Source: Paraflavitalea sp. CAU 1676 (GTDB taxonomy: Bacteria; Bacteroidota; Bacteroidia; Chitinophagales; Chitinophagaceae). Taken from it: a DNA stretch of 64,000 nt. The position numbers were made by a program, and so were the translations under genes. Location: NCBI RefSeq assembly GCF_029223285.1, contig NZ_JARHUJ010000004.1:62001-126000 (forward strand). The letters are read 5' to 3'. Below are positions 1 to 64,000 of this stretch, piece after piece. Position 1 is the stretch's first letter. Each line of letters begins with the position of its first letter. The notes under the pieces are model-generated. The model made no database searches and had not been told where the DNA came from. It saw only the letters and a program-made list of their open reading frames with translations.

Positions 1-2012
1 GCAATATTCGCTTGCATCTCACCATCAACGATGAGGGTAGGATCTTTTTGCTTTACGATCTCCCGGGCTTTGGACACGAGCTTGGCTTCGGGTGATGCGC
101 TGCTGCCGAAATTGGAATAACTCAGCATGGCGATGCGGGGCGTAAGGTTGAAGTTCCTTACTTCCTGGGCAGCCATTAGCGTAATATCGGCGAGTTCTTC
201 GGCAGTGGGGTTGAAGTTGACAGTGGTATCCGCCATAAAGATGGGGCCACGCTTGGTGAGCAGCAGGTACATACCGGCAATCTTCTTAACACCGGGTTCG
301 GTACCGATCACCTGCAGCGCCGGGCGGATCGTTTCGGGATAGTTACGGGTAAGGCCCGAGATCATACCGTGTGCGTCGCCGGCTTCCACCATCATGGAGC
401 CGAAATAGTTACGGTCTTTCATGATCTTGGTGGCTTCGTAGCGATTGATGCCACGGCGTTTTCTCTTCTCGAAGAAGAGATCGCCATAGATCTTACGGCG
501 CTCCTCATATTCATCGCTGCGGGGATCGATGATAGGCATATCCTCGATATCGATCTTGTTCTCTTCAGCGATCTGGCGGATCTTCTTTTCGTCGCCCAGC
601 AGGATGGGGAAGGCAATACCTTCTTCGTAGGCGATCTGTGCCGCTTTCAGGATCTTCTGGTTATCGGCTTCGGCAAATACCACACGCTTCGGATCGCGGC
701 GGGCCCTGTTGCCCAGAATACGCATCACCTGGTTGTCTTGCCCCAGACGGCGTTCCAGTTCGATCGCGTAGGCTTCCCAATTGTCGATATTGATCTGCGC
801 CACGCCGCTTTCGATGGCTGCTTTGGCCACCGCAGGCGCTACTGTAGAGAGCAGGCGGGGATCGACGGGTTTGGGGATAATATATTCCGGACCAAAGGCC
901 AGGTTATTCTGATTATAAGCCAGGTTCACGATATCGGGTACTGGTGTGCGTGCCAGTTCGGCAAGGGCCTTAACCGCAGCCAGCTTCATCGCTTCATTGA
1001 TCTGCGTAGCGCGTACGTCGAGGGCGCCACGGAAAATGAAGGGGAAGCCCAGTACGTTGTTCACCTGGTTGGGATAGTCGCTGCGGCCGGTAGCCATGAT
1101 GATATCCTTACGGGCAGTGGTGGCTGCTTCGTACGTGATCTCCGGATCGGGGTTGGCCATGGCAAATACGATGGGGTTTTTCGCCATCGGTTTCACCATC
1201 TCCGGCGTCAGTACATTGCCCTTGCTGAGACCGATGAATACATCGGCATCCACCAACGCTTCGGTGAGGGTAAGGTTCTTACCGGTCGATAAGAACTCCT
1301 TTTTCATATCATCGAGGTCGGTACGGCTTTCGTGGATGAGGCCTTTGGAATCGAACATGCGGATGTTCTCTTTCCTGGCCCCCAATGCGATGTACAGTTT
1401 GGTACAGGCCATGGCCGAAGCACCGGCGCCATTCACGACAAACTTTGCTTTCTCGATCTTTTTCTTTTGCAGTTCAACAGCGTTGAGCAGGGCAGCAGCA
1501 CTGATGATGGCAGTACCATGCTGGTCGTCGTGCATCACCGGTATCTTCATTTGCTCTTTCAGCTTCTGCTCGATGTAAAAGCATTCTGGCGCCTTGATGT
1601 CTTCGAGGTTGATGCCACCGAAGGTGGGTTCCAGCGCCTTTACGATCTGTACAAACTTCTCGGGATCTTTCTCGTTGATCTCGATATCGAACACGTCGAT
1701 GTCGGCAAATATTTTGAACAATACACCCTTCCCTTCCATGACAGGTTTGCCAGCTTCGGGGCCAATATCGCCGAGGCCCAGTACGGCCGTGCCATTACTG
1801 ATCACCCCTACGAGGTTGCCTTTAGCGGTGTATTTATAAACAGTTTCGGGATTGGCTTCGATTTCGCGGCAGGGCTCTGCCACACCGGGCGAGTAAGCGA
1901 GGGAGAGGTCTCTTTGGGTTTTGGTTTCTTTGGTGGGGACTACTTCGATCTTACCGGGTCTTCCTTTGGCATGGTATTCCAGCGCCTGTTCTTTGATGAA
2001 TTCTTTTTTCAT
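1..2012 (-). CDS. maeB: NADP-dependent malic enzyme with phosphotransacetylase-like domain (C-terminus beyond window)
   Basis: Oxidatively decarboxylates malate to pyruvate with NADP reduction, in the cytoplasm. About 670 codons are visible from ATG 2012; MaeB proteins are usually near 760 aa, so roughly the last 90 residues lie outside the window. The N-terminal part carries the malic enzyme signature (YSPGVAEPC near residue 40, then a [16 protein letters not shown] stretch) and the cofactor-binding VVNGAGASA loop near residue 190. From about residue 430 ([15 protein letters not shown]) it continues into the phosphotransacetylase-like domain that distinguishes MaeB from short malic enzymes; in that family this domain is regulatory and not catalytic. 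It stands alone, read away from the repeat-containing intergenic region. No frameshift is seen. Confidence 0.93.
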
Positions 2013-2267
2013 ACAATTTTTTTAGTCGGGCTGGGAAGGATGGGTTTCTGGATATTGATTAATGATGGCCTTCCCGCCATGAAAACAGGCGTGCAATTTA
2101 CGGGAATTATGCTATCCGGGTGCTAATCTGCCAGTTAGGTAAAGAGTAGGCTAATATCGGTATGATGCCAGTAAGTTTTTTCTTCGACCCCGGGAATCAC
2201 AAAATAACTTACCGATTGATTGGGTCCTTGCTAAAGGACTGCGTCATACGAGGCATCAATATGCTGC

Positions 2268-2333
2268 CATCCTAGGGTCATCCTAGGGTCATCCTAGGGT
2301 TTTCTTAGGGTCTTTGCAGGGTTATCCTAGGGT
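2268..2333. repeat. Six-unit 11-bp tandem repeat (CATCCTAGGGT)
   Basis: Six head-to-tail units of exactly 11 bp. The first three are identical (CATCCTAGGGT at 2268, 2279 and 2290); the next three are degenerate (TTTCTTAGGGT, CTTTGCAGGGT, TATCCTAGGGT) but keep the 3' AGGGT or CAGGGT. Right after it, ACCCT at 2338-2342 is inverted with respect to the last unit, so the array ends in a short inverted repeat. Each full unit contains the palindrome CCTAGG. The period is about one helical turn, so all units would present the same DNA face. Function unknown. Confidence 0.9.
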
Positions 2334-2626
2334 CTAAACCCTGGTAACGCCCTACTATTGCCCTGGGATGACCTTAAGATAAGGCCACCCTTTGCGGTAA
2401 ATAAAGCTGTACCGGATCAGGGACGAGGGGTTTTGCCAATCACGCTAATGTTACCAGGAAAATTTGTTAGTTGGGACTCAGGGTAAATATTAAATGATTG
2501 TATATCATATGTTTGATGTGTATTGTGCAATGCTCCCTCTCGCCTAATCTTTTCAATTTTCCCCTACACCAGGTCGTCAGGCCGGGTTACTGCCGCTTAC
2601 CGTTCATCCTCATTTTGGTAGAAAGA

Positions 2627-2657
2627 TTTGGAATGTTGAGGAGTATTAGTATGTTTG
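2627..2657 (+). promoter_or_regulatory. Bacteroidota-type promoter of the ABC exporter operon
   Basis: A -33 element TTTG (2627-2630) and a -7 element TATGTTTG (2650-2657) are separated by 19 bp, matching the TTTG / TAnnTTTG pattern known for the Bacteroidota primary sigma factor. The start ATG of the first operon gene is at 2692, so the leader would be about 25-30 nt. The -7 element abuts the inverted repeat at 2657-2678. Confidence 0.7.
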
Positions 2658-2678
2658 TGTACTATTTAAGTAGTACAC
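2657..2678. promoter_or_regulatory. Probable GntR (YtrA-type) operator
   Basis: Perfect inverted repeat: GTGTACTA (2657-2664), a 6-bp spacer TTTAAG, and TAGTACAC (2671-2678). It sits on the expected transcription start of the operon, directly after the -7 element, which is where a repressor would block initiation. The outer GTGTA...TACAC half-sites resemble the site I recall for Bacillus YtrA (AGTGTA...TACACT), and a YtrA-like GntR protein is the third gene of the same operon. Autorepression is inferred. Confidence 0.7.
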
Positions 2679-2691
2679 TAAAACACCGAGC

Positions 2692-3525
2692 ATGGTCAAT
2701 ATTCAACAATTGCACTTTGGCTACCGTAAGAAAAAAGTCTTCACAGGCCTAAGCCTCCATCTTCAGCCTGGTCATATTTACGGCCTGCTGGGGAAGAACG
2801 GAACAGGCAAATCGACCCTGTTACGTAATATCGCCGGCCTCCTTTTCCCCGATCAGGGAACGATCGATGTGATGGGATTTGAACCCGGCAAACGCCAGCC
2901 CGCCTTTCTGCAGGAGGTGTTCATGGTGCCGGAAGAGTTTTACCTGCCCAATATTCCATTGCAGCAACTGGTGACCAGTCTGTCGCCCTTCTATCCCCGT
3001 TTCAACCAGCAGCAGTTCGACCGGTATATCAGCGAATTCGAGATACCGGTAGACAATAAGCTGGAGAGTATGAGCTATGGACAAAAGAAGAAAGTGATGA
3101 TCAGCTTTGGCCTGGCCTGCAATACATCGGTGTTGCTGATGGATGAGCCTACCAATGGATTGGACATCATGAGCAAAAGCCAGTTTCGTAAAGTAATGGC
3201 AGGTGCTATCGACGAAAACAAATGCGTTATCATCAGTACCCACCAGGTGAAGGACCTCGAAAACCTCATCGACCGCATCACGATCATCGATGAAGGTGCT
3301 ATCCTCTTCGATCAAACCATCGAAGCGATCTCCAGCAAGCTATCCTTCCGCATCTCCTTCGATCATGAAGAAGTAAAGCGCGCCCTATACAGTGAAAGCT
3401 CCCTGCGTGGCAGTGCGATCATCGCCAACAATACCGATGGCGAAGAAAGCAAGATCGACCTGGAACTGCTGTACAAAGCCATTGTTACGAACCGTCAATC
3501 CATTCAATCAGCTTTTCACTCTTAA
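2692..3525 (+). CDS. ABC transporter ATP-binding protein (first exporter)
   Basis: Cytoplasmic ATPase (277 aa) of an ABC-2 type exporter. Visible motifs: Walker A GKNGTGKST near residue 35, the signature MSYGQKK near 125, Walker B LLMDEPTNGLD near 148 and the H-loop ISTHQ near 182. About 80 further residues follow the nucleotide-binding domain. The signature reads SYGQ and not the usual SGGQ, as is common in BcrA/YtrB-type ATPases. It is the first gene of a tight operon: the membrane partner starts 9 bp downstream, followed by a GntR regulator of the YtrA type. Substrate unknown; Bacillus ytr-type systems respond to cell-wall antibiotics, but nothing here proves that role. Confidence 0.9.
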   Translation: MVNIQQLHFGYRKKKVFTGLSLHLQPGHIYGLLGKNGTGKSTLLRNIAGLLFPDQGTIDVMGFEPGKRQPAFLQEVFMVPEEFYLPNIPLQQLVTSLSPFYPRFNQQQFDRYISEFEIPVDNKLESMSYGQKKKVMISFGLACNTSVLLMDEPTNGLDIMSKSQFRKVMAGAIDENKCVIISTHQVKDLENLIDRITIIDEGAILFDQTIEAISSKLSFRISFDHEEVKRALYSESSLRGSAIIANNTDGEESKIDLELLYKAIVTNRQSIQSAFHS

Positions 3526-3534
3526 ACAACTATC

Positions 3535-4392
3535 ATGAATCAGGTTTTTGATTTTCAACGGTACAGTTTGCTGGTGCGTAAGCATTGGGGCGACAACCGT
3601 AATAAATATTTGCTTTCTCTGGGGGCAATTGCCAGCTTATTGCTGTTGTGGTATGGCTTTCTGATCCTGGTAGATGGGCATGGCGCCATGGCGCAGGATG
3701 CTCAGGCCATTACCTACTATGTAGGCTTGTTCCTTACCGGTTCTTTCTATGCCAGTACGTTGTTTGCCGACCTGGCCAATAAACCGAAAGGCATCAATTT
3801 TCTGGCAGTACCTGCTTCGCAGCTGGAAAAGACACTTGTCATGTTCCTGTATTGTGTGATTATCTTTTTTGTATGCTATACATGCATCTTTTACGCCGTT
3901 GATTTTATTATGGTGAAAGTGGGCAATGCAGTAGAAGCGGAGCGCTGGCGCGAACGGCACATAGTGGGAAGTGTGTTCACTCCGCACGAAATTGCGAATG
4001 TTTTTTATAAGGCCGATAAGCACAATAGCGGCAACCCGTTTGCCACTCTCACCATCGTATTGCTGCTCTTTTTTGCAGTACAGGGTGCTTATGCGCTGGG
4101 CTCTATATATTTCCCTGCTTACAGCTTCATAAAAGTAACGATAACGATCCTGCTGCTGATCCTGTTCTTCATCTTTTTAGTGGCGAAAGTGTTGTACCCG
4201 ATACTTCCGAAGGGTGGTTTCAGTAATCAACTCACGGAGTTCAATCTGTACATACCTGGAAAGGACTGGGCTTCCAACTATATACAGCTCCCCACCTGGA
4301 CCGACAATGTACTCTTCGGGTTCTTCAAATATGTGATCGCTCCGGTGTTCTGGATCGCTACTTATTTCAGGTTAAAGGAAAAAGAGGTTTAA
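3535..4392 (+). CDS. ABC-2 type membrane protein (first exporter)
   Basis: Integral membrane protein of 285 aa with about six hydrophobic segments: near residues 27-46, 60-80, 100-125, 175-195, 200-225 and a last one near the C-terminus. It has no nucleotide-binding motif. It lies between the ATPase (9 bp upstream) and the GntR regulator (19 bp downstream), so it is almost certainly the permease half of that exporter. The sequence does not identify the substrate. The family (ABC-2 permease, YtrC/D-like) is assigned from topology and context more than from a specific motif. Confidence 0.8.
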   Translation: MNQVFDFQRYSLLVRKHWGDNRNKYLLSLGAIASLLLLWYGFLILVDGHGAMAQDAQAITYYVGLFLTGSFYASTLFADLANKPKGINFLAVPASQLEKTLVMFLYCVIIFFVCYTCIFYAVDFIMVKVGNAVEAERWRERHIVGSVFTPHEIANVFYKADKHNSGNPFATLTIVLLLFFAVQGAYALGSIYFPAYSFIKVTITILLLILFFIFLVAKVLYPILPKGGFSNQLTEFNLYIPGKDWASNYIQLPTWTDNVLFGFFKYVIAPVFWIATYFRLKEKEV

Positions 4393-4411
4393 CCCACGTA
4401 AACAAATCATT

Positions 4412-4783
4412 ATGCAATTCAGAGAATCGCAAGCTATATACTTACAGATCGCAGACTATGTGTGCGAGAAGATCCTGCTGAAGGAGTGGAAGCCGGAGGA
4501 AAGGATTCCATCGGTGCGCGAGCTGGCCGTACAATTGGAGGTAAACCCCAATACGGTGATGCGTACCTTCGAATTTCTCCAGCAGCAGGATATCATCTAT
4601 AATCAGCGCGGTATCGGTTATTTCGTGTCGGCCAGCGCCCCGCAACAGGCCGTTCTATACCGGAAGGCTGAGTTTACTGAAAAGGACCTGCCGCAGGTAT
4701 TCCGGAACATGTACCTGCTGGGGATGTCGCCAGAGGAGCTGAAGCCCTGGTTCGAAAAATACAAACAACAACATTTCGCTTAA
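4412..4783 (+). CDS. GntR-family transcriptional regulator, YtrA subfamily
   Basis: Short GntR regulator of 123 aa. The N-terminal winged helix-turn-helix spans about residues 5-75 (AIYLQIADYV, IPSVRELA, VNPNTVMRTFEFL, then the wing QRGIGYFVS). Only about 45 residues follow, too few for a FadR- or HutC-type effector domain. This short helical tail is the hallmark of the YtrA subfamily, whose genes typically sit beside ABC exporters as here. The perfect inverted repeat at the operon promoter (2657-2678) is the likely binding site, giving negative autoregulation of the whole operon. Inducer unknown. Confidence 0.9.
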   Translation: MQFRESQAIYLQIADYVCEKILLKEWKPEERIPSVRELAVQLEVNPNTVMRTFEFLQQQDIIYNQRGIGYFVSASAPQQAVLYRKAEFTEKDLPQVFRNMYLLGMSPEELKPWFEKYKQQHFA

Positions 4784-4801
4784 ACCTGATAACTCAGTAA
4801 C

Positions 4802-5548
4802 ATGAGAACGAGTAATAAAATTTTACTGGCACTTTTTCTTTCAGCGATCCTGCTGTTTACAGGGCTGTTTGCCTCGGTAAGAATTAAGTATGCCAATGGT
4901 TCTATTCAACAGAGAGCAACAGATCAGAAGGCAATAGATCATTGGGCCGATGTACACGCGATCAATGGACCCATCCGCGCCGTTTCGATCCAGGGGCTCA
5001 GCGACGTAATGATCGTTCCGGCCGATTCGGCCAGGATAGAGATTGCCAAAGAGGCGAGCAGCAGAATTACCTGGAACTACTCAAACGGTGTACTTACCTT
5101 AATACCCGATACCACGGGCTCCAATGGGCAACGATTAAATTTTTCAATGAGTGGCCATGTCGAGCTCTTCCTGCCCGGTGTTGACAGCATCTATTCCGAC
5201 TTCAGTACGATCCAGGTCAAGAATATTGGCGACAGCAGCGTAAAGCCTTCTTACCATTTTCACATCACCCGGTCGGTCCTCTCAGTTCAAGCCGACGACA
5301 GGAAGGAAAACGGCATATTTACCCCCTACAATAAACTGAGGGTAGATGCCAGCAACGGGTCCGAGATCAAGCTGGGCCAAAGGATAGCCATTAACGAACT
5401 GCAGGTAGGGTTGGATTCATCCCGTTTTGAGGAAGAGGATGCACCGGTGCATTTCGGCACCAATCCCAGGTTTCAATCGGATGATATATCTACCCTAAAA
5501 CTAACAGGTCAAAATCTTCGCAAAGCGATCATTACTTCAAAAGAATAA
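4802..5548 (+). CDS. GIN-like beta-rich surface protein in the ABC operon
   Basis: 248 aa. A single N-terminal hydrophobic segment (about residues 6-25) with a basic start suggests an uncleaved anchor or signal peptide; the rest would be outside the cytoplasmic membrane. The body is beta-rich and resembles the GIN/DUF2807 type (IRAVSIQGLSDVMIVPADS, later LKLTGQNL), though weakly. It stands 18 bp after the GntR gene and 1 bp before the second ATPase gene, so it is co-translated with the exporters. A role in sensing envelope stress or substrate outside the membrane is possible but unproven. I would call it hypothetical with a probable GIN-like fold. Confidence 0.7.
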   Translation: MRTSNKILLALFLSAILLFTGLFASVRIKYANGSIQQRATDQKAIDHWADVHAINGPIRAVSIQGLSDVMIVPADSARIEIAKEASSRITWNYSNGVLTLIPDTTGSNGQRLNFSMSGHVELFLPGVDSIYSDFSTIQVKNIGDSSVKPSYHFHITRSVLSVQADDRKENGIFTPYNKLRVDASNGSEIKLGQRIAINELQVGLDSSRFEEEDAPVHFGTNPRFQSDDISTLKLTGQNLRKAIITSKE

Positions 5549-5549
5549 C

Positions 5550-6461
5550 ATGAGCAACCATATTATCGAAACCCAGCGACTGGACTTTTTGTTCCGGTCT
5601 GGACAACCCATCCTGCAACAATTGAGTTTGCAGGTCCCCGCGGGGAGTATTTACGGATTTCTCGGCCCCAATGGCGCCGGTAAAACGACCACGCTCCGCC
5701 TGATCTTAGGATTATTGAAAAAGCAGCAGGGAAGCATCACCATCTTTGGTAAAGAGCTGATGGCGCATCGTCTGGAAATCTTACGCCGCCTGGGATCCTT
5801 GATAGAGCAACCTTCGCTCTACCTGCATCTCACTGGCCGCGAGAACCTGGAAGTGTTCCGCCTCAGCTACCAATGCCCCAAAAGCCGCATCGACGAAGTG
5901 CTGGATATCGTGAAGCTGAAAGATGCCGCCAATAAAAAGGCCAAAGCATATTCATTGGGCATGAAACAGCGGCTCTCGATCGCTATCGCTTTGCTCCACG
6001 ATCCCGAACTGCTGATACTCGACGAGCCTACGAACGGCCTCGATCCCAGCGGTATCATCGAAACACGTGAGCTGATCAAAAGCCTCAACCGCGATCACGG
6101 TAAAACGATCCTTGTATCGAGCCACATGCTGTCGGAGGTAGAGAAAATGGCTACCCATGTGGGTATCATTACCAAAGGTAAACAGGTATTCCAGGGCACG
6201 CTGACGCAGTTGCAGCAATTGAAATCGAAACAATCGGCTATCGAGATCGAGGTGAGCAATGTATCGAAAGCGAAACTGGTATTGAACGGCCATTTCCCGG
6301 TGAAGGAAGTAAACGGCACCCGCCTGCTGGTGCATTATGAGAACCGGGAAAAGGTGGCGCTTATGAACCGCACCCTGGTGCAGGAAGGGGTAGAAGTCTA
6401 TCAGCTCTCCCTCACCCAGAACGACCTCGAAAATCTATTCATTCAAATTACATCCGAATAA
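5550..6461 (+). CDS. ABC transporter ATP-binding protein (second exporter, BcrA-like)
   Basis: 303-aa ATPase with Walker A GPNGAGKTTTLR (near residue 40), signature YSLGMKQRL (near 133), Walker B LLILDEPTNGLDP (near 153) and H-loop VSSHML (near 190). About 80 C-terminal residues follow, as in BcrA/CcmA-type exporters for peptides and antibiotics. It starts 1 bp after the preceding stop, and its permease begins 2 bp after its own stop, so translation is probably coupled. It is clearly different from the ATPase at the operon start, so this is a second exporter and not a recent duplication. Confidence 0.92.
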   Translation: MSNHIIETQRLDFLFRSGQPILQQLSLQVPAGSIYGFLGPNGAGKTTTLRLILGLLKKQQGSITIFGKELMAHRLEILRRLGSLIEQPSLYLHLTGRENLEVFRLSYQCPKSRIDEVLDIVKLKDAANKKAKAYSLGMKQRLSIAIALLHDPELLILDEPTNGLDPSGIIETRELIKSLNRDHGKTILVSSHMLSEVEKMATHVGIITKGKQVFQGTLTQLQQLKSKQSAIEIEVSNVSKAKLVLNGHFPVKEVNGTRLLVHYENREKVALMNRTLVQEGVEVYQLSLTQNDLENLFIQITSE

Positions 6462-6463
6462 TC

Positions 6464-7228
6464 ATGGCATCCTTCGTTATCAATACAAAAGCAGAGATCC
6501 TGAAATGCCGTAAAACGGCCGCCTACTGGCTTACGCTGATAGCTGGTGTGTTTATTCCGCTGGTGTCGGGCATTATGATGGTGGCAAAGCAGGATCATTT
6601 CATCAAACGCCTCGGCGATGATACCTGGCGCAACCTGATGAACATGAACTGGCAACCGGCCGCTGCCTTCTTTTTGCCCATGTACGTAATACTGGTTACC
6701 AGCCTGGTGGTTCAGGTAGAATTTCGCAACAATGCCTGGAAACAGGTATATGCTTCTCCCCGCAGTTATGCGGATATCTACTTCTCCAAGTTTGTAGTGG
6801 TGCACTTGCTGGTGATCGCTTCACTGCTGGCTTTTAATATATCCATGGTGCTCACGGGGGTGATAGCCAACACGGTAAATGGCGGGTATAAGTTCTTCGC
6901 TACTCCCTTGCCTGTAAAGGAGATGCTGACGGTGACGGCTAAGATGTACGCTTCGGTACTCGGCATGACGGCCATTCAATACTGGATCAGCCTGCGGCTG
7001 AAGAATTACATCGCCCCGTTGGGCATCGGACTGGCTCTGCTGGTAACTGCCCTGATCATCATGACTTGGGAGAAGATCGTTTATTACCCCTACGCCTATA
7101 CAGCACTTACCTATTTCCGTGAACTGAACAAGGGCGATCTGACCCACTTGAATTATTCATACATATGGTTTGTGGTGATCGTGGTGCTGGGCTTCCTGGA
7201 TACTGTAAAAAGAAAAGAAAGAGGTTGA
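6464..7228 (+). CDS. ABC-2 type permease (second exporter)
   Basis: 254-aa integral membrane protein with about six hydrophobic segments: residues 18-38, 65-88, 110-135, 160-178, 185-205 and 230-248. The N-terminus (MASFVINTKAEILKCRKTA) is the cytoplasmic helix typical of BcrB-like and lantibiotic-immunity ABC-2 permeases. Located 2 bp after the BcrA-like ATPase gene. Together they form a bacitracin/lantibiotic-export-like pair; the actual substrate cannot be read from the sequence. Confidence 0.85.
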   Translation: MASFVINTKAEILKCRKTAAYWLTLIAGVFIPLVSGIMMVAKQDHFIKRLGDDTWRNLMNMNWQPAAAFFLPMYVILVTSLVVQVEFRNNAWKQVYASPRSYADIYFSKFVVVHLLVIASLLAFNISMVLTGVIANTVNGGYKFFATPLPVKEMLTVTAKMYASVLGMTAIQYWISLRLKNYIAPLGIGLALLVTALIIMTWEKIVYYPYAYTALTYFRELNKGDLTHLNYSYIWFVVIVVLGFLDTVKRKERG

Positions 7229-7233
7229 TCGAT

Positions 7234-7464
7234 ATGTCAAAGCCTAAAACAAATTTTATGAGGTTCATAGTGCCGCTGGCCGTGCTGGTAGCCACTATCA
7301 TCATGATAGCCACAGCGCCCGGTGAGGAAAGTCTGCAGCAAGCCGCTGCGCAGGAGGAAATCAAGGCGCCTGCTGCCGATGCGCGAAAGAAGGCGGGCGC
7401 TGATGCTGTGGCGGCCTTCGAAGCAGGTGGTATGCTGAACCGGCTGGAGGTGGTCGTATTTTGA
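7234..7464 (+). CDS. Small single-span membrane protein, operon end
   Basis: Using ATG 7234, 5 bp after the permease stop, the product is 76 aa: a short basic N-terminus, one transmembrane segment (about residues 10-27) and an Ala/Glu/Lys-rich tail likely to be helical and exported. A longer frame starting upstream would overlap the permease and is less likely. No family recognised. Its position as the last gene of the seven-gene exporter operon suggests an accessory subunit or signalling peptide. That is inference. Confidence 0.6.
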   Translation: MSKPKTNFMRFIVPLAVLVATIIMIATAPGEESLQQAAAQEEIKAPAADARKKAGADAVAAFEAGGMLNRLEVVVF

Positions 7465-7692
7465 CAGGGTAAATAGCCTGTACGTCAGGTTTAGACCAAA
7501 ATTGGTGGATTAGCGGCTACTGAAAATAGGGAATGTTGTAACCTGCAGCCAGATTTGTACGTCTAAACGCCGATGCCGGAGGCAGTGAGGCGATGGCCAC
7601 GAAAGAAATCGCCTGAAATACGGGCAGGTGCTGTAAGTTGAGTGGTCGTGCGGACAGCGAATTATCATAAAACCAAACCTAAAAGTATAGCC

Positions 7693-8118
7693 ATGAAAAA
7701 GTTTCTTTCTTTAGTATTAGTTCTTACGCTCGCCGCAACAGCGGGTTTTGCCCAATGCGATAAGCCGGTAGTATATCATTCCGACAAGCAGGATCGTATC
7801 AGTCCCGATGGAGAGGTAGTCGGTAGCAAGACCGACGCTATCCATCTGGCCTTTACCAAAGAAGGTGTTTCCGTAGAGGTTAACGAAAAAGTAGAGGCAA
7901 CAGCCACGATCAAAGAGGTTGATTGCCAGTGGAAGCAGCTTTACAAAGAGGGTAAAGCAATTTACAAAGTAACTTTTCAAAAGCCAGAAACCGGCGAAAC
8001 GAGCGAGGGTAGCCTTACCATTGAAGGCAAAGACGGTCAGCTCACGATCCTGGTAGAAATGGCCCGCATGGAGGGCAAAAAGATCAAGTTGTACGTAAGC
8101 AAGTACGAAGAAAAATGA
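7693..8118 (+). CDS. Secreted hypothetical protein
   Basis: 141 aa from ATG 7693; a clear signal peptide ends at about residue 19 (TAATAGFAQ). The mature part is short, beta-rich and charged, with two cysteines (QCDKP after the signal and VDCQW in the middle). No family recognised. The next gene (8156) encodes a similar-sized protein that shares a VDC motif followed by an I-Y or V-Y strand and a C-terminal beta stretch, so the two may be diverged paralogues, one exported and one cytoplasmic. Confidence 0.65.
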   Translation: MKKFLSLVLVLTLAATAGFAQCDKPVVYHSDKQDRISPDGEVVGSKTDAIHLAFTKEGVSVEVNEKVEATATIKEVDCQWKQLYKEGKAIYKVTFQKPETGETSEGSLTIEGKDGQLTILVEMARMEGKKIKLYVSKYEEK

Positions 8119-8155
8119 ATCACCCGCCTTTAGCGGTTACCCAAACTATACGCAC

Positions 8156-8608
8156 ATGAAAAAAGAGATCGTTGACTATATCGGCAGCCTGTTGTTTGCT
8201 GCCAGCGATACCGATGCTGCCAGCCGGGCTTTACACCTTCACAGTGAAAAGCAATTCCGGGTGGGCGCCGATGGAAGGTTGGAGAATACGGCGTCTGTGC
8301 TAACGGATATTACCGTAGACAGGGAAGCTATCTACCTTCACTATGCTTTACCGGATGGCACAGTCGTACGTTTTGCCAATGCTGTTAAGCAGGTAGATTG
8401 TACGATGAATGCTGATTATACCATAGGCAGTATCGTATATGAAGCGGAGCCACTGAAAGAAGGTTGGGATGCAGCCTCCCTGAAAAGCAACGAACAGGCC
8501 GCGTTGAGCGGGCGCTTGCTGTTCACCCTGCAATGTGACGAGGATGCAGTACGGTTTTATGAAGACCAGGATGGGCCAGCGGGCAGGGTGTTGTTCGAGA
8601 TCTGTTGA
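8156..8608 (+). CDS. Hypothetical cytoplasmic protein
   Basis: 150 aa, no signal peptide, no membrane segment, no recognised domain. It contains KQVDC and a following IVYEAE strand that parallel the exported protein encoded 38 bp upstream. The terminator at 8652-8673 follows it, so the two genes probably form a small transcription unit. Function unknown. Confidence 0.6.
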   Translation: MKKEIVDYIGSLLFAASDTDAASRALHLHSEKQFRVGADGRLENTASVLTDITVDREAIYLHYALPDGTVVRFANAVKQVDCTMNADYTIGSIVYEAEPLKEGWDAASLKSNEQAALSGRLLFTLQCDEDAVRFYEDQDGPAGRVLFEIC

Positions 8609-8651
8609 TTCAACTTTATTATTTCTATACGCAGTTAACCTTTGTTAACAC

Positions 8652-8673
8652 GGGGCAGGTATTAACCTGCCCC
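8652..8673. terminator. Hairpin terminator between convergent genes
   Basis: Perfect 9-bp stem (GGGGCAGGT / ACCTGCCCC) with loop ATTA, followed on the + strand by TCTTAGTTTTTA. It lies between convergent genes ending at 8608 (+) and 8730 (-), so it most likely ends the + unit. Confidence 0.8.
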
Positions 8674-8729
8674 TCTTAGTTTTTATGTTGCGGTGGTTTA
8701 GCCAGCCTGTTAGCCAGGGCAATGAGCAG

Positions 8730-10553
8730 TTATTTCATCACCGACAATTGTAAATGCGACGGGTATTGTGCAGTACGGTAAATGCTATGGGTGGCCTTTT
8801 GGAAATCACTTTCCTTCGCCTCGAATATATTAGGCACATATTTTTGGGGATTGCGGTCGATGATCGGGAACCAGGTGCTTTGTATTTGCACCATGATGCG
8901 ATGCCCTTTCTTAAATACATGGTTGATGCTGTGCAGATCGACCGAATAATTTTCTACTTTATTGGGTGTAATGGGCTCGGGATGCTCAAAGCTCTTGCGG
9001 TAACGGCCACGGAACACATCATTGGCGACCATGAACTGGTAGCCACCCATCTTGCGGTCTTTCGGATTTTCCGCCGGGTATACATCGATTAGTTTAACGA
9101 CCCAGTCGGCATCACTGCCGGTGGTGGCAGCAAAGAGCTTGGCCCACAATTGCCCCGTTACGGTAATTTCTTCTTCCAGCACATCGGTTTGCCAGCTCAA
9201 TACATCCGGGCGGTTGTGGACGAAACGCTGGTCTTCGGTAAGCCAGGTAAACCAGCGCGAGCCGGGGCCATAGGTTTGTTCGATGGGGCGCGTACGATAG
9301 GGAACGGGTTTGGCCGGATCGGAAATATAGGTATCACTACCAGTGGCTGCCACAGGCTTGTTGAAAGAGAGTTTGCCATCGGGTTGCAGGTAAAGGTTTT
9401 GTTGCGCCGCTTCTGCCGGAGGCCAGCTATTGTATTGTTTCCACACATTGCTGCCGGTTTGGAAAGTGATGGCTTCGGCAAAGTTGCCATCGCCTTTTTG
9501 TTTGAGGTGCCAGGCAAACCAACGCGCCTGAATGTCTTTTCTGAAAGTAGGGCCTGTTGAGGTATCGAAACTGATATTGCCCAGTTTATTGCCGGGGCCG
9601 CCCGCCCAGCCGCCATGGTTCCAGGGACCGGCCACGATAAAATTCTTGTGGCTGCGATCGTTCTTTTCCAATACGGAATAAGCTTTGAGGGGGCCGTAAA
9701 AATCTTCCTGGTCCCACCAGCCGGCCACATGCATGGTGTACACGCGCGGCGAATCGAGCCGGTAGGCCAATGACTGCTTTTGCCAGAAGGCATCGTAGTG
9801 CGGATGGCTGGCAAAGTCATTCCAGGTGGGAATATGATGGTGGAAATACTTCTTATTTACATTGGCCAATGAGCCCAGTTGCAGGTACCAGTCGTACAGG
9901 TCGTGCATGCCGAAGGGGAAAAGGCTATCTGTTTTGGCAGCTTCTTCCATAAACGCATATTCAAACCCATAGCTCAGGCGGAAGGCGCCGTTGTGGTGGA
10001 AGTCGTCACCCAGCCACATGTCGGATGGAGTTGCCTGTTCCGATACGGCGATGAGCGCGGGATGGGGATCGATGGCGCCCTGCATGGTCGTCCACCCATC
10101 GTAGGATATGCCAAACATGCCGCCCTTGCCGTTGTTGTTGGGGATATTTTTCAGGAGCCATTCGAAGGTGTCGTAGGTGTCGGTACTTTCATCGATGGCT
10201 TTGGGATCTTTTTTATCCCGGCTGAAGCGCTGCATTTCAAATTTGCCTTCGCTTTTGTACCGGCCGCGGATATCCTGGTATACGAAGATATAACCGTCGG
10301 TTGCCATGTCTTTAACATACGTGCTTTTGTCGGGAGCGGCATCATCACTAACACCATATGGTGTGCGCCGGAGCAGGAAGGGAAGCTTTTCGGCAGCGGT
10401 TTTGGGTGTATAGATCACGGTATTGAGCTTTACACCATCACGCATGGGGATCATCAGTTCCTGCCGTTCATACTGACTGTCGGTCGTGGTTTGTGCGCAC
10501 ACGCCAGTAGTGATCAGCAGCCAGCAAGCTGTGATTGCAATAAATCGTACCAT
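8730..10553 (-). CDS. Secreted CocE/NonD-family alpha/beta hydrolase (X-Pro dipeptidyl-peptidase-like)
   Basis: 607 aa from ATG 10553; the upstream in-frame alternative is only a TTG. A signal peptide ends near CAQ (residue 21). The catalytic triad of the S15/CocE family is visible: Ser in GISYDGW, Asp in AGWWDQEDFYG and His in GPWNHGGW. The C-terminal third is the jelly-roll-like domain of X-Pro dipeptidyl-peptidases and of cocaine-esterase/glutaryl-7-ACA-acylase-like enzymes. It would act in the periplasm or outside the cell on peptides, esters or amides; the exact substrate is not predictable. Its start is 30 bp downstream of the M20 peptidase stop, and both probably serve peptide or amide catabolism. 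Confidence 0.9.
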   Translation of the reverse strand: MVRFIAITACWLLITTGVCAQTTTDSQYERQELMIPMRDGVKLNTVIYTPKTAAEKLPFLLRRTPYGVSDDAAPDKSTYVKDMATDGYIFVYQDIRGRYKSEGKFEMQRFSRDKKDPKAIDESTDTYDTFEWLLKNIPNNNGKGGMFGISYDGWTTMQGAIDPHPALIAVSEQATPSDMWLGDDFHHNGAFRLSYGFEYAFMEEAAKTDSLFPFGMHDLYDWYLQLGSLANVNKKYFHHHIPTWNDFASHPHYDAFWQKQSLAYRLDSPRVYTMHVAGWWDQEDFYGPLKAYSVLEKNDRSHKNFIVAGPWNHGGWAGGPGNKLGNISFDTSTGPTFRKDIQARWFAWHLKQKGDGNFAEAITFQTGSNVWKQYNSWPPAEAAQQNLYLQPDGKLSFNKPVAATGSDTYISDPAKPVPYRTRPIEQTYGPGSRWFTWLTEDQRFVHNRPDVLSWQTDVLEEEITVTGQLWAKLFAATTGSDADWVVKLIDVYPAENPKDRKMGGYQFMVANDVFRGRYRKSFEHPEPITPNKVENYSVDLHSINHVFKKGHRIMVQIQSTWFPIIDRNPQKYVPNIFEAKESDFQKATHSIYRTAQYPSHLQLSVMK

Positions 10554-10583
10554 AAGAGTAGGTTTGTATGCTAACAATGGGTG

Positions 10584-11774
10584 TTATTCCATGCGTGCGT
10601 TGGCGCCCAGCCAGGCCATCATGCCAATTCCTTTCTCGATCGCGCTTTCGTCGATGTTGAAGGTAGGCGTGTGTACACCCGAAGTGATCCCTTTGGCTTC
10701 GTTCATCACACCCAGGCGATAGAAGCAGCCGGGTATCAACTGTGTATAATAGCCAAAGTCTTCGGCTCCCATCCGCATCTCGGTAGTCTCGATGTGTTCG
10801 GCGCCCATAAAATCTTCGGCCAGTTTACGGGCCGTGACAGTTAATCCTTCGTGATTATAAACAGTAGGGTAGCCCACATCGATGTGGAGGTCGATCTCTC
10901 CGCCCATGGCGTGCACCAGTTGTACGGCATTGTTGCGGATGAGTTCGTGCGCTTTAAAGCGCCAGGTTTCATCCAGTGCCCGGAAGGTGCCCATGAGCTT
11001 TACTTCGCTGGGTATTACATTGGTGGTATGTCCGCCCTGGATGGAGCAAATGGACAATACGGAAGGCGACAAGGGATTCCTGTTGCGGCTGATGATCTGC
11101 TGCAGGCTCACGATGAGGTGCGAGGCGATCAAAATGGTATCTACTGTTAAATGGGGCGCAGCGGCATGGCCGCCTTTGCCTTTGATGGTGATATAGATCT
11201 CGTCGGCGCTGGCCATTACCTGCCCGCCGCGAAAGCTTAGTTGTCCTACCGCCAATTGAGGGTGTACATGCAGGCCGAAGATCGCTTCAGGCGCCGGATG
11301 GGTAAGCACACCTTCCTTGATGAGGATACTGGCGCCGCCGGGATTGCGTTCTTCACCGGGTTGAAAGATCAGTTTTACCGTGCCTTCCCATTCTTCTTTC
11401 AGTTCCTGCAATATTTTGGCTGCACCCAGCAGGCAGGTAGTATGAACGTCGTGGCCGCAGGCATGCATAATGCCATCGCGGGTCGACTTATAAGGAACAT
11501 TATTTTCTTCGAGGATCGGTAATGCATCAATGTCAGCGCGCAGGGCTACGACCCTTTTATCGGGGTTCTTTCCTTTGATCAATCCTACTACGCCGGTGGT
11601 GGCCATCACCTGGAAGGGGATGCCGTATTCAGTGAGTCGTTCTTGTATATATTTTGAGGTCTCTACTTCCTGGTAGCTCAACTCGGGGTGGGCATGCAAA
11701 TGATGCCGGATATCTATAAATCCGGGAGCATAGGTATTCGCCAGGTGTTGGATCTTTTCTTTCAGGCTACTCAT
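10584..11774 (-). CDS. M20-family amidohydrolase (N-acyl-amino acid / hippurate hydrolase type)
   Basis: 396 aa from ATG 11774 (another ATG six codons upstream is possible). Cytoplasmic metal-dependent amidase of the M20D type. Metal-binding motifs: HACGHDVHT near residue 100, PGEERNPGG near 135 and GLHVHP near 165, plus the C-terminal MGAEDF. The cysteine in HACGHD is typical of the N-acyl-L-amino acid/IAA-conjugate amidohydrolase branch. It releases an amino acid from an N-acyl conjugate; the substrate is unknown. It precedes the secreted CocE-type hydrolase in a co-directional pair. Confidence 0.92.
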   Translation of the reverse strand: MSSLKEKIQHLANTYAPGFIDIRHHLHAHPELSYQEVETSKYIQERLTEYGIPFQVMATTGVVGLIKGKNPDKRVVALRADIDALPILEENNVPYKSTRDGIMHACGHDVHTTCLLGAAKILQELKEEWEGTVKLIFQPGEERNPGGASILIKEGVLTHPAPEAIFGLHVHPQLAVGQLSFRGGQVMASADEIYITIKGKGGHAAAPHLTVDTILIASHLIVSLQQIISRNRNPLSPSVLSICSIQGGHTTNVIPSEVKLMGTFRALDETWRFKAHELIRNNAVQLVHAMGGEIDLHIDVGYPTVYNHEGLTVTARKLAEDFMGAEHIETTEMRMGAEDFGYYTQLIPGCFYRLGVMNEAKGITSGVHTPTFNIDESAIEKGIGMMAWLGANARME

Positions 11775-11803
11775 GCCCCAAAAGTAAAGCATCTGGCCGA
11801 AAC

Positions 11804-12226
11804 TTAGTTGGCAGAAGGGTCGGGATTCACTTCTATCGTATCCCGTACTACATAAACACCTGTAGGGAACAAACGCTGAATGGTGGGCAGGTAATCATCG
11901 GCTTCTTTGCGGTCTTTAAAGTTGCCTGCTTTCAGTTTATAAAAGGGCGCCTGGTACATGAGGTATACCTGCAGCTCGGGCATTTCCTGGTATAACCTGG
12001 ATTTGGCGTTCATGGCTTTGTTGCGGTCGTTGGTATTCACCACCAGGATACGGAAGCCGGGCACGAAGCGACGCGCGTTGCGGGTGGTGACCTCGTTGAT
12101 CTCGATCTGCTTCTTTACCAGCAGATCGATGCGCGGGTCTTTGTGCACGACGATAGAGCTGGTATCGGTTTGTGCCATGACATGGGCACTGGTGAACAGG
12201 CAGAGTAAGAAGATAATTCGTTTCAT
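11804..12226 (-). CDS. Secreted SPOR-domain protein
   Basis: 140 aa. A signal peptide (MKRIIFLLCLFTSAHVMAQ) is followed by a short linker and one SPOR-like domain (about residues 55-130, with FRILVVNTND at its start and FYKLKAGNFKDRKEA in the second strand-helix unit). SPOR domains bind glycan strands of peptidoglycan lacking stem peptides, often at division sites. The protein is almost only this domain, so it may act as a periplasmic peptidoglycan binder. The next gene downstream starts 30 bp on. Confidence 0.85.
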   Translation of the reverse strand: MKRIIFLLCLFTSAHVMAQTDTSSIVVHKDPRIDLLVKKQIEINEVTTRNARRFVPGFRILVVNTNDRNKAMNAKSRLYQEMPELQVYLMYQAPFYKLKAGNFKDRKEADDYLPTIQRLFPTGVYVVRDTIEVNPDPSAN

Positions 12227-12275
12227 GGTGTTTGTTCTGATATAACTAGATCAATAATCGTGCAAAGGTGCTTTT

Positions 12276-12950
12276 TCAATAACCACCGCTGGCGTTTTGG
12301 GTTGCTCCGGTTACGATGGCCACGCTGGCACTGCATCCCAACCGGTTGGCGCCTGCCTCCACCAGTTCTTTGGCAAAAGCGTAGTCGCGTATACCGCCCG
12401 AGGCCTTGATCTGTATGGAAGACGGCAAATGTTTGCGCATCAGTTGCACAGCGGCCACGCTGGCGCCTTTTTCTGCATACCCGGTAGACGTTTTAACAAA
12501 ATCAGCACCGGCTTCCGCGCAAATACGGCAACATTCGATGATCTCCGCGTCGGAAAGGATGCCACTTTCGAAGATCACTTTAACCAATCTTCCTTCCTGA
12601 TGGGCCGCCTCTACGATCGCAGCAATATCCGATGCCAGCAGCGCTGTGTTACCCGCCCGCAATGCCACCAGGTTGATCACCATATCGAGTTCCTGAGCAC
12701 CGTCCTGTATGGCCTGCCTGGCTTCTGCCAGTTTGGCCGCGGTTACGGCATATCCAAAAGGAAAGCCGATCACGGTAGCCACTTTAACGTTACCGGCCGA
12801 TAAATATTTTTTCGCCTCGCCAACGAATGGTGGAGGAACGCATACAGCTGCGAATCCATATTGGTTCGCTTCATCACATAGCTTTTTTATTTCATCCGAG
12901 GTAGTGGTAGGCTTTAATAGCGTATGATCTATGTATTGAGCAATATTCAT
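12276..12950 (-). CDS. deoC: Deoxyribose-phosphate aldolase
   Basis: 224 aa from ATG 12950. Cleaves 2-deoxyribose-5-phosphate to glyceraldehyde-3-phosphate and acetaldehyde in deoxynucleoside catabolism. Motifs of the DeoC barrel are present: IDHTLLKPTTT at the N-terminus, ELDMVINL, FVKTSTGY with the Schiff-base lysine, and IKASGGIRD with the second catalytic lysine. Length is typical. It stands divergent from the amidohydrolase pair at 13.1 kb with 157 bp between them; no other deo gene is nearby. Confidence 0.95.
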   Translation of the reverse strand: MNIAQYIDHTLLKPTTTSDEIKKLCDEANQYGFAAVCVPPPFVGEAKKYLSAGNVKVATVIGFPFGYAVTAAKLAEARQAIQDGAQELDMVINLVALRAGNTALLASDIAAIVEAAHQEGRLVKVIFESGILSDAEIIECCRICAEAGADFVKTSTGYAEKGASVAAVQLMRKHLPSSIQIKASGGIRDYAFAKELVEAGANRLGCSASVAIVTGATQNASGGY

Positions 12951-13107
12951 ATAAAATAAAGACAATTTTAATCCGTCATGAGCAGGAAAACAAGGTTATG
13001 AACGTCTCATGGAGGTTATTTGCCAGTCGGGCAATTTTTATGTGGTCTAAATTACACCATTTGGCTAAATTGGACCTTTCGCACAGATTAAAAACCAACC
13101 ACAGCAT

Positions 13108-16100
13108 ATGAGAAAACTCAGGCTTCGACAGCCAGGGAAAGCACTTTCCCTGATGGGGCTGTTACTTGCATTAAAAGTTTCTACACTGGCCCAGTCCACG
13201 TTCCCGGTGAACGGCGTGGCGGATCCCAAAAATGGCTACTACGCTTTTACCAACGCAACGATTGTTAAAGATGCCCAAACCACCCTCACCAATGCTACAC
13301 TGGTGATCAGGGATGGTAAGATCGTTTCAGTGGGTACCAATATCGCAGCGCCTAAAGATGCTGTTGTGGTGGATTGTAACGGGAAGTTCATTTACCCCTC
13401 TTTTATCGACGCCTATTCCGATTACGGTATTACGGGGCCCACGCGCACGTTCACAGGTTTCAATTTCAACCAACCCGCCCAGCTCACCTCCAACCAGAAA
13501 GGCGCTTTCGGCTGGAACCAGGCCATTCGTTCGGATGTAGAAGGTGCTAAACTCTTCAATACCGACGAGGCTAAAGCAAAGACCCTGCGTGATATTGGTT
13601 TTGGTACCGTGCTCACCCACCAAAAAGATGGTATTGCACGGGGCACCGGTGTGATCGTAACCCTCGCCAATGAAAAAGAGAACCTCGTATTGCTGAAGGA
13701 AAAAGCCTCTGCGCACTATTCACTGAATAAAGGGGTTTCTACACAAAGCTACCCCGGATCCATGATGGGCGTTATTGCGCTGTTGCGTCAGTCGTACATC
13801 GATGCCTCCTGGTACAAAGGAGCGCCTTCTAAAGAAGGAGCCAACCTCACCCTCAAAAACTGGAACGATAACCAGTCGCTGCCCCAGATCATGGAAGCCA
13901 ACGACAAGTGGAATGTTCTGCGTGCCGATCGCGTAGGGGATGAGTTTGGTGTACAATACATCATCAAGGCAGGTGGCAACGAATACCAGCGTATCAAAGA
14001 AATGGCCGATACCAAAGCAGCTTTCATCCTGCCGCTGAATTATCCAACGGCCATGGATGTTGAAGATCCGAACGACGTTCGTTTTACAGGGCTTGATGAC
14101 ATGAAGCATTGGGAACTGGCTCCCTCCAACCCTGCTGCTTTTGAAAAAGCCAATATCGCATTCTGTCTTACTACCTCCGATCTGGCCAATGTAGGCGACT
14201 TCCTCGCCAACCTGCGCAAAGCGATCGAATATGGTCTCAGCGAATCCAAAGCATTGGAAGCGCTGACCAAAACACCTGCCACTCTCCTGGGGGTATCTGA
14301 TAAAGCGGGCAGCCTCGATGCCGGCAAACTGGCCAACTTCCTCATTACTTCAGGTCCTATCTTCCAGGAGAAAACCGTGGTGTACCAAAACTGGGTACAG
14401 GGCCACAAATACGGTGTAAAGGAGGAAGCCTGGTTTGATGTGAAGGGTACTTACAAACTGGTCGCGAACACGACCAGTGGCAGCAAGTCATGGTCGGTTG
14501 ATTTGAAGGATGGCGGTACTGCGGTTTTCGTTGCGCAGGATACGCTGACCGGCAAATATTCATATGACGGCAAGATGGTGAAGCTGAGCTTTACCGAAGG
14601 TCGTGGCCCCCGTGCTACAGAAACGGTGATGAGCGGCGTAGCCAGCGCGCAGGTATGGAATGGAGTGGGACGTGATGGCGCCGGGAATAAGTTTACCTGG
14701 ACGGCTACCTTCGAAAAAGCAGCAGTAGCCAAAGCCGATAGTGCAAGACCAAAGCAGCCGTTGCAACTCGGTAAAGTAACCTTCCCCTTCCTCGCTTATG
14801 GAACCGAAGAGGTGGCCAAGCAAGAAACCATTCTCATTAAGAATGCTACCGTATGGACCAGCGAAAAAGACGGCAAACTGGAAGGTACCGATGTACTGGT
14901 AGTAGCTGGCAAGATCTCAAAGATCGGAAAGAACCTTGCTGCTACCGGCGCCAGGGTAATCGACGGAACCGGTAAACACCTCACAGCCGGTATCATCGAC
15001 GAGCACTCTCATATCGCTGCCGCCTCTATCAATGAAGGCGCGCAGAGCGTCACTTCCGAAGTACGTATTTCGGACAACCTGAATCCGGAAGATATCAATA
15101 TCTATCGCCAGTTGAGCGGTGGTGTTACTACATCCCATATCCTGCACGGATCTGCCAATACCATCGGTGGCCAAACCCAGCTGATCAAATTGCGTTGGGG
15201 AGCCAACGACGAAGACCTGAAGTTCAAAGGTTCGGATCCCTTTATCAAATTTGCCTTGGGCGAAAATGTAAAGCGCAGCGGATCCAATGCCAACAACCGT
15301 TTCCCCGATACGCGGATGGGTGTTGAGCAGGTGCTCAACGATGCCTTCCAGCGCGCTAAAGACTACGAGGCGGCTATCAAAGCGAAGAAGCCGGGTGTAC
15401 GCCGCGACCTGGAACTGGATGCGCTGGTTGAGATCATGAACAAGAAGCGCTTCATCACCATGCACTCTTATGTGCAGAGTGAGATCACGGCTGCCTTGCG
15501 TGTTGCCGAGCGATATGGTTTCAGGATCAATACCCTCACCCACATTCTCGAAGGGTACAAAGTAGCCGATAAAATGAAAGAGCATGGTGTTAACGCCTCT
15601 ACTTTCAGCGACTGGTGGCAATACAAAATGGAAGTGGTTGACGCTATCCCTTACAATGCCGCGATCATGCAGCGCGTGGGGTTGAATGTGGCGATCAATT
15701 CTGACGATGCTGAAATGGCGCGCCGCCTCAACCAGGAAGCTGGTAAGATCGTGAAATACGGTGGCGTTACAGAAGAGGAAGCGTTGAGGATGGTTACCAT
15801 CAATCCTGCGAAGATGTTACATGTAGATGATAAAGTAGGCAGCATCAAGGTGGGTAAGGACGCCGACCTGGTGTTGTGGAGCAATAATCCGTTGAGCATA
15901 TATGCAGTAGCTGAGAAAACGATCGTAGACGGTACTGTTTATTTCGACCGCGAGAAAGACAAGGAACTGCGTGCGCAGATCCAGGCCGAAAGGACCCGTT
16001 TGATCCAGAAGCTGGCTGCTGCCAAACGCACGCCTGCAGCAGGTGGTGCACCCGCTGGTGGCTTTGGCCGTCCAAGACCCCGCTTTGAAGTGATCCAGGC

Positions 16101-16179
16101 CTGTATGGATCACCTGCACAGCCATGGCTTGCTATCGATCACAGAAGAGGAAGCCGAACTGCTCAACGAAAAACAATAA
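13108..16179 (+). CDS. Secreted two-domain amidohydrolase-superfamily protein
   Basis: 1023 aa with an N-terminal signal segment (cleavage likely after LAQ, about residue 29). Two amidohydrolase-fold domains are arranged in tandem. Domain 1 (about 35-440) has the fold's start (GKFIYPSFIDAYSD) and end (TPATLLGVSDKAGSLDAG), but where the HxH metal pair should be it reads DAYSD, so it is probably not catalytic. A beta-rich insert follows (about 445-555). Domain 2 (about 570-1000) has a complete ligand set: DEHSHIA near residue 632, TMHSY near 786, THILEG near 811 and INSDDAEMA near 864. It would be an imidazolonepropionase/dipeptidase-like hydrolase outside the cytoplasm. The related gene at 16200 follows 20 bp later. 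Confidence 0.88.
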   Translation: MRKLRLRQPGKALSLMGLLLALKVSTLAQSTFPVNGVADPKNGYYAFTNATIVKDAQTTLTNATLVIRDGKIVSVGTNIAAPKDAVVVDCNGKFIYPSFIDAYSDYGITGPTRTFTGFNFNQPAQLTSNQKGAFGWNQAIRSDVEGAKLFNTDEAKAKTLRDIGFGTVLTHQKDGIARGTGVIVTLANEKENLVLLKEKASAHYSLNKGVSTQSYPGSMMGVIALLRQSYIDASWYKGAPSKEGANLTLKNWNDNQSLPQIMEANDKWNVLRADRVGDEFGVQYIIKAGGNEYQRIKEMADTKAAFILPLNYPTAMDVEDPNDVRFTGLDDMKHWELAPSNPAAFEKANIAFCLTTSDLANVGDFLANLRKAIEYGLSESKALEALTKTPATLLGVSDKAGSLDAGKLANFLITSGPIFQEKTVVYQNWVQGHKYGVKEEAWFDVKGTYKLVANTTSGSKSWSVDLKDGGTAVFVAQDTLTGKYSYDGKMVKLSFTEGRGPRATETVMSGVASAQVWNGVGRDGAGNKFTWTATFEKAAVAKADSARPKQPLQLGKVTFPFLAYGTEEVAKQETILIKNATVWTSEKDGKLEGTDVLVVAGKISKIGKNLAATGARVIDGTGKHLTAGIIDEHSHIAAASINEGAQSVTSEVRISDNLNPEDINIYRQLSGGVTTSHILHGSANTIGGQTQLIKLRWGANDEDLKFKGSDPFIKFALGENVKRSGSNANNRFPDTRMGVEQVLNDAFQRAKDYEAAIKAKKPGVRRDLELDALVEIMNKKRFITMHSYVQSEITAALRVAERYGFRINTLTHILEGYKVADKMKEHGVNASTFSDWWQYKMEVVDAIPYNAAIMQRVGLNVAINSDDAEMARRLNQEAGKIVKYGGVTEEEALRMVTINPAKMLHVDDKVGSIKVGKDADLVLWSNNPLSIYAVAEKTIVDGTVYFDREKDKELRAQIQAERTRLIQKLAAAKRTPAAGGAPAGGFGRPRPRFEVIQACMDHLHSHGLLSITEEEAELLNEKQ

Positions 16180-16199
16180 CCTACAAACGAATCTGATTT

Positions 16200-17510
16200 A
16201 TGAAAAGAATATTTTTCACGATATTAATGAGCAGCTGGGTAGTAGCGCGTGTTGCTGCACAGGAAACGGTTTATCCTGCTCCCGCTCAAACACAAACCAT
16301 CGCGCTCACCAATGCCACCGTACACGTGGGCAACGGTCAGGTGATTGAAAATGGCATGGTGGTTTTCTCCAAAGGAAAGATCATCGATGTAAAGCCAACG
16401 GCTGTCGTGGCCGACGCTAAAGTGATCGACTGCAAAGGCAAACATATCTATCCCGGACTGATCCTTTCAACCTCCAACGTGGGTCTGGTAGAAGTGGGCA
16501 GCGTGCGTGCTACTTCAGATGCCTCCGAACTGGGAGATATGAACACCAATATCCGTTCGCTGGTGGCTTATAACACCGATTCGAAAGTGACGAATACCCT
16601 TCGTAACAATGGCATCCTCCTGGCGAATATCGTACCGCAGGGTGGTGTGCTTTCGGGCAGCTCATCGGTAGTGCAACTGGACGCGTGGAACTGGGAAGAT
16701 GCGACTTACCTGGCAGATAATGGTATTCACTTCAATGTGCCCTCCCTGCTGTTGCGTGGTGGTGGCCGTGGTGGATTTGGTCGCTTTGGCGGTCAGCAGC
16801 CTGCCGGTGATCCTATTAAACGAGCTTTGGAACAGATCGAGAGCGTAAAGGTTTTCTTCCGCGAAGCAAAGGCATACTGCCAGGAAGCCAGCCATGAAGA
16901 GACCAACACGAGGTGTGAGGCCGTGAAAGGATTGTTTACGAAAAAGCAAAAGCTGTATGTGCATTGCGATATCGTTAAGGAGATGCTCATTGCCATCGAC
17001 TTCGCGAAAGAGTTTGGTTTCGACGTGGTGATCGTGGGCGGTTCCGAAAGCTACCAGATCGCCGACCTTCTGAAGGCGAACAATATTGCAGTGATCCTGC
17101 AGCAGATGCACAGCTTGCCTACAATGGTAGACGATGATGTGGATCAGCCCTACAAAACACCTGCTGCCTTGCAGAAGGCCGGTGTATTGTTTTCGATCAA
17201 TGATGATGATGGCAACACCCGTCAGCGTAACCTCGCCTTCAATGCCGGTACCGCTGCTGCTTATGGTCTTACTAAAGAAGAAGCGCTGGCAGCTGTATCA
17301 TTGAATGCAGCAAAGATCCTGGGCGTGTCCGATAAAACAGGCTCGCTCGAAAGTGGCAAAGACGCCAACCTGCTGGTTTGCGACGGCGATCTGCTCGACA
17401 TGCGCAGCAATGTTATCCTCAATGCCTTCATTCAGGGCCGGGAGATCAACCTCACCGACAAGCACAAGCAACTGTACGAGAGGTATAAATACAAATACGG
17501 GCTGAAATAA
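16200..17510 (+). CDS. Secreted amidohydrolase-fold protein lacking the metal HxH motif
   Basis: 436 aa with a signal peptide ending near AAQ (residue 20). The fold is recognisable from the N-terminal beta domain (ALTNATVHVGNGQVIENG), the barrel entry (GKHIYPGLI) and the C-terminal KILGVSDKTGSLESGKDANLL. The expected HxH reads STS (LILSTSNVG), and the later histidine positions are also altered (VHCDIVKE, IVGGSES), so it is probably not a normal metallohydrolase. It resembles domain 1 of the preceding protein and is 20 bp downstream of it. A non-catalytic partner of the 1023-aa protein is a reasonable inference. A terminator follows. Confidence 0.85.
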   Translation: MKRIFFTILMSSWVVARVAAQETVYPAPAQTQTIALTNATVHVGNGQVIENGMVVFSKGKIIDVKPTAVVADAKVIDCKGKHIYPGLILSTSNVGLVEVGSVRATSDASELGDMNTNIRSLVAYNTDSKVTNTLRNNGILLANIVPQGGVLSGSSSVVQLDAWNWEDATYLADNGIHFNVPSLLLRGGGRGGFGRFGGQQPAGDPIKRALEQIESVKVFFREAKAYCQEASHEETNTRCEAVKGLFTKKQKLYVHCDIVKEMLIAIDFAKEFGFDVVIVGGSESYQIADLLKANNIAVILQQMHSLPTMVDDDVDQPYKTPAALQKAGVLFSINDDDGNTRQRNLAFNAGTAAAYGLTKEEALAAVSLNAAKILGVSDKTGSLESGKDANLLVCDGDLLDMRSNVILNAFIQGREINLTDKHKQLYERYKYKYGLK

Positions 17511-17534
17511 CGGTGATCCGTTCCCCCATAACAG

Positions 17535-17558
17535 CGGTCCCGCCAATTGGCGGGACCG
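17535..17558. terminator. Intrinsic terminator after the amidohydrolase pair
   Basis: Perfect 10-bp stem (CGGTCCCGCC / GGCGGGACCG) with an AATT loop, followed on the + strand by TTTTGTTTATTT. It sits 24 bp after the stop at 17510. Confidence 0.9.
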
Positions 17559-17671
17559 TTTTGTTTATTTATTGACCGTGGGCTCGTTAACTGGAGTTTG
17601 AGCCGGAGCAGCCCTTTGTGCAAAGCAGCAGCATGACTATGTGCTGCTGACTGCTTCAATAGCCTGGGATA

Positions 17672-18112
17672 TTACCGCATGAAGGGACCCGCTTTCCTGT
17701 CGAGGGCGTCCTGCAACCAGTATTGGTTTACCTGGGCCATTGTTTCGGGCAATGCATCGGGTGCGAAATACCTGAGTTCGGCCGTTTCTTCATTGAAGAA
17801 GCCTGGTGCGATAGCGCCCCGCAGGTTCACCTCAAAATACGAAGTGACATATTGAACGGTGCGGTTGTTGTAATAATAGGTTTGCGAAGCCGGGGCCGAA
17901 TAGATGCCGATGAACCGGCTAATTGAGCCTTCGTTATCCGTTTCTTCCCGCACCTCACGCAGGATAGCATCGGTGATGCTTTCTCCAAATTCCACATGGC
18001 CGGATATCAGTCCCCATTGGTTCACATCTTTGCGTCTTTGCAGCAGCACTTCCCCCTGTTGATTGAAGATGATGGCGGCTACGGCCGGCAAAATTTCCTG
18101 TTTGTTATTCAT
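17672..18112 (-). CDS. NUDIX hydrolase
   Basis: 146 aa from ATG 18112 (MNNKQEILP); a longer frame upstream would overlap the preceding gene. The NUDIX box is complete: it starts at GHVEFGE and ends at REVREET (about residues 45-65), with spacing fitting GX5EX7REUXEE. It hydrolyses a nucleoside diphosphate linked to another moiety in the cytoplasm; the substrate is not predictable. The neighbouring upstream gene (18208-18942) appears unrelated. Confidence 0.92.
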   Translation of the reverse strand: MNNKQEILPAVAAIIFNQQGEVLLQRRKDVNQWGLISGHVEFGESITDAILREVREETDNEGSISRFIGIYSAPASQTYYYNNRTVQYVTSYFEVNLRGAIAPGFFNEETAELRYFAPDALPETMAQVNQYWLQDALDRKAGPFMR

Positions 18113-18207
18113 CGGCAACCTGTTTGGGTAAAGGTACTTCTCTTTTCGTCTATCTTCCCTAACCGGTTCTTTGTAAAGCCTGATCGTCTTCGGCCGGCAA
18201 GGTACAA

Positions 18208-18942
18208 TCAGCCACTCACGGCTACTCTGATAAAGGTATTCCCATTCTTCATCGAATATTTCTTTTTCACCTGCTCGTGCCCTTTTACGGTATACCACTG
18301 CAAAGTGAAAGTATTACCGGTAGTAACGCGAACACGCCAACACCAAACCGGTCCCGCGGCAGACAAAGAAATCAACTCCTTATCCTCGACAAATACCGTT
18401 GTGACGTATTCGAAATAACGAAGCCCGGGATTTACCGTTTTCAGGATGAATTGTTTATTTTGTTCAAGCGGTAAAGCTGCAATCAATTCATCGGTCATAA
18501 CTCCATTATAGAACCCGTTGTCGGCTTGCATGGTTTGTTTGGTGCTATCCTTAAAGATTATCTTATTGTCTATACTGTTTCCCCGGAACAATACCTGTTC
18601 CTGGTGCAATTCCGATTGTATGTCCGTAAAATAGGCAAGGGGACGCAGGGTGTATAGATCGCAGTAGCTGGAGTCTCTGTCGATCGCTTTTGCTGTTTGA
18701 TACTGTTGGATGATCAACCATGCTTCTTTACCGTTATAAATAGTTTTTTCAATGGAACGGGTTAATAAGGCATTGAAATTGATCGTTCCTGCTCCTGTTT
18801 CTGTGTACTGAATATATTTCCGGGTTGCAGGGCCGATTGATTGGTGTATTTTTTTTATTTCAAAGGTGTCCCTTTTAAAGGCGAGTGTCGAAATGGCCAG
18901 TAACAGAAAGGAAGGGAGGAGGTATATTGATTTGTTGGTCAT
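18208..18942 (-). CDS. Exported hypothetical protein, DUF3108-like
   Basis: 244 aa with a probable signal peptide (residues 1-21). Mature part beta-rich, with DSSYCDLYTLRPLAYF, a later NGFYNGVMTDELIAALPL and a C-terminal strand set ending in WYTVKG and MKNGNTFIRV. The pattern (substrate-like conversion of two long antiparallel sheets) is reminiscent of DUF3108-type periplasmic proteins, but I am not sure. Function unknown. Confidence 0.6.
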   Translation of the reverse strand: MTNKSIYLLPSFLLLAISTLAFKRDTFEIKKIHQSIGPATRKYIQYTETGAGTINFNALLTRSIEKTIYNGKEAWLIIQQYQTAKAIDRDSSYCDLYTLRPLAYFTDIQSELHQEQVLFRGNSIDNKIIFKDSTKQTMQADNGFYNGVMTDELIAALPLEQNKQFILKTVNPGLRYFEYVTTVFVEDKELISLSAAGPVWCWRVRVTTGNTFTLQWYTVKGHEQVKKKYSMKNGNTFIRVAVSG

Positions 18943-19063
18943 GGTTATTTAGGAATTTGCCTTCACCAAAATACCTTTCCCAACCTTACAAATCTCAATG
19001 AACTGATTCAAATGTTCAATTGGTGGGGTGTAAATGCAATTATTGATGTTGAAGGAATGACAA

Positions 19064-20029
19064 TTACCGGTTTCCCACCTCATTGCCATTAACCAAAGAG
19101 AATTGTTTCTTAGTAATATCCAAAATCAGGACATGGTTCATAAAGAGCTTATTCCCTGTCATGCCGCCAATACCCATGCGCATCATTTGATTTACCTGGT
19201 TTGTACTGGCACCTTCTATCCAGGTAATGGTGCGCAGCGGAAGTGACCGGGAGGCCATCGTGATGCTATCGGTGGACGGCAGGGAATGGGCAGTGAGTGT
19301 TTTACCCCAGGACTGTACAGGGTATCCGGATATGGCGGTGGTATCACTGGCTAGCCGGTAACAGGTGGCTTTATCTGTGAGCAGTTCGAAGGCGCTGGAG
19401 CCTGAATCAAAATAAAGCATCGATTGGCGGCCATCGATGGTGGCCGGAAGCAAAATACGACGCATGGCATAAATGAATTGGGCCGATGCTTGTTGGCTGA
19501 ATTGAGCAGGCAGCTTGTCGGTAATAACCAATTGTTTACGGGGATAATCAAGTATGACAACCTTATTGTCGAGCAGGTCGGTCCCGATGGTGCCGATAAT
19601 GGGCAATAAGTTGCCACCTGGATTACTGTTCTTCTCTTCGAAGTCTATGACAGCAATTTTTGAGGCTTTGACGGACATCGGGCCAGCCTTGAATTGAAAG
19701 TTCGTTAAGCTGTCGTTGCTACTGACGGAGGTAGCCGACGGAGTGTAACGTGGATAAAAAGCCTGCAGGGCCTGTCTGTAGAAAATGGTACTGGGCGATC
19801 CTGTATCAAATTGCATGAACAGTTTCCGCTTGCTGCAGGGTAAAGTAACCGGAATCAACAGAGCGGCTTGTGGCTCCCAGCGGTCGTTGAGCGAATCACC
19901 TTTCCAATGGAGGGGAAGGGTATAATGGCCGGAAGGTAGTAGTAGCTGATTCGGCAGCGGTGCTTGTGCGACTACCTGAGCTGTGAGGCCCAAAAGACAG
20001 GAGAAAACGGTAATGAGTAGTTTTTTCAT
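19064..20029 (-). CDS. Secreted aspartic-protease-like protein with two DxGS motifs
   Basis: 321 aa, signal peptide to about residue 21 (VVAQA). Two active-site-like motifs, FDTGSPS (Asp75) and FDSGSSA (Asp208), lie about 130 residues apart, each flanked by hydrophobic strands. GTIGTDLLDNKVVILDY in the first half is the psi-loop/Gly-rich strand typical of retropepsin/pepsin folds. Having both halves in one chain suggests a bilobal (pepsin-like) protease and not a dimeric retropepsin. Bacterial pepsin homologues exist but are uncommon. It would act outside the cytoplasm; substrate unknown. It could instead be a non-proteolytic relative. Confidence 0.75.
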   Translation of the reverse strand: MKKLLITVFSCLLGLTAQVVAQAPLPNQLLLPSGHYTLPLHWKGDSLNDRWEPQAALLIPVTLPCSKRKLFMQFDTGSPSTIFYRQALQAFYPRYTPSATSVSSNDSLTNFQFKAGPMSVKASKIAVIDFEEKNSNPGGNLLPIIGTIGTDLLDNKVVILDYPRKQLVITDKLPAQFSQQASAQFIYAMRRILLPATIDGRQSMLYFDSGSSAFELLTDKATCYRLASDTTAISGYPVQSWGKTLTAHSLPSTDSITMASRSLPLRTITWIEGASTNQVNQMMRMGIGGMTGNKLFMNHVLILDITKKQFSLVNGNEVGNR

Positions 20030-20102
20030 GCAGCAAAGGTATCTGCATGTTTAGCCGGGCGTACCGTCATTGCCCCGACATTTACCCGACATTCTCTGTG
20101 AA

Positions 20103-20717
20103 TCAGCCTCTTATATAAGATGCTCGGTTGTAATTCCTGATCTTCAAAGCGGTAGTGCCAATGATGAGGGCATTGAGAATATACATGGCGGCGAAGATCC
20201 AGATATAATTCAGCAGGTTGCTTTTGTCGAACCAGGTTGCTTGAATGAGGTTGTATACGAGGGTCAGGAATAGTAAGAAATGCGTGCAAACAGTCCAGTA
20301 GATCTGCTGACGAATGATACGCTGACCGGTAGTTTGCAGGGTATCGTCTTTTTCTTTCCTCTTTTTAAGTAACAGAATTGGAATCAGGAAATGAATGAAT
20401 GGAACAACCAGGTAGGCGAAGGCTGAGAGATTAAGCAGTTGGAGAAAATGGCAGTTCTCATCCCGGCGAATGGGTTGATGATCTTGTAAATGGCTGGAAA
20501 GATTAATATTTCTGAGGCATGACCTTACGGGAATAAATTCTTCGAAGGGCATATTGAGGGCCGATGCTATGGCCTTGAGGGTGTAATCACGGGGTATGCT
20601 TTCATCACTTTCAATGCGTTGAATGGTGCGTACGGTGATCGTTGCTCTCTCTGCCAGTTGTTCCTGCGTAAGGCCTTTACTCTTTCTGGCGCTTACTACT
20701 TTGTGTCCAAGACTCAT
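20103..20717 (-). CDS. XRE-family regulator with C-terminal membrane domain
   Basis: 204 aa from ATG 20717 (MSLGHKVVSARKSKGL). Residues 4-60 form a Cro/CI helix-turn-helix (LTQEQLAERATITVRTIQRIES). Residues 90-195 contain two or three hydrophobic segments (near 103-125, 147-167 and 173-192), so the DNA-binding part would be tethered to the cytoplasmic membrane. This architecture, with a small DUF4870-like membrane domain, is common in Bacteroidota. Target and signal unknown. Confidence 0.82.
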   Translation of the reverse strand: MSLGHKVVSARKSKGLTQEQLAERATITVRTIQRIESDESIPRDYTLKAIASALNMPFEEFIPVRSCLRNINLSSHLQDHQPIRRDENCHFLQLLNLSAFAYLVVPFIHFLIPILLLKKRKEKDDTLQTTGQRIIRQQIYWTVCTHFLLFLTLVYNLIQATWFDKSNLLNYIWIFAAMYILNALIIGTTALKIRNYNRASYIRG

Positions 20718-20982
20718 ACTTGTAGAACTATCATTAGGGTACTCCTTAAGCAAAGCCGGTGCCACCGGCTTCGTAAAACTTAGGGGTAGCAACAACAAAG
20801 ATAAACGGAGAACCTGAATGCCGGAAATATTGTGCAGTCCATTACGGGTTCTTACTTATGCAAATTGTGGAAAATACGCTGTAATAAATTAGCTGTTAAT
20901 GATTTAAATACGGGCTGATTGCGAAGTTTTAAAATGAGGAAGCCGACGCCGGAATGCAATTTCCGGCTGCTCAGGATAAGAA

Positions 20983-21942
20983 TTACCTAAAAAGCAGCAT
21001 AGCCAGGCTGCCACAAAGCGCTTTCACGAGCATGAGTCCGTCGATGATAAATAGGTAATAAAGGATCGATTTCCGTTGGTGCATGGACCAGGCCACCCAG
21101 ATCAGTGTAACGAAAGGAATGATGTTGATCACGATCTTCATCGGGTGGAAGCGGAGGGCCAGGGCAAACAGGATAAAAGAAGCCAGCCCAACCACGCATA
21201 AAGGAATAATGATATAAAAGATCGTTTTGCGCAGGCCTGCATTTACCACAAAGGTCTTCAACTGCCGGTTGTAGTCGACGGCATAGTCCTTAATATCGAA
21301 CATGATACACAGCACGGTGATGAACATGAAGTTCTTGATGAAGAACCAGGCACCCACCAAGGTGGGTTGAAAATCGACGCCGCGCTCCATGCAGGAAAAT
21401 AGCAAGGGATAAACGGTGACCAGGCCAGCCCACGCAAAACCAATGACAAAAGGTTTGAGCCAACCCGAATTGCGGAGACTAAACCGCCCGAACTTATGGT
21501 GATTGAATCCGTAGTACAGCAGTGCTGTGACCGGGAAAATGAAGATCAGGAGCCAGCTGGATAGCGGTTGCTGCAGGAGGTGATGCCAATACCTGTACGC
21601 GAGGTAACCGCCGCCTGTCGCTACGATCACCGTTAGCATAATCTGGGAAATAAATACCCATTTCCTGAATTGGATATACCAATTGGTCCTTTTGTTGGTG
21701 GTCTCAACGGTGACCTCAGTAATATAGGCTTTGGTGTAATAGAGAATGGTGGCGCAGAAAACCAGTAGATAGTACAGCCAGTCGTTCAACGGATATAGTT
21801 GTTGCAGGCTGGCTTCGATAGAAAGCGCAACTGCACAAATACCATAAAAGTAATTACCGAAAAAGATGAAGCGGATCACAGCATGGTGAAAAGCATTTTT
21901 CATGGGTAAAGTCCCGGCTGATTTATGAACTGCTGCTGCCAT
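20983..21942 (-). CDS. Polytopic membrane protein, UbiA-like without first Asp-rich motif
   Basis: 319 aa (or 306 aa from ATG 21903) with about eight or nine transmembrane segments. The order and a FDIKDYAVDYNRQLKT segment between middle helices look like the second Asp-rich loop of UbiA prenyltransferases. The first NDxxDxxxD-type motif is not evident, the equivalent region reading YYTKAYITE. It may therefore be a non-catalytic or divergent UbiA-fold protein. The neighbours give no pathway clue. Confidence 0.65.
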   Translation of the reverse strand: MAAAVHKSAGTLPMKNAFHHAVIRFIFFGNYFYGICAVALSIEASLQQLYPLNDWLYYLLVFCATILYYTKAYITEVTVETTNKRTNWYIQFRKWVFISQIMLTVIVATGGGYLAYRYWHHLLQQPLSSWLLIFIFPVTALLYYGFNHHKFGRFSLRNSGWLKPFVIGFAWAGLVTVYPLLFSCMERGVDFQPTLVGAWFFIKNFMFITVLCIMFDIKDYAVDYNRQLKTFVVNAGLRKTIFYIIIPLCVVGLASFILFALALRFHPMKIVINIIPFVTLIWVAWSMHQRKSILYYLFIIDGLMLVKALCGSLAMLLFR

Positions 21943-22004
21943 TGAAAAACTACTGGTAATGGCTTCTCAAGTTACACCAAACCGGTCAAGCCGGCAAAAA
22001 GGGG

Positions 22005-22742
22005 CTAATGCACGGCCTTTTTGGAGGCATTGTATCGCTTGAGTAATTGCAGGGTATGTTGCAGGGATCTTTTATCGGCCCAGCCATCGTGGCCGGGAAT
22101 GATGTAGGCGGGCGTTGGGAATTTCTTCATGACCTTGTGAATGGAAGACGGCCATACGTCTACGTTGGCGTCGGAGAGATTGCCGAGGCTGGTGGCTTCG
22201 GTGCTTTTTACAAAGCAGCCCCCATACAACACTTTGTCTTTCGGCAGCCAGATCACAATATTGTCCGGTGCATGGCCGGGGCCAGGATAGAAGATGTTGA
22301 TCTGCTGACTGCCGATCCTGAAGGTTGTATCGCCGGCAAATTGATGCGCCGCCTGCGGTTCTCCCTTCTCTTTGCAAAGAACCAGCGTTTGTTGCGACGA
22401 CCAGGTACTGATACCCTTTGATTTCAGGAAGTCGATGCCGCCGGTGCGGTCTTCATGGAAGTGGGTAGAAATGGAACGTACAACGGGTTGATGATGCTTA
22501 GCCTCGATAGAGTCGAGCAGTGGCTGGAACTGGGTAGTATCCCAGGGTGTATCGAATAATACAACGCCATTGTCCGTGACCAGGTAGGCGCTGTTGGAAG
22601 GTACAGGTGTGTTCTGGTATAGGTTGTAGGTGGTATACACGTAGATATTGCCGGTCAGGTGCGTAATCTTTAATTTGGGCGACTGCGCGGAGGCAAACAT
22701 GGTGGTTACAAGAACGGCGAGTAGCAGGCTGAAGTGTTTCAT
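22005..22742 (-). CDS. Subclass B1 metallo-beta-lactamase
   Basis: 245 aa with signal peptide (cleavage near ASAQ, residue 20). All B1 active-site ligands are visible with B1-like spacing: STHFHEDRTGG (His94, His96, Asp98), GPGHAPDN (His157), GGCFVKS (Cys176, with Lys179 at the substrate-binding position) and IPGHDGW (His218). GNLSDANVDVWP is also typical of B1 enzymes. Family members hydrolyse penicillins, cephalosporins and carbapenems in the periplasm using two zinc ions. The gene stands alone, without integron or mobile element, which fits an intrinsic chromosomal enzyme like those of other Bacteroidota. Activity and spectrum are not known from the sequence. Confidence 0.92.
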   Translation of the reverse strand: MKHFSLLLAVLVTTMFASAQSPKLKITHLTGNIYVYTTYNLYQNTPVPSNSAYLVTDNGVVLFDTPWDTTQFQPLLDSIEAKHHQPVVRSISTHFHEDRTGGIDFLKSKGISTWSSQQTLVLCKEKGEPQAAHQFAGDTTFRIGSQQINIFYPGPGHAPDNIVIWLPKDKVLYGGCFVKSTEATSLGNLSDANVDVWPSSIHKVMKKFPTPAYIIPGHDGWADKRSLQHTLQLLKRYNASKKAVH

Positions 22743-22820
22743 GGCGATTATGTATGATTAACTGGTTCTTTTTTCAGACGAGCACCTGCACACCCGGCGA
22801 ATAATATGCCAGATCGAAAA

Positions 22821-23330
22821 TTATGGGTTCCATTTTTTTAGCCAGTTGATTTGTTCTTCCGTGTCTGGTACTTTAAGTCCGCGGGCTTTGCTGACGTGTT
22901 CGATCAGGTTGTTGAACGGGAGGCCGAGGTGAAGCAACAGGCATCCTGCGATAATAGACGAGCGTCCAATGCCCATGCGGCAATGAATGACGATGGTTTT
23001 TCCGTTGCCGAGCGATTGCTGTAAGGAGGTCACCAGATCCCTCACTTTACCGGAGTGGGCAGGAATATTTCTATCGGGTATTGGATAGTTGATGAATTGA
23101 ATATCGTACTGAGCACAAAGGTCTGGCTGCCTGCTAAGCCCCAGCTCACGTATTTCGTGAGATTCTAATAAGGAAACCATAACACCAATACCTTGTTTTG
23201 CAAGGTTTGCTATTTCACCTTGCAACCATTCTTCTCCCCTGGGGCGTGCCATAATGCCTATCCGGGCTTGATTCGAAGTTTGGTGAAGCCAGTATACTTT
23301 GGAATGCATGAATATTTTTAATGTGATCAT
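22821..23330 (-). CDS. Dual-specificity/tyrosine phosphatase-like protein
   Basis: 169 aa from ATG 23330; a second ATG seven codons in (23309) is possible. The phosphate-binding loop HCRMGIGRS (His116-Ser124) has the HCx5R pattern with Cys117 and Arg123. An upstream Asp candidate lies in YPIPDRNIP (Asp86), as the general acid. It would dephosphorylate protein or small-molecule phosphoesters in the cytoplasm. Its ATG immediately follows the stop codon of the unknown upstream gene, so the two are probably translationally coupled. Confidence 0.85.
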   Translation of the reverse strand: MITLKIFMHSKVYWLHQTSNQARIGIMARPRGEEWLQGEIANLAKQGIGVMVSLLESHEIRELGLSRQPDLCAQYDIQFINYPIPDRNIPAHSGKVRDLVTSLQQSLGNGKTIVIHCRMGIGRSSIIAGCLLLHLGLPFNNLIEHVSKARGLKVPDTEEQINWLKKWNP

Positions 23331-23906
23331 TTAGTCCCAGTCCTCAAATTCCAAAGCTTGTTGAAGAAGGAAAATACTGGCAAAGAGTAGCATTAAGTTC
23401 TGATGGCCTGTGAGTTCAATCTCCCCCTCGAACGCCACCCTTGAGTGAGTGAGTGTTTGAATAAACCAATATTTTGGTTTACGAATTTGCACTGAATAAT
23501 TGACCCATTGGGTAGGATTGCCCACTTGGATAGTGAGCACCTTGATCTGCTTATCGAACAACGATACTCCTTCGTTGATTTTACCAGCCTTGTAAACCTG
23601 ATCGCCCAGGAATAGTTTCCCATAAGGAGTCCATTCGCTTGTTTTCTCTTTCCGGTCGTATCGGCCAATGGTTTGATTGGTCGTTTGATCAATGATCGGG
23701 TACTGCTTGCTCCGCAGGAATCTATAAATGTACTCAATCCTGATATCGCATTCCCCAAACCCAATAAATGAAACAGTATCACTATGAAAGAATTTACCAA
23801 TCACCTTATCCTGCGACGAAACGGTGAACATTGAACAGCAGTCCAGCCGGCCGTAGCCTGCCATATACCGATGCTCCAGTAATTCTTTCCTGATGGAGTA
23901 TTGCAT
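23331..23906 (-). CDS. Hypothetical protein coupled to the phosphatase gene
   Basis: 191 aa, no signal peptide. Mostly alternating beta strands with short turns (KVIGKFF, TIGRYDRKEK, YGKLFLGDQVYK, KVLTIQVGN), ending in a hydrophobic helix (HQNLMLLFASIFLLQQAL). The strand pattern is reminiscent of tubby-C/LURP-one-like beta barrels that end in a central helix, but I cannot confirm it. Its stop codon touches the phosphatase start, suggesting a joint function. Confidence 0.6.
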   Translation of the reverse strand: MQYSIRKELLEHRYMAGYGRLDCCSMFTVSSQDKVIGKFFHSDTVSFIGFGECDIRIEYIYRFLRSKQYPIIDQTTNQTIGRYDRKEKTSEWTPYGKLFLGDQVYKAGKINEGVSLFDKQIKVLTIQVGNPTQWVNYSVQIRKPKYWFIQTLTHSRVAFEGEIELTGHQNLMLLFASIFLLQQALEFEDWD

Positions 23907-23928
23907 ACCAGTTTGTATGCGCTACAAG

Positions 23929-24885
23929 TTATTGCTTTTTATCGGTTAGCCAAACCACCTTCTGCTCGGGCGTATGTTCTTGTCCGATGATGTCGCGGTA
24001 CAGGTCGGGGCGGCGGGCTTTGAGGTATCGGTAGCCACCTGCCTGCCTGAGTTTTTCGGGGGTAAGGGTAGCAGTTACGAAATCATCGCCGAGGGTGCGG
24101 CATTCTGCGATGATATCTCCAAAAGGATCGAGGATCATGGAGCACCCATTCTTTAGTTGGTCGTCGTCCATACCAATGGGGTTGGAGAAGACCGTATAGA
24201 TGGCATTGTCATAAGCGCGTGCGGGCAGCCACTTCATCAGCCAGTCGCGCCCTTTCATTCCATCAAATTCAAGGCGCAAGGAGGTAGGGTCTGCTTCCCG
24301 GTTTTCCCAAAGGGTTGGGTCTACGAAGCCAGCTCCCGGACGGGTAGAGGGTGTACACATCGTTACATGCGGCATGAAGATCACCTGGGCTCCGAGCAGG
24401 GTGGTGGCCCTTACGTTCTCGATCACATTGTTGTCGTAGCAAATTAGGATACCGCATTTCCAGCCATGCAAGTCAAACACGCAGTATTGATCGCCGGGTG
24501 TAAGATGCGGGTTGATGAAAGGATGTAGTTTCCGGTATTTAGCGACCAATCCATTTTTATCCACGCACACGTAGGCTTTGTAGAGATAGTCCTGGTCGTC
24601 TTTTTCAAACAGTCCGGCCAGTATCGTGATATCGTATTTGATCGCTATGTTTTGCAGTTGACGGATACTATCACCCTCCGGTATCAATTCTGCAATGGCC
24701 AGCATTTGCTCTTTAGAGAGTTGGCGGGCGAAGGTATAACCGGTGATGGAGCACTCATGAAACGCGATCACCTGTGCGCCCTGAGCTGCTGCTTTGCCAG
24801 CCAGCTGATCTATGATGGAAAGATTGTATGCTTTATCGCCGCTTTTGTTTTCGAACTGGGCGGTAGCTATTTTGAGATTGTTCAT
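23929..24885 (-). CDS. Carbon-nitrogen hydrolase (nitrilase superfamily)
   Basis: 318 aa, cytoplasmic. The catalytic triad of the family is readable: Glu44 in FHECSITGY, Lys119 in KYRKLHPF and Cys149 in GILICYDN. It hydrolyses a C-N bond (amide or N-carbamoyl) with an acyl-enzyme on the cysteine. An active site tyrosine follows the cysteine, as in some aliphatic-amidase or N-carbamoylputrescine-amidase-like branches. Substrate not predictable. The GNAT gene lies directly upstream on the same strand. Confidence 0.92.
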   Translation of the reverse strand: MNNLKIATAQFENKSGDKAYNLSIIDQLAGKAAAQGAQVIAFHECSITGYTFARQLSKEQMLAIAELIPEGDSIRQLQNIAIKYDITILAGLFEKDDQDYLYKAYVCVDKNGLVAKYRKLHPFINPHLTPGDQYCVFDLHGWKCGILICYDNNVIENVRATTLLGAQVIFMPHVTMCTPSTRPGAGFVDPTLWENREADPTSLRLEFDGMKGRDWLMKWLPARAYDNAIYTVFSNPIGMDDDQLKNGCSMILDPFGDIIAECRTLGDDFVTATLTPEKLRQAGGYRYLKARRPDLYRDIIGQEHTPEQKVVWLTDKKQ

Positions 24886-24908
24886 AATTAACTTTTTTTC
24901 TCAACCCA

Positions 24909-25421
24909 TTACCAGGGCAGACCCTGCAAATCGATTGAAGCTGGTGTTATTGGTGTGCCCGGACTAAGCAACATCGTATTGGCTGCCCATAAACGGCGTC
25001 CCTGGGGTTGGTCGAAATATACTTCACTGTTTACCGCATACCATCCCAATTGGTTGTAATAGGGGATCATCGCATCGGCACATAACAAGAGCCCTTGCCC
25101 GCATCGCAGGTCGGTAAACAGGAAATGGCGTGTGTTGTTCAATAAGCGTGTTGCGTAACCTTTTCTCCGGTACTCGGGTGGTGTGATGACGTTATTGATG
25201 CCGCCTGCCTTGCAGGGAACGCCATCAATCAATATGTTTCGCTCGATGATATTGTAAAACGAAAGTATCCTTTCGTCTTCCATGTACAGGATGGTCCAGT
25301 GGGGAGTTGCCCAGCTCGTTTCCTGCACTATAGGGATATGACCAAACTCTGCATGAATAGCCTGATGGAGTTGCAGGCGGGTGCCTTCGCTTAACTCGTC
25401 ATATTTTTCAATGCGGATCAT
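24909..25421 (-). CDS. GNAT-family N-acetyltransferase
   Basis: 170 aa from ATG 25421 (MIRIEKYDEL); an upstream GTG would add 20 residues and overlaps the SecA side. Motif A of the fold, the acetyl-CoA pyrophosphate loop, is in PPEYRRKGYATRLL (about 97-110). N-terminal beta strands and the conserved INNVITPPEYR are typical. It transfers acetyl groups to an amine substrate that cannot be inferred. It lies 97 bp from the secA stop, on the same strand. Confidence 0.85.
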   Translation of the reverse strand: MIRIEKYDELSEGTRLQLHQAIHAEFGHIPIVQETSWATPHWTILYMEDERILSFYNIIERNILIDGVPCKAGGINNVITPPEYRRKGYATRLLNNTRHFLFTDLRCGQGLLLCADAMIPYYNQLGWYAVNSEVYFDQPQGRRLWAANTMLLSPGTPITPASIDLQGLPW

Positions 25422-25518
25422 CGCAGTGAAGGTAGCCGATTTCACTGCAATTGCCGCTACCTCCAACAAAAAAGCACCCACGAATGTGGATGCTTTAAGA
25501 TATTATTTACAGTTGTAC

Positions 25519-28500
25519 TTAGGCGTCTTTGCCGTGGCAGTTCTTGAACTTTTTGCCGCTGCCACAAGGACAAAGGTCATTGCGGCCCACTTTAGGTCCT
25601 ACGCGCACAGGCTCTTGTTTTACCTGAGTAGAAGGATCGAGGTAGTCGTTCTCGTTGGCCGCATAGTCATCGCCCCGGCGATCTACTTCTTCCTTATTGG
25701 CCTGCATACGACTCATATCGGTCTTCTCTTCGTGCCCTTCCCGGATCTGTTGTGGATTTTGTTGCTCCACGGGGATATTGGCATGGCTGAGGAAGCTGAT
25801 AATGTCTTTGTTCACATCGCTATCCATCCGCTTGAACAGGTCGAAAGCCGTGATCTTATAGATCACCAGCGGATCTTTCTGCTCGAGGTAAGCTGTTTGT
25901 ACGCTCTGTTTCAGATCGTCCATAGCGCGCAGGTGCTCTTTCCAGGCATCGTCGATGATGGCCAACGTGATCTGGCGCTCCAGGGCATTGGTCAGTTCAC
26001 GGCCTTCTGTCTCTACCGTTTTATTCAGATTGGCCAGTACCTGCATTCCCTTTTTACCGTCGGTAAATGGTACCACTACGTTCTCGATATGGGCTCCCTG
26101 TGTTGCACGGATATTTTTGAACACCGGCACTGCCTGCTGCTGAACGTCAGTCAGTTTACGCTGGTAGCGTGTTGTAGCCTCTGCATACAGGCGGTCGGCC
26201 AGTTGTCCGGCATTGCCCTTATTGAACTCTTCTTCTGTAATAGATGTGTCTATACCAAAGTTTACGATGGTTGCCATCTTAAATCCTTCGAAATCGCTCT
26301 GCTCCTGGAATCCGGAGATCAGGCTTTCTGCTACGATATAGAATGCGTTATCGAGGTCGAGTGCGAGGCGGTCACCAAACAGCGCGTGGTTACGTTTCTT
26401 ATAGATCACATTACGCTGCTTGTTCATGACGTCGTCATATTCCAGCAGGCGCTTACGGATACCAAAGTTGTTCTCTTCTACTTTCTTCTGCGCACGTTCG
26501 ATGCTCTTCGTTACCATGCTGTGCTGGATAACTTCCCCTTCTTTGTAACCAAAGCGGTCCATGATGGAAGCGATACGTTCGCTACCGAAGAGGCGCATCA
26601 ACTCATCTTCCAGTGATACATAAAACTGGGTAGTACCGGGATCGCCCTGACGACCTGCACGGCCACGAAGCTGGCGGTCCACACGGCGGCTTTCATGGCG
26701 TTCTGTGCCGATGATGGCCAAACCGCCTGATTCCTTAACACCAGGTCCGAGCTTGATATCCGTACCACGACCCGCCATGTTGGTAGCGATGGTTACAGCG
26801 CCGGCCAATCCAGCCTCTGCTACCACCTGCGCCTCACGGGCGTGTTGTTTTGCGTTCAAAACGTTGTGGGGGATCTTTTTACCCTGCATCATCTTGCTCA
26901 ACAACTCACTCACTTCTACCGAAGTAGTACCCACCAGTACCGGACGGCCTTCGTTACGCAGCTTTTCAATTTCATCGATCACCGCCTTGTACTTCTCGCG
27001 CTTGGTCTTGTACACCAGGTCTTCCTGGTCTTTACGGATGGCTGTTACGTTTGTTGGGATCGTAACTACATCCAGTTTATAGATATCCCAGAACTCACCG
27101 GCTTCCGTAACAGCTGTACCGGTCATACCGGCCAGTTTGTGGTACATCCGGAAGTAGTTCTGCAAGGTGATGGTCGCATAGGTTTGTGTAGCCGCTTCGA
27201 TCTTCACGTTTTCCTTGGCTTCAATAGCCTGGTGTAAACCATCGCTGTAACGGCGTCCATCGAGGATACGGCCGGTTTGTTCGTCAACGATCTTCACCTG
27301 TCCTTCCATCACCACATACTCGATATCCTTATCGAAAAGGGTATAGGCTTTCAGCAATTGCTGCACCGTATGGATACGGTCGGCCTTGATGGTGTAATCG
27401 TTGAGTACCGCTTCCTTGCGTTGCAGTTTATCTTCGCTGCTCAGTTCTTCTTTTTCGATCTCGGCCAATTGAACGCCGATATCCGGCAGCACAAAGAATT
27501 CGGGATCTTCGCCCGACCGGGTGATCGCCTGGATACCCTTATCAGTAAGCTCCACCTGGTTATTCTTCTCGTCGATATGGAAATACAATTCCTGGTCAAC
27601 TGTTGGCATTTGCTTCTGCTGATCGGCCAGGTAGTAGTTTTCTGATTTCTGAAGTTTTACCCGTACGCCTGGTTCGCTGAGGAACTTGATCAGGGCGCTG
27701 TTCTTGGGTAAGCCACGGAAAGCACGCATCAGGGCGAGTCCGCCACCTTTGGGTTCATCGTCGCCGTCGGCAAATAATTTCTTGGCTTCGTTCAGGTATT
27801 TGTTGGTAACCTGTTTCTGTACCTCTACCAGCTTCTCTACGCGGCCTTTCAGGATATGGTATTGCTGGTCGTCGCCACGGGGCACCGGACCCGAGATGAT
27901 CAGGGGCGTACGGGCGTCGTCGATCAATACGCTATCCACCTCATCCACCATGGCAAAATGGTGTTTGCGTTGCACCATTTCTTCCGGACTGTGTACCATG
28001 TTGTCGCGGAGATAGTCAAAACCGAATTCGTTGTTTGTACCGTAGGTAATATCGGCCTGGTAGGCCTTGCGCCTGTCGGCACTATTGGGTTGGTGTTTGT
28101 CGATACAATCAACGGTAAGGCCCAGCCATTCGAAGATGGTGCCATTCCATTCAGAGTCACGTTTGGCCAGGTAGTCGTTCACGGTTACGATATGCACACC
28201 TTGTCCGGCGAGCGCGTTCAGATAAGCCGGCAGGGTAGATACGAGTGTTTTACCTTCACCGGTGGCCATTTCCGAGATCTTGCCTTCGTGCAGCACGGTA
28301 CCGCCGATAAGCTGTACATCGTAATGCACCATGTTCCAGGTGATGGGCGCGCCGCCTGCATTCCAGGTATTCTTAAATATCGATTTATCGCCTTCTATCC
28401 GGACATATTCTTTTCTTACACTCATGTCGCGGTCGAGTTGCGTGGCTGTAGCAACGATCTCGGTATTTTCCTTGAAGCGACGGGCGGTTTCTTTTACCGT

Positions 28501-28842
28501 AGCGTAGGCTTCGGGAAGAATTTCTTTGAGCACCTCTTCAATTTGCTTATCGCGCTCCTTGATCAGTTTGTCAACCTCTTGATAAATAGCATCCTTGCCG
28601 TTGATATCGCTAAAGGGGAGCTCTTCGGCCTGTTTGTTCAGGGAGGCCATATCTTCATCGATCTTTTGCAGGTGGGTCTTTATCCGCTGGCGGAATTCCT
28701 GGGTCTTATTCCTTAACTGGTCATTGTTCAGGGATTGGAAGGCGGCAAAGTGCTTGTTGATCTGCGCCACGATGGGTTGGATATTCTTGATATCCTTCTC
28801 CGACTTGCTGCCTCCAAACATTTTCGATAAGAAACCTAACAT
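25519..28842 (-). CDS. secA: Preprotein translocase ATPase subunit SecA
   Basis: 1107 aa, longer than the roughly 900-aa enterobacterial protein, as usual in Bacteroidota because of insertions. It drives Sec-dependent export across the cytoplasmic membrane with SecYEG. Motifs: Walker A GEGKT (Gly195-Thr199), DEVDS of motif II, the GRAGRQGDPG motif VI region, and a C-terminal zinc-binding tail LCPCGSGKKFKNCH that in other bacteria contacts SecB and lipids. N-terminal residues 60-150 form a predicted coiled-coil-rich insertion. It is monocistronic, between the GNAT gene and a 0.5-kb gap. Confidence 0.97.
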   Translation of the reverse strand: MLGFLSKMFGGSKSEKDIKNIQPIVAQINKHFAAFQSLNNDQLRNKTQEFRQRIKTHLQKIDEDMASLNKQAEELPFSDINGKDAIYQEVDKLIKERDKQIEEVLKEILPEAYATVKETARRFKENTEIVATATQLDRDMSVRKEYVRIEGDKSIFKNTWNAGGAPITWNMVHYDVQLIGGTVLHEGKISEMATGEGKTLVSTLPAYLNALAGQGVHIVTVNDYLAKRDSEWNGTIFEWLGLTVDCIDKHQPNSADRRKAYQADITYGTNNEFGFDYLRDNMVHSPEEMVQRKHHFAMVDEVDSVLIDDARTPLIISGPVPRGDDQQYHILKGRVEKLVEVQKQVTNKYLNEAKKLFADGDDEPKGGGLALMRAFRGLPKNSALIKFLSEPGVRVKLQKSENYYLADQQKQMPTVDQELYFHIDEKNNQVELTDKGIQAITRSGEDPEFFVLPDIGVQLAEIEKEELSSEDKLQRKEAVLNDYTIKADRIHTVQQLLKAYTLFDKDIEYVVMEGQVKIVDEQTGRILDGRRYSDGLHQAIEAKENVKIEAATQTYATITLQNYFRMYHKLAGMTGTAVTEAGEFWDIYKLDVVTIPTNVTAIRKDQEDLVYKTKREKYKAVIDEIEKLRNEGRPVLVGTTSVEVSELLSKMMQGKKIPHNVLNAKQHAREAQVVAEAGLAGAVTIATNMAGRGTDIKLGPGVKESGGLAIIGTERHESRRVDRQLRGRAGRQGDPGTTQFYVSLEDELMRLFGSERIASIMDRFGYKEGEVIQHSMVTKSIERAQKKVEENNFGIRKRLLEYDDVMNKQRNVIYKKRNHALFGDRLALDLDNAFYIVAESLISGFQEQSDFEGFKMATIVNFGIDTSITEEEFNKGNAGQLADRLYAEATTRYQRKLTDVQQQAVPVFKNIRATQGAHIENVVVPFTDGKKGMQVLANLNKTVETEGRELTNALERQITLAIIDDAWKEHLRAMDDLKQSVQTAYLEQKDPLVIYKITAFDLFKRMDSDVNKDIISFLSHANIPVEQQNPQQIREGHEEKTDMSRMQANKEEVDRRGDDYAANENDYLDPSTQVKQEPVRVGPKVGRNDLCPCGSGKKFKNCHGKDA

Positions 28843-29350
28843 GATTATAGCTGGTTGATGTGTTTATAAGATTATTGAACCTTCCTGTCGTCAAAAAAGA
28901 TGCTATACTTTGATAACGAGCCAATTTGACAGGACGTCAAAGGTAAGGAAAAGCGAGCGTAGTGGACCACGCCAATGAGGTGTGATGTGAAGTGATTGAT
29001 GGTTTCACCGGGCGAATTGAGCGATGATTCAGTCAGAACAATGCCTGTTCGCGCTCACCCAGGCTAAAATTGATCCTACCGGGTTCATTATAGGTGTTCT
29101 ACAGACCGGTAAAAAAAATAATGTATCATTCGCTCCGGCCGCTGCTGATGCATCTGGTCATGAAACGGATTTTCTCATCCGGCAGACTGAGAAATCACAT
29201 TGATGGAGAGCATCTCTGCAAACTGTAATGGCTCATGCGCCAGCATTGCATGATGGAGGCGGTAATGAGAGGCTATTTAAGGCAAAAAGGCAGCAAAACG
29301 GAAATGTTTTGCTGCCTCCTGACCTGGCTATCAATGATAACTTTTGCTAT
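28843..29350. other. Intergenic region upstream of secA
   Basis: About 510 bp without a plausible gene. Near secA lies a short inverted repeat (TTTGAC 28925-28930, 5-bp gap, GTCAAA 28936-28941). At the far end is the terminator of the cytochrome c gene (29289-29316). No promoter with both elements could be assigned with confidence, and no tRNA-like structure is seen. Confidence 0.6.
29289..29316 (-). terminator. Intrinsic terminator of the di-haem cytochrome gene
   Basis: Perfect 11-bp stem (GGCAGCAAAAC / GTTTTGCTGCC) with a 6-nt loop. On the minus strand it is followed by TTTTTGCC, and it lies 35 bp past the stop of the cytochrome c gene (29351). Confidence 0.85.
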
Positions 29351-30328
29351 TTAATGTTGGTTGGTGATCACCCCGGACTTTACTTCGTTCTTTACGGGCT
29401 TCAGGCTTTGCAGGTATTTGAACAAGGCTTTCAGTTCATCGTCACTCATGCGCGAGTAGGAAGGCCAGGGCATGGGACTATGCGGGTTGATGCGGCCCTG
29501 ACGGAATCGTTGTATGAATTGCTCCTGCGACCATCCGGCGAGCCTGCCGGTAGTGGCGTCGGGCGTAAGGTTGGGGGTAAGCAGGGAATATTTTTCAGCG
29601 TCGATGATCGATTCGATCGTCATGCCGCCGGCAAAGGGTTCGCCGATCATGGCGCCAGTCATCGGATCGCGGTTGCTGTGGCAGCCCACGCAATTGGCGA
29701 TGCTGTTGGCTATGTACTTACCGTAATTGGCGGTAGTGTCGCGAGGAATACTCTTCCGGATCGGCATCGACGGGCCCACGGGTTTGATCATAAATGCTTT
29801 CACCACCTTGCCCATAGTGAATATCTCATGTTGAGGCACTTCATGTTTTACAGGCTTTTGACTGCGCAGGAATGAAATGATGGCAGTAAGATCCTCATCG
29901 GTAGCATCATGGAACGGCATGAAGTCGAGCACCGCGGTATTATCGGGGCGCACGCCATAACGTAGCAGCCTGGCAATCTCCGCATCGGTACGTTTGCCAA
30001 TGCCGGTTTCCATATCGGGTGTAATATTCCTTACGTATATAGTAGCGATGGGCAATTTAAAAGGCATGCCTCCACTGAGCGGCACTTCCTGGCCTTTCAG
30101 CATCAGTTCCTTTGAAGCGGGATCGTGGTGACAATCGGTACAATGGCCCGGACCATAAGCTATATACCGTCCGCGGGCGATGATACTGCTATCCGTCGAC
30201 GCTTTGATATCGGGATAAGGCGCTTCGAATTGCAGGTTCTGCCGGCAGGCAACTGTAATGATCAGCCCCACGACCAGCACGACGATGATAATACCTGTCC
30301 ACTTAAGGATCTTCAGAAATACTTTCAT
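29351..30328 (-). CDS. Membrane-anchored di-haem cytochrome c
   Basis: 325 aa. One N-terminal transmembrane segment (about residues 9-28) anchors it to the cytoplasmic membrane with the haem domains in the periplasm. Two CxxCH haem attachment sites, CTDCH (63-67) and CVGCH (213-217), lie in two similar cytochrome c modules of about 130 residues, each with a distal Met candidate. Resembles the cytochrome subunits of periplasmic alcohol/aldehyde dehydrogenases and other electron carriers. No dehydrogenase gene is adjacent, so the redox partner is unknown. Confidence 0.88.
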   Translation of the reverse strand: MKVFLKILKWTGIIIVVLVVGLIITVACRQNLQFEAPYPDIKASTDSSIIARGRYIAYGPGHCTDCHHDPASKELMLKGQEVPLSGGMPFKLPIATIYVRNITPDMETGIGKRTDAEIARLLRYGVRPDNTAVLDFMPFHDATDEDLTAIISFLRSQKPVKHEVPQHEIFTMGKVVKAFMIKPVGPSMPIRKSIPRDTTANYGKYIANSIANCVGCHSNRDPMTGAMIGEPFAGGMTIESIIDAEKYSLLTPNLTPDATTGRLAGWSQEQFIQRFRQGRINPHSPMPWPSYSRMSDDELKALFKYLQSLKPVKNEVKSGVITNQH

Positions 30329-30708
30329 GGCTTTATAAAATTCAAATTGGTTATGTTGAAAGGTTAGAGAGGCAAATCTTGTTATTTATCAGCCCGCGAG
30401 AAAGAGAGAGGCGGATAGATTGTCGAATGCTGGTAGTGAATTGTGGTAGTCCGTCGGGCGCCCCGTCATTGGAAAGAGAAAAACTTAACAGGTCGCGGTC
30501 ACCAGAAGCTGCATGGCGAGCCGTTGCTGGTTTTAAGTATGAAGCCGCGAAGCATTAGACGATGGACAGGCGCACTGGGGCCCCTATTCCTTCAAGCAGC
30601 TCACGCTGGAGACTAGCGGGCTCGTCGGGAATTGTTTGATTTTCTGGCAAAATTTATTTGTTGGAATGATAAAATAGTTAGTATTTTTACTGCTAAAATT
30701 ATTAGTCT
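30329..30708. other. Intergenic region between cytochrome c and LexA-like gene
   Basis: About 380 bp between divergent genes. The only clear feature is the promoter-like pair just before the right-hand gene (30657-30689). The remainder shows no gene or repeat that I can support. Confidence 0.55.
30657..30689 (+). promoter_or_regulatory. Probable promoter of the LexA-like regulator
   Basis: TTTG (30657-30660), a 21-bp spacer and TATTTTTA (30682-30689), close to the Bacteroidota TTTG / TAnnTTTG consensus apart from the last base. It is 19 bp upstream of the ATG (30709). The surrounding A+T-rich stretch contains imperfect TTAGTA / CTAATA repeats that could be the regulator's own binding sites. 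Confidence 0.45.
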
Positions 30709-31461
30709 ATGGGAATAGCTGGTAAAAACCTTAAATATCTCCGCAAGCTGCGGGGCTGGACCCAGGAAGAGTTTTCCAACAAACTGGGCATCAAGAGATC
30801 CTTGTTAGGCGCTTATGAAGAAGAAAGAGCCGATCCACGGATCGAGGTGCTGGAGCAGGTAGGTGAGTTATTCAAGCTTACGCTCGATGAACTGTTGTTG
30901 AAAGACCTGGGTGACGCAAAAGGTAATTACCTCGCAAAACGAAGGGCGCAAAAAATGTCTACCGGCTCCAACGAGATCCAACTCGTGCCGGTGAAGGCTG
31001 CGGCAGGTTATCTCGCCGGATATGCCGACCCCGAATTCCTGGACGAACTCAATACATTCACCTTACCGATGCTCGCTCCCGGATCTTACAGGGCATTTGA
31101 AATTGTGGGCGACTCCATGTTGCCAACGCCCAGTGGTTCGGTGATCGTAGGAGAAAAGGTGGATGATGTAGATGATGTGAAGAACAATAATACCTACATC
31201 GTTATCAGCCGTAATGAAGGCATCGTCTATAAAAGGGTGTTGAAGAATACGCGTACGAGGAATAAGTTTACCCTGATCAGTGACAATGTTGCTTATCAAC
31301 CCTACAATATCAATGCAGAAGATGTGATCGAGTTGTGGAAGGCGACGATGGTGATCAGTAAGGCTAACGTACAACAGCGTTGGGATGTAAACCAACTGGC
31401 CAGTGTGGTGAGTGACCTGCAGGAACAGGTGAGCCAACTGAAGAAAAAGAAAGCGAATTAA
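30709..31461 (+). CDS. XRE/S24 (LexA/CI-like) transcriptional regulator
   Basis: 250 aa. N-terminal Cro/CI HTH (residues 5-62; LGIKRSLLGAYEEERA recognition region), then a hinge and a S24 peptidase-like domain (about 90-215). The catalytic Ser136 is in GDSMLP and Lys175 in YKRV, as in LexA. Possible self-cleavage Ala-Gly pairs lie at 99-100 and 103-104. The C-terminus ends in a short coiled coil (VVSDLQEQVSQLKKKK). It would repress genes until triggered by stress-induced self-cleavage or a ligand. It is convergent with the DNA repair island, whose control by it is only a possibility. Confidence 0.85.
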   Translation: MGIAGKNLKYLRKLRGWTQEEFSNKLGIKRSLLGAYEEERADPRIEVLEQVGELFKLTLDELLLKDLGDAKGNYLAKRRAQKMSTGSNEIQLVPVKAAAGYLAGYADPEFLDELNTFTLPMLAPGSYRAFEIVGDSMLPTPSGSVIVGEKVDDVDDVKNNNTYIVISRNEGIVYKRVLKNTRTRNKFTLISDNVAYQPYNINAEDVIELWKATMVISKANVQQRWDVNQLASVVSDLQEQVSQLKKKKAN

Positions 31462-31532
31462 CAGGACGGATTATTGGATAAAACTGGCATTTGGTTGGCA
31501 GTACGCAGGTACAAGCCGCATGCCATGTAACA

Positions 31533-31576
31533 CGCAGCGACCGGTAATTATAGGAATATAGTTATTCGTCGTTGCG
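31533..31576. terminator. Strong bidirectional-type terminator
   Basis: Long hairpin: CGCAGCGAC (31533-31541) pairs with GTCGTTGCG (31568-31576) with one G-U pair. The inner arms GTAATTATA / TATAGTTAT continue the stem to a GGAA tetraloop. Seven T follow on the + strand. It lies between convergent genes (31461 and 31639). Confidence 0.8.
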
Positions 31577-31638
31577 TTTTTTTGTGCGCTATTATGTTGC
31601 AGGTAAGTGAGCAATATCCTCCTGCAATCGATCTGTTA

Positions 31639-32541
31639 TCAGCCGTAAATATCCAATGCAGCCCGGAACGTGTTGCAATGCGCCTCGACGATCGTCTTCA
31701 CCTGGGGCGAATAACCTCCACCCATCGCCACTGTACAGGGTATGTTGTGACGACGAAGCATTGAAAATACAATCTCATCCCTGCGGCGACAGCCCGGCAT
31801 CGAAACTTTTAATTTTCCGAATTTATCAGTATCCAGGATATCGACGCCCGACAAGAAGAAAGCAAAGTCGGGTTTTAGTTGGTTGATGAGGGTTTGAAGG
31901 GTGTTTTCCAGCAGTGGCAGATAAATGGCATCGTGGGTGCCATCCTTTAAGGCAACATCCAGGTCGCTCCGTTCTTTATGAAAGGGGTAGTTGTGATCAC
32001 CATGCATGCTGAAAGTAAATACGCGCGGCTCTTTTTCGAAGATGCGCGCGGTGCCGTTACCCTGGTGCACATCGAGGTCGATGATCAGTATCTTTTGAGC
32101 TAACTGGCGATGCAATAAATAATTCGCGGCAACAGCGAAATCGTTCAGCAGGCAAAAACCTTCTCCTCTATCTGCAAAAGCATGGTGTGTGCCACCTGCC
32201 ACATTCATGGCAACTCCATATTCCATTGCAAAATGACAGCAGTCGATCGTACCCTGCGCGATCACCAGTTCGCGTTTAGTCAAAGCCGGCGATTGCGGAA
32301 AACCTATATGCCGCTGCTCTTTGGCCGACAGCGTTTGCCGGTGCAGCTTCTCCAGGTAAGCGGCATCATGCGTCCACAACACGAACTCGTCCGGGCAAAC
32401 TTCGGGTGTAAATAAATTCAACGCGGTGATGCTTCCTTCATAGATCAATTGTTCTGGAATGAGTTCATATTTCACCATCGGAAACCGGTGGCCTTCGGGC
32501 AGGGGATGGGCGTAGATGGGATCGAATGCAATCTTCAACAT
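31639..32541 (-). CDS. Histone-deacetylase-fold amidohydrolase
   Basis: 300 aa from ATG 32541; an upstream TTG is less likely. Zinc-dependent deacetylase fold. Motifs: GGTHHAFADRGEGFC (active-site His pair), LDVHQGNGT (zinc ligands Asp and His) and, in the C-terminal half, SGVDILDTDKFG (third ligand Asp) and GGGYSP. These ligands match class II/IV-like bacterial deacetylases acting on acetylated amines (acetylpolyamine or acetyl-lysine). It starts 7 bp after the PdeM stop, so it is co-expressed with the ligase-associated repair genes. Substrate unknown. Confidence 0.9.
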   Translation of the reverse strand: MLKIAFDPIYAHPLPEGHRFPMVKYELIPEQLIYEGSITALNLFTPEVCPDEFVLWTHDAAYLEKLHRQTLSAKEQRHIGFPQSPALTKRELVIAQGTIDCCHFAMEYGVAMNVAGGTHHAFADRGEGFCLLNDFAVAANYLLHRQLAQKILIIDLDVHQGNGTARIFEKEPRVFTFSMHGDHNYPFHKERSDLDVALKDGTHDAIYLPLLENTLQTLINQLKPDFAFFLSGVDILDTDKFGKLKVSMPGCRRRDEIVFSMLRRHNIPCTVAMGGGYSPQVKTIVEAHCNTFRAALDIYG

Positions 32542-32548
32542 GGGCAAC

Positions 32549-33211
32549 TCATTGCAATTGAATGATCTGTTTATTGACGATGGCGAAGACGTTTTCGTCG
32601 GCAGCCGGGTTGATCATAGCCAGGCCGGTAAACTGTCCAAATGCCGGCAATACGCAAAATGACCGGGTGAAATAAAAGCAGGGAAAGGACAGTGATTGTT
32701 TGCCCAACCCGCTTATACGTACGCCGGGATGCAGGTGGCCCGAGAAACTATACAGCTGCTCACTGTTGATGTGCTCGGGTAGCAGGTCGTGGATGAAATT
32801 AAAATGGGTATGTAAAGTAAGGGACTCCTCGATGACTTCTATAGCAGCCTCCCTGTACCACTGGTCGCGCAGGATATCGTGGTTACCCCGCACGAGCCGG
32901 ATGGGCAGATCGGCAAAATCATGGCGCCATCTTTTAAACAGCTCCAGCTCTTTATTCTCCCGGCTGTGAAAAAGATCACCCACTACGATCACCTGTTCGG
33001 GTTGAAAATATTGCAGCTGACCTACGAGGCGCTGAAGGTCATGTTTGTAAACCATTTGTGGAATGGGGATGCCGTTCTTTCTGAAATGACCCGATTTGCC
33101 AAAATGGAGGTCCGACACGATCAGGGCTTTGGCTTCTTCCCAGAAGATGCAGCGATCGGGCGAAAGCCAGAATTGATGTTCGAATATTTTATGTGCTACG
33201 GGTACTTGCAT
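32549..33211 (-). CDS. pdeM: Ligase-associated DNA damage response phosphoesterase PdeM
   Basis: 220 aa from ATG 33211 (MQVPVAHKIFEHQF). Calcineurin-like metallophosphoesterase with ordered motifs: SDLHFGKSGHFR near residue 34, VVGDLFHS near 82, RGNHD near 110 and SGHLHPG near 160, all metal-binding. PdeM is known as one of the genes accompanying ATP-dependent ligase, Lhr-like helicase and MBL-fold exonuclease; all of these are in this stretch. Its presumed role is DNA end processing. The deacetylase gene is 7 bp downstream. Confidence 0.92.
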   Translation of the reverse strand: MQVPVAHKIFEHQFWLSPDRCIFWEEAKALIVSDLHFGKSGHFRKNGIPIPQMVYKHDLQRLVGQLQYFQPEQVIVVGDLFHSRENKELELFKRWRHDFADLPIRLVRGNHDILRDQWYREAAIEVIEESLTLHTHFNFIHDLLPEHINSEQLYSFSGHLHPGVRISGLGKQSLSFPCFYFTRSFCVLPAFGQFTGLAMINPAADENVFAIVNKQIIQLQ

Positions 33212-33353
33212 GAAGAACAGCAAAGTTAGGGAAAGGTAGTAAGATGTGCTGGCCTTCGCTTTCTGCGGCTGCAAAGATGATGTTTTTGTGTACATATACA
33301 GTGGATGTCACAGCAGCGAAGCTCACCCCGGCAGCCTTTGAAAACCTCACCGG

Positions 33354-33827
33354 TCATTTCTTCACGGCGGGCTTCACAGCAGCGATCTCTGCCTGTAATT
33401 GCTGCGCCCAATCGATCAACGCCTGATTCTCTTCGTCGGTGAGTTTGGCTTCGCCGTGCATCCACAAATAACTGTTCAGGGGCATCTCTTGTTTTTCGAT
33501 CACCTCGATCACTTCCTCCATGGCATGGTCCTGGTCTTGCGGTGAATAGGTTCCAAATTCGTTGAAGTTGAGGCTCCGTTTTCCATCTTCCACATGATCT
33601 TGCATCCACCAGCCAACGGGCTGAATGTTGGTATACCAGGGATAGTGGGTGTTGTTGCTGTGACAATCATAGCAGGCGCGCTCCAGTATTTCGGTGATGT
33701 CGGGTGGAATGAAATAATGCTGCGTGATGTCATTGGCTGTTATGCCAGCCGATTCATTGCGATCGGGGCGGATGAACTGGATGCCAATAAGGATGATCAA
33801 CAGTATACCGATGATCTTCTTTTTCAT
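33354..33827 (-). CDS. Haem-binding-domain protein (mono-haem, anchored)
   Basis: 157 aa. An N-terminal hydrophobic segment (about 5-20, MKKKIIGILLIILIG) anchors or exports it. The haem attachment site CYDCHSNNTHYPWY (Cys52-His56) is the signature of the 'Haem_bd' domain seen in many Bacteroidota. The rest, WWMQDHVEDGKRSLNFNEF and LTDEENQALIDWAQ, is also typical of this domain. It would sit outside the cytoplasmic membrane. It is located between the helicase and PdeM genes on the same strand; its function is unknown. Confidence 0.88.
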   Translation of the reverse strand: MKKKIIGILLIILIGIQFIRPDRNESAGITANDITQHYFIPPDITEILERACYDCHSNNTHYPWYTNIQPVGWWMQDHVEDGKRSLNFNEFGTYSPQDQDHAMEEVIEVIEKQEMPLNSYLWMHGEAKLTDEENQALIDWAQQLQAEIAAVKPAVKK

Positions 33828-33900
33828 GCGGCGGGTATTAAGGTGCTCTAAAATAACGAATCCGCAGAAAGGCAGGAAGTATTTACACGAACAGGCAGGA

Positions 33901-36450
33901 TTACTTGCTTAACTGCAGCTGCATTTTCTTTACGCGGTCTTCCAGTTTTTCGGAAGTCAGTTGTTCGCGCATACTGTCTACCTTGATGGGGAAGCAGAAA
34001 GGGGTAAGCCGTTCGGGAAATGTGAGGATGATAGTGGATTGCTGAATACGCTCGAGCATATTGCGCAGCCTTACTTCTTCCATTTGCTGGTCCAATACCT
34101 CCTGGTAGGCCTGGCGCATCAACAGGTTATTGGATTCATATTCTGCAAATACGTTGAACAGTAAGGATGCCGATGACTGCAGGTGCCGTGCTTTCTTATA
34201 TTCGCCGGGAAAGCCCTGGAAAATGAGGCCGCCAATAACAGCGATATCCCTGAACTTGCGTTTGGCCATCTCACTGGCGTTAACGCTGCGCTGAATATCT
34301 GCCAGCAGATCCTCTGGACTGAACAGTTCGTACACATTGGTATCGTCTACTGGAATGGGCTGATCGCTCAACAGCTCGAAGCCATAGTCGTTCATGGCAA
34401 AGGAGAAGGTGATGGGAGTGATCTTACTGATGCGGTAAGCCAGGATGGCTGCCATTGCTTCATGCACAAGTCGCCCCTCGAACGGAAATACAAAGAGATG
34501 GAAGCCGTCTTTGGTTTCTATCTGCTCGATCAATAGTTCATTTGCTCTGGGTACATGCGAAAGCGATTCCTGCAATTGGAAAAGCGGTTTCAATACGGTT
34601 AATTCGATATCGGTAGCCGGCGTTTTTTTAGCAGCTTTACGCCCTGTCGCAGTTGGCGAACCGTTGTTGCCGACAGTATCATTTCGGACAAGGGCTTCTG
34701 CTTCCGTAAACTTCTCCCTTAATTTTTTTCCGAGGTTGGCCGATAAGGGCATCCGGCCACCATTCCAGCTGGGTACAATGGCCTTGGTGGCATTCGACTT
34801 TCTTACCAGTGCCGTCATATCCTTGATCATGACCAGCTCGAGATTCCTCCCTGCGAGTGTAAAAACATCGCCGGGCTGCAAGCGCGAAATGAAGTATTCT
34901 TCGATCACCCCAATGAATCCGCCGCTTACAAACTTTACTTTCATCATCGACTCGCTAACGATGGTGCCAATGTGCATGCGGTGCCGCATCGCGATACGCC
35001 GGTTCGTGATCCGGAACAATCCATCGATCACTTCTATTTTCTTATAATCATCATATTGTTGCAGGGCAGTGCCACCGGCCGTTACAAAATGCAGAATGGC
35101 AGACCAGTCATCGGGCGACAGATCGCGGTAGCAATAAGTGGCGGTTAGTTCATGGTAGAGTGTGTCGGGCGAAAAGCCATCCGAAATAGCGAGGGTGCTT
35201 AGGAATTGGATCAGCACGTCGTAGCACAGCAGCATAGGATCGCGGCTTTCGATGAAGTTTTCCTCTATGGCCGATTTGAGGGCAGCTGCTTCTACCAGCT
35301 CCAACGAATGGGTAGGCAGAAAATAGATCTTACTTACCTCGCCCGGTTGGTGGCCCGATCGGCCGGCCCTTTGTAGAAAACGGGCCACTCCCTTAGGTGA
35401 CCCCACCTGTATTACTGTTTCCACCGGGCGGAAGTCAACTCCCAGGTCAAGGCTGGCGGTACATACAACGGCCTTCAGTTTGCCGGTATGCAAATTTTCC
35501 TCCACCCATAGGCGTAATTCCTGTTCAATGCTGCCATGGTGCAACGCGATGGCACCTGCCAGTTCGGGGGCAATGTTCAACAAGGTCTGGTACCAGCGCT
35601 CACTCATGCCTCGTGTGTTGATGAAGATGAGGGTAGTACGGCTGTTCCCGATGATCGGGATTACTTTATCCGCCAGTTTAATGCCCAAATGGCCGGCCCA
35701 TGGATATTGCTCTATTTCATCGGGAATGATGGATTCTATTGCTACTTCCTTGCGTAACTGTGCTTTGACGGTAGCTCCCGTTCCACCTACCGGTGCCAAT
35801 AAAACTTCCTGTGCTTCATCGAGGTTACCAATGGTAGCGCTGATGCCCCAAATGTTGCAATGACGGTTATAATGGGCTTGCTGCACATGCACGATCCGCG
35901 TGATCGCCAGTTCTACCTGTACACCACGTTTGCTGCCGATAAGTTCATGCCATTCATCGACAGCTATAATTTTAAGTGATTTGAATACTTCGGCATAACC
36001 TTTTTGCGCCAGCAGCAAATGCAGGCTTTCGGGGGTAATGACAAGCGCCTCGGGCATCTGCCTTTTTTGACGTTGCCGTTCGTTGACATCGGTATCTCCA
36101 TTGCGGATACCTACCTTCCAGCTCATACCGAGTTCAGTAATGACCTCCTCCATGGCGCGGGCTATATCTTTTCCCAATGCTCGAAGTGGTGTAAGCCACA
36201 ACAACTGCAGGCCGTTCTTTGATTTGGATTGGTAATTGCCGGGATGCATGTTGATGAAGTCGATGACTGCACCAAGAAATACCGAGAAGGTCTTGCCAAA
36301 GCCGGTCGGAGCATTTACCAGGCCGCTGCGATTATTCACAATATGATCCCAGGCTTCTTCCTGGAACGGAAATGGCCGATGTCCTTTAGCTGCCAGCCAT
36401 TGCTGCACGATCTTATATCCTATGGTTTCACGAAGCTCCACTACACCCAC
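33901..36450 (-). CDS. Ligase-associated Lhr-like DEXH-box helicase
   Basis: 849 aa from GTG 36450; no upstream ATG is available in frame, so GTG is the likely start. ATP-dependent helicase of the Lhr type. Motif I NAPTGFGKTFS (near residue 48), DEXH box VDEWHELIG (near 168), motif VI GVARFLQRAGRSGHQPG (near 365), then the Lhr-like C-terminal part with FTLAGRNLELV and PSWNGGRMPLS. It is one of the four ligase-associated genes; it is thought to unwind or rearrange DNA during end processing. Neighbours are a cytochrome gene 137 bp upstream and a haem-binding gene 73 bp downstream. Confidence 0.92.
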   Translation of the reverse strand: MGVVELRETIGYKIVQQWLAAKGHRPFPFQEEAWDHIVNNRSGLVNAPTGFGKTFSVFLGAVIDFINMHPGNYQSKSKNGLQLLWLTPLRALGKDIARAMEEVITELGMSWKVGIRNGDTDVNERQRQKRQMPEALVITPESLHLLLAQKGYAEVFKSLKIIAVDEWHELIGSKRGVQVELAITRIVHVQQAHYNRHCNIWGISATIGNLDEAQEVLLAPVGGTGATVKAQLRKEVAIESIIPDEIEQYPWAGHLGIKLADKVIPIIGNSRTTLIFINTRGMSERWYQTLLNIAPELAGAIALHHGSIEQELRLWVEENLHTGKLKAVVCTASLDLGVDFRPVETVIQVGSPKGVARFLQRAGRSGHQPGEVSKIYFLPTHSLELVEAAALKSAIEENFIESRDPMLLCYDVLIQFLSTLAISDGFSPDTLYHELTATYCYRDLSPDDWSAILHFVTAGGTALQQYDDYKKIEVIDGLFRITNRRIAMRHRMHIGTIVSESMMKVKFVSGGFIGVIEEYFISRLQPGDVFTLAGRNLELVMIKDMTALVRKSNATKAIVPSWNGGRMPLSANLGKKLREKFTEAEALVRNDTVGNNGSPTATGRKAAKKTPATDIELTVLKPLFQLQESLSHVPRANELLIEQIETKDGFHLFVFPFEGRLVHEAMAAILAYRISKITPITFSFAMNDYGFELLSDQPIPVDDTNVYELFSPEDLLADIQRSVNASEMAKRKFRDIAVIGGLIFQGFPGEYKKARHLQSSASLLFNVFAEYESNNLLMRQAYQEVLDQQMEEVRLRNMLERIQQSTIILTFPERLTPFCFPIKVDSMREQLTSEKLEDRVKKMQLQLSK

Positions 36451-36587
36451 TGAATTTTGAAGAATGGTCCGGCAATTTACGTGTCCTGCGGCAGATGCAG
36501 TCCATGTTTGATGGACGATTTTACCGGCAAGGGAAATTGCAGATGGCGAACTTGTTTCCGATCGTTTTAATAAAGGGAATTGCTTAC

Positions 36588-37970
36588 CTACAGTTTTTTG
36601 AGGTATTCCAACACGGCCTTTCTTTCTTCAGGTGTTAAACGGTCACCAAAAGAATGCCCATAATTGCCGTATCCGGTTTTGTGGGTATTGTAGACATTTT
36701 TACCGGGTTGTTCCTGCTTTTTGTAAACCCAGCCCAGCTGGTCATAGTTGTATTCCGGCTTATCGAAGTTGCGCGACCAGTAGGCGGGTCGAAGGTCGCT
36801 GTTGAGCAAGGCTTCGAGTGTAGGTACCGAGCCATTGTGCAGGTACGGTGCGGTGGCCCAGATGCCATCGAGGGGCTGAGCCAGATAGCCATCAAATGGC
36901 TCTAGCCTGGCCGGGTGGCTACCCTGGGTAAACCAGCTTTTATTGAACCAGGCAACAAACTGTGGATTGGAATAATTGCTTTTTGACAGCATGGAATCGG
37001 TTTGTATCACCGCTGCCGGTATCAACAGATTCGGGAACTGCCCCCCTTCACCATAGGTGCCGTGGCATTTGGAGCAGTTGTTGATGAATACTTTTTCTCC
37101 GGCGGTGGCCAGTTGGCCATCGATAGGGCCGGGGTATTTAGGTGGCTGAAGCGAATAGATATAAGCCAACAGGTCGGGCATATGGGAGTCGACTTCCGCC
37201 GACTCACTGGTGTCGACCACCGTAAGCAAATTGGAAGCGCCGAGGAACTTGCCAAAATCGCCCCGGCCAAAACCATTGTAGAACATCGCATGCTTCTTCT
37301 TCAGCAACCACCAGGCGGGCACATCGGTGGGGATCACTTCACCGGGTATATCGAGTTGCGCAGTATCGTTCCATTTAAAGGTGACCGGATCGCGGTGGGC
37401 CACCAGCAATGCTGCCAGCCTGTCGGCCGCATTGACGCCCTGCACATCGGTTTGCAGGTTGTTACCGATGGCTTTAGCCACCTCGATGAAAGATTTGGCC
37501 GCCTGGTATTTTTTAGGAGCAGTCAGTTTCAACCAGGATTCGAGGGTTTTGAGATTCTTGATATTCATCTTGTCGTTCTGGGTAAAATCGATCGACGTAT
37601 TACCAAGTCCAAGGATCAGTTCACCATTGAATACCTCTGCATGGCATTGCAGGCAATTGGGAGCTACCAGTATTTCGCCATTGGAAGCAGTGACGGCTGT
37701 GTAAGCAAAGGGGAGATTTTCGTTTTTCCCGTCACGTTGCAGGAGGTTGCGTTTGTCTTTACCAAGCCCCATCACGAAGGAGCTGTAGGGTACGCCTCCT
37801 TTAACATAGTCACCCGTAGTGAGGTACTCATATCCTTTTTGCGGATCACCGCCGAGGCGTTGGGCGCTGGGTGGAATGGGTACCGGATCGTATTCATTAA
37901 AAACCTGTATCCAGGCAGTAAATACAAAACCACACAAGATCAACAGCGACAAAATGAAATATTTCCTCAT
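36588..37970 (-). CDS. Two-haem c-type cytochrome (RoxA/MauG-like)
   Basis: 460 aa from ATG 37970; an upstream in-frame extension would overlap the ligase. Signal or anchor at residues 4-20, then two CxxCH sites, CLQCH (106-110) and CSKCH (299-303), spaced about 190 residues apart. The C-terminal WATAPYLHNGSVPTLEALL is the hallmark of di-haem peroxidase/MauG- and RoxA-like proteins, where the second haem is often the active one. The distal part GRPAYWSRNFDKPEYN could bind the active site. It lies between the DNA ligase (40 bp upstream) and the helicase (137 bp downstream), which is an odd place for a periplasmic redox enzyme. Confidence 0.85.
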   Translation of the reverse strand: MRKYFILSLLILCGFVFTAWIQVFNEYDPVPIPPSAQRLGGDPQKGYEYLTTGDYVKGGVPYSSFVMGLGKDKRNLLQRDGKNENLPFAYTAVTASNGEILVAPNCLQCHAEVFNGELILGLGNTSIDFTQNDKMNIKNLKTLESWLKLTAPKKYQAAKSFIEVAKAIGNNLQTDVQGVNAADRLAALLVAHRDPVTFKWNDTAQLDIPGEVIPTDVPAWWLLKKKHAMFYNGFGRGDFGKFLGASNLLTVVDTSESAEVDSHMPDLLAYIYSLQPPKYPGPIDGQLATAGEKVFINNCSKCHGTYGEGGQFPNLLIPAAVIQTDSMLSKSNYSNPQFVAWFNKSWFTQGSHPARLEPFDGYLAQPLDGIWATAPYLHNGSVPTLEALLNSDLRPAYWSRNFDKPEYNYDQLGWVYKKQEQPGKNVYNTHKTGYGNYGHSFGDRLTPEERKAVLEYLKKL

Positions 37971-38010
37971 GAATCCCGTATTTCTTCTTTCAAGGTACAA
38001 TTTAAGCCTC

Positions 38011-39612
38011 TTACTTCCCGTATCGTTCCAGCATTTTCTTGAGATCTTCAAGGGTATTGATCTCATCGGCCTTTTTGTCGGTTCGCCAGCGGCTGATACG
38101 GGGGAACCGTAACGCTACACCCGATTTATGCCGGTTGCTGGCAGCAATGCCTTCAAAGGCGATCTCGAACACGAGTTCGGGTTTGACAGTGCGCACCGGG
38201 CCAAACTTTTCTATGGAGTTTTTCTTAACGAACGCATCTACCAGGGCAAACTCCTTATCCGTCAATCCGCTGTAAGCTTTCGCGAAGGATACCAGCTGAT
38301 CGCCGTCCTTAACGGCAAAAGTGTAATCGGTGTAAAGGTTACTTCTGCGCCCCGTTCCCTTCTGTGCATAGATCATTACCGCATCGATCGTGAGTGGATC
38401 TATCTTCCATTTCCACCAGTCGCCCCGTTTGCGGCCTACGAGATAGGCCGATGATTTGCGTTTCAACATCAGTCCTTCACTGTTGAGGCTTCGGGACTGC
38501 TCGCGTATTTCGGTGAGCTGCTTCCAGTCATTAAAGGCAACGATGGGGGATAGCTGAATGAAAGGCAATTGCAGGGAACCGATCAGCTGCTCCAGGGCGG
38601 CCCGCCTTTCTGTGAGCGACAGGTGGCGTATATCCTGACCATCAAGTTCCAGCAGGTCATAGGCAAACAATCCGGCCGGTGCCTCCTGTAAATGCTTTTT
38701 GGTAACGTTCTTGCGCCCAATGCGGGTTTGCAGCACATTGAAGTTGAGTACCTGCCCATCTTTGATCGGGAGAACCTCACCATCGATCACCACACCATCG
38801 GGCAACCGGCTGGCCAGAACGGCAAATTCAGGAAACTTATCCGTGATAAGGTCTTCGCCCCGGCTCCAAACAAATACCTGACCGTTTCGCTTGATGATCT
38901 GTCCGCGGATGCCGTCCCATTTCCATTCAGCCTGCCATTCCGCAGGGGCGCCGAGGTTGGCCACCTCTTCTTCGATGGCGTAGGCCAGGTAGAACGGGTA
39001 GGGCTTCGAGTGGTCGATGGTGTCGCCGGCTGCCAGCAGCAGATCATCGAACCCGGTAGTTACAGGATCCCAGTTGCCGCTGATGCGATGGGCGATCACA
39101 CTAGGCTCTATTTGGACTGTTTTTGCCAGGGCATTGACCATCATATTTTGGGATACCCCTACGCGAAAGGTGCTCGAGAGTAATTTATTGAATACAAATC
39201 TTTCCTTGCTGCTGAGTTCCTGCCATGACTGAAGAATGAATTCCTTTTTAAGCGCTTCCTCTGCCTTTTCCAGTTGGAGGAACTGCTCCACGTAATAGTG
39301 AAGCGGCTTGCCTGTTGTACGATCCGCTGCAAGTTGTTCAGGAATCAGTAGCGCAATGGTTTCAGAGAGATCGCCCACCGTATGATAACATTCTTCCAGC
39401 AACCAAAGCGGCAGTTGAACCAGTTCGGCGCACCAGGATTGCAGCTGTGTGGAGTTGACTGTACGATGCGGCCTTCGGCCGCTGAAAAGCGCGATGACCC
39501 ACACTTTGTCTCTGGCATCGGCGTGGGTGAAATACTGCACCAGCGCGTTGAGCTTATCATTGGTCTTGGTGCTCATGCCCAGATCCTGTACCAGTTGCGC
39601 AAACTGCTGCAT
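38011..39612 (-). CDS. ATP-dependent DNA ligase (ligase-associated operon)
   Basis: 533 aa from ATG 39612; the upstream TTG is less likely. N-terminal domain (about 10-190) typical of bacterial/archaeal ATP-dependent ligases. The adenylation domain carries the lysine-containing motif I EWKWDGIRG near residue 208, and further motifs SRGEDLI, DGEVLPI, EGLMLKRK and WWKWK. A C-terminal OB-fold domain ends in VALRFPRISRWRTDK. This is the B-type ligase associated with the exonuclease/helicase/PdeM set. It seals breaks after end processing. The exonuclease gene stop is 48 bp upstream. Confidence 0.93.
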   Translation of the reverse strand: MQQFAQLVQDLGMSTKTNDKLNALVQYFTHADARDKVWVIALFSGRRPHRTVNSTQLQSWCAELVQLPLWLLEECYHTVGDLSETIALLIPEQLAADRTTGKPLHYYVEQFLQLEKAEEALKKEFILQSWQELSSKERFVFNKLLSSTFRVGVSQNMMVNALAKTVQIEPSVIAHRISGNWDPVTTGFDDLLLAAGDTIDHSKPYPFYLAYAIEEEVANLGAPAEWQAEWKWDGIRGQIIKRNGQVFVWSRGEDLITDKFPEFAVLASRLPDGVVIDGEVLPIKDGQVLNFNVLQTRIGRKNVTKKHLQEAPAGLFAYDLLELDGQDIRHLSLTERRAALEQLIGSLQLPFIQLSPIVAFNDWKQLTEIREQSRSLNSEGLMLKRKSSAYLVGRKRGDWWKWKIDPLTIDAVMIYAQKGTGRRSNLYTDYTFAVKDGDQLVSFAKAYSGLTDKEFALVDAFVKKNSIEKFGPVRTVKPELVFEIAFEGIAASNRHKSGVALRFPRISRWRTDKKADEINTLEDLKKMLERYGK

Positions 39613-39660
39613 GCCGCCTGTGCCTGCCAATGAGATCGTATCGTGTTGACCGTTTTTCAA

Positions 39661-40683
39661 CTATTCGTCCGCTTTTTCAGGTTCAGTAACAACCTCTTCC
39701 TCCTCGCCGCCAAACGCTGTTTTAACTTCTGCGGCTTCAATGCCCTGTTCGTTGAGGTAGCGGCTGAATACACTTTGGAAACCATGGGTGGCAAACACTT
39801 TGGAAGCGCCCGTTGCCTTAACTGCTTCGAGCAAGCCTTTCCAATCGGCATGGTCGCTCAGGGCAAAGCCCGCATCTGCATTTCTCCTTCGTTGATGCCC
39901 CCGCACCTGCATCCAACCACTGCATACACCAACACTGAAAGGAGCAAAGCGCCGCATCCAGGACGTGCCGTCTGCAGAAGGCGGCGCAATAACCACTTGT
40001 CCTTTGTAGGCATCTTTGGGCAGTTCGGGGGTAACACGTATTACCTCCGGCAAATTCCACCCTCCCCTGGTCAATACCTGGTGTGTATTGTAGATAGCAC
40101 CGTGCACAAAGATGTTGCCCGTTAGCGGCGCTACTGCCTGCAATACTCTTTGTGCTTTTCCGAGGCTATAGGCAATCAGCACGGAGGTTTTGCCGGCCAG
40201 TTGATTGTCGTGTATCCAGTGGCGAATGTCGTTGTAGATGGTTTCCTGGGGTTTCCAGTTATAGATGGGCAATCCGAAGGTTGATTCGGTAATGAAGACA
40301 TTACAGGGTTCCGGTTCAAAAGCGCCGCTAATGCCATCATTCTCCACTTTGTAGTCGCCGCTCACGACCCATACTTCTCCCTGTTGCTCTATCCGCACCT
40401 GCGATGAGCCAATAATATGACCTGCCGGGTGAAGTGAAACTTTTACGCCATTCAGGTAGATCAGTTCATTCCAGCCGATACCCTGGTAGACATGCTCGCC
40501 CAGCCGTAGTTGCAAAAAAGGGATCGTATCGTGGTGACTTAGGTAGGCTTTGTGACCGGCGCGGGCGTGGTCGCTGTGGGCATGGGTGATGATGGCTTTG
40601 TCGACAGGCTCCCAGGGATCGATGTAAAACCGGCCCGCGGGGCAGTAGAGCCCCTTATCGGTGAATTCTATGATTTGCCCCAT
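39661..40683 (-). CDS. Ligase-associated DNA exonuclease (MBL-fold, Artemis/SNM1-like)
   Basis: 340 aa from ATG 40683. Metallo-beta-lactamase-fold nuclease: HAHSDHARAGH (metal site, near 35-45), the beta-CASP-like region with TESTFGLP, and ALSDHADW and ATHGFQ near the end. It lacks the lactamase Cys. In family terms it belongs to the ligase-associated exonuclease group and is the first gene of the repair island here. Expected role: processing of DNA ends before ligation. Confidence 0.92.
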   Translation of the reverse strand: MGQIIEFTDKGLYCPAGRFYIDPWEPVDKAIITHAHSDHARAGHKAYLSHHDTIPFLQLRLGEHVYQGIGWNELIYLNGVKVSLHPAGHIIGSSQVRIEQQGEVWVVSGDYKVENDGISGAFEPEPCNVFITESTFGLPIYNWKPQETIYNDIRHWIHDNQLAGKTSVLIAYSLGKAQRVLQAVAPLTGNIFVHGAIYNTHQVLTRGGWNLPEVIRVTPELPKDAYKGQVVIAPPSADGTSWMRRFAPFSVGVCSGWMQVRGHQRRRNADAGFALSDHADWKGLLEAVKATGASKVFATHGFQSVFSRYLNEQGIEAAEVKTAFGGEEEEVVTEPEKADE

Positions 40684-40778
40684 TGCTGTTGAGTAACAGG
40701 AAAATGCGCCGAATGTTCCTGCTGCGCCGCCTGTTATGGGGAATAGGAATGCAATTTTAGGGCCTTGCCCGGGGATCC

Positions 40779-41981
40779 TTAATAGACGGCTTTTACTACG
40801 CCATCTACCTTCTTGATGAAGTACAACTTCTTGTTTTCGAAATAATCGAGGGTCATGGTCTTTTTATCGATCACGGGTTGCACGTCGAACTCGTTGAAAA
40901 GCTTGAACTTTTTATCGCCCAGCGCAGAGTTAACGTTTTTTCCATGAATGTTCAGCAGGTGGCTGAAATGGTAAAGGGATTCATAGCCACGGAACACCAT
41001 ATCCGATGGCCGTGAATAGAAATTGACGCGGAAATATTCGTTGAGGGCTACGGCCAGTTTATCGGCAGGGTTCACATAGAACGGTGTACCATAATAAACT
41101 TCAATGCCTTTGAAGATCGGCTTCTCAAAATCGAACTGGTCCCAGGTAGGCATACCGATCACAGTGGAAGTATAACTGGTGCTTATGGCAGCGAGGTGCT
41201 GACAGATCTGCTGACCGAAAAAGGCGTCGAGGCTGGCAACGAGGCAAACATTGGTCTTGTTGCTATCGAGGTAATCGGTAATATCTTCCTGCGTGAAGTT
41301 GTTTTCCAGGGTAACATATTTCAGCTTTAACGGCACACCCATTGTAGACTTCTCCGCTTCGCTGATATAGTTCCTCAACACATCCTCAGTCGCTCCTTTT
41401 TTACGGAACACCACGATGGTGGATACCGAGAAGTTCTTTTGTAAAAATTTATAGATGCCGGCGCACTGTGTCATCAATGTTGAATTGAGGATGACATAGT
41501 AAGGATTATTGGTAGCGCCTGCTTCGTTGGGCAGGTTTGCGTTGATGAACGGGATCGACAGGTTGGCTGCCATCTTCGACAGGAGGCTGGCTTCGTTCAC
41601 ATTCACGTGTCCGATAAGCAGGTCCATGTTTTTGATGGCATCGCTTTGCAATACCGTCATCAATGGTTGCGAAGCCGACCGGGTATCGTACACATGCACA
41701 TCCAGCTGCAGACCTTCCTTCTTCATGGAATCGATGGCCAGCTGGGCGCCTTCCCAAAATTCCAGACCAGGGTTGATGAACTTGGGAAAGCTTTTCGCGT
41801 AACGGTACTGCCCGGTGGCATCAAATGCCGAATCGAGGTAAAGCGGCGCAAATACCGCAATATGGTGACGTTTGGGAGTAGTATCTGCTTGAGCGACGGT
41901 GGAGTCGGTTTGAGAAAAAGAAATAGTCCAGGACAAGAGGGCCAGGATAAAGAGAAGGATATGAAGGCTATTCTTTTTCAT
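40779..41981 (-). CDS. Exported type-1 periplasmic binding-fold protein
   Basis: 400 aa, signal peptide to about residue 24 (WTISFSQ). The two-lobe fold of amino-acid-type periplasmic binding proteins is recognisable: HIAVFAPLYLDSAF near residue 41, the AQLAIDSMKK helix and IPFINANLPNEAG in the middle. There is no transporter permease or ATPase adjacent, and no lipobox. In Bacteroidota such LpoA-like/peptidoglycan-associated proteins often stand alone. It lies downstream of guaA on the same strand (109 bp gap). Ligand unknown. Confidence 0.8.
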   Translation of the reverse strand: MKKNSLHILLFILALLSWTISFSQTDSTVAQADTTPKRHHIAVFAPLYLDSAFDATGQYRYAKSFPKFINPGLEFWEGAQLAIDSMKKEGLQLDVHVYDTRSASQPLMTVLQSDAIKNMDLLIGHVNVNEASLLSKMAANLSIPFINANLPNEAGATNNPYYVILNSTLMTQCAGIYKFLQKNFSVSTIVVFRKKGATEDVLRNYISEAEKSTMGVPLKLKYVTLENNFTQEDITDYLDSNKTNVCLVASLDAFFGQQICQHLAAISTSYTSTVIGMPTWDQFDFEKPIFKGIEVYYGTPFYVNPADKLAVALNEYFRVNFYSRPSDMVFRGYESLYHFSHLLNIHGKNVNSALGDKKFKLFNEFDVQPVIDKKTMTLDYFENKKLYFIKKVDGVVKAVY

Positions 41982-42090
41982 AATGGTTCGTTATGATATG
42001 TTCCTTAGTAGAGATATCTGTACGTGCAGGCAATAACGCGCTGCACCGTACAGATATTTTATTGAAATACAAGGATTATGATCAAGACGG

Positions 42091-43626
42091 TTATTCCCAC
42101 TCAATCGTTGCAGGAGGTTTGCTGCTGATGTCGTACACAACCCGGTTGATCCCTTTCACATTATTGATGATCTCGTTCGAAATGTGTGCCAGGAAATCGT
42201 AGGGAAGGTGTGCCCAGTCGGCCGTCATACCATCTACAGAGGTTACTGCGCGAAGCGCAACAGTAAATTCATAGGTACGTTCGTCGCCCATAACGCCTAC
42301 ACTCTTTACAGGGAGGAGGATAGCGCCCGCCTGCCATACCTGGTCGTAGAGGTTATGCTCTTTCAGCCCATTGACATAACGTGCATCTGCTTCCTGCAGC
42401 AAGGCTACTTTATCAGGGGTGATCTCACCCAAAATACGAATGGCCAGTCCGGGACCGGGGAAGGGATGGCGGTTGAGCAGGTCGGCCGGGATGCCCAGCT
42501 CGGCTCCTACACGGCGTACTTCATCTTTGAAGAGGGCGCGCAGGGGCTCTACCAGCTCAAGGTGCATGATATCGGGCAGGCCACCTACGTTGTGGTGCGA
42601 TTTGATCGTTACCGACGGTCCGTGTACAGAAACGCTTTCAATAACGTCGGGGTAAATAGTACCCTGACCCAGCAGGCCGATTCCTTCTACCTGCTTCGCT
42701 TCTTCCTGGAATACGTCGATGAACAATTTACCGATCACTTTACGTTTGGCTTCGGGATCGGTTTTGCCCGCGAGTTCTTTATAGAAGAGGTTCTTCGCAT
42801 CGATGCCTTTTACGTTAAGACCAATGGTGGCATAGGTGTCGAGTACCTGTTGAAATTCTCCTTTACGCAAAACGCCGTTGTCGACGAAGATGCCATAGAG
42901 GCGGTCGCCGATAGCTTTGTGGATCAGGGTGGCTGCTACGGTAGAGTCAACACCGCCGCTGAGGGCCATGATCACTTTACGATCGCCGATCTGTTTTTTG
43001 AGGGCAGCAACGGTGTCGGTGATGAAGTGGGCCGAGGTCCAATCCTGCTTAACGCCGCAAATATTTACGAGGAAGTTCTTTAAGATCTTTTTGCCTTCGA
43101 TGGAGTGGTATACTTCCGGATGAAACTGTACACAGTACAATGGTTGCTCTCCCGTACCATTCTTTTTAAAGGCTGCGTAAGGAATGGCGTCTGTATTGGC
43201 CAGTACCTCGAATCCTTTAGGAAGATCCAGAATGGTATCGGCATGGCTCATCCACACCTGCGACATTTCTGTCACATCCTTCAGCAACACATCTTCCTTT
43301 TGTTTGTGCATCAGGGCGCGGCCATATTCGCGTTTGTTGCTGTTGGCCACCTTGCCGCCGTATTGTTTGGCGGTAAGCTGTGCGCCATAACAAACACCGA
43401 GTACCGGCAATTTCTGATGCAGGCTATCCACATCTACCAGGGGTGCATTGGCATCGTTCACCGAGAAGGGCGAACCCGACAATATGATACCCTTTAAAGA
43501 GGGATCGAATTCAATTTTGTGATGGTAAGGGACTATTTCGCAATAAACGCTGGCCTCCCGGACGGCCCTGGCAATCAATTGAGTATACTGACTGCCGAAA
43601 TCGAGAATGAGAATCTTTTCCGTCAT
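42091..43626 (-). CDS. guaA: GMP synthase (glutamine-hydrolysing)
   Basis: 511 aa from ATG 43626 ([13 protein letters not shown]); a longer upstream frame exists but is not expected. Converts XMP to GMP with glutamine and ATP. The class-I glutamine amidotransferase domain shows GVCYGAQL (catalytic Cys), the ATP-pyrophosphatase domain [11 protein letters not shown] near 235, and the C-terminal dimerisation part [15 protein letters not shown] and [14 protein letters not shown]. Ends in PPATIEWE, the usual GuaA C-terminus. Length typical. Confidence 0.97.
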
Positions 43627-43758
43627 GGTGGTGCGAAGGTAATAAAGTTTCCGTTTTTGGATACTGCTTTTTGCTCCTGGTGCGTGAAAACGGGTTCCCA
43701 ACAGCCTAGTTTTCATGCGGTTTGCCCAAACCGGACCGATCGGGGCACCAACGCACAA

Positions 43759-43787
43759 TTGCCGGTATAGCCGGTATTATCCGGCAA
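43759..43787. repeat. Inverted repeat between guaA and the GIN lipoprotein
   Basis: TTGCCGG (43759-43765) and CCGGCAA (43781-43787) form a perfect 7-bp inverted repeat with a 15-nt loop; the loop holds a second CCGGTAT. It lies in the 264-bp space between divergent genes. It may be an operator or a leader hairpin for guaA (133 bp from its ATG), but neither can be shown. Confidence 0.35.
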
Positions 43788-43890
43788 AGGTTACACGTGC
43801 CGAACCGTAACCTTTTATTGAAGGCTGCGTCTAATCACTATAAAATCAATATAATTCAGCATTTTTGTGATCGCCAAAACACCCATTTAC

Positions 43891-44610
43891 ATGAAACAGA
43901 TCCTACTGATACTCGTTACAGCAACAACTTTATTGGCATCCTGCGATTTTGTAGGAGGCAAGCGCGTTAAAGGAAACGGAAATATGAAAACCGAAGACCG
44001 GTCCGAAACAGGTTTTACCGGCGTTAAATCGATGGACAATCTGGAGACCTATGTCGGCATCGGACCTTTTTCCGTAAAGATAGAAGGGGAAGATAACCTG
44101 ATTCCCTACATTGAAACCTATGTAGAAAATGGCATCCTGCACATTTCTACTGAAGACGGTTTCAACCTCAAACCACGCCGCTCCCTTAAAGTGTATGTTA
44201 CCGCTCCCCGCCTCAATAAGATCCATGCCAGCGGCAACGGCGGCATTACCAGCACCACCAAGATCACCGACAGCACAAAGGTCGACATCGATGTAAGCGG
44301 CAACGCGGTGATGAAGCTGGATGTAGATGCGCCTGCCATTGATGCCGAGCTTACCGGCAACGGCGGTATCGACATCGTCGGTCAGGCCCGCGATTTTCAA
44401 TGCAGAACCACCGGCAATGGCAATATCGATGCCGGCAACCTGCAAACCGAGAATACGAAAGTGGAAATACTAGGTAATGGAGAAGCGGTGGTAGCCGCCA
44501 GCGTAAAACTGGATGTGCGTATCGGCGGAAACGGCGATGTGCGTTACAAAGGCAATCCCCAAACTTCTACCAACATCACCGGCAACGGCAGCCTTAAAAA
44601 GATCGATTAA
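43891..44610 (+). CDS. GIN-domain (DUF2807) lipoprotein
   Basis: 239 aa from ATG 43891 (MKQILLILVTATTLLASC). Lipobox LASC with Cys18, so it is a lipoprotein anchored on a membrane. The rest is a GIN domain (putative auto-transporter adhesin head type): a right-handed beta-helix of repeated Ser/Thr-Gly-Asn units (SGNGGI, SGNAVM, TGNGGI, TGNGNI, LGNGEA, GGNGDV, TGNGSL), roughly every 20 residues. Such proteins are abundant in Bacteroidota; their role is unknown, possibly adhesion or a scaffold. It is flanked by divergent guaA and the terminator-separated pbpC. Confidence 0.9.
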   Translation: MKQILLILVTATTLLASCDFVGGKRVKGNGNMKTEDRSETGFTGVKSMDNLETYVGIGPFSVKIEGEDNLIPYIETYVENGILHISTEDGFNLKPRRSLKVYVTAPRLNKIHASGNGGITSTTKITDSTKVDIDVSGNAVMKLDVDAPAIDAELTGNGGIDIVGQARDFQCRTTGNGNIDAGNLQTENTKVEILGNGEAVVAASVKLDVRIGGNGDVRYKGNPQTSTNITGNGSLKKID

Positions 44611-44630
44611 TAATTATTTCATTAATAAGT

Positions 44631-44668
44631 AAGTGGCAGGCAGGGGATTGGTCCTTTGTCTGCCACTT
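44631..44668. terminator. Terminator between GIN lipoprotein and pbpC
   Basis: AAGTGGCAG (44631-44639) pairs with CTGCCACTT (44660-44668), 9 bp, with a 20-nt loop containing a weaker inner AGG/CCT pairing. It lies just before the convergent pbpC stop (44667). The + strand lacks a long T run after the stem (ATAAGTTTATA), so efficiency is uncertain. Confidence 0.55.
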
Positions 44669-47009
44669 ATAAGTTTATATACTTCACAGTGATCCAGATA
44701 TCCCTGTTCCTCCCTTTATCGTCTGTACAGGAGATCTTCACCGGCCCTTCTTCGGGTACAAAAAATTGCTTAGCCTTCGCTTCAGCCGTCTTATAGTACT
44801 GGTTGTTGATATACCAATACACTTTACTCACATCATTGCCTGTTTGACAGGTGAGCTGCAAAGGCTCGGGATGCTTACGGCTGATGAGGTATTCGGCCCC
44901 ATTGCGCGGCGAGGTGATAGCGGGCGCCCGGCCCGAAAATACCTTTTCGCAGTCGGGATTGTGGGCAGGTATCTTTTCGTAGGCGATCCGGTGCTCCTCA
45001 TAATACTGCTGCATATCGGCCGTAACCACCTTATACCATTTCTTCTTATAGCCCAAATCGGGCATACAGCTTTTGCAATAGGACATTTTTTCATCGGCCG
45101 ACAGCATCACTTCCTCCATATTGTTGCAGGCCTGGGTGGCAGAGATGAGCGGTATGAAATAATCGCTGATGGTATTGGGGCAATGTTCGCCGGGCAGCAT
45201 ACCGGTTTCGGAGCAAACGATGCGGCTGTCGCAATCCTGCGGACGGGTAAACCATTCCTGGTCGCTGTCGTAGTCGATCGTGTTGAATACTTTAAACAGC
45301 AGGGGAGTGGCCACGTTGGCGCCACTGAGTTCGGGAATACCCAATGCAGAGAAGTTGCCAACCCACACGCCAACCGTGTAGTTCCTGTTGTACCCGATGC
45401 TCCAGGCATCGCGCCTGCCGTAAGAAGTGCCTGTTTTCCAGGCGATCTTGGGCATATGCTCGGTACTTTGCCAGTTGAGGGGAAAGTCGGGCCGGTTCAC
45501 CTTCGACAGGATTTCGTTGATCATAAAGGTGGCCGCAGGGCTAATGACCCGGTAGCCGTTGCGATCGACGAGGGTGGTAGCTGCCATGGTATCGTCTACC
45601 GAGCGCGTGTACAATGGCCGGTAGTATTTTCCTTCATGGGCAAACGTACTGTACAGACCGGTCAGTTCTTCGAGGGTGGCGCCACAGCCGCCCAACACCA
45701 TCGATAAGCCCAGTTTTGGCTGGTCTTTTTTGATCTGCCGGAAATTGCAGGCGCCCAGTTTTTGAATGAGCTTGTCCTTGCCCAGCATGCGCATGGCCTT
45801 TACTGCCGGGATATTGAGCGAATGTTCGAGCGCGTATTCGACAGTGACATAGCCGTTGAATTGCTTGTCATAATTCTCCGGAGCGTATCCTTCGTAATTA
45901 ACGGCCACATCGGTGATCACCGCTTTGGGGGTCATCAACCCTTCATCGATGCACAGTCCGTATAGTAAGGGCTTCAGGGTGCTGCCCGGCTGGCGGATGG
46001 CGGCAGCGCCATTGACCTGTCCGCCATCGAGCGTATCATAAAAACCGGCGGAACCGATATATGATACCACCTGGTGGGTTTGGTTGTTGATGACCACCAC
46101 CGCTGCGTTGCGGATGTTTTTCAGGCGCAGGGAGCGTATGTAATCTTCTACCAGGTTTTCGACCTGGGTTTGCTTGTGCATGTCGATATAGGTGGCGATG
46201 ATATCGCCCCCCTGCTTTTTAAGCTGCCAGGCCAGGTGTGGCACCAGCTTAGGCACTTCATGCCGGGTGGCATTGAGCGGTTCGTCGAGGGCGTCGCTGA
46301 TCTCTTTCTCCGTAAATACCTTGTCGGCAGCAAATTTCTTCAACCAACGGTTACGTTCCTGAACGATCCGGTCATTGTTCTTACCGATAACGAGGCTCGA
46401 AGGCCGGTTGGGAATGATGGACAGTGCAGTGATCTCGGCCAGGGAGAGGTGGTCGGGGTTTTTATTGAAATAGAGGGTAGACGCGCTTTTGACGCCTTCA
46501 ATATTACCTCCGTAGGGCACCAGGTTGAGGTAGAGTTGAAGGATCTCATCTTTGCTGTACTTCCATTCCAGCTCAAATGCCCGGAATACTTCTACCAGTT
46601 TATTGGCGTAGGTACGTTTTTTAGGCTCCAGCGCACGGGCTACCTGCATGGTAATGGTGCTGGCGCCGGACGTACGTTTCAGGCGGAATAAGTTCTTGGC
46701 CATGGCACGGCCGATGGCCAGCAGGTTTACGCCGGGATGGGAATAGAAGTAATGATCTTCCTTTTCAACAATGGTCTTCCGCAGCAGGGGGGATATTTCA
46801 TCGAGCGTGGTCTTCATACGCCATTTCTCGTCTTTGGTGAGGAAGGCGTGGACTACTTCTCCTTTACTATCGGTAATGATGGTGGAATATTCTACGTTAT
46901 CGGGCAGGGGGAAAATCCATTGCAGCAGCAGGAATAGAAGAAACAAACCACCGCTGGTGATTAAAACCCATTTGCCTGCTTGCCTCAATTTGCCCCGGAT
47001 ATTTTTCAC
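44667..47009 (-). CDS. pbpC: Penicillin-binding protein 1C (bifunctional transglycosylase/transpeptidase)
   Basis: 780 aa; start GTG 47009 (no nearby ATG). One N-terminal transmembrane segment (about 13-33). The glycosyltransferase domain has KEDHYFYSHPG with catalytic Glu84. The transpeptidase domain has the SxxK motif in RQPGSTLKPL (near residue 345) and KTGTS (near 525). A C-terminal BiPBP_C-like domain (about 690-780) is typical of PBP1C. It polymerises and cross-links peptidoglycan on the outer face of the cytoplasmic membrane. It is divergent to the alpha-2-macroglobulin gene, a known genomic pairing in which the macroglobulin is thought to guard the wall against intruding proteases. 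Confidence 0.95.
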   Translation of the reverse strand: MKNIRGKLRQAGKWVLITSGGLFLLFLLLQWIFPLPDNVEYSTIITDSKGEVVHAFLTKDEKWRMKTTLDEISPLLRKTIVEKEDHYFYSHPGVNLLAIGRAMAKNLFRLKRTSGASTITMQVARALEPKKRTYANKLVEVFRAFELEWKYSKDEILQLYLNLVPYGGNIEGVKSASTLYFNKNPDHLSLAEITALSIIPNRPSSLVIGKNNDRIVQERNRWLKKFAADKVFTEKEISDALDEPLNATRHEVPKLVPHLAWQLKKQGGDIIATYIDMHKQTQVENLVEDYIRSLRLKNIRNAAVVVINNQTHQVVSYIGSAGFYDTLDGGQVNGAAAIRQPGSTLKPLLYGLCIDEGLMTPKAVITDVAVNYEGYAPENYDKQFNGYVTVEYALEHSLNIPAVKAMRMLGKDKLIQKLGACNFRQIKKDQPKLGLSMVLGGCGATLEELTGLYSTFAHEGKYYRPLYTRSVDDTMAATTLVDRNGYRVISPAATFMINEILSKVNRPDFPLNWQSTEHMPKIAWKTGTSYGRRDAWSIGYNRNYTVGVWVGNFSALGIPELSGANVATPLLFKVFNTIDYDSDQEWFTRPQDCDSRIVCSETGMLPGEHCPNTISDYFIPLISATQACNNMEEVMLSADEKMSYCKSCMPDLGYKKKWYKVVTADMQQYYEEHRIAYEKIPAHNPDCEKVFSGRAPAITSPRNGAEYLISRKHPEPLQLTCQTGNDVSKVYWYINNQYYKTAEAKAKQFFVPEEGPVKISCTDDKGRNRDIWITVKYINL

Positions 47010-47453
47010 GCAGTAAAGATATTAGGTAGTTGGAAATGCTGGCGGGTAAATAGTGAGACAGTGTCTCACTTATTTAGAAACGCTGATCCTGGGATGAATT
47101 GATGTGTCGCCAATAAGTTTTATGGGAATTAACAAATACTTATCTTTTGCAATTTGCAAATGGCTTTACCCGTTATGTAACTTTCCTATGAAATCGTCTG
47201 TATGGCTTCGTCCAGCATCCCTCCTTAGCTTTTCAACTTTATTTCTGGGTTCCGGTTCCTTTTCAACTACCGGTCATGGTAACAAGGGTAGCTCACCCGT
47301 GGGTAAGCGGCTTTTGCCTGCCATGAAGGATACCGCCTTCTCATGGTATTCCGGGATATTCACCCGAATACCTTCCACGAAGGTTGGGTAATCCGCTATA
47401 TTTTGTATTTTTCGCCCGCTTTTCCTTAACAATCACATCAATATTAACCCTTT
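47010..47453. other. Divergent intergenic region pbpC / alpha-2-macroglobulin
   Basis: About 440 bp between divergent genes. It contains the 17-bp palindrome 47053-47069, 44 bp from the pbpC start. A Ser-rich 95-codon open frame (47104-47391, +) is present but has no recognisable function and may be spurious. No promoter fitting the phylum consensus could be assigned with confidence. Confidence 0.55.
47053..47069. promoter_or_regulatory. 17-bp perfect palindrome upstream of pbpC (candidate TetR-type operator)
   Basis: GTGAGACA (47053-47060), a central G, and TGTCTCAC (47062-47069) are exactly symmetric. Flanks ATA / TTAT extend the symmetry with one extra base. This length and symmetry are typical of TetR-family operators. 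It is 44 bp upstream of the GTG of pbpC and about 385 bp upstream of the macroglobulin gene. No TetR gene is in the window, so the regulator is unknown. Confidence 0.55.
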
Positions 47454-50400
47454 ATGCGTAAACACCTGTTGGCCTTAACAACCGTATCGGTTGTTATTTT
47501 TTTGCTTGCCTGTAATCGAAGTATCGTCAACCTCGATTATACCAATGCCAAAGGGGAAGTACATTCCCTCGGTAACCTGGTATTCCGCTTCGATCAGGCA
47601 CTGGTAGCCGATTCACTCCTGAATCAATGGGACTCTACGGATTATGTTGACTTCGAGCCCAAGATCCCCGGCCGCTTCCGTTGGGAAGCACCCGATCAGC
47701 TTGTATTCTCCCCGGCCCGCCCGCTACCGCCGGCCACCAGTTTCAAGGCTACTATCAATAACGACGTACTCCAGCACAGCAAGTATGGAAAGATCGGTAA
47801 GGCCGAAGATCTTGCCTTCTCTACGCCATTCCTGCAGTTGGATAATACCAATGTAACGTGGACACTCACGGATGAACGCAGCACCAATGCCATCCCGCAG
47901 GTAGACCTCTATTTCAATTACCCCGTCAACCCGGCAACGATCAAGGAAAAGCTGAAGCTGGAGATCGGTGGTAAAATAGCCAATTATGATGTGATCACGC
48001 TTTCGAACGATAGCAAGGTTTCTTTACGCGTATTGGGTATAAAAGCAGAAGACAAAGACCTCGATGCGGTGGTGACGCTCGACAAGGGACTTATTCCCGA
48101 GGGTGGCACCAACGGTACCAAAGAGGCCATCGAAAACAAACTGACCATTCCTTCCCCCTTCAACCTGAGCATTAATGATGTTACGGCCGAACATGATGGT
48201 ACCGGCGGTACGGTCTATGTACGCACCAGCCAACAGGTGCTGCTCGACGGACTTGCCGCACGCATTCAATTTGATCCTGCCGTAAAATTCACTGTGCAGG
48301 AAATGGAAGATGGCTTCAGCATAAGCGGTGATGGATTCGATGCTGATAAAACCTATAGCCTTAAATTATTGAAAGGCTTACGTGGTAAGATCGGCGGCGT
48401 ATTGCGTGAGGAATACAACGGCAATGTGGCCTTCGGTGAGCTGGAGCCTTCTCTCAGCTTTGCCAACGGCAAAGGAGTTTACCTGTCGGCCAAAGGCAGT
48501 CAGAATATTGAAGTGAAGATCATCAATATACCAAAGGTAAAAGTGATCATATCCAAGATATACGAAAGCAACCTGTTGTTTGCACAGCGCTATGGTTACT
48601 ACCCCAAAGATTCGCGCCGGGATTCGGACGAAGAAGAATATTACGAGGAAGACTACGGTAGCAGCGATGTATCGATGGGCGATGTGGTATTTGAAAAAGA
48701 GATCGAAACACGCACCCTGCCCAAATTCGGCAACAGCCGCCTGTTTACTTTTAATGTAGACGACCGCCTGCCCGATTTCAAAGGTATCTACCATATCAAG
48801 ATACGATCCACTACCGACTACTGGGTCAATGATAGCCGGTTCATCTCCAAATCTGACCTGGGTCTCATCGCCAAAGAAGGCAAGGATAAACTCTATGTAT
48901 TTGCCAATAGTATTAAATCGGCCGCTGCAGTAAATGGCGTGAATGTGATTGCCTACGGCGGCAACAACCAGGTACTGGGTATGGGCACCACCAATGCCGA
49001 GGGCGTGGCCGAACTGGCGCTCACCCGCAAGGAGTTTGCAGGTTTCCGCCCCGCCATGATCATCGCCAAAACAGCTGATGATTTCAACTACCTGCCCTTC
49101 AATACCACGCGGGTGAACACTTCGCGTTTCGAAGTAGGCGGTAAAAGAAGCAACAGCACCGGTATGGACGCCTTTATTTATGCCGAAAGGGATATTTACA
49201 GGCCAGGAGAGAAAGTGAATTTTTCAGTGATCCTGCGCGACAAGCAATGGAAATCGCCCGGTGAACTGCCCGTGAAGATGAGGTTCCTGATGCCCAATGG
49301 TAAGGAACTGAAGAACTTCCGGAAGTCACTCAATGCCCAGGGCTCCCTGGAAGCTGATGTAGATATAGCCGTATCGGCCATTACCGGCAGCTACACCCTC
49401 GAGGTATACACCTCCAATGATGTGCTGCTCGGAACAAAGAACTTCAGCATTGAAGAGTTTGTGCCCGACAGGATCAAGGTATCGGCCAAACTGGACAAAC
49501 CTTCGCTGGCGCCTGGTGCTTCAACCACTTTAAGCATCAATGCGCTCAATTTCTTCGGGCCTCCGGCTGCCAACCGCAACTACGAGGCAGAGATACAGAC
49601 CAAGGTGAAATACTTCAGTCCGAAAAAGTTCAACAGGTTCAGCTTTGGTCTCGAGAACCAGGGATTGTCGTTCGACAATGTGGTGAAAGAAGGCAGCACC
49701 GACGACAATGGTAATGCCTCCATCAGCTATTCGGTGCCCGATATCTATGCTAATAAAGGATTGTTGCAGGCTACTTTTTTTGCTACTGTATTTGACGAAA
49801 CGGGCCGCCCCGTAAGCCGCAGCACCTCGGCCGATATCTTTACCCAAAATGTGTTCTTCGGCGTAGGCAATGATGGATATTATTACTATCCACTCAATCA
49901 GCAGGTCCGCTTCCCCATCATAGCGCTCGACAAAAACGAAAATGTAGCGAGCAGCAAGGCCGATGTGAAAGTGATCAAACATGAATACCGCACCATCTTG
50001 CGCAAAGAAGGGAATTACTTCCGCTATGAGTCGCAGCAGGAAGACCGGATCGTATCGCAGCAGCAACTTTCTGTAACAGGTGAAGCGACCGCCTATTCTT
50101 TTGTGCCCCGCTCGCCGGGCAATTATGAGTTGCGTGTATCAATTCCCGGCGCATCGAGCTATGTAAGTACTTCATTCTACAGCTACGGCTCCTGGGGTGG
50201 AGATAACAGCTCGTTCGAAGTGGATGCTGAAGGCAATATCGATATCGAGCTGGATAAATCGACCTATCAAACTGGCGAGAGCGCTAAGGTATTGTTCAAA
50301 ACACCTTTCAGCGGCCGCATGCTGGTGACCATGGAAACCGATAAAGTCGTTTCTTATCAATATGTAAATGTGGAGAATCGTACCGCTTCGGTCGATCTGA

Positions 50401-52853
50401 AATTGTCGGCTGAGCACCTGCCCAACGTATATGTTACAGCTACCCTGATCAAGCCACATGAATTGAGTGAAATTCCGCTCACTGTAGCACATGGCTTCAA
50501 GAGCATCCGCGTAGAAGAAAACGATCGCAAGATCGCCGTTCAAATAGATGCTCAGAAGTCTGTAAGGTCACGTACCCACCAAACCGTGAAAGTGAAAGCC
50601 ACACCGGGCAGCTTCGTAACCCTTGCTGCGGTAGACAATGGTGTGTTGCAGGTAAGTGATTTTAAAACGCCCGATCCGTATGGATACTTCTATGCCCCCA
50701 AATCGCTGGAAGTGCAGGCTTATGATATGTACCCCCTGCTGTTTCCCGAGCTGCGTGCCCGCCTCAGCAGCACCGGTGGTGACGGCGACCTGGAAATGAA
50801 CAAGCGTACGAACCCCATGCCCGCCAAGCGCGTGAAGATCGTTTCTTACTGGAGCGGTATCGCCAAAGCCGATGGCAGTGGCAATGCGAGCTTCGAATTC
50901 GATATTCCTCAGTTTAGTGGCGAAGTACGTCTGATGGCTGTTGCTTATAAAGACGAAAGCTTCGGCAGCACCGAGTCGGCGATTACTGTGGCAGACCCGT
51001 TGGTATTGAGTACGGCCCTGCCAAGGTTCCTGAGCCCCGGCGATACGGCCACCGTGCCGGTGATCATTACCAATACGACGGCGAAGAGTACGTCGGCTAC
51101 CGCAACGTTGAATGTAAGCGGACCGCTCAAGGTAATAGGTGATAGCCGTCAATCAGTATCACTTAATGCCAATAGTGAGAACCGCGCTGTATTCCAGATC
51201 GTGGCGGCGCCTGCTGTTAATGTGGGTAAGGTGTCGGTTGAAGTGCAGGGACTGGGCGAAAAATTCAATGACGAAACCGAGATCGGTGTGCGTCCTGCCT
51301 CTCCTTTGCAGGTGCAAACGGGTGCAGGAACTATTTCGGGTGGCAATACACAACGGGTTAGCATACCGCTCAATGATTTCATGCCGGGCAGTTCAAGTTA
51401 TCAACTGGTGGTGAGCCGCAGCCCTGCCCTCGAACTGGGCAAGCAATTGCGGTACCTGGTACAATATCCATATGGCTGTACGGAGCAAACCGTATCGGCC
51501 GCCTTCCCGCAATTGTATTATGATGATATGATGCAGCAGATGAATCCGAAAAAGGCCGGCGGATCGGGCGCTAATTATAATGTGCTAGAAGCGATCCGCA
51601 AGATCAAGCTGCGGCAGTTGCACACCGGCGGTGTTACCCTGTGGGATGGTGAGGGCACCGAGCAGTGGTGGACCTCTGTATATGCTGCACACTTCCTGAT
51701 CGAAGCACAGAAGGCAGGGTTCGATGTAGATAAGAGCCTGTTGAACGGACTTACCAGTTTCATGAACAACCGACTCAAGAACCGGGAAACGATCAGCTAT
51801 TATTATAACCAGAAAGAGCAAAAGAAGATAGCACCCAAAGAGGTGGCTTATAGCTTGTATGTGCTTGCATTGGCCGGTAAACCGAATGTATCGGTCATGA
51901 ACTATTACAAGGCCAATCCTTCCTTGTTGAGCCTGGATAGTAAATACCTGCTGAGCGTAGCGTATGCCATTGCAGGCGATAAAACGAAGTTCAGGGAAAT
52001 GTTACCAACCTCCTTTGCCGGCGAAGAATCGGTGGCGCAAACAGGCGGCAGTTTCTACTCCGATATCCGGGATGAGGCGGTTGCGCTCAATGCGTTGCTG
52101 GATGTAGATCCCGGCAATGGGCAGGTACCGGTAATGACGTCGCATGTAGCTACCAAGCTCAAGCAGCGCACCTGGTTCAGCACGCAGGAATGTTCATTCA
52201 GTTTCCTGGCACTGGGCAAACAGGCAAGGGCTGCCAACAAAGCCACTGTAACGGCCGAGGTGAAAGTGAATGGTAAAACCGTAGGAAAAGCGGAGACTAA
52301 TACCCTCAAATTGAATGCACAGCAATTGGGCAGCAATAATGTGGAGATCGTCACCAAGGGAGAAGGTCGCCTTTATTATTTCTGGGAGAGCGAAGGGATT
52401 AGTGTAAGCGGCAGCTATAAAGAGGAAGACAATTATATCCGGGTGCGCCGCAAGTTCTTCGACCGTTACGGTCGTGCCGTTACGGGTAATACCTTTAAGC
52501 AGAACGACCTGGTGATTGTGCAGCTTAGTTTGGAAAAAGCCTATAATGGCGATGTAGAGAATATCGTGATCACCGATCTGCTGCCTGCCGGCTTCGAGAT
52601 CGAGAACCCCCGTACCAGGGAAATACCGGGTATGGACTGGATCAAGGATGCTTCCACACCAACCTACCTGGACGTGCGTGATGACCGGATCAATTTGTTT
52701 GTTGATCTTAGGAGCGGTCGCCAGACATACTATTATGCCGTACGCGCCGTATCTCCGGGCTTGTACCGCATGGGGCCTGTGAGTGCCGACGCCATGTACA
52801 ATGGAGAATACCATTCTTATAATGGTGCGGGTGTGATCAGGGTGACTCAATAA
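47454..52853 (+). CDS. Alpha-2-macroglobulin family lipoprotein (bacterial A2M)
   Basis: 1799 aa. Lipobox LLAC with Cys20, so it is a lipoprotein. The long multi-domain body (MG domains, bait-like regions) leads to the thioester motif YGCTEQ with Cys1342, which traps attacking proteases covalently. A C-terminal receptor/TonB-like-free beta domain follows. Bacterial A2M with an intact thioester, next to PBP1C, is the YfhM type, which guards the periplasm while the wall is damaged. The pbpC gene is divergent at 444 bp. A low-complexity acidic stretch DEEEYYEEDYG near residue 390 is unusual and may be a flexible loop or bait region. Confidence 0.95.
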   Translation: MRKHLLALTTVSVVIFLLACNRSIVNLDYTNAKGEVHSLGNLVFRFDQALVADSLLNQWDSTDYVDFEPKIPGRFRWEAPDQLVFSPARPLPPATSFKATINNDVLQHSKYGKIGKAEDLAFSTPFLQLDNTNVTWTLTDERSTNAIPQVDLYFNYPVNPATIKEKLKLEIGGKIANYDVITLSNDSKVSLRVLGIKAEDKDLDAVVTLDKGLIPEGGTNGTKEAIENKLTIPSPFNLSINDVTAEHDGTGGTVYVRTSQQVLLDGLAARIQFDPAVKFTVQEMEDGFSISGDGFDADKTYSLKLLKGLRGKIGGVLREEYNGNVAFGELEPSLSFANGKGVYLSAKGSQNIEVKIINIPKVKVIISKIYESNLLFAQRYGYYPKDSRRDSDEEEYYEEDYGSSDVSMGDVVFEKEIETRTLPKFGNSRLFTFNVDDRLPDFKGIYHIKIRSTTDYWVNDSRFISKSDLGLIAKEGKDKLYVFANSIKSAAAVNGVNVIAYGGNNQVLGMGTTNAEGVAELALTRKEFAGFRPAMIIAKTADDFNYLPFNTTRVNTSRFEVGGKRSNSTGMDAFIYAERDIYRPGEKVNFSVILRDKQWKSPGELPVKMRFLMPNGKELKNFRKSLNAQGSLEADVDIAVSAITGSYTLEVYTSNDVLLGTKNFSIEEFVPDRIKVSAKLDKPSLAPGASTTLSINALNFFGPPAANRNYEAEIQTKVKYFSPKKFNRFSFGLENQGLSFDNVVKEGSTDDNGNASISYSVPDIYANKGLLQATFFATVFDETGRPVSRSTSADIFTQNVFFGVGNDGYYYYPLNQQVRFPIIALDKNENVASSKADVKVIKHEYRTILRKEGNYFRYESQQEDRIVSQQQLSVTGEATAYSFVPRSPGNYELRVSIPGASSYVSTSFYSYGSWGGDNSSFEVDAEGNIDIELDKSTYQTGESAKVLFKTPFSGRMLVTMETDKVVSYQYVNVENRTASVDLKLSAEHLPNVYVTATLIKPHELSEIPLTVAHGFKSIRVEENDRKIAVQIDAQKSVRSRTHQTVKVKATPGSFVTLAAVDNGVLQVSDFKTPDPYGYFYAPKSLEVQAYDMYPLLFPELRARLSSTGGDGDLEMNKRTNPMPAKRVKIVSYWSGIAKADGSGNASFEFDIPQFSGEVRLMAVAYKDESFGSTESAITVADPLVLSTALPRFLSPGDTATVPVIITNTTAKSTSATATLNVSGPLKVIGDSRQSVSLNANSENRAVFQIVAAPAVNVGKVSVEVQGLGEKFNDETEIGVRPASPLQVQTGAGTISGGNTQRVSIPLNDFMPGSSSYQLVVSRSPALELGKQLRYLVQYPYGCTEQTVSAAFPQLYYDDMMQQMNPKKAGGSGANYNVLEAIRKIKLRQLHTGGVTLWDGEGTEQWWTSVYAAHFLIEAQKAGFDVDKSLLNGLTSFMNNRLKNRETISYYYNQKEQKKIAPKEVAYSLYVLALAGKPNVSVMNYYKANPSLLSLDSKYLLSVAYAIAGDKTKFREMLPTSFAGEESVAQTGGSFYSDIRDEAVALNALLDVDPGNGQVPVMTSHVATKLKQRTWFSTQECSFSFLALGKQARAANKATVTAEVKVNGKTVGKAETNTLKLNAQQLGSNNVEIVTKGEGRLYYFWESEGISVSGSYKEEDNYIRVRRKFFDRYGRAVTGNTFKQNDLVIVQLSLEKAYNGDVENIVITDLLPAGFEIENPRTREIPGMDWIKDASTPTYLDVRDDRINLFVDLRSGRQTYYYAVRAVSPGLYRMGPVSADAMYNGEYHSYNGAGVIRVTQ

Positions 52854-52876
52854 AAATCAAGCGTTGTGATAAATTA

Positions 52877-52921
52877 CAGGGCCAATAACCAGGTGGGCAG
52901 TGCCACCGGTTATTGGCCCTG
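52877..52921 (+). terminator. Strong terminator of the alpha-2-macroglobulin gene
   Basis: Perfect 14-bp stem (CAGGGCCAATAACC / GGTTATTGGCCCTG) with an inner GGTGG/CCACC pairing in the 17-nt loop, followed by GTTTTTGAT. It lies 24 bp after the A2M stop and before the sigma factor gene. Confidence 0.92.
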
Positions 52922-52954
52922 GTTTTTGATAGGATGTTTACGTGCCGTTTCATG

Positions 52955-52962
52955 TACCTTTG
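52955..52962 (+). promoter_or_regulatory. Possible -7 element of the sigma-factor gene
   Basis: TACCTTTG fits TAnnTTTG exactly and lies 18 bp before ATG 52981. No matching TTG element is found at the usual spacing (TTTTTG at 52923-52928 is 26 bp away), so the promoter call is weak. Confidence 0.35.
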
Positions 52963-52980
52963 AGCTCTTTGCTCCCAGCT

Positions 52981-53811
52981 ATGAATGAACTACGTCCTTT
53001 GTTAACGACCTACGCCTACAATATCATGGGCTCCCTCGAAGAGGCGAAAGACATTGTACAGGATGCCTTCCTCAAATTTATCCCTATCGACAGCGATAGG
53101 ATAGAAGATAAAAAGAACTACCTCATCCGCACGGTGGTCAACCTGGCCATCAACGCCAAGAAAAGGCAGCAGAAAACGGTGTCGGAATATGTAGGCCCCT
53201 GGCTGCCCGAACCTGTTGCCACAGAAAGAGCCGATTCGGCAGTCATCCAGAAAGAAGTGTTATCCTATTCATTGATGGTATTGCTGGAAAAGCTCAATGT
53301 AAAACAAAGGGCCGTCTTCATCTTAAAGGAGGCCTTCGACTACGACCACGATGAAATTGCCCAGGTACTCGATATCACGGCCGAAAACTCGAGGAAGTTA
53401 TTGAGCAGAGCGCGTGAGCAATTGCAAAAAGGAACACCCATCGCACATAAACCAGTCGAAGCCGATTACATCAACAAGTACCTGACTGTAATTCAACAGG
53501 GTGATACCAGGCAGCTGGAACAGCTGTTTCATGATGAGATCACGCTTGTCTCCGACGGTGGCGGTAAAGCGGTGGCAGCTACCAGGCCGTTGCTGGGTAT
53601 TAAGTCGGTGATCAGCTTTTTGCAAGGTGTGTACAATAAGACCTATCAGAAGCTGCGCTGTGAAGTGGGGCATGTTAACCACGAACCTGCCTTGTTTTAT
53701 TATTTGGAGGGACAATTGGTTACCTGCCAGATATTTGTGATCGAAGAGGGGCAGGTGGCCAATATCTATTTCATGCGTAATCCCGATAAACTGAAATTCC
53801 TTCAAAAATAA
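52981..53811 (+). CDS. ECF41-type extracytoplasmic-function sigma factor with SnoaL-like C-terminal extension
   Basis: 276 aa from ATG 52981; a GTG 13 codons upstream is less likely. Sigma region 2 spans about 1-65, region 4 about 97-150 (AVFILKEAFDYDHDEIAQVL and ENSRKLLSRARE). After region 4 comes a C-terminal SnoaL-like extension (about 155-276) which in ECF41 proteins controls the sigma's activity in place of an anti-sigma factor. All three ECF41 signatures are present: WLPEP (74-78) in the linker, DGGGK (192-196) and NPDKL (267-271). The carboxymuconolactone-decarboxylase-type partner, the usual ECF41 target, follows 69 bp downstream. Signal unknown. Confidence 0.92.
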   Translation: MNELRPLLTTYAYNIMGSLEEAKDIVQDAFLKFIPIDSDRIEDKKNYLIRTVVNLAINAKKRQQKTVSEYVGPWLPEPVATERADSAVIQKEVLSYSLMVLLEKLNVKQRAVFILKEAFDYDHDEIAQVLDITAENSRKLLSRAREQLQKGTPIAHKPVEADYINKYLTVIQQGDTRQLEQLFHDEITLVSDGGGKAVAATRPLLGIKSVISFLQGVYNKTYQKLRCEVGHVNHEPALFYYLEGQLVTCQIFVIEEGQVANIYFMRNPDKLKFLQK

Positions 53812-53822
53812 TTGGTTCCGGT

Positions 53823-53855
53823 TGTCACGTTTTTTCCTCCTGGTTTGTTTTCTAT
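53823..53855 (+). promoter_or_regulatory. Candidate ECF41 promoter of the carboxymuconolactone-decarboxylase gene
   Basis: TGTCACG (53823-53829) matches 6 of 7 bases of the ECF41 -35 element TGTCACA as I recall it. The expected -10 (CGTC) after 16 bp falls at 53846-53849, which reads TGTT, so the -10 is poor; TCTATA at 53851-53856 is another option. The site lies between the sigma gene and its partner's ATG (53881). No such motif is seen upstream of the sigma gene. Confidence 0.55.
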
Positions 53856-53880
53856 ACATAAATCATAAAAACAAACAGTT

Positions 53881-54348
53881 ATGGAAAGGATTTCATATTC
53901 CTCGTTGCCCAACGGATTGTACCAGGTAATGGCCAATGTAGAAGTATACCTGGCTAAGTGTGGACTTGATCATAAGTTCCTGGAGCTCATCAAATTCAGG
54001 GTTTCACAGATTAACAATTGTGCGTATTGTCTCGATATGCATTACAAAGAAGCGATCCATGCAGGTGAAACACCTTTGCGTTTGATCTCTGTATCGGCCT
54101 GGCGCGAAACGCCTTATTATACGCCCGCAGAGCAGGCTGCACTCGAATTCGCTGAAGTGCTTACGCATATGCCAGCCGAACAACACAGTGATCATCTGCA
54201 TGATGAACTGAACAAGTATTTTACCAAAGATGAAATTGCCAACCTTACGTTAGCCATTGCGCAGATCAATTCCTGGAACAGGCTTACCCGTTCATTCGGT
54301 GCGGTGCCCGGTAATTACAAAGTAAAGGAACGCCCTGTAACTGCTTAA
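53881..54348 (+). CDS. Carboxymuconolactone decarboxylase/AhpD-family protein (ECF41 partner)
   Basis: 155 aa, cytoplasmic. The AhpD/CMD motif is RVSQINNCAYCLDMHYKEA with Cys47, Cys50 and His54, the redox pair and proton relay of alkylhydroperoxidase AhpD-like enzymes. Length and motif fit the CMD-type members that ECF41 sigma factors typically control. Its exact reaction is unknown; peroxide or quinone stress is a common guess. A strong terminator follows at 54431-54475. Confidence 0.9.
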   Translation: MERISYSSLPNGLYQVMANVEVYLAKCGLDHKFLELIKFRVSQINNCAYCLDMHYKEAIHAGETPLRLISVSAWRETPYYTPAEQAALEFAEVLTHMPAEQHSDHLHDELNKYFTKDEIANLTLAIAQINSWNRLTRSFGAVPGNYKVKERPVTA

Positions 54349-54682
54349 TGCAGGAAGATGGCGGTATGAAAGATCACCGGGACGGTTACTTCCGGTGAAC
54401 CGCCTGATAGCCATGGATTAACAATCTTTCTGCCAATGATCGATAACTACTGCACGTAATTATCGGTCATTGGCATTTTTGCGGGCCATTTGTAATTTAC
54501 CCCCATTCATCCGCCATTCGCTTCCATTGACTCAATTGCTGTAATCCGCATCTTTGAAATGGCCGATCTTTGTAGCTCCCTCCTGATCATCCGCCATACT
54601 AATTACTGCGAAGAGGATTTTTTCACCAACAATATTGGTAAAGGTTTGTTGTTGGATACCACAACTGTTAAACCGAGAAAAT
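54349..54682. other. Intergenic region between CMD gene and MFS transporter
   Basis: 334 bp. Contains a short inverted repeat TCACCGG / CCGGTGA (54374-54380, 54392-54398) and the main terminator at 54431-54475. No convincing gene is seen before the MFS start at 54683. Confidence 0.6.
54431..54475 (+). terminator. Intrinsic terminator of the ECF41/CMD unit
   Basis: TGCCAATGATCGATAA (54431-54446) pairs with TTATCGGTCATTGGCA (54460-54475), 16 bp with one G-U pair, loop 13 nt, followed by TTTTT. It lies 82 bp after the CMD stop. Confidence 0.9.
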
Positions 54683-55891
54683 ATGAGTCGCAAAGAAAGG
54701 ATCATTTTATTCATCCTGGCCTGTCTGAATTTTACCCATATCCTTGATTTCATGATCATGATGCCTTTGGGCAATTACCTGATGCCTTATTTCGGTATGT
54801 CGACAAAGTTCTTCAGTTTGATCGTGGCCGCCTATCCTGTCACCGCCTGTATCTCGGGGTTGATTGCTGCCTTCTATGTCGACCGGTTCGACAGGAAGAA
54901 AGTATTGCTCTTTGCCTATACCGGCTTTATTATAGGAACTATTTCCTGCGGTATTGCACCAGGACCAGGTTTGTTGATGGCTGCGCGGATCCTCACAGGA
55001 CTGTTTGGTGGTTTGATCGGCGCGCAGGTGTTGTCGATCATTGCAGATATTTTCCCCTATGAAAAACGTGGACAGGCCATGGGTACTATCTTTATGGCAT
55101 TTTCAGTAGCATCGATAGCGGGCGTACCTTTTAGTTTATACCTCGCCAGTTTGATCAGTTGGCATGCTCCTTTCATCTTTATCGGGATATTGGGTATTGC
55201 GCTGGTTCCTTTTATTATCCGGTTCCTGCCGCCGATGAAGATACATTTAGCGCCTGCAGGCGATACAACCGTAAAACCACCCGTTACCAAAGTACTGGGG
55301 GATATCATACGCAACAAACCGCAGATCACAGCTTTGTTCATGTCGGGCATCCTCTTCATGGGGCATTTTATGATCATTCCGTTTATTAACCCGTACATGG
55401 AATTCAATATGGGGTTTTCGAAAACGCAAACCCCTTTGATCTATATGATCGGTGGTAGCTTTACACTGGTGTCGTCGTTCCTGATCGGGAAGCTGTCTGA
55501 CAAATATGGCAAGTTTCGCATCTTCACCATTTGCCTGTTCTGCTCGCTGGTGCCGGTGTTGTTCATCACCAATATGCCGGCTATACCTTTCGTGGGTGTA
55601 CTGGCCATTTTTGCGATCTGGTTCGTATTTTCTTCCGGCCGCAATATTCCGGCACAAGCTATGATCACGACGGTAGTCAACCCGGCGCAGCGTGGTCAGT
55701 TTATGAGTTTCATTTCTTCCTTTCAACAACTGTTTACCGGACTAGCGTCGATCATTGCGGGTATGATCGTGGTGGAAGGTGCGCACGGAAAGATACAGCG
55801 CTATAGTTGGGTAGGTTACTTGAGTGTAACCATTGTTGCCAGTACTTTCTTTATTGCCCGCAGCCTGGCACGCCAGCAACAACTGCATTGA
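54683..55891 (+). CDS. Major facilitator superfamily transporter (DHA1-like)
   Basis: 402 aa from ATG 54683, about 12 transmembrane helices. MFS motif A is visible as VDRFDRKK after TM2 (near residue 71), and a second copy-like GKLSDKYGK lies in the loop after TM8. The PYEKRGQAMGTI segment is typical of the drug:H+ antiporter DHA1 branch (sugar efflux or AraJ/Bcr type). The substrate is not predictable. It is monocistronic, with a terminator after it. Confidence 0.9.
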   Translation: MSRKERIILFILACLNFTHILDFMIMMPLGNYLMPYFGMSTKFFSLIVAAYPVTACISGLIAAFYVDRFDRKKVLLFAYTGFIIGTISCGIAPGPGLLMAARILTGLFGGLIGAQVLSIIADIFPYEKRGQAMGTIFMAFSVASIAGVPFSLYLASLISWHAPFIFIGILGIALVPFIIRFLPPMKIHLAPAGDTTVKPPVTKVLGDIIRNKPQITALFMSGILFMGHFMIIPFINPYMEFNMGFSKTQTPLIYMIGGSFTLVSSFLIGKLSDKYGKFRIFTICLFCSLVPVLFITNMPAIPFVGVLAIFAIWFVFSSGRNIPAQAMITTVVNPAQRGQFMSFISSFQQLFTGLASIIAGMIVVEGAHGKIQRYSWVGYLSVTIVASTFFIARSLARQQQLH

Positions 55892-55931
55892 GTCAATGTC
55901 TTTGATCTGATTTTTCCTGATCAGGGTACCC

Positions 55932-55963
55932 CAATGATCAATAATGGGTTTTGTTGATCATTG
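55932..55963. terminator. Terminator after the MFS gene
   Basis: Perfect 10-bp stem CAATGATCAA / TTGATCATTG (55932-55941, 55954-55963), 12-nt loop, followed by CCTGTTTTTTG. It lies between convergent genes ending at 55891 (+) and 56010 (-). Confidence 0.85.
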
Positions 55964-56009
55964 CCTGTTTTTTGAAAGGCCATCACCACCGAATTGATAC
56001 AATGGCCAG

Positions 56010-56927
56010 CTATTCCAGGCTGGCCCTTTCGGCAGACGATAAAGCCGATTGGGCGCCGATGCGCTTACTGGCGATCTCGCGGCCGCGTTTGTTGTAAGTC
56101 TTCAGGCCAACAAGCCTGCCCGATGCCGAATAGTATTTCCAGGTGTCCTGTTTAACTCCGCGATGATAAGCACCGGTAGAGCGCATATCGCCCTGGTTAA
56201 TCCATTCTTCCCATACTCCTTCGCGCAGCCCATTGGTGTAATAGCCTGAATCTTTCATGTTGCCATTGGGATAGAAATTCATGTACAGGCCATGATGCAG
56301 GCATTCGGTGAACGGCGGTAAATAAGGATGCAGACCTTTTAATACATTTTGCTCTACGCGGTCTTCGATATTGCGGGGTGCAATAATTTGCGGATTGGCT
56401 GCATTGACGGCAAGCGTTACATATGAATACGTAGGGGTGAGTAATAGCCAGGCATAGGATGGGTCCGATTTCGCGATATCCGTTACCGCAAAGAAAGTCG
56501 CCTTGCCTCCCCGGCGTGGTATCTCATCTTTTATCCGGTGCATCAGGTAAGCATTGTAGGTGCGGATGGAACGTGGTTTGCCATTGTTGTACCAGCTTTT
56601 CCATTCACCATCGGGAACATTACGCACTAACCTGCCCGAATCGCACAACTGGCTGGGGTGATACCAACTCATCCAGGTGCCATGCAGACGCCCACGCTTG
56701 AAGCCCCCGGAAAACAACGTATCACCGCTCGCGGAAAATCCAATGAGCTGGCTTTGGTGCCGATGCTTTTTGTCTATAATGATTGGAGGCGAAGCGTGTG
56801 TTGTAGGATGCACCCCAATGGGCAATAACACCGATTTTGCAGAAATGGGCATAGTGTGTTGTTGCGCCTGAGTGGAAGGAGCAACAAGTAATGCCCATAC
56901 CATAGGTATGAGTAAAAAGGTTTTCAT
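56010..56927 (-). CDS. Secreted MORN/YwqK-type repeat protein
   Basis: 305 aa. Signal peptide to about residue 21 (VAPSTQAQQ). Contains several MORN-like repeats of the YwqK antitoxin type: RGRLHGTWMSWYHPSQLCDSG, NVPDGEWKSWYNNGKPRS, GLREGVWEEWINQGD and GVKQDTWKYYSASGRL. Despite the family name these repeat proteins are not shown to be antitoxins in Bacteroidota and are exported; they are probably beta-hairpin repeat scaffolds. It is followed upstream by a paralogue with a TonB C-terminal domain (57126-58232). Confidence 0.85.
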   Translation of the reverse strand: MKTFLLIPMVWALLVAPSTQAQQHTMPISAKSVLLPIGVHPTTHASPPIIIDKKHRHQSQLIGFSASGDTLFSGGFKRGRLHGTWMSWYHPSQLCDSGRLVRNVPDGEWKSWYNNGKPRSIRTYNAYLMHRIKDEIPRRGGKATFFAVTDIAKSDPSYAWLLLTPTYSYVTLAVNAANPQIIAPRNIEDRVEQNVLKGLHPYLPPFTECLHHGLYMNFYPNGNMKDSGYYTNGLREGVWEEWINQGDMRSTGAYHRGVKQDTWKYYSASGRLVGLKTYNKRGREIASKRIGAQSALSSAERASLE

Positions 56928-57125
56928 GACATTGACAAGCTGGTACGCATTAAAGTTACGCCAGCTTATCGTGGAACGGACGCGTGTGCAAAAATATTAA
57001 TACCTTTCTAATTCAGTTACAGACCTCCATGAGCCATTGAGGAGAATAAGAGCGGCATAAGAAAGGATGCGGATATTTAATAATGTGTAGGTTTTGAGTG
57101 TAGTTCCAACTAATTCCCGGCGATA

Positions 57126-58232
57126 TTACCGGTAAAATGGTACTACATATTTCATTGGATAAGAAATTGGCCGGTTATGCGACATCGCAGGTGACCATTG
57201 AAGGGTGCGAAAAAAGCGTAATACTTCATCCGACATGGCCTTATGCGGTGAACTGGTAACCTTAAGCTCCTCCATTACTCCTGCAGCATTGACAATGTAC
57301 TCTATCTCTACGTTGCCCTCGATATCCGACCGGTTCAACTCTTCGGGCCAAAATAAATGATCCATTACATACTTGTCGAAATCGAGGAATTTGCCCAGGG
57401 CTACCGGCGGCTTCAGGAGGGGGCAGGTATTGCCGGAGAAATTCCCTTGCTCGTCAAAACATTCCAACCTCTTTACTTTGTTACCGGCATATTGCTCTTT
57501 GGTGCTGCGATGACCGTTCTCCCGGAAATACTCCCAGTCGCCGTCTTGCAAACCTTTTTTATACGTGCCGAAAGATTCCTGTTTTCCATTGGCATACCAC
57601 TCTTTCCACAGCCCTTCTTTAAGGTCGTCCACATAACTGCCTGAATCTTTGAGGTTGCCATTGGGGTGATAGGTCATTGAAACGCCTCGCAGAATGCCGA
57701 CACTGGTATCGCCCGATAGCAGCGATGGTCTTCGTTCTGCGACCCGGTTGGCACGTACCACGGCCAACTGCGCTTTGTCGGTAGCATATTCGTGAGTGGC
57801 TGTTAGCTGCCCTTTTTCATTCCAGGTAAACCAGGTGCCGGTAAGATGGTTGTGGTAAAATACCCCTGAATCTTTTAGCTGTCCGTTGGTATGCCAGGAT
57901 TTCCAGATGCCTTCCCGGATGTTATCGGTGTAATGCCCCTCTACCGCCTTGACATTTTTACGGTGATAGAGTGTAAATGGGCCGTTCTTCACCGTTAACT
58001 CCTCATCCCTGAACCATACCCGCAGTAACAGCGTAGTGTCTTCGTAAGCAGCTACCAGCTTCCAATAGTCTCCATCCCTGAAAGCCATAGCGGGGTAATC
58101 CATATTGGCCTTATTGGTGAGGGCCAGCCGGCTGTCGAGGTATTTACGGACCGTATCGCGCTGCTTTTTTTGTGCAGTAAGGCCGGTGGCAATACCCAGC
58201 AGCCATAAAAGAAGGAAGCAGGTTCTATACAT
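57126..58232 (-). CDS. Secreted MORN-repeat protein with TonB C-terminal domain
   Basis: 368 aa, signal peptide to about residue 20 (ATGLTAQ). MORN/YwqK-type repeats fill the middle: NIREGIWKSWHTNGQLKDSG, HLTGTWFTWNEKGQL, DLKEGLWKEWYANGKQES and GLQDGDWEYFRENG. The last 90 residues, starting at SDIEGNVEIEYIVNAAGV and ending in LQWSPAM, form a TonB C-terminal domain as in energy-transducing TonB proteins, but there is no N-terminal transmembrane/proline-rich region, so it is not a classical TonB. The combination occurs in Bacteroidota; its function is unclear. The paralogue at 56010 is 198 bp downstream. Confidence 0.85.
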   Translation of the reverse strand: MYRTCFLLLWLLGIATGLTAQKKQRDTVRKYLDSRLALTNKANMDYPAMAFRDGDYWKLVAAYEDTTLLLRVWFRDEELTVKNGPFTLYHRKNVKAVEGHYTDNIREGIWKSWHTNGQLKDSGVFYHNHLTGTWFTWNEKGQLTATHEYATDKAQLAVVRANRVAERRPSLLSGDTSVGILRGVSMTYHPNGNLKDSGSYVDDLKEGLWKEWYANGKQESFGTYKKGLQDGDWEYFRENGHRSTKEQYAGNKVKRLECFDEQGNFSGNTCPLLKPPVALGKFLDFDKYVMDHLFWPEELNRSDIEGNVEIEYIVNAAGVMEELKVTSSPHKAMSDEVLRFFRTLQWSPAMSHNRPISYPMKYVVPFYR

Positions 58233-58255
58233 ACGGATGAAGATACATCATAGAA

Positions 58256-58286
58256 AAAAGTCGCGGTAGAGCTTACCGCGGCTTTT
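58256..58286 (-). terminator. Intrinsic terminator of the M14 carboxypeptidase gene
   Basis: AAAAGTCGCGGTA (58256-58268) pairs with TACCGCGGCTTTT (58274-58286), 13 bp with one G-U pair and a GAGCT loop. On the minus strand it is followed by a run of T (ACTTTTTTC). It lies between the M14 stop (58319) and the MORN-TonB start. Confidence 0.8.
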
Positions 58287-58318
58287 AACAGCTTTTTTAA
58301 TTCGGCAAACGGTGGCCA

Positions 58319-60046
58319 TTAGGGCAAAACCCGGTAAACGGGGTAACGCAGGTGGGCTGGCTCGTAATAAGGAGAATTTTTATATACGAAATCCAGCTGC
58401 GCTGCGGCGCTTTTGGCCAGGGTGGTATCCGTGGCTTTCCTTTCCTCCAGTTTGGTGCGCACCTCAGGGTGTGCTTTCAGGTATTCGGCGGCAATGTCTT
58501 CAAAAGCGTAGCCGCTGAATCCTTCTTTTTGCCCCAGGATGCCATCAAAATAGTTCCAGGCGAAGTAGGAATCGTCGGCCTGAGGTTCGAGCACTTCTAT
58601 CAGGAACCGGTTAGCTTCCTGGTTCATGGGGATATATAAATCTCCCTTGCGGAAGCTGACCTTTTGAACACTGCTGCTCAGCTTCACGTCGCTGTTGAGA
58701 TGGTGCATTTCATAAGGACGGGGTGAGGTTTTGTAGTCTTCGATGCGATACACTTCTACTTCGATGCTGGTGTCTTTCGCCAGTGGCTTCATTTGCACTT
58801 TGTTGATCTTTAGGAGATCGATGACGCGGGTCCAGCCCTGTGGAAGGATATAGGCGGCCGGTTTTCTGATGGTCGTCTTAGCGTCGAAATAGTTATAATA
58901 TTTGAGCTGTTTTTCATAAGGCTTGCTGCGGTCATAATAAAGCCGTGGCAGACCGGATACCTCACTGGGTTTGCGTCCTGCTTCAAAACCCTTGAAGGTA
59001 ACGGTGGCTGTTTTATCCCTGTTCAGTATCCAGCTGACCGGAAATTCGGTTTGCTGCTTCACGGATTGCTTGGTTTGCTCTCTCAGCTGTTTGATCGCAG
59101 CACTGTTGGTGGAGGCAAAAGCGATAAAGCTTTCCATCAGGGCATAGGTCGATTGTACGCGCTGTTCATAACTTTTCAGCATATGCGTTTCGGGTACAAA
59201 GGCAAAGGTGTGCCAAAGCGTAGCATAACCGCTGCTGTAGCGGGGCCCATCGAAGTAGGCGGTGAGACCGGCATCGGGCGTATTACCACCGAAGCTGACA
59301 TAAGGTACTAAATCGTAACCCTTTTGTTTCATGAGGCTGTAAATGCCCGGTTCAAATTGTTTATTGAGGTATTCGCCCATGGCGCCGCCCAATTTGCTGT
59401 GCTGTGAGGATAACAGCGTCATGACGTGCTGGTAATCGGCTCCATTGCTGACGTGGTTGTCGACAAACACATCAGGGTCGGTGAGGTGGAATATTTCTGC
59501 AAAAGACCTGGCTTCGCGTGAGTCGCTCTTAATGAAGTCGCGGTTAAGGTCGAGGTTTTGGGAGTTGCCGCGAAAGCCAAACTCTTTAGGGCCGTTTTGG
59601 TCTACCCGGTAGAAAGCGCTGCGGTTGAGGCATCCGCCGATATTGTATACGGGGATAATGGCCAGCACTACATTGGCGGGCAGTGTTTTTTTACGGGTCA
59701 CGATATCGCGCACGAGCAACATACTGGCATCGATACCATCGGGTTCGCCAGGATGAATGCCGTTGTTGATGAGTATGAAGCGGCGGTCTTTCTTTTTGAG
59801 ACTGGTGATATTGACATCCTTGTCGGCGCTCACGATCACGAGGTGCAGGGGAAAGCCTGCATCAGTGAGGCCCATGGTTTGCATTTTTACCTGTGGAAAC
59901 TTTTCGTCCAGCATTTTCCACCAGGCGATGGCTTCCTGGTAGGTGGGTGTTTCGAGGTGATTGGATTGTTCGTACCGGGTGTTGATGGTCTGCGCCCGGA
60001 GCAGGGATGGTGCAAAGGCTACAAGGATCAATAGAAGTTTTCTCAT
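58319..60046 (-). CDS. Secreted M14-family zinc carboxypeptidase
   Basis: 575 aa with signal peptide to about residue 18 (SLLRAQ). Metallocarboxypeptidase motif NNGIHPGEPDG with His98 and Glu101, and the third ligand His198 in VDNHVSNG, the typical HxxE...H arrangement of M14. The substrate specificity is uncertain, probably C-terminal residues of peptides or peptidoglycan-derived peptides in the periplasm or outside. After the catalytic domain (to about 350) is a beta-rich C-terminal part. Monocistronic, with a terminator downstream. Confidence 0.9.
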   Translation of the reverse strand: MRKLLLILVAFAPSLLRAQTINTRYEQSNHLETPTYQEAIAWWKMLDEKFPQVKMQTMGLTDAGFPLHLVIVSADKDVNITSLKKKDRRFILINNGIHPGEPDGIDASMLLVRDIVTRKKTLPANVVLAIIPVYNIGGCLNRSAFYRVDQNGPKEFGFRGNSQNLDLNRDFIKSDSREARSFAEIFHLTDPDVFVDNHVSNGADYQHVMTLLSSQHSKLGGAMGEYLNKQFEPGIYSLMKQKGYDLVPYVSFGGNTPDAGLTAYFDGPRYSSGYATLWHTFAFVPETHMLKSYEQRVQSTYALMESFIAFASTNSAAIKQLREQTKQSVKQQTEFPVSWILNRDKTATVTFKGFEAGRKPSEVSGLPRLYYDRSKPYEKQLKYYNYFDAKTTIRKPAAYILPQGWTRVIDLLKINKVQMKPLAKDTSIEVEVYRIEDYKTSPRPYEMHHLNSDVKLSSSVQKVSFRKGDLYIPMNQEANRFLIEVLEPQADDSYFAWNYFDGILGQKEGFSGYAFEDIAAEYLKAHPEVRTKLEERKATDTTLAKSAAAQLDFVYKNSPYYEPAHLRYPVYRVLP

Positions 60047-60177
60047 TGTTGTTACTTAAGGCATAAAAATAAGGCAGCCGCCTGGAATGAGCAGCGTAGT
60101 GTGGTTTAATTCATTTTAATGCAGGCCGACTATGATGACCGGTGTTGAATTATTATCTTTAAGCATAATATCAATCC

Positions 60178-61041
60178 ATGGCCGTAGAAGCTGGTACCAA
60201 TGAACACTGGGACTGGGAAGCCAATAGCACCACCAAATGGGTTTCCTTGTCATTTCGATCGCTCTGGGATTACCGTCACTTGCTGGCGCGCCTTGTGCGG
60301 CGCGAGTTTTTGATCAACTACCAGCAAACCATCCTGGGCCCCCTATGGGTAGTGCTGCAGCCCGCACTCACCTTGCTCGTGTATGTGCTGGTGTTTGGCA
60401 AATGGATGGGGGTGAATACGGGCACAGCGCCCCCGGTATTGTTCTTCTTGTGCGGCATCCTTCTGTGGGGCCTGTGCAACGACCTGTTTACCGGTACCGC
60501 TTTTATTTTCACGTATTATAGCTATTTATACAGTAAAGTGTATTTCCCCCGACTGATCATTCCTTTTTCCATAGCCGGCACCCACCTGGCCCGGTTTGCG
60601 ATACAGGGCGTACTGCTGCTGGCGGTTTTTATGTATTTTGGATTATTCCGCCAGTATTCATTTGGCTTAAATTACTGGGTGCTTTTCCTTCCGGTGGCGA
60701 TCTTGCTAACGGCTGCTTTCGCTTTATCGTTGGGGTTGATCTTTTCTATCCTTACCGCGCGGTATCGCGACCTGTCGAATATTGTGCACCTCGGTATCCG
60801 GCTGTTTATGTTCGTAACGCCAGTTATCTATCCATTGTCACTGGTGCCCGATAGCATCCGGTGGCTGGTGCAGATCAACCCGCTGTCTTCATTGTTTGAA
60901 GTATTCCGCTATGCTTTGCTGGGGCAGGGGCAGTTCACCACCAGCGGCTTGTGGTACAGCGCTACCTGTATCGTCATTCTATTTGTATTTGCATTGGCAT
61001 GGTTCAATAAACAGGCCGCAAGGCTGATCGATGTAGTATGA
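60178..61041 (+). CDS. wzm: Polysaccharide ABC exporter permease (Wzm type)
   Basis: 287 aa with six transmembrane segments (about 57-78, 90-112, 140-165, 175-200, 205-222 and 255-275). The N-terminal LLARLVRREFLINYQQTILGPLW is the amphipathic interface helix typical of Wzm/TagG-type polysaccharide ABC-2 permeases. It exports O-antigen-, teichoic-acid- or capsule-like glycans from the cytoplasm. It overlaps its ATPase by 4 bp (ATGA at 61038), and both precede glycosyltransferase genes. Confidence 0.92.
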   Translation: MAVEAGTNEHWDWEANSTTKWVSLSFRSLWDYRHLLARLVRREFLINYQQTILGPLWVVLQPALTLLVYVLVFGKWMGVNTGTAPPVLFFLCGILLWGLCNDLFTGTAFIFTYYSYLYSKVYFPRLIIPFSIAGTHLARFAIQGVLLLAVFMYFGLFRQYSFGLNYWVLFLPVAILLTAAFALSLGLIFSILTARYRDLSNIVHLGIRLFMFVTPVIYPLSLVPDSIRWLVQINPLSSLFEVFRYALLGQGQFTTSGLWYSATCIVILFVFALAWFNKQAARLIDVV

Positions 61042-62273
61042 GCAACGTTGTTATAGAAGCACAACATATATCGAAACGATACCGGTTGGGTCCTACCGGT
61101 ACTGGCTCCATCAGGCAGGATGTTCAGCGATGGTGGCGGGGTAATGCCGATCCTTTTTTCCGGGAAAGGACGGATCCTGGAACGTTGTGGGCGTTGAAGG
61201 ATATCGATTTTACGATGCAGCGCGGTGATATCTGGGGAATCGTCGGCGATAATGGTGCCGGCAAATCCACTCTCCTCAAGATTATTTCGCGCATCATTCA
61301 ACCCACCACAGGCCGGGTACGTGGAAGGGGAACGGTGGGTAGTTTACTGGAGGTAGGAACAGGCTTTCATCCTGAACTCTCAGGCAGGGAGAACATATTC
61401 ATCAGTGGCTATTTGCTGGGTATGAACAAAGCACGCGTCAAAGAGAAGTTCGACGAGATCGTTGCCTTCTCGGGCATTGAACAATTTATCGATACCCCGG
61501 TAAAAAGATATTCGTCCGGCATGTATGTGCGACTGGCGTTTTCTGTGGCTGCCCATCTTGAGCCGGATATCCTTATTATGGATGAGGTGCTGGCTGTGGG
61601 CGATACGTCATTCCAGAAGAAATGCCTCGATAAGATGAAAGAACTCTCAGGTGATGGGCAACGTACCATTTTATTTGTAAGCCATAATATGCAGGCGGTA
61701 CATCATTTGTGCAAACAGGCCATGTGGCTGCAACGGGGGCAAATGGTGACCATAGGGTCGGCCACCGAGGTGGTAAACAGGTATGTTGGCAGTCTGCAAC
61801 AGCACAAGCTGCGGCAACAGTGGGACGATCCAGCGTTGGCACCAGGGAATGAATTTGTAAGGATCATGTCGTTCGAATTGATCCCTGAGCTTGTGGAAGG
61901 GGCTGTTTCTATCGACGTTCGCACGTCCCTTACGGTGAAGTTCAGCATCCGCAACGAGGTGGCGGGGGCCTTACTCAATGCCGGGCTGCATCTATACAAT
62001 TATGCCGGTGAGTGCATTTTTGATGTAGCATCGCCAGCTACAGCGTGTGCAGGCGGGCTGGTGCAGGGTGAATGCAAAATACCTGCTCATTTTCTCAATG
62101 ACGGAGCTTATTATTTTTCGCTGATCATCGTGCGCGATACTTCCATACCGGTGTACTATCACGAGGGAGGCATACATTTTGAAGTGGCCGACTACCGGGA
62201 AAACACCAACTGGTATGGAAAATGGAAGGGTGCCGTAAGGCCTCAATTCCCTTTTAGTTTTGGAAGTGTATAA
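61038..62273 (+). CDS. wzt: Polysaccharide ABC exporter ATPase (Wzt type)
   Basis: 411 aa. The nucleotide-binding domain (about 1-240) has Walker A GDNGAGKSTLL, signature YSSGMYVRL, Walker B ILIMDEVLAVGD and the H-loop VSHNMQ. The C-terminal domain (about 265-400) is the immunoglobulin-like Wzt glycan-binding domain, which recognises a modified chain end before export. It overlaps wzm by 4 bp, indicating coupled translation. Its C-domain implies a chain terminator, but no modifying enzyme is seen before the window end. Confidence 0.93.
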   Translation: MSNVVIEAQHISKRYRLGPTGTGSIRQDVQRWWRGNADPFFRERTDPGTLWALKDIDFTMQRGDIWGIVGDNGAGKSTLLKIISRIIQPTTGRVRGRGTVGSLLEVGTGFHPELSGRENIFISGYLLGMNKARVKEKFDEIVAFSGIEQFIDTPVKRYSSGMYVRLAFSVAAHLEPDILIMDEVLAVGDTSFQKKCLDKMKELSGDGQRTILFVSHNMQAVHHLCKQAMWLQRGQMVTIGSATEVVNRYVGSLQQHKLRQQWDDPALAPGNEFVRIMSFELIPELVEGAVSIDVRTSLTVKFSIRNEVAGALLNAGLHLYNYAGECIFDVASPATACAGGLVQGECKIPAHFLNDGAYYFSLIIVRDTSIPVYYHEGGIHFEVADYRENTNWYGKWKGAVRPQFPFSFGSV

Positions 62274-62309
62274 ATTTATCTGTTCTGCTGAACGAAAAGC
62301 TATAGTCCT

Positions 62310-63329
62310 ATGCCGGAAATCCGGATACCCGTTGCGCCACCCGTGATCCTGCCATTGCCGGCCGGCACCAGCCGCCCCAAATGGTCGGTGATGATACCCG
62401 TGTACAATTGTGCGGACTACCTGCGCCAAACGCTGGAGGCCGTGTTGCAGCAGGCCCCTGCCCCGGAATTCATGCAGATCGAGGTAGTAGATGATGCCAG
62501 TACCGATGCCAATATGGAAGCATTGGTGGCCGAAGTGGGAAATGGGCGGATAAGTTATTTCCGGCAGCCGCAAAATGTAGGCAGCCTGCGTAATTTTGAG
62601 ACCTGCATCAACCGCGCAACCGGATTTCTCGTACATATACTGCATGGCGATGACCTGGTTAAGCCGGGTTATTATTCGAGAATAGGCGCCTTGTTTGACC
62701 GTTATCCTGCTATCGGCGCTGCATTTTGCCGTTATGTTTACGTAGGGGAGAGTGGTAAACCTCTTTATTACCGGGATGAAGAAATGGAAACGCCGGGCAT
62801 ACTTGATAACTGGCTGGCCCGCCTGGCGCAGCGACAGCGGCTTCAGTTTTGTACAGTTACCGTTAAGCGGGAGGTGTACGAAAAGCTTGGTGGTTTTTAC
62901 GGGGTTAATTATGGGGAAGATTGGGAAATGTGGGTACGTATTGCCCAACATTACCCCATGGGCTATGAGCCCGAAGTGCTGGCTGCCTACCGGCTGCATG
63001 GCAAGTCAATATCGGGCCAGTCTTATGCTACAGCCAAGAACCTGAAAGATCTTCAATGGGTGATCAGGGCCATACAGCAATACTTACCCGAGGCGGAAAA
63101 AACGGAACTATACCGGGAGGCGATGAAATTCTATGCGCACTATGGTATTAAAATTGCCAATGACCTTTGGTACGGATTGCGAAGCCGAGAAGGGGCAAAA
63201 ATACAGGTACAGGAAGCGTTGTCGATGCATGTTGATCCTTTGCTGTTGTGGAAGATCTCGAAATTGTACATCAAAATGACGTTGAATATAACTTCATTCA
63301 TACCACGTAATAAAGAATCTGATCATTAA
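62310..63329 (+). CDS. Family 2 glycosyltransferase
   Basis: 339 aa, GT-A fold. Nucleotide-sugar motif SVMIPVYNCADYL and VVDDASTDAN at the N-terminus, then HGDD (DxD-type metal site, near residue 110). A C-terminal helical part follows (after 220). It starts 36 bp after wzt and overlaps the next glycosyltransferase at TAATG (63327-63331). It would add sugars to the polysaccharide exported by Wzm/Wzt. Confidence 0.9.
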   Translation: MPEIRIPVAPPVILPLPAGTSRPKWSVMIPVYNCADYLRQTLEAVLQQAPAPEFMQIEVVDDASTDANMEALVAEVGNGRISYFRQPQNVGSLRNFETCINRATGFLVHILHGDDLVKPGYYSRIGALFDRYPAIGAAFCRYVYVGESGKPLYYRDEEMETPGILDNWLARLAQRQRLQFCTVTVKREVYEKLGGFYGVNYGEDWEMWVRIAQHYPMGYEPEVLAAYRLHGKSISGQSYATAKNLKDLQWVIRAIQQYLPEAEKTELYREAMKFYAHYGIKIANDLWYGLRSREGAKIQVQEALSMHVDPLLLWKISKLYIKMTLNITSFIPRNKESDH

Positions 63330-64000
63330 TGCAGGCTGGCATTACTATTCTGATTTGTACGTATAATGGAGCAGCGAGGCTGCCTGTTACACTGCAACAT
63401 ATTGCGCGGCAAGTGATACCGTTATCACTGCCCTGCGAAGTGATTGTAGTGGACAATGCTTCACAGGATAATTCCATCGAGCTTGCCTGGCGGGAATGGA
63501 GGAAATATGATGCTGCTATTTCTTTTAAAGTGATCCGCGAAGAACAGGCCGGCCTCACCTATGCCCGTGAAAAAGGGTTTGCCGCGGCCGCCTATGAATA
63601 CATTCTCCTGTGCGACGACGATAACTGGTTATCGGAAGCCTATGTTCATACAGCCTTTGAAGTGATGCAGCGGCATCCTTCGATCGGTATTTTAGGGGGA
63701 TATGGGGAGTTTGAATTTGAAGCAACACCGCCTGGCTGGTTTAACCTGTTCAACCTGTACGCGGGCGGACGGCAAGCTGCCGAATCAGGCCCCGTACCCG
63801 GCCATCTGGTATATGGCGCCGGGGCAGTGCTGCGTAAATCTGCTTATAAGCGGTTGCAGGAGGCGGGGTTTGTTTCCCTGCTTACCGATCGATTGGGATA
63901 TCAATTGAGTTCGGGCGGTGATCATGAATTGTGTTATGCGCTGGCTTTGGCCGGATACGATGTTTGGTATGACGACCGGCTCCGGTTCACACATTTTATC
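63329..64000 (+). CDS. Family 2 glycosyltransferase (cut by window end)
   Basis: 224 codons visible from ATG 63329, whose A is shared with the preceding stop codon (TAATG), and the frame runs to the window end. GT-A motifs ITILICTYNGAARL, VIVVDNASQDNS and the DxD-like LLCDDDNW are clear. The end beyond 64000 is not visible. Part of the polysaccharide cluster. Confidence 0.9.
   Translation, partial: MQAGITILICTYNGAARLPVTLQHIARQVIPLSLPCEVIVVDNASQDNSIELAWREWRKYDAAISFKVIREEQAGLTYAREKGFAAAAYEYILLCDDDNWLSEAYVHTAFEVMQRHPSIGILGGYGEFEFEATPPGWFNLFNLYAGGRQAAESGPVPGHLVYGAGAVLRKSAYKRLQEAGFVSLLTDRLGYQLSSGGDHELCYALALAGYDVWYDDRLRFTHFI

Follow-up and report, generated by a model that had tools for sequence, protein, structure and literature searches.

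A sigma factor–CMD gene pair of the ECF41 type in Paraflavitalea sp. CAU 1676 with a conserved promoter ahead of the CMD gene, and a sigma residue that correlates with the first base of the -10 element

The sigma factor gene and the CMD/AhpD-like gene behind it most probably (about 0.85, as judged from sequence comparison) form a non-autoregulated ECF41 module, in which a sigma factor made at basal level would serve one target without feedback. The parts of this module, their conservation and their fixed geometry were observed directly, and the positions below refer to the window, which is the whole 64,000-nt stretch of DNA analysed.

47454-52853, same strand as the sigma gene: A2M-type gene
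52877..52921, + strand: hairpin followed by a T run, terminator-like, between the A2M and sigma genes
52955..52962, + strand: TACCTTTG, a match to the Bacteroidota housekeeping -7 consensus TAnnTTTG ahead of the sigma gene
52981..53811, + strand: ECF41-type sigma factor gene, 276 aa, with region 2, region 4 and a SnoaL-like C-terminal extension; residues N54 and N58
53823..53829, + strand: TGTCACG, -35 element of the ECF41 promoter
53846..53849, + strand: TGTT, -10 element, 16 nt past the -35 heptamer and 31 nt ahead of the CMD start codon
53881..54348, + strand: CMD/AhpD-like protein, 155 aa, with CxxCxxxH; predicted sole target
54431..54475, + strand: hairpin followed by a T run, terminator-like, past the CMD gene
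54683-55891: MFS transporter gene downstream of the pair

The sigma protein contains PF04542 and PF08281, for regions 2 and 4, above the Pfam cut-offs, and its Pfam listing shows no family for region 3. An initial annotation had assigned it to the ECF41 type by the signatures WLPEP, DGGGK and NPDKL, all three of which are present in the protein; exact copies were found in 52, 46 and 42, respectively, of the 73 Bacteroidota loci surveyed below, while DGGGK, a signature taken from that annotation, does not occur in the part of the text of PMC3426412 that was available. The same annotation had described a SnoaL-like extension. An extension of about 126 residues past region 4 is indeed present and is spanned by the full-length SigX4 model (5-279 of 281). 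SnoaL_2 was not reported at E 0.001 when the whole protein was scanned, and scanning the last 126 residues by themselves brought it to E 0.00078, short of the Pfam cut-off. The sigma protein scores under the curated NCBIfam cut-offs of TIGR02957 (258 bits vs 323) and PRK09636 (241 vs 271), which was not treated as defining because they are named for the subfamilies SigX4 and SigJ and not for ECF41 as a whole. The best PDB match by sequence is Mycobacterium tuberculosis SigJ (E 5e-27). A structure model of low confidence (pLDDT 60.3, pTM 0.43; built from 4 sequences) was used as support only; its best fold match is likewise SigJ, with NTF2/SnoaL-like folds also found. Overall, a SnoaL-like nature of the C-terminal extension is weakly supported. 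The nearest named relatives by the window sigma are Paraflavitalea pollutisoli (78%), placed in Chitinophagaceae, Bacteroidota, and a Niastella MAG (72%).

The next gene had been read as CMD/AhpD, which agrees with PF02627 and the CxxCxxxH motif at 53881-54348, and it is the likely target; Pseudomonas aeruginosa PA0269 is among the nearest solved relatives of its product. Both the A2M and MFS neighbours were scanned and neither is an anti-sigma factor, while the CMD gene adjoins the sigma gene, a setting that agrees with ECF41, whose members neighbour a CMD, oxidoreductase or epimerase gene and lack an anti-sigma gene. The MFS transporter is similar to the model of MxcK, a myxochelin exporter, at E 8e-88, but scores below the model cut-off. 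The hairpin ahead of the sigma gene has arms of 14/14 and -37.2 kcal/mol (z -6.8), and the one past the CMD gene has -26 kcal/mol (z -5.7).

The sigma–CMD gap of 69 nt, with both genes on one strand, carries the promoter TGTCACG-N16-TGTT, 31 nt from the CMD ATG. Its -35 element, already recognised in the initial annotation as lying between the genes, matches TGTCACA at six of seven bases. TGTCACR alone is not rare, with 5 occurrences in the window vs 13.2 expected; TGTCACR-N16-YGTY occurs a single time in the window with both strands counted, and when the 69-nt gap was dinucleotide-shuffled 200,000 times, 141 of the shuffles contained it. Also as first described, the sigma gene lacks such a site, with no TGTCAC within 300 nt upstream on either strand. 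The -10 element had been thought odd and perhaps particular to Bacteroidota, an idea that did not hold. The 5′-RACE-mapped promoter of Bacillus licheniformis ydfG has TGTCACA with TGTT, 16 nt apart (PMC3426412), so the window's -10 is an already published ECF41 -10, and Bacteroidota loci themselves use TGTT, TGTC or CGTC. The same source gives TGTCACA with CGTC for the Rhodobacter sphaeroides RSP_0606 promoter, also mapped by 5′-RACE, and a general ECF41 spacer of 16 ± 1 nt.

ECF41 relatives were drawn from overlapping sets of genomes (195 from the family, 198 from the order, 5 from the genus, 395 from the phylum, 395 from the class and 92 from another family), supplemented by three named contigs and 8 stretches taken from surveyed genomes. 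The phylum draw gave matches at E 1e-20 in 22 of 395 genomes, with the extension missing from some. A total of 88 loci were picked as ECF41 candidates, with L004-L008, L012 and L063-L066 omitted as ordinary ECFs or short matches. From these, L109 was dropped for having no ORF, 12 loci failed the filter that one matching stretch must cover residues 15-240, and L094 and L095 were removed as duplicates of L009 and L010, judged by equal scores and layout, leaving 73 Bacteroidota loci. The filter lost true members, since some failing loci are complete ORFs (L107, 325 aa; L115, 277 aa).

When these loci were aligned on TGTCAC alone, (T/C)GT(C/T) emerged 23-26 nt further on, corresponding to N16. The signal was clear at 15 sites before sigma and 39 just after sigma, and weaker at 26 sites further upstream (G at column 24 in 18 of 26), some of which probably match by chance. 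Of the 73 loci, 58 have in their scanned zones a site whose spacer is 15-17 nt long (N16 in 51 of these), and no such site was found in the scanned zones of the other 15, L002 included. A site ahead of sigma is present in 15 of the 73 loci, and 12 of these have another one behind sigma; the missing site before the sigma gene is thus common, though no rule of the phylum.

The window belongs to a clade of 15 loci (support 82 in a quick tree), and comparing the regions upstream of CMD in relatives, as the initial annotation had advised, revealed TGTCAC-N16-xGT(C/T) ahead of CMD in 15/15, with TGTT in 11, TGTC in 3 and AGTC in 1. CMD lies directly behind sigma in 14 of the 15 loci and within the same locus in the 15th, and in L047 and L049 the promoter site overlaps the end of the sigma gene. 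The sigma proteins of the clade are 51-78% identical to the window sigma; the boxes and their exact spacing are kept, while the spacer sequence varies more and is T-rich in the closest relatives. On the sigma strand, TGTCAC is absent from the 300 nt upstream of sigma in all 15, and L010 carries two on the opposite strand there. In search output, the sigma genes of the relatives L050 and L061 contain stops.

TAnnTTTG is the housekeeping -7 element of Bacteroidota. Within 110 nt upstream of sigma, it was detected on the coding strand of 10 of the 15 clade loci vs 1 of 15 on the other strand, and the corresponding figures for the 15 loci having a site before sigma were 3 vs 1. The element is missing ahead of sigma in five of the clade loci. 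Sigma lies within about 25 nt of an A2M gene in L038, L042 and L043, which lack TAnnTTTG, and may there be transcribed from the A2M gene. Overall, an A2M gene stands upstream of sigma in 8 of the 15 clade loci, at distances from 13 to about 880 nt.

The one-target layout proposed at the outset was supported. In the whole genome (8.84 Mb), TGTCACG-N16-TGTT has five exact matches. The match in the window has the CMD start 58 nt downstream, the other four sit in mechanical ORFs of 188, 195, 385 and 616 aa, and one of these four has a short ORF start 106 nt downstream. The window match alone combines an ORF start 20-200 nt downstream with a position outside any ORF >180 aa, a contrast that is soft because the window site is itself overlapped by a 153-aa antisense ORF, taken as spurious. 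A wider regulon was considered and rejected: TGTCACRN16TGTY has 8 matches in the genome vs 8 for the reversed control pattern, and 49 vs 46 across five genomes of the genus, while the looser TGTCACRN15-17YGTY gave 25 vs 75 for the control. These genome-wide counts of sequence matches fit a single target without being able to prove one.

Several sites outside the window's pair were recorded. A palindromic TGTCACATnGCATGTGATA-like site lies 89-94 nt before a hemH-like gene (named by eye) in two genomes, the window's own (L014, C1:370687) and a sister genome (L146), and was set aside because the palindrome resembles another regulator's operator. In L144 of a sister genome (G162:C2:1426829), an NAD(P)-binding oxidoreductase-like gene, also named by eye, has TGTCACA-N16-TGTC 46 nt ahead of it; the gene is remote from the ECF41 genes detected there and is a possible unlinked target. 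Besides the window sigma, the window's own genome encodes two further ECF41-like sigmas, and the three may cross-talk. The second (L002, C1:71443) has the order CMD, RidA-like (named by eye), sigma, and its CMD promoter (site at 359 of the locus) keeps TGTCACG with no YGTY at N14-18; its relatives L103 and L104 have TGTCACG-N16-TGTT. The third (L003, C5:119837) has an autoregulated layout, with TGTCACA-N16-TGTC both ahead of sigma and ahead of the gene of a downstream 135-aa hydrophobic protein.

With these two further sigmas in the genome, and the L003 sites differing from the window promoter at only two specified bases, the CMD promoter might be read mainly by another of the three, leaving no private circuit. 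We regard this as improbable, as promoter forms track the sigma tree among the Bacteroidota ECF41 loci (TGTT, TGTC or canonical CGTC by clade) and as CMD stays with its sigma throughout the clade. Less probable still is that CMD is a plain second gene of a sigma–CMD operon and TGTCACG-N16-TGTT a functionless inherited relic, for although the genes lie on one strand 69 nt apart and no terminator-like site is listed on the + strand of the gap, the boxes and exact spacing are retained at 51-78% sigma identity while the spacer varies more, the site accompanies the inverted CMD upstream of sigma in L045 (TGTCACA-N16-TGTT, 55 nt before the CMD ATG), and TGTCACG-N16-TGTT remains ahead of CMD in L050 despite its broken sigma gene.

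For the non-autoregulated module, we infer the activity of the sigma factor, its signal and the function of the enzyme as follows. The sigma factor would be made at basal level from a housekeeping promoter, as suggested by TACCTTTG and the upstream hairpin, and its fused SnoaL-like C-terminal domain would stand in for an anti-sigma factor, probably sensing a small molecule or redox signal by analogy with published ECF41 members. Once active, it would bring RNA polymerase to TGTCACG-N16-TGTT behind its own gene, so that the CMD/AhpD-like gene is transcribed; the product, which keeps CxxCxxxH, is probably a thiol (hydro)peroxidase or reductase. The terminator-like hairpin would close the unit, and read-through from the sigma gene into the CMD gene may occur.

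The -10 dialects were compared with the residues of the sigma factors. TGTT is found in most of the window clade and in four further loci from that half of the tree; most of the others have TGTC, and the CGTC clade comprises 13 loci with the target upstream, 11 having CGTC and 2 no site. For the residue count, 18 plasmid loci from Actinomycetota, Pseudomonadota and one cyanobacterium, obtained from 60 records listed of 287, were added to give 91 loci, of which 18 had no site and 73 had one; 10 of the latter, with G, A or a mixed first base, were set aside. In the remaining 63 loci, residue 58 is Asp in 24/24 with CGTY and is not Asp in 39/39 with TGTY (N 37, T 2), making it the best of 276 positions for the first -10 base, with a leave-one-out score of 1.000 on the same 63 loci from which the rule was derived. 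The Fisher value of 6e-18 overstates the association, as the independent contrasts with good support on the tree number only 3, all pointing the same way (p 0.25). Residue 54 was rejected as the determinant, with a leave-one-out score of 0.937 vs 1.000 for residue 58; the two residues are told apart by L155 (R54, N58, TGTC) and L150 (N54, D58, CGTC at N15). No clear candidate was obtained for residues tied to the seventh base of the -35 or the last base of the -10, for which the independent changes (7 and 5, respectively) were too few.

The hold-out consisted of 34 new loci (8 from plasmids and 26 from Bacteroidota, with the shorter matches L179-L181 unused), 10 without a site, 3 with another or mixed first base and 21 with C or T alone. 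The rule was right for 17 of these 21 and wrong for four, which all belong to a single genus that combines D58 with TGTC at a spacing of 15 nt. Other N15-spaced loci have A or G as the first -10 base. At N16 sites, counted over the Bacteroidota loci and the hold-out with the first 18 plasmids left out, D58 goes with 17 C and 1 A, N58 with 55 T and 3 G, and T58 with 3 T. As a correlation among sequences, the rule holds at 16-nt spacing but breaks down in much of the 15-nt class. In Bacteroidota, N15 spacing and an xGTC -10 of variable first base occur in L074, L111-L113, L193, L196-L199 and L202; most of these have D58, and two (L111, L112) have N58. No site was seen in L091, L106 and L108, which the tree places with L074 and L111-L113.

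In an alignment with sigmaH, residue 54 corresponds to N88, a position occupied by Arg in SigJ, and residue 58 would correspond to N92. SigmaH N88 touches the T of the -10, and N92 makes contact with the template-strand base of the G:C pair next to it (PMC6411747). Lin and others suggested that in sigmaL the CG immediately upstream of the -10, by their own -10 numbering, could be read by the end of this region (PMC6372665). Sinorhizobium meliloti RpoE9 (L154) has D58, and its mapped promoter has CGTC (PMC6180224). It is tentatively proposed, at somewhat less than even odds, that a single residue of the region 2 recognition helix sets the first -10 base at 16-nt spacing, Asp giving CGTY and Asn/Thr giving TGTY. 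If so, B. licheniformis Ecf41 (TGTT) would be expected to have Asn/Thr and R. sphaeroides Ecf41 (CGTC) to have Asp, and ECF41 paralogues in one cell could keep separate promoter dialects. Such a rule may already be implied by a published ECF code, since Todor 2020 (PNAS), as described in PMC8103513, links residues to bases across ECFs.

Other bacteria were already known to have this sigma–CMD layout with its promoter, and the pair is in this respect ordinary. What the comparison adds is that a promoter mapped in few organisms is now extended to dozens of Bacteroidota loci, mostly with a fixed 16-nt spacer, and that the idea of a phylum-specific -10 is corrected. Residue 58 makes it possible to test, with one mutation, how the base preceding the -10 GT is read by ECF sigma factors, and its correlation provides a handle for building insulated ECF41 switches. 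The 2012 ECF41 census held two Bacteroidota proteins (PMC3426412), and no ECF41 promoter study in Bacteroidota was seen among the matches listed, judged by title and the start of the abstract.

Among the known systems, B. licheniformis Ecf41Bli-ydfG (Wecke 2012, PMC3426412) shares with the window the fused C-terminal regulator, the CMD gene as a single target and TGTCAC-N16-TGTT. It differs in the seventh base of the -35 (A, vs G in the window) and in that the window's host belongs to Bacteroidota; the housekeeping-like element before sigma was looked for in the window only. S. meliloti RpoE9-SMb20029 (PMC6180224) and R. sphaeroides Ecf41Rsp-RSP_0606 (PMC3426412) resemble the window in being ECF41 systems with one CMD target and a TGTCACA -35. 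However, both have a -10 of CGTC; the S. meliloti CMD gene lies ahead of sigma, and that of R. sphaeroides belongs to a proposed bicistronic operon. M. tuberculosis SigJ (PDB 5xe7), the best match of the window sigma in the PDB by both sequence and fold, is 28% identical to it in the structural alignment, and positions 54 and 58 are R and D in SigJ but N and N in the window.
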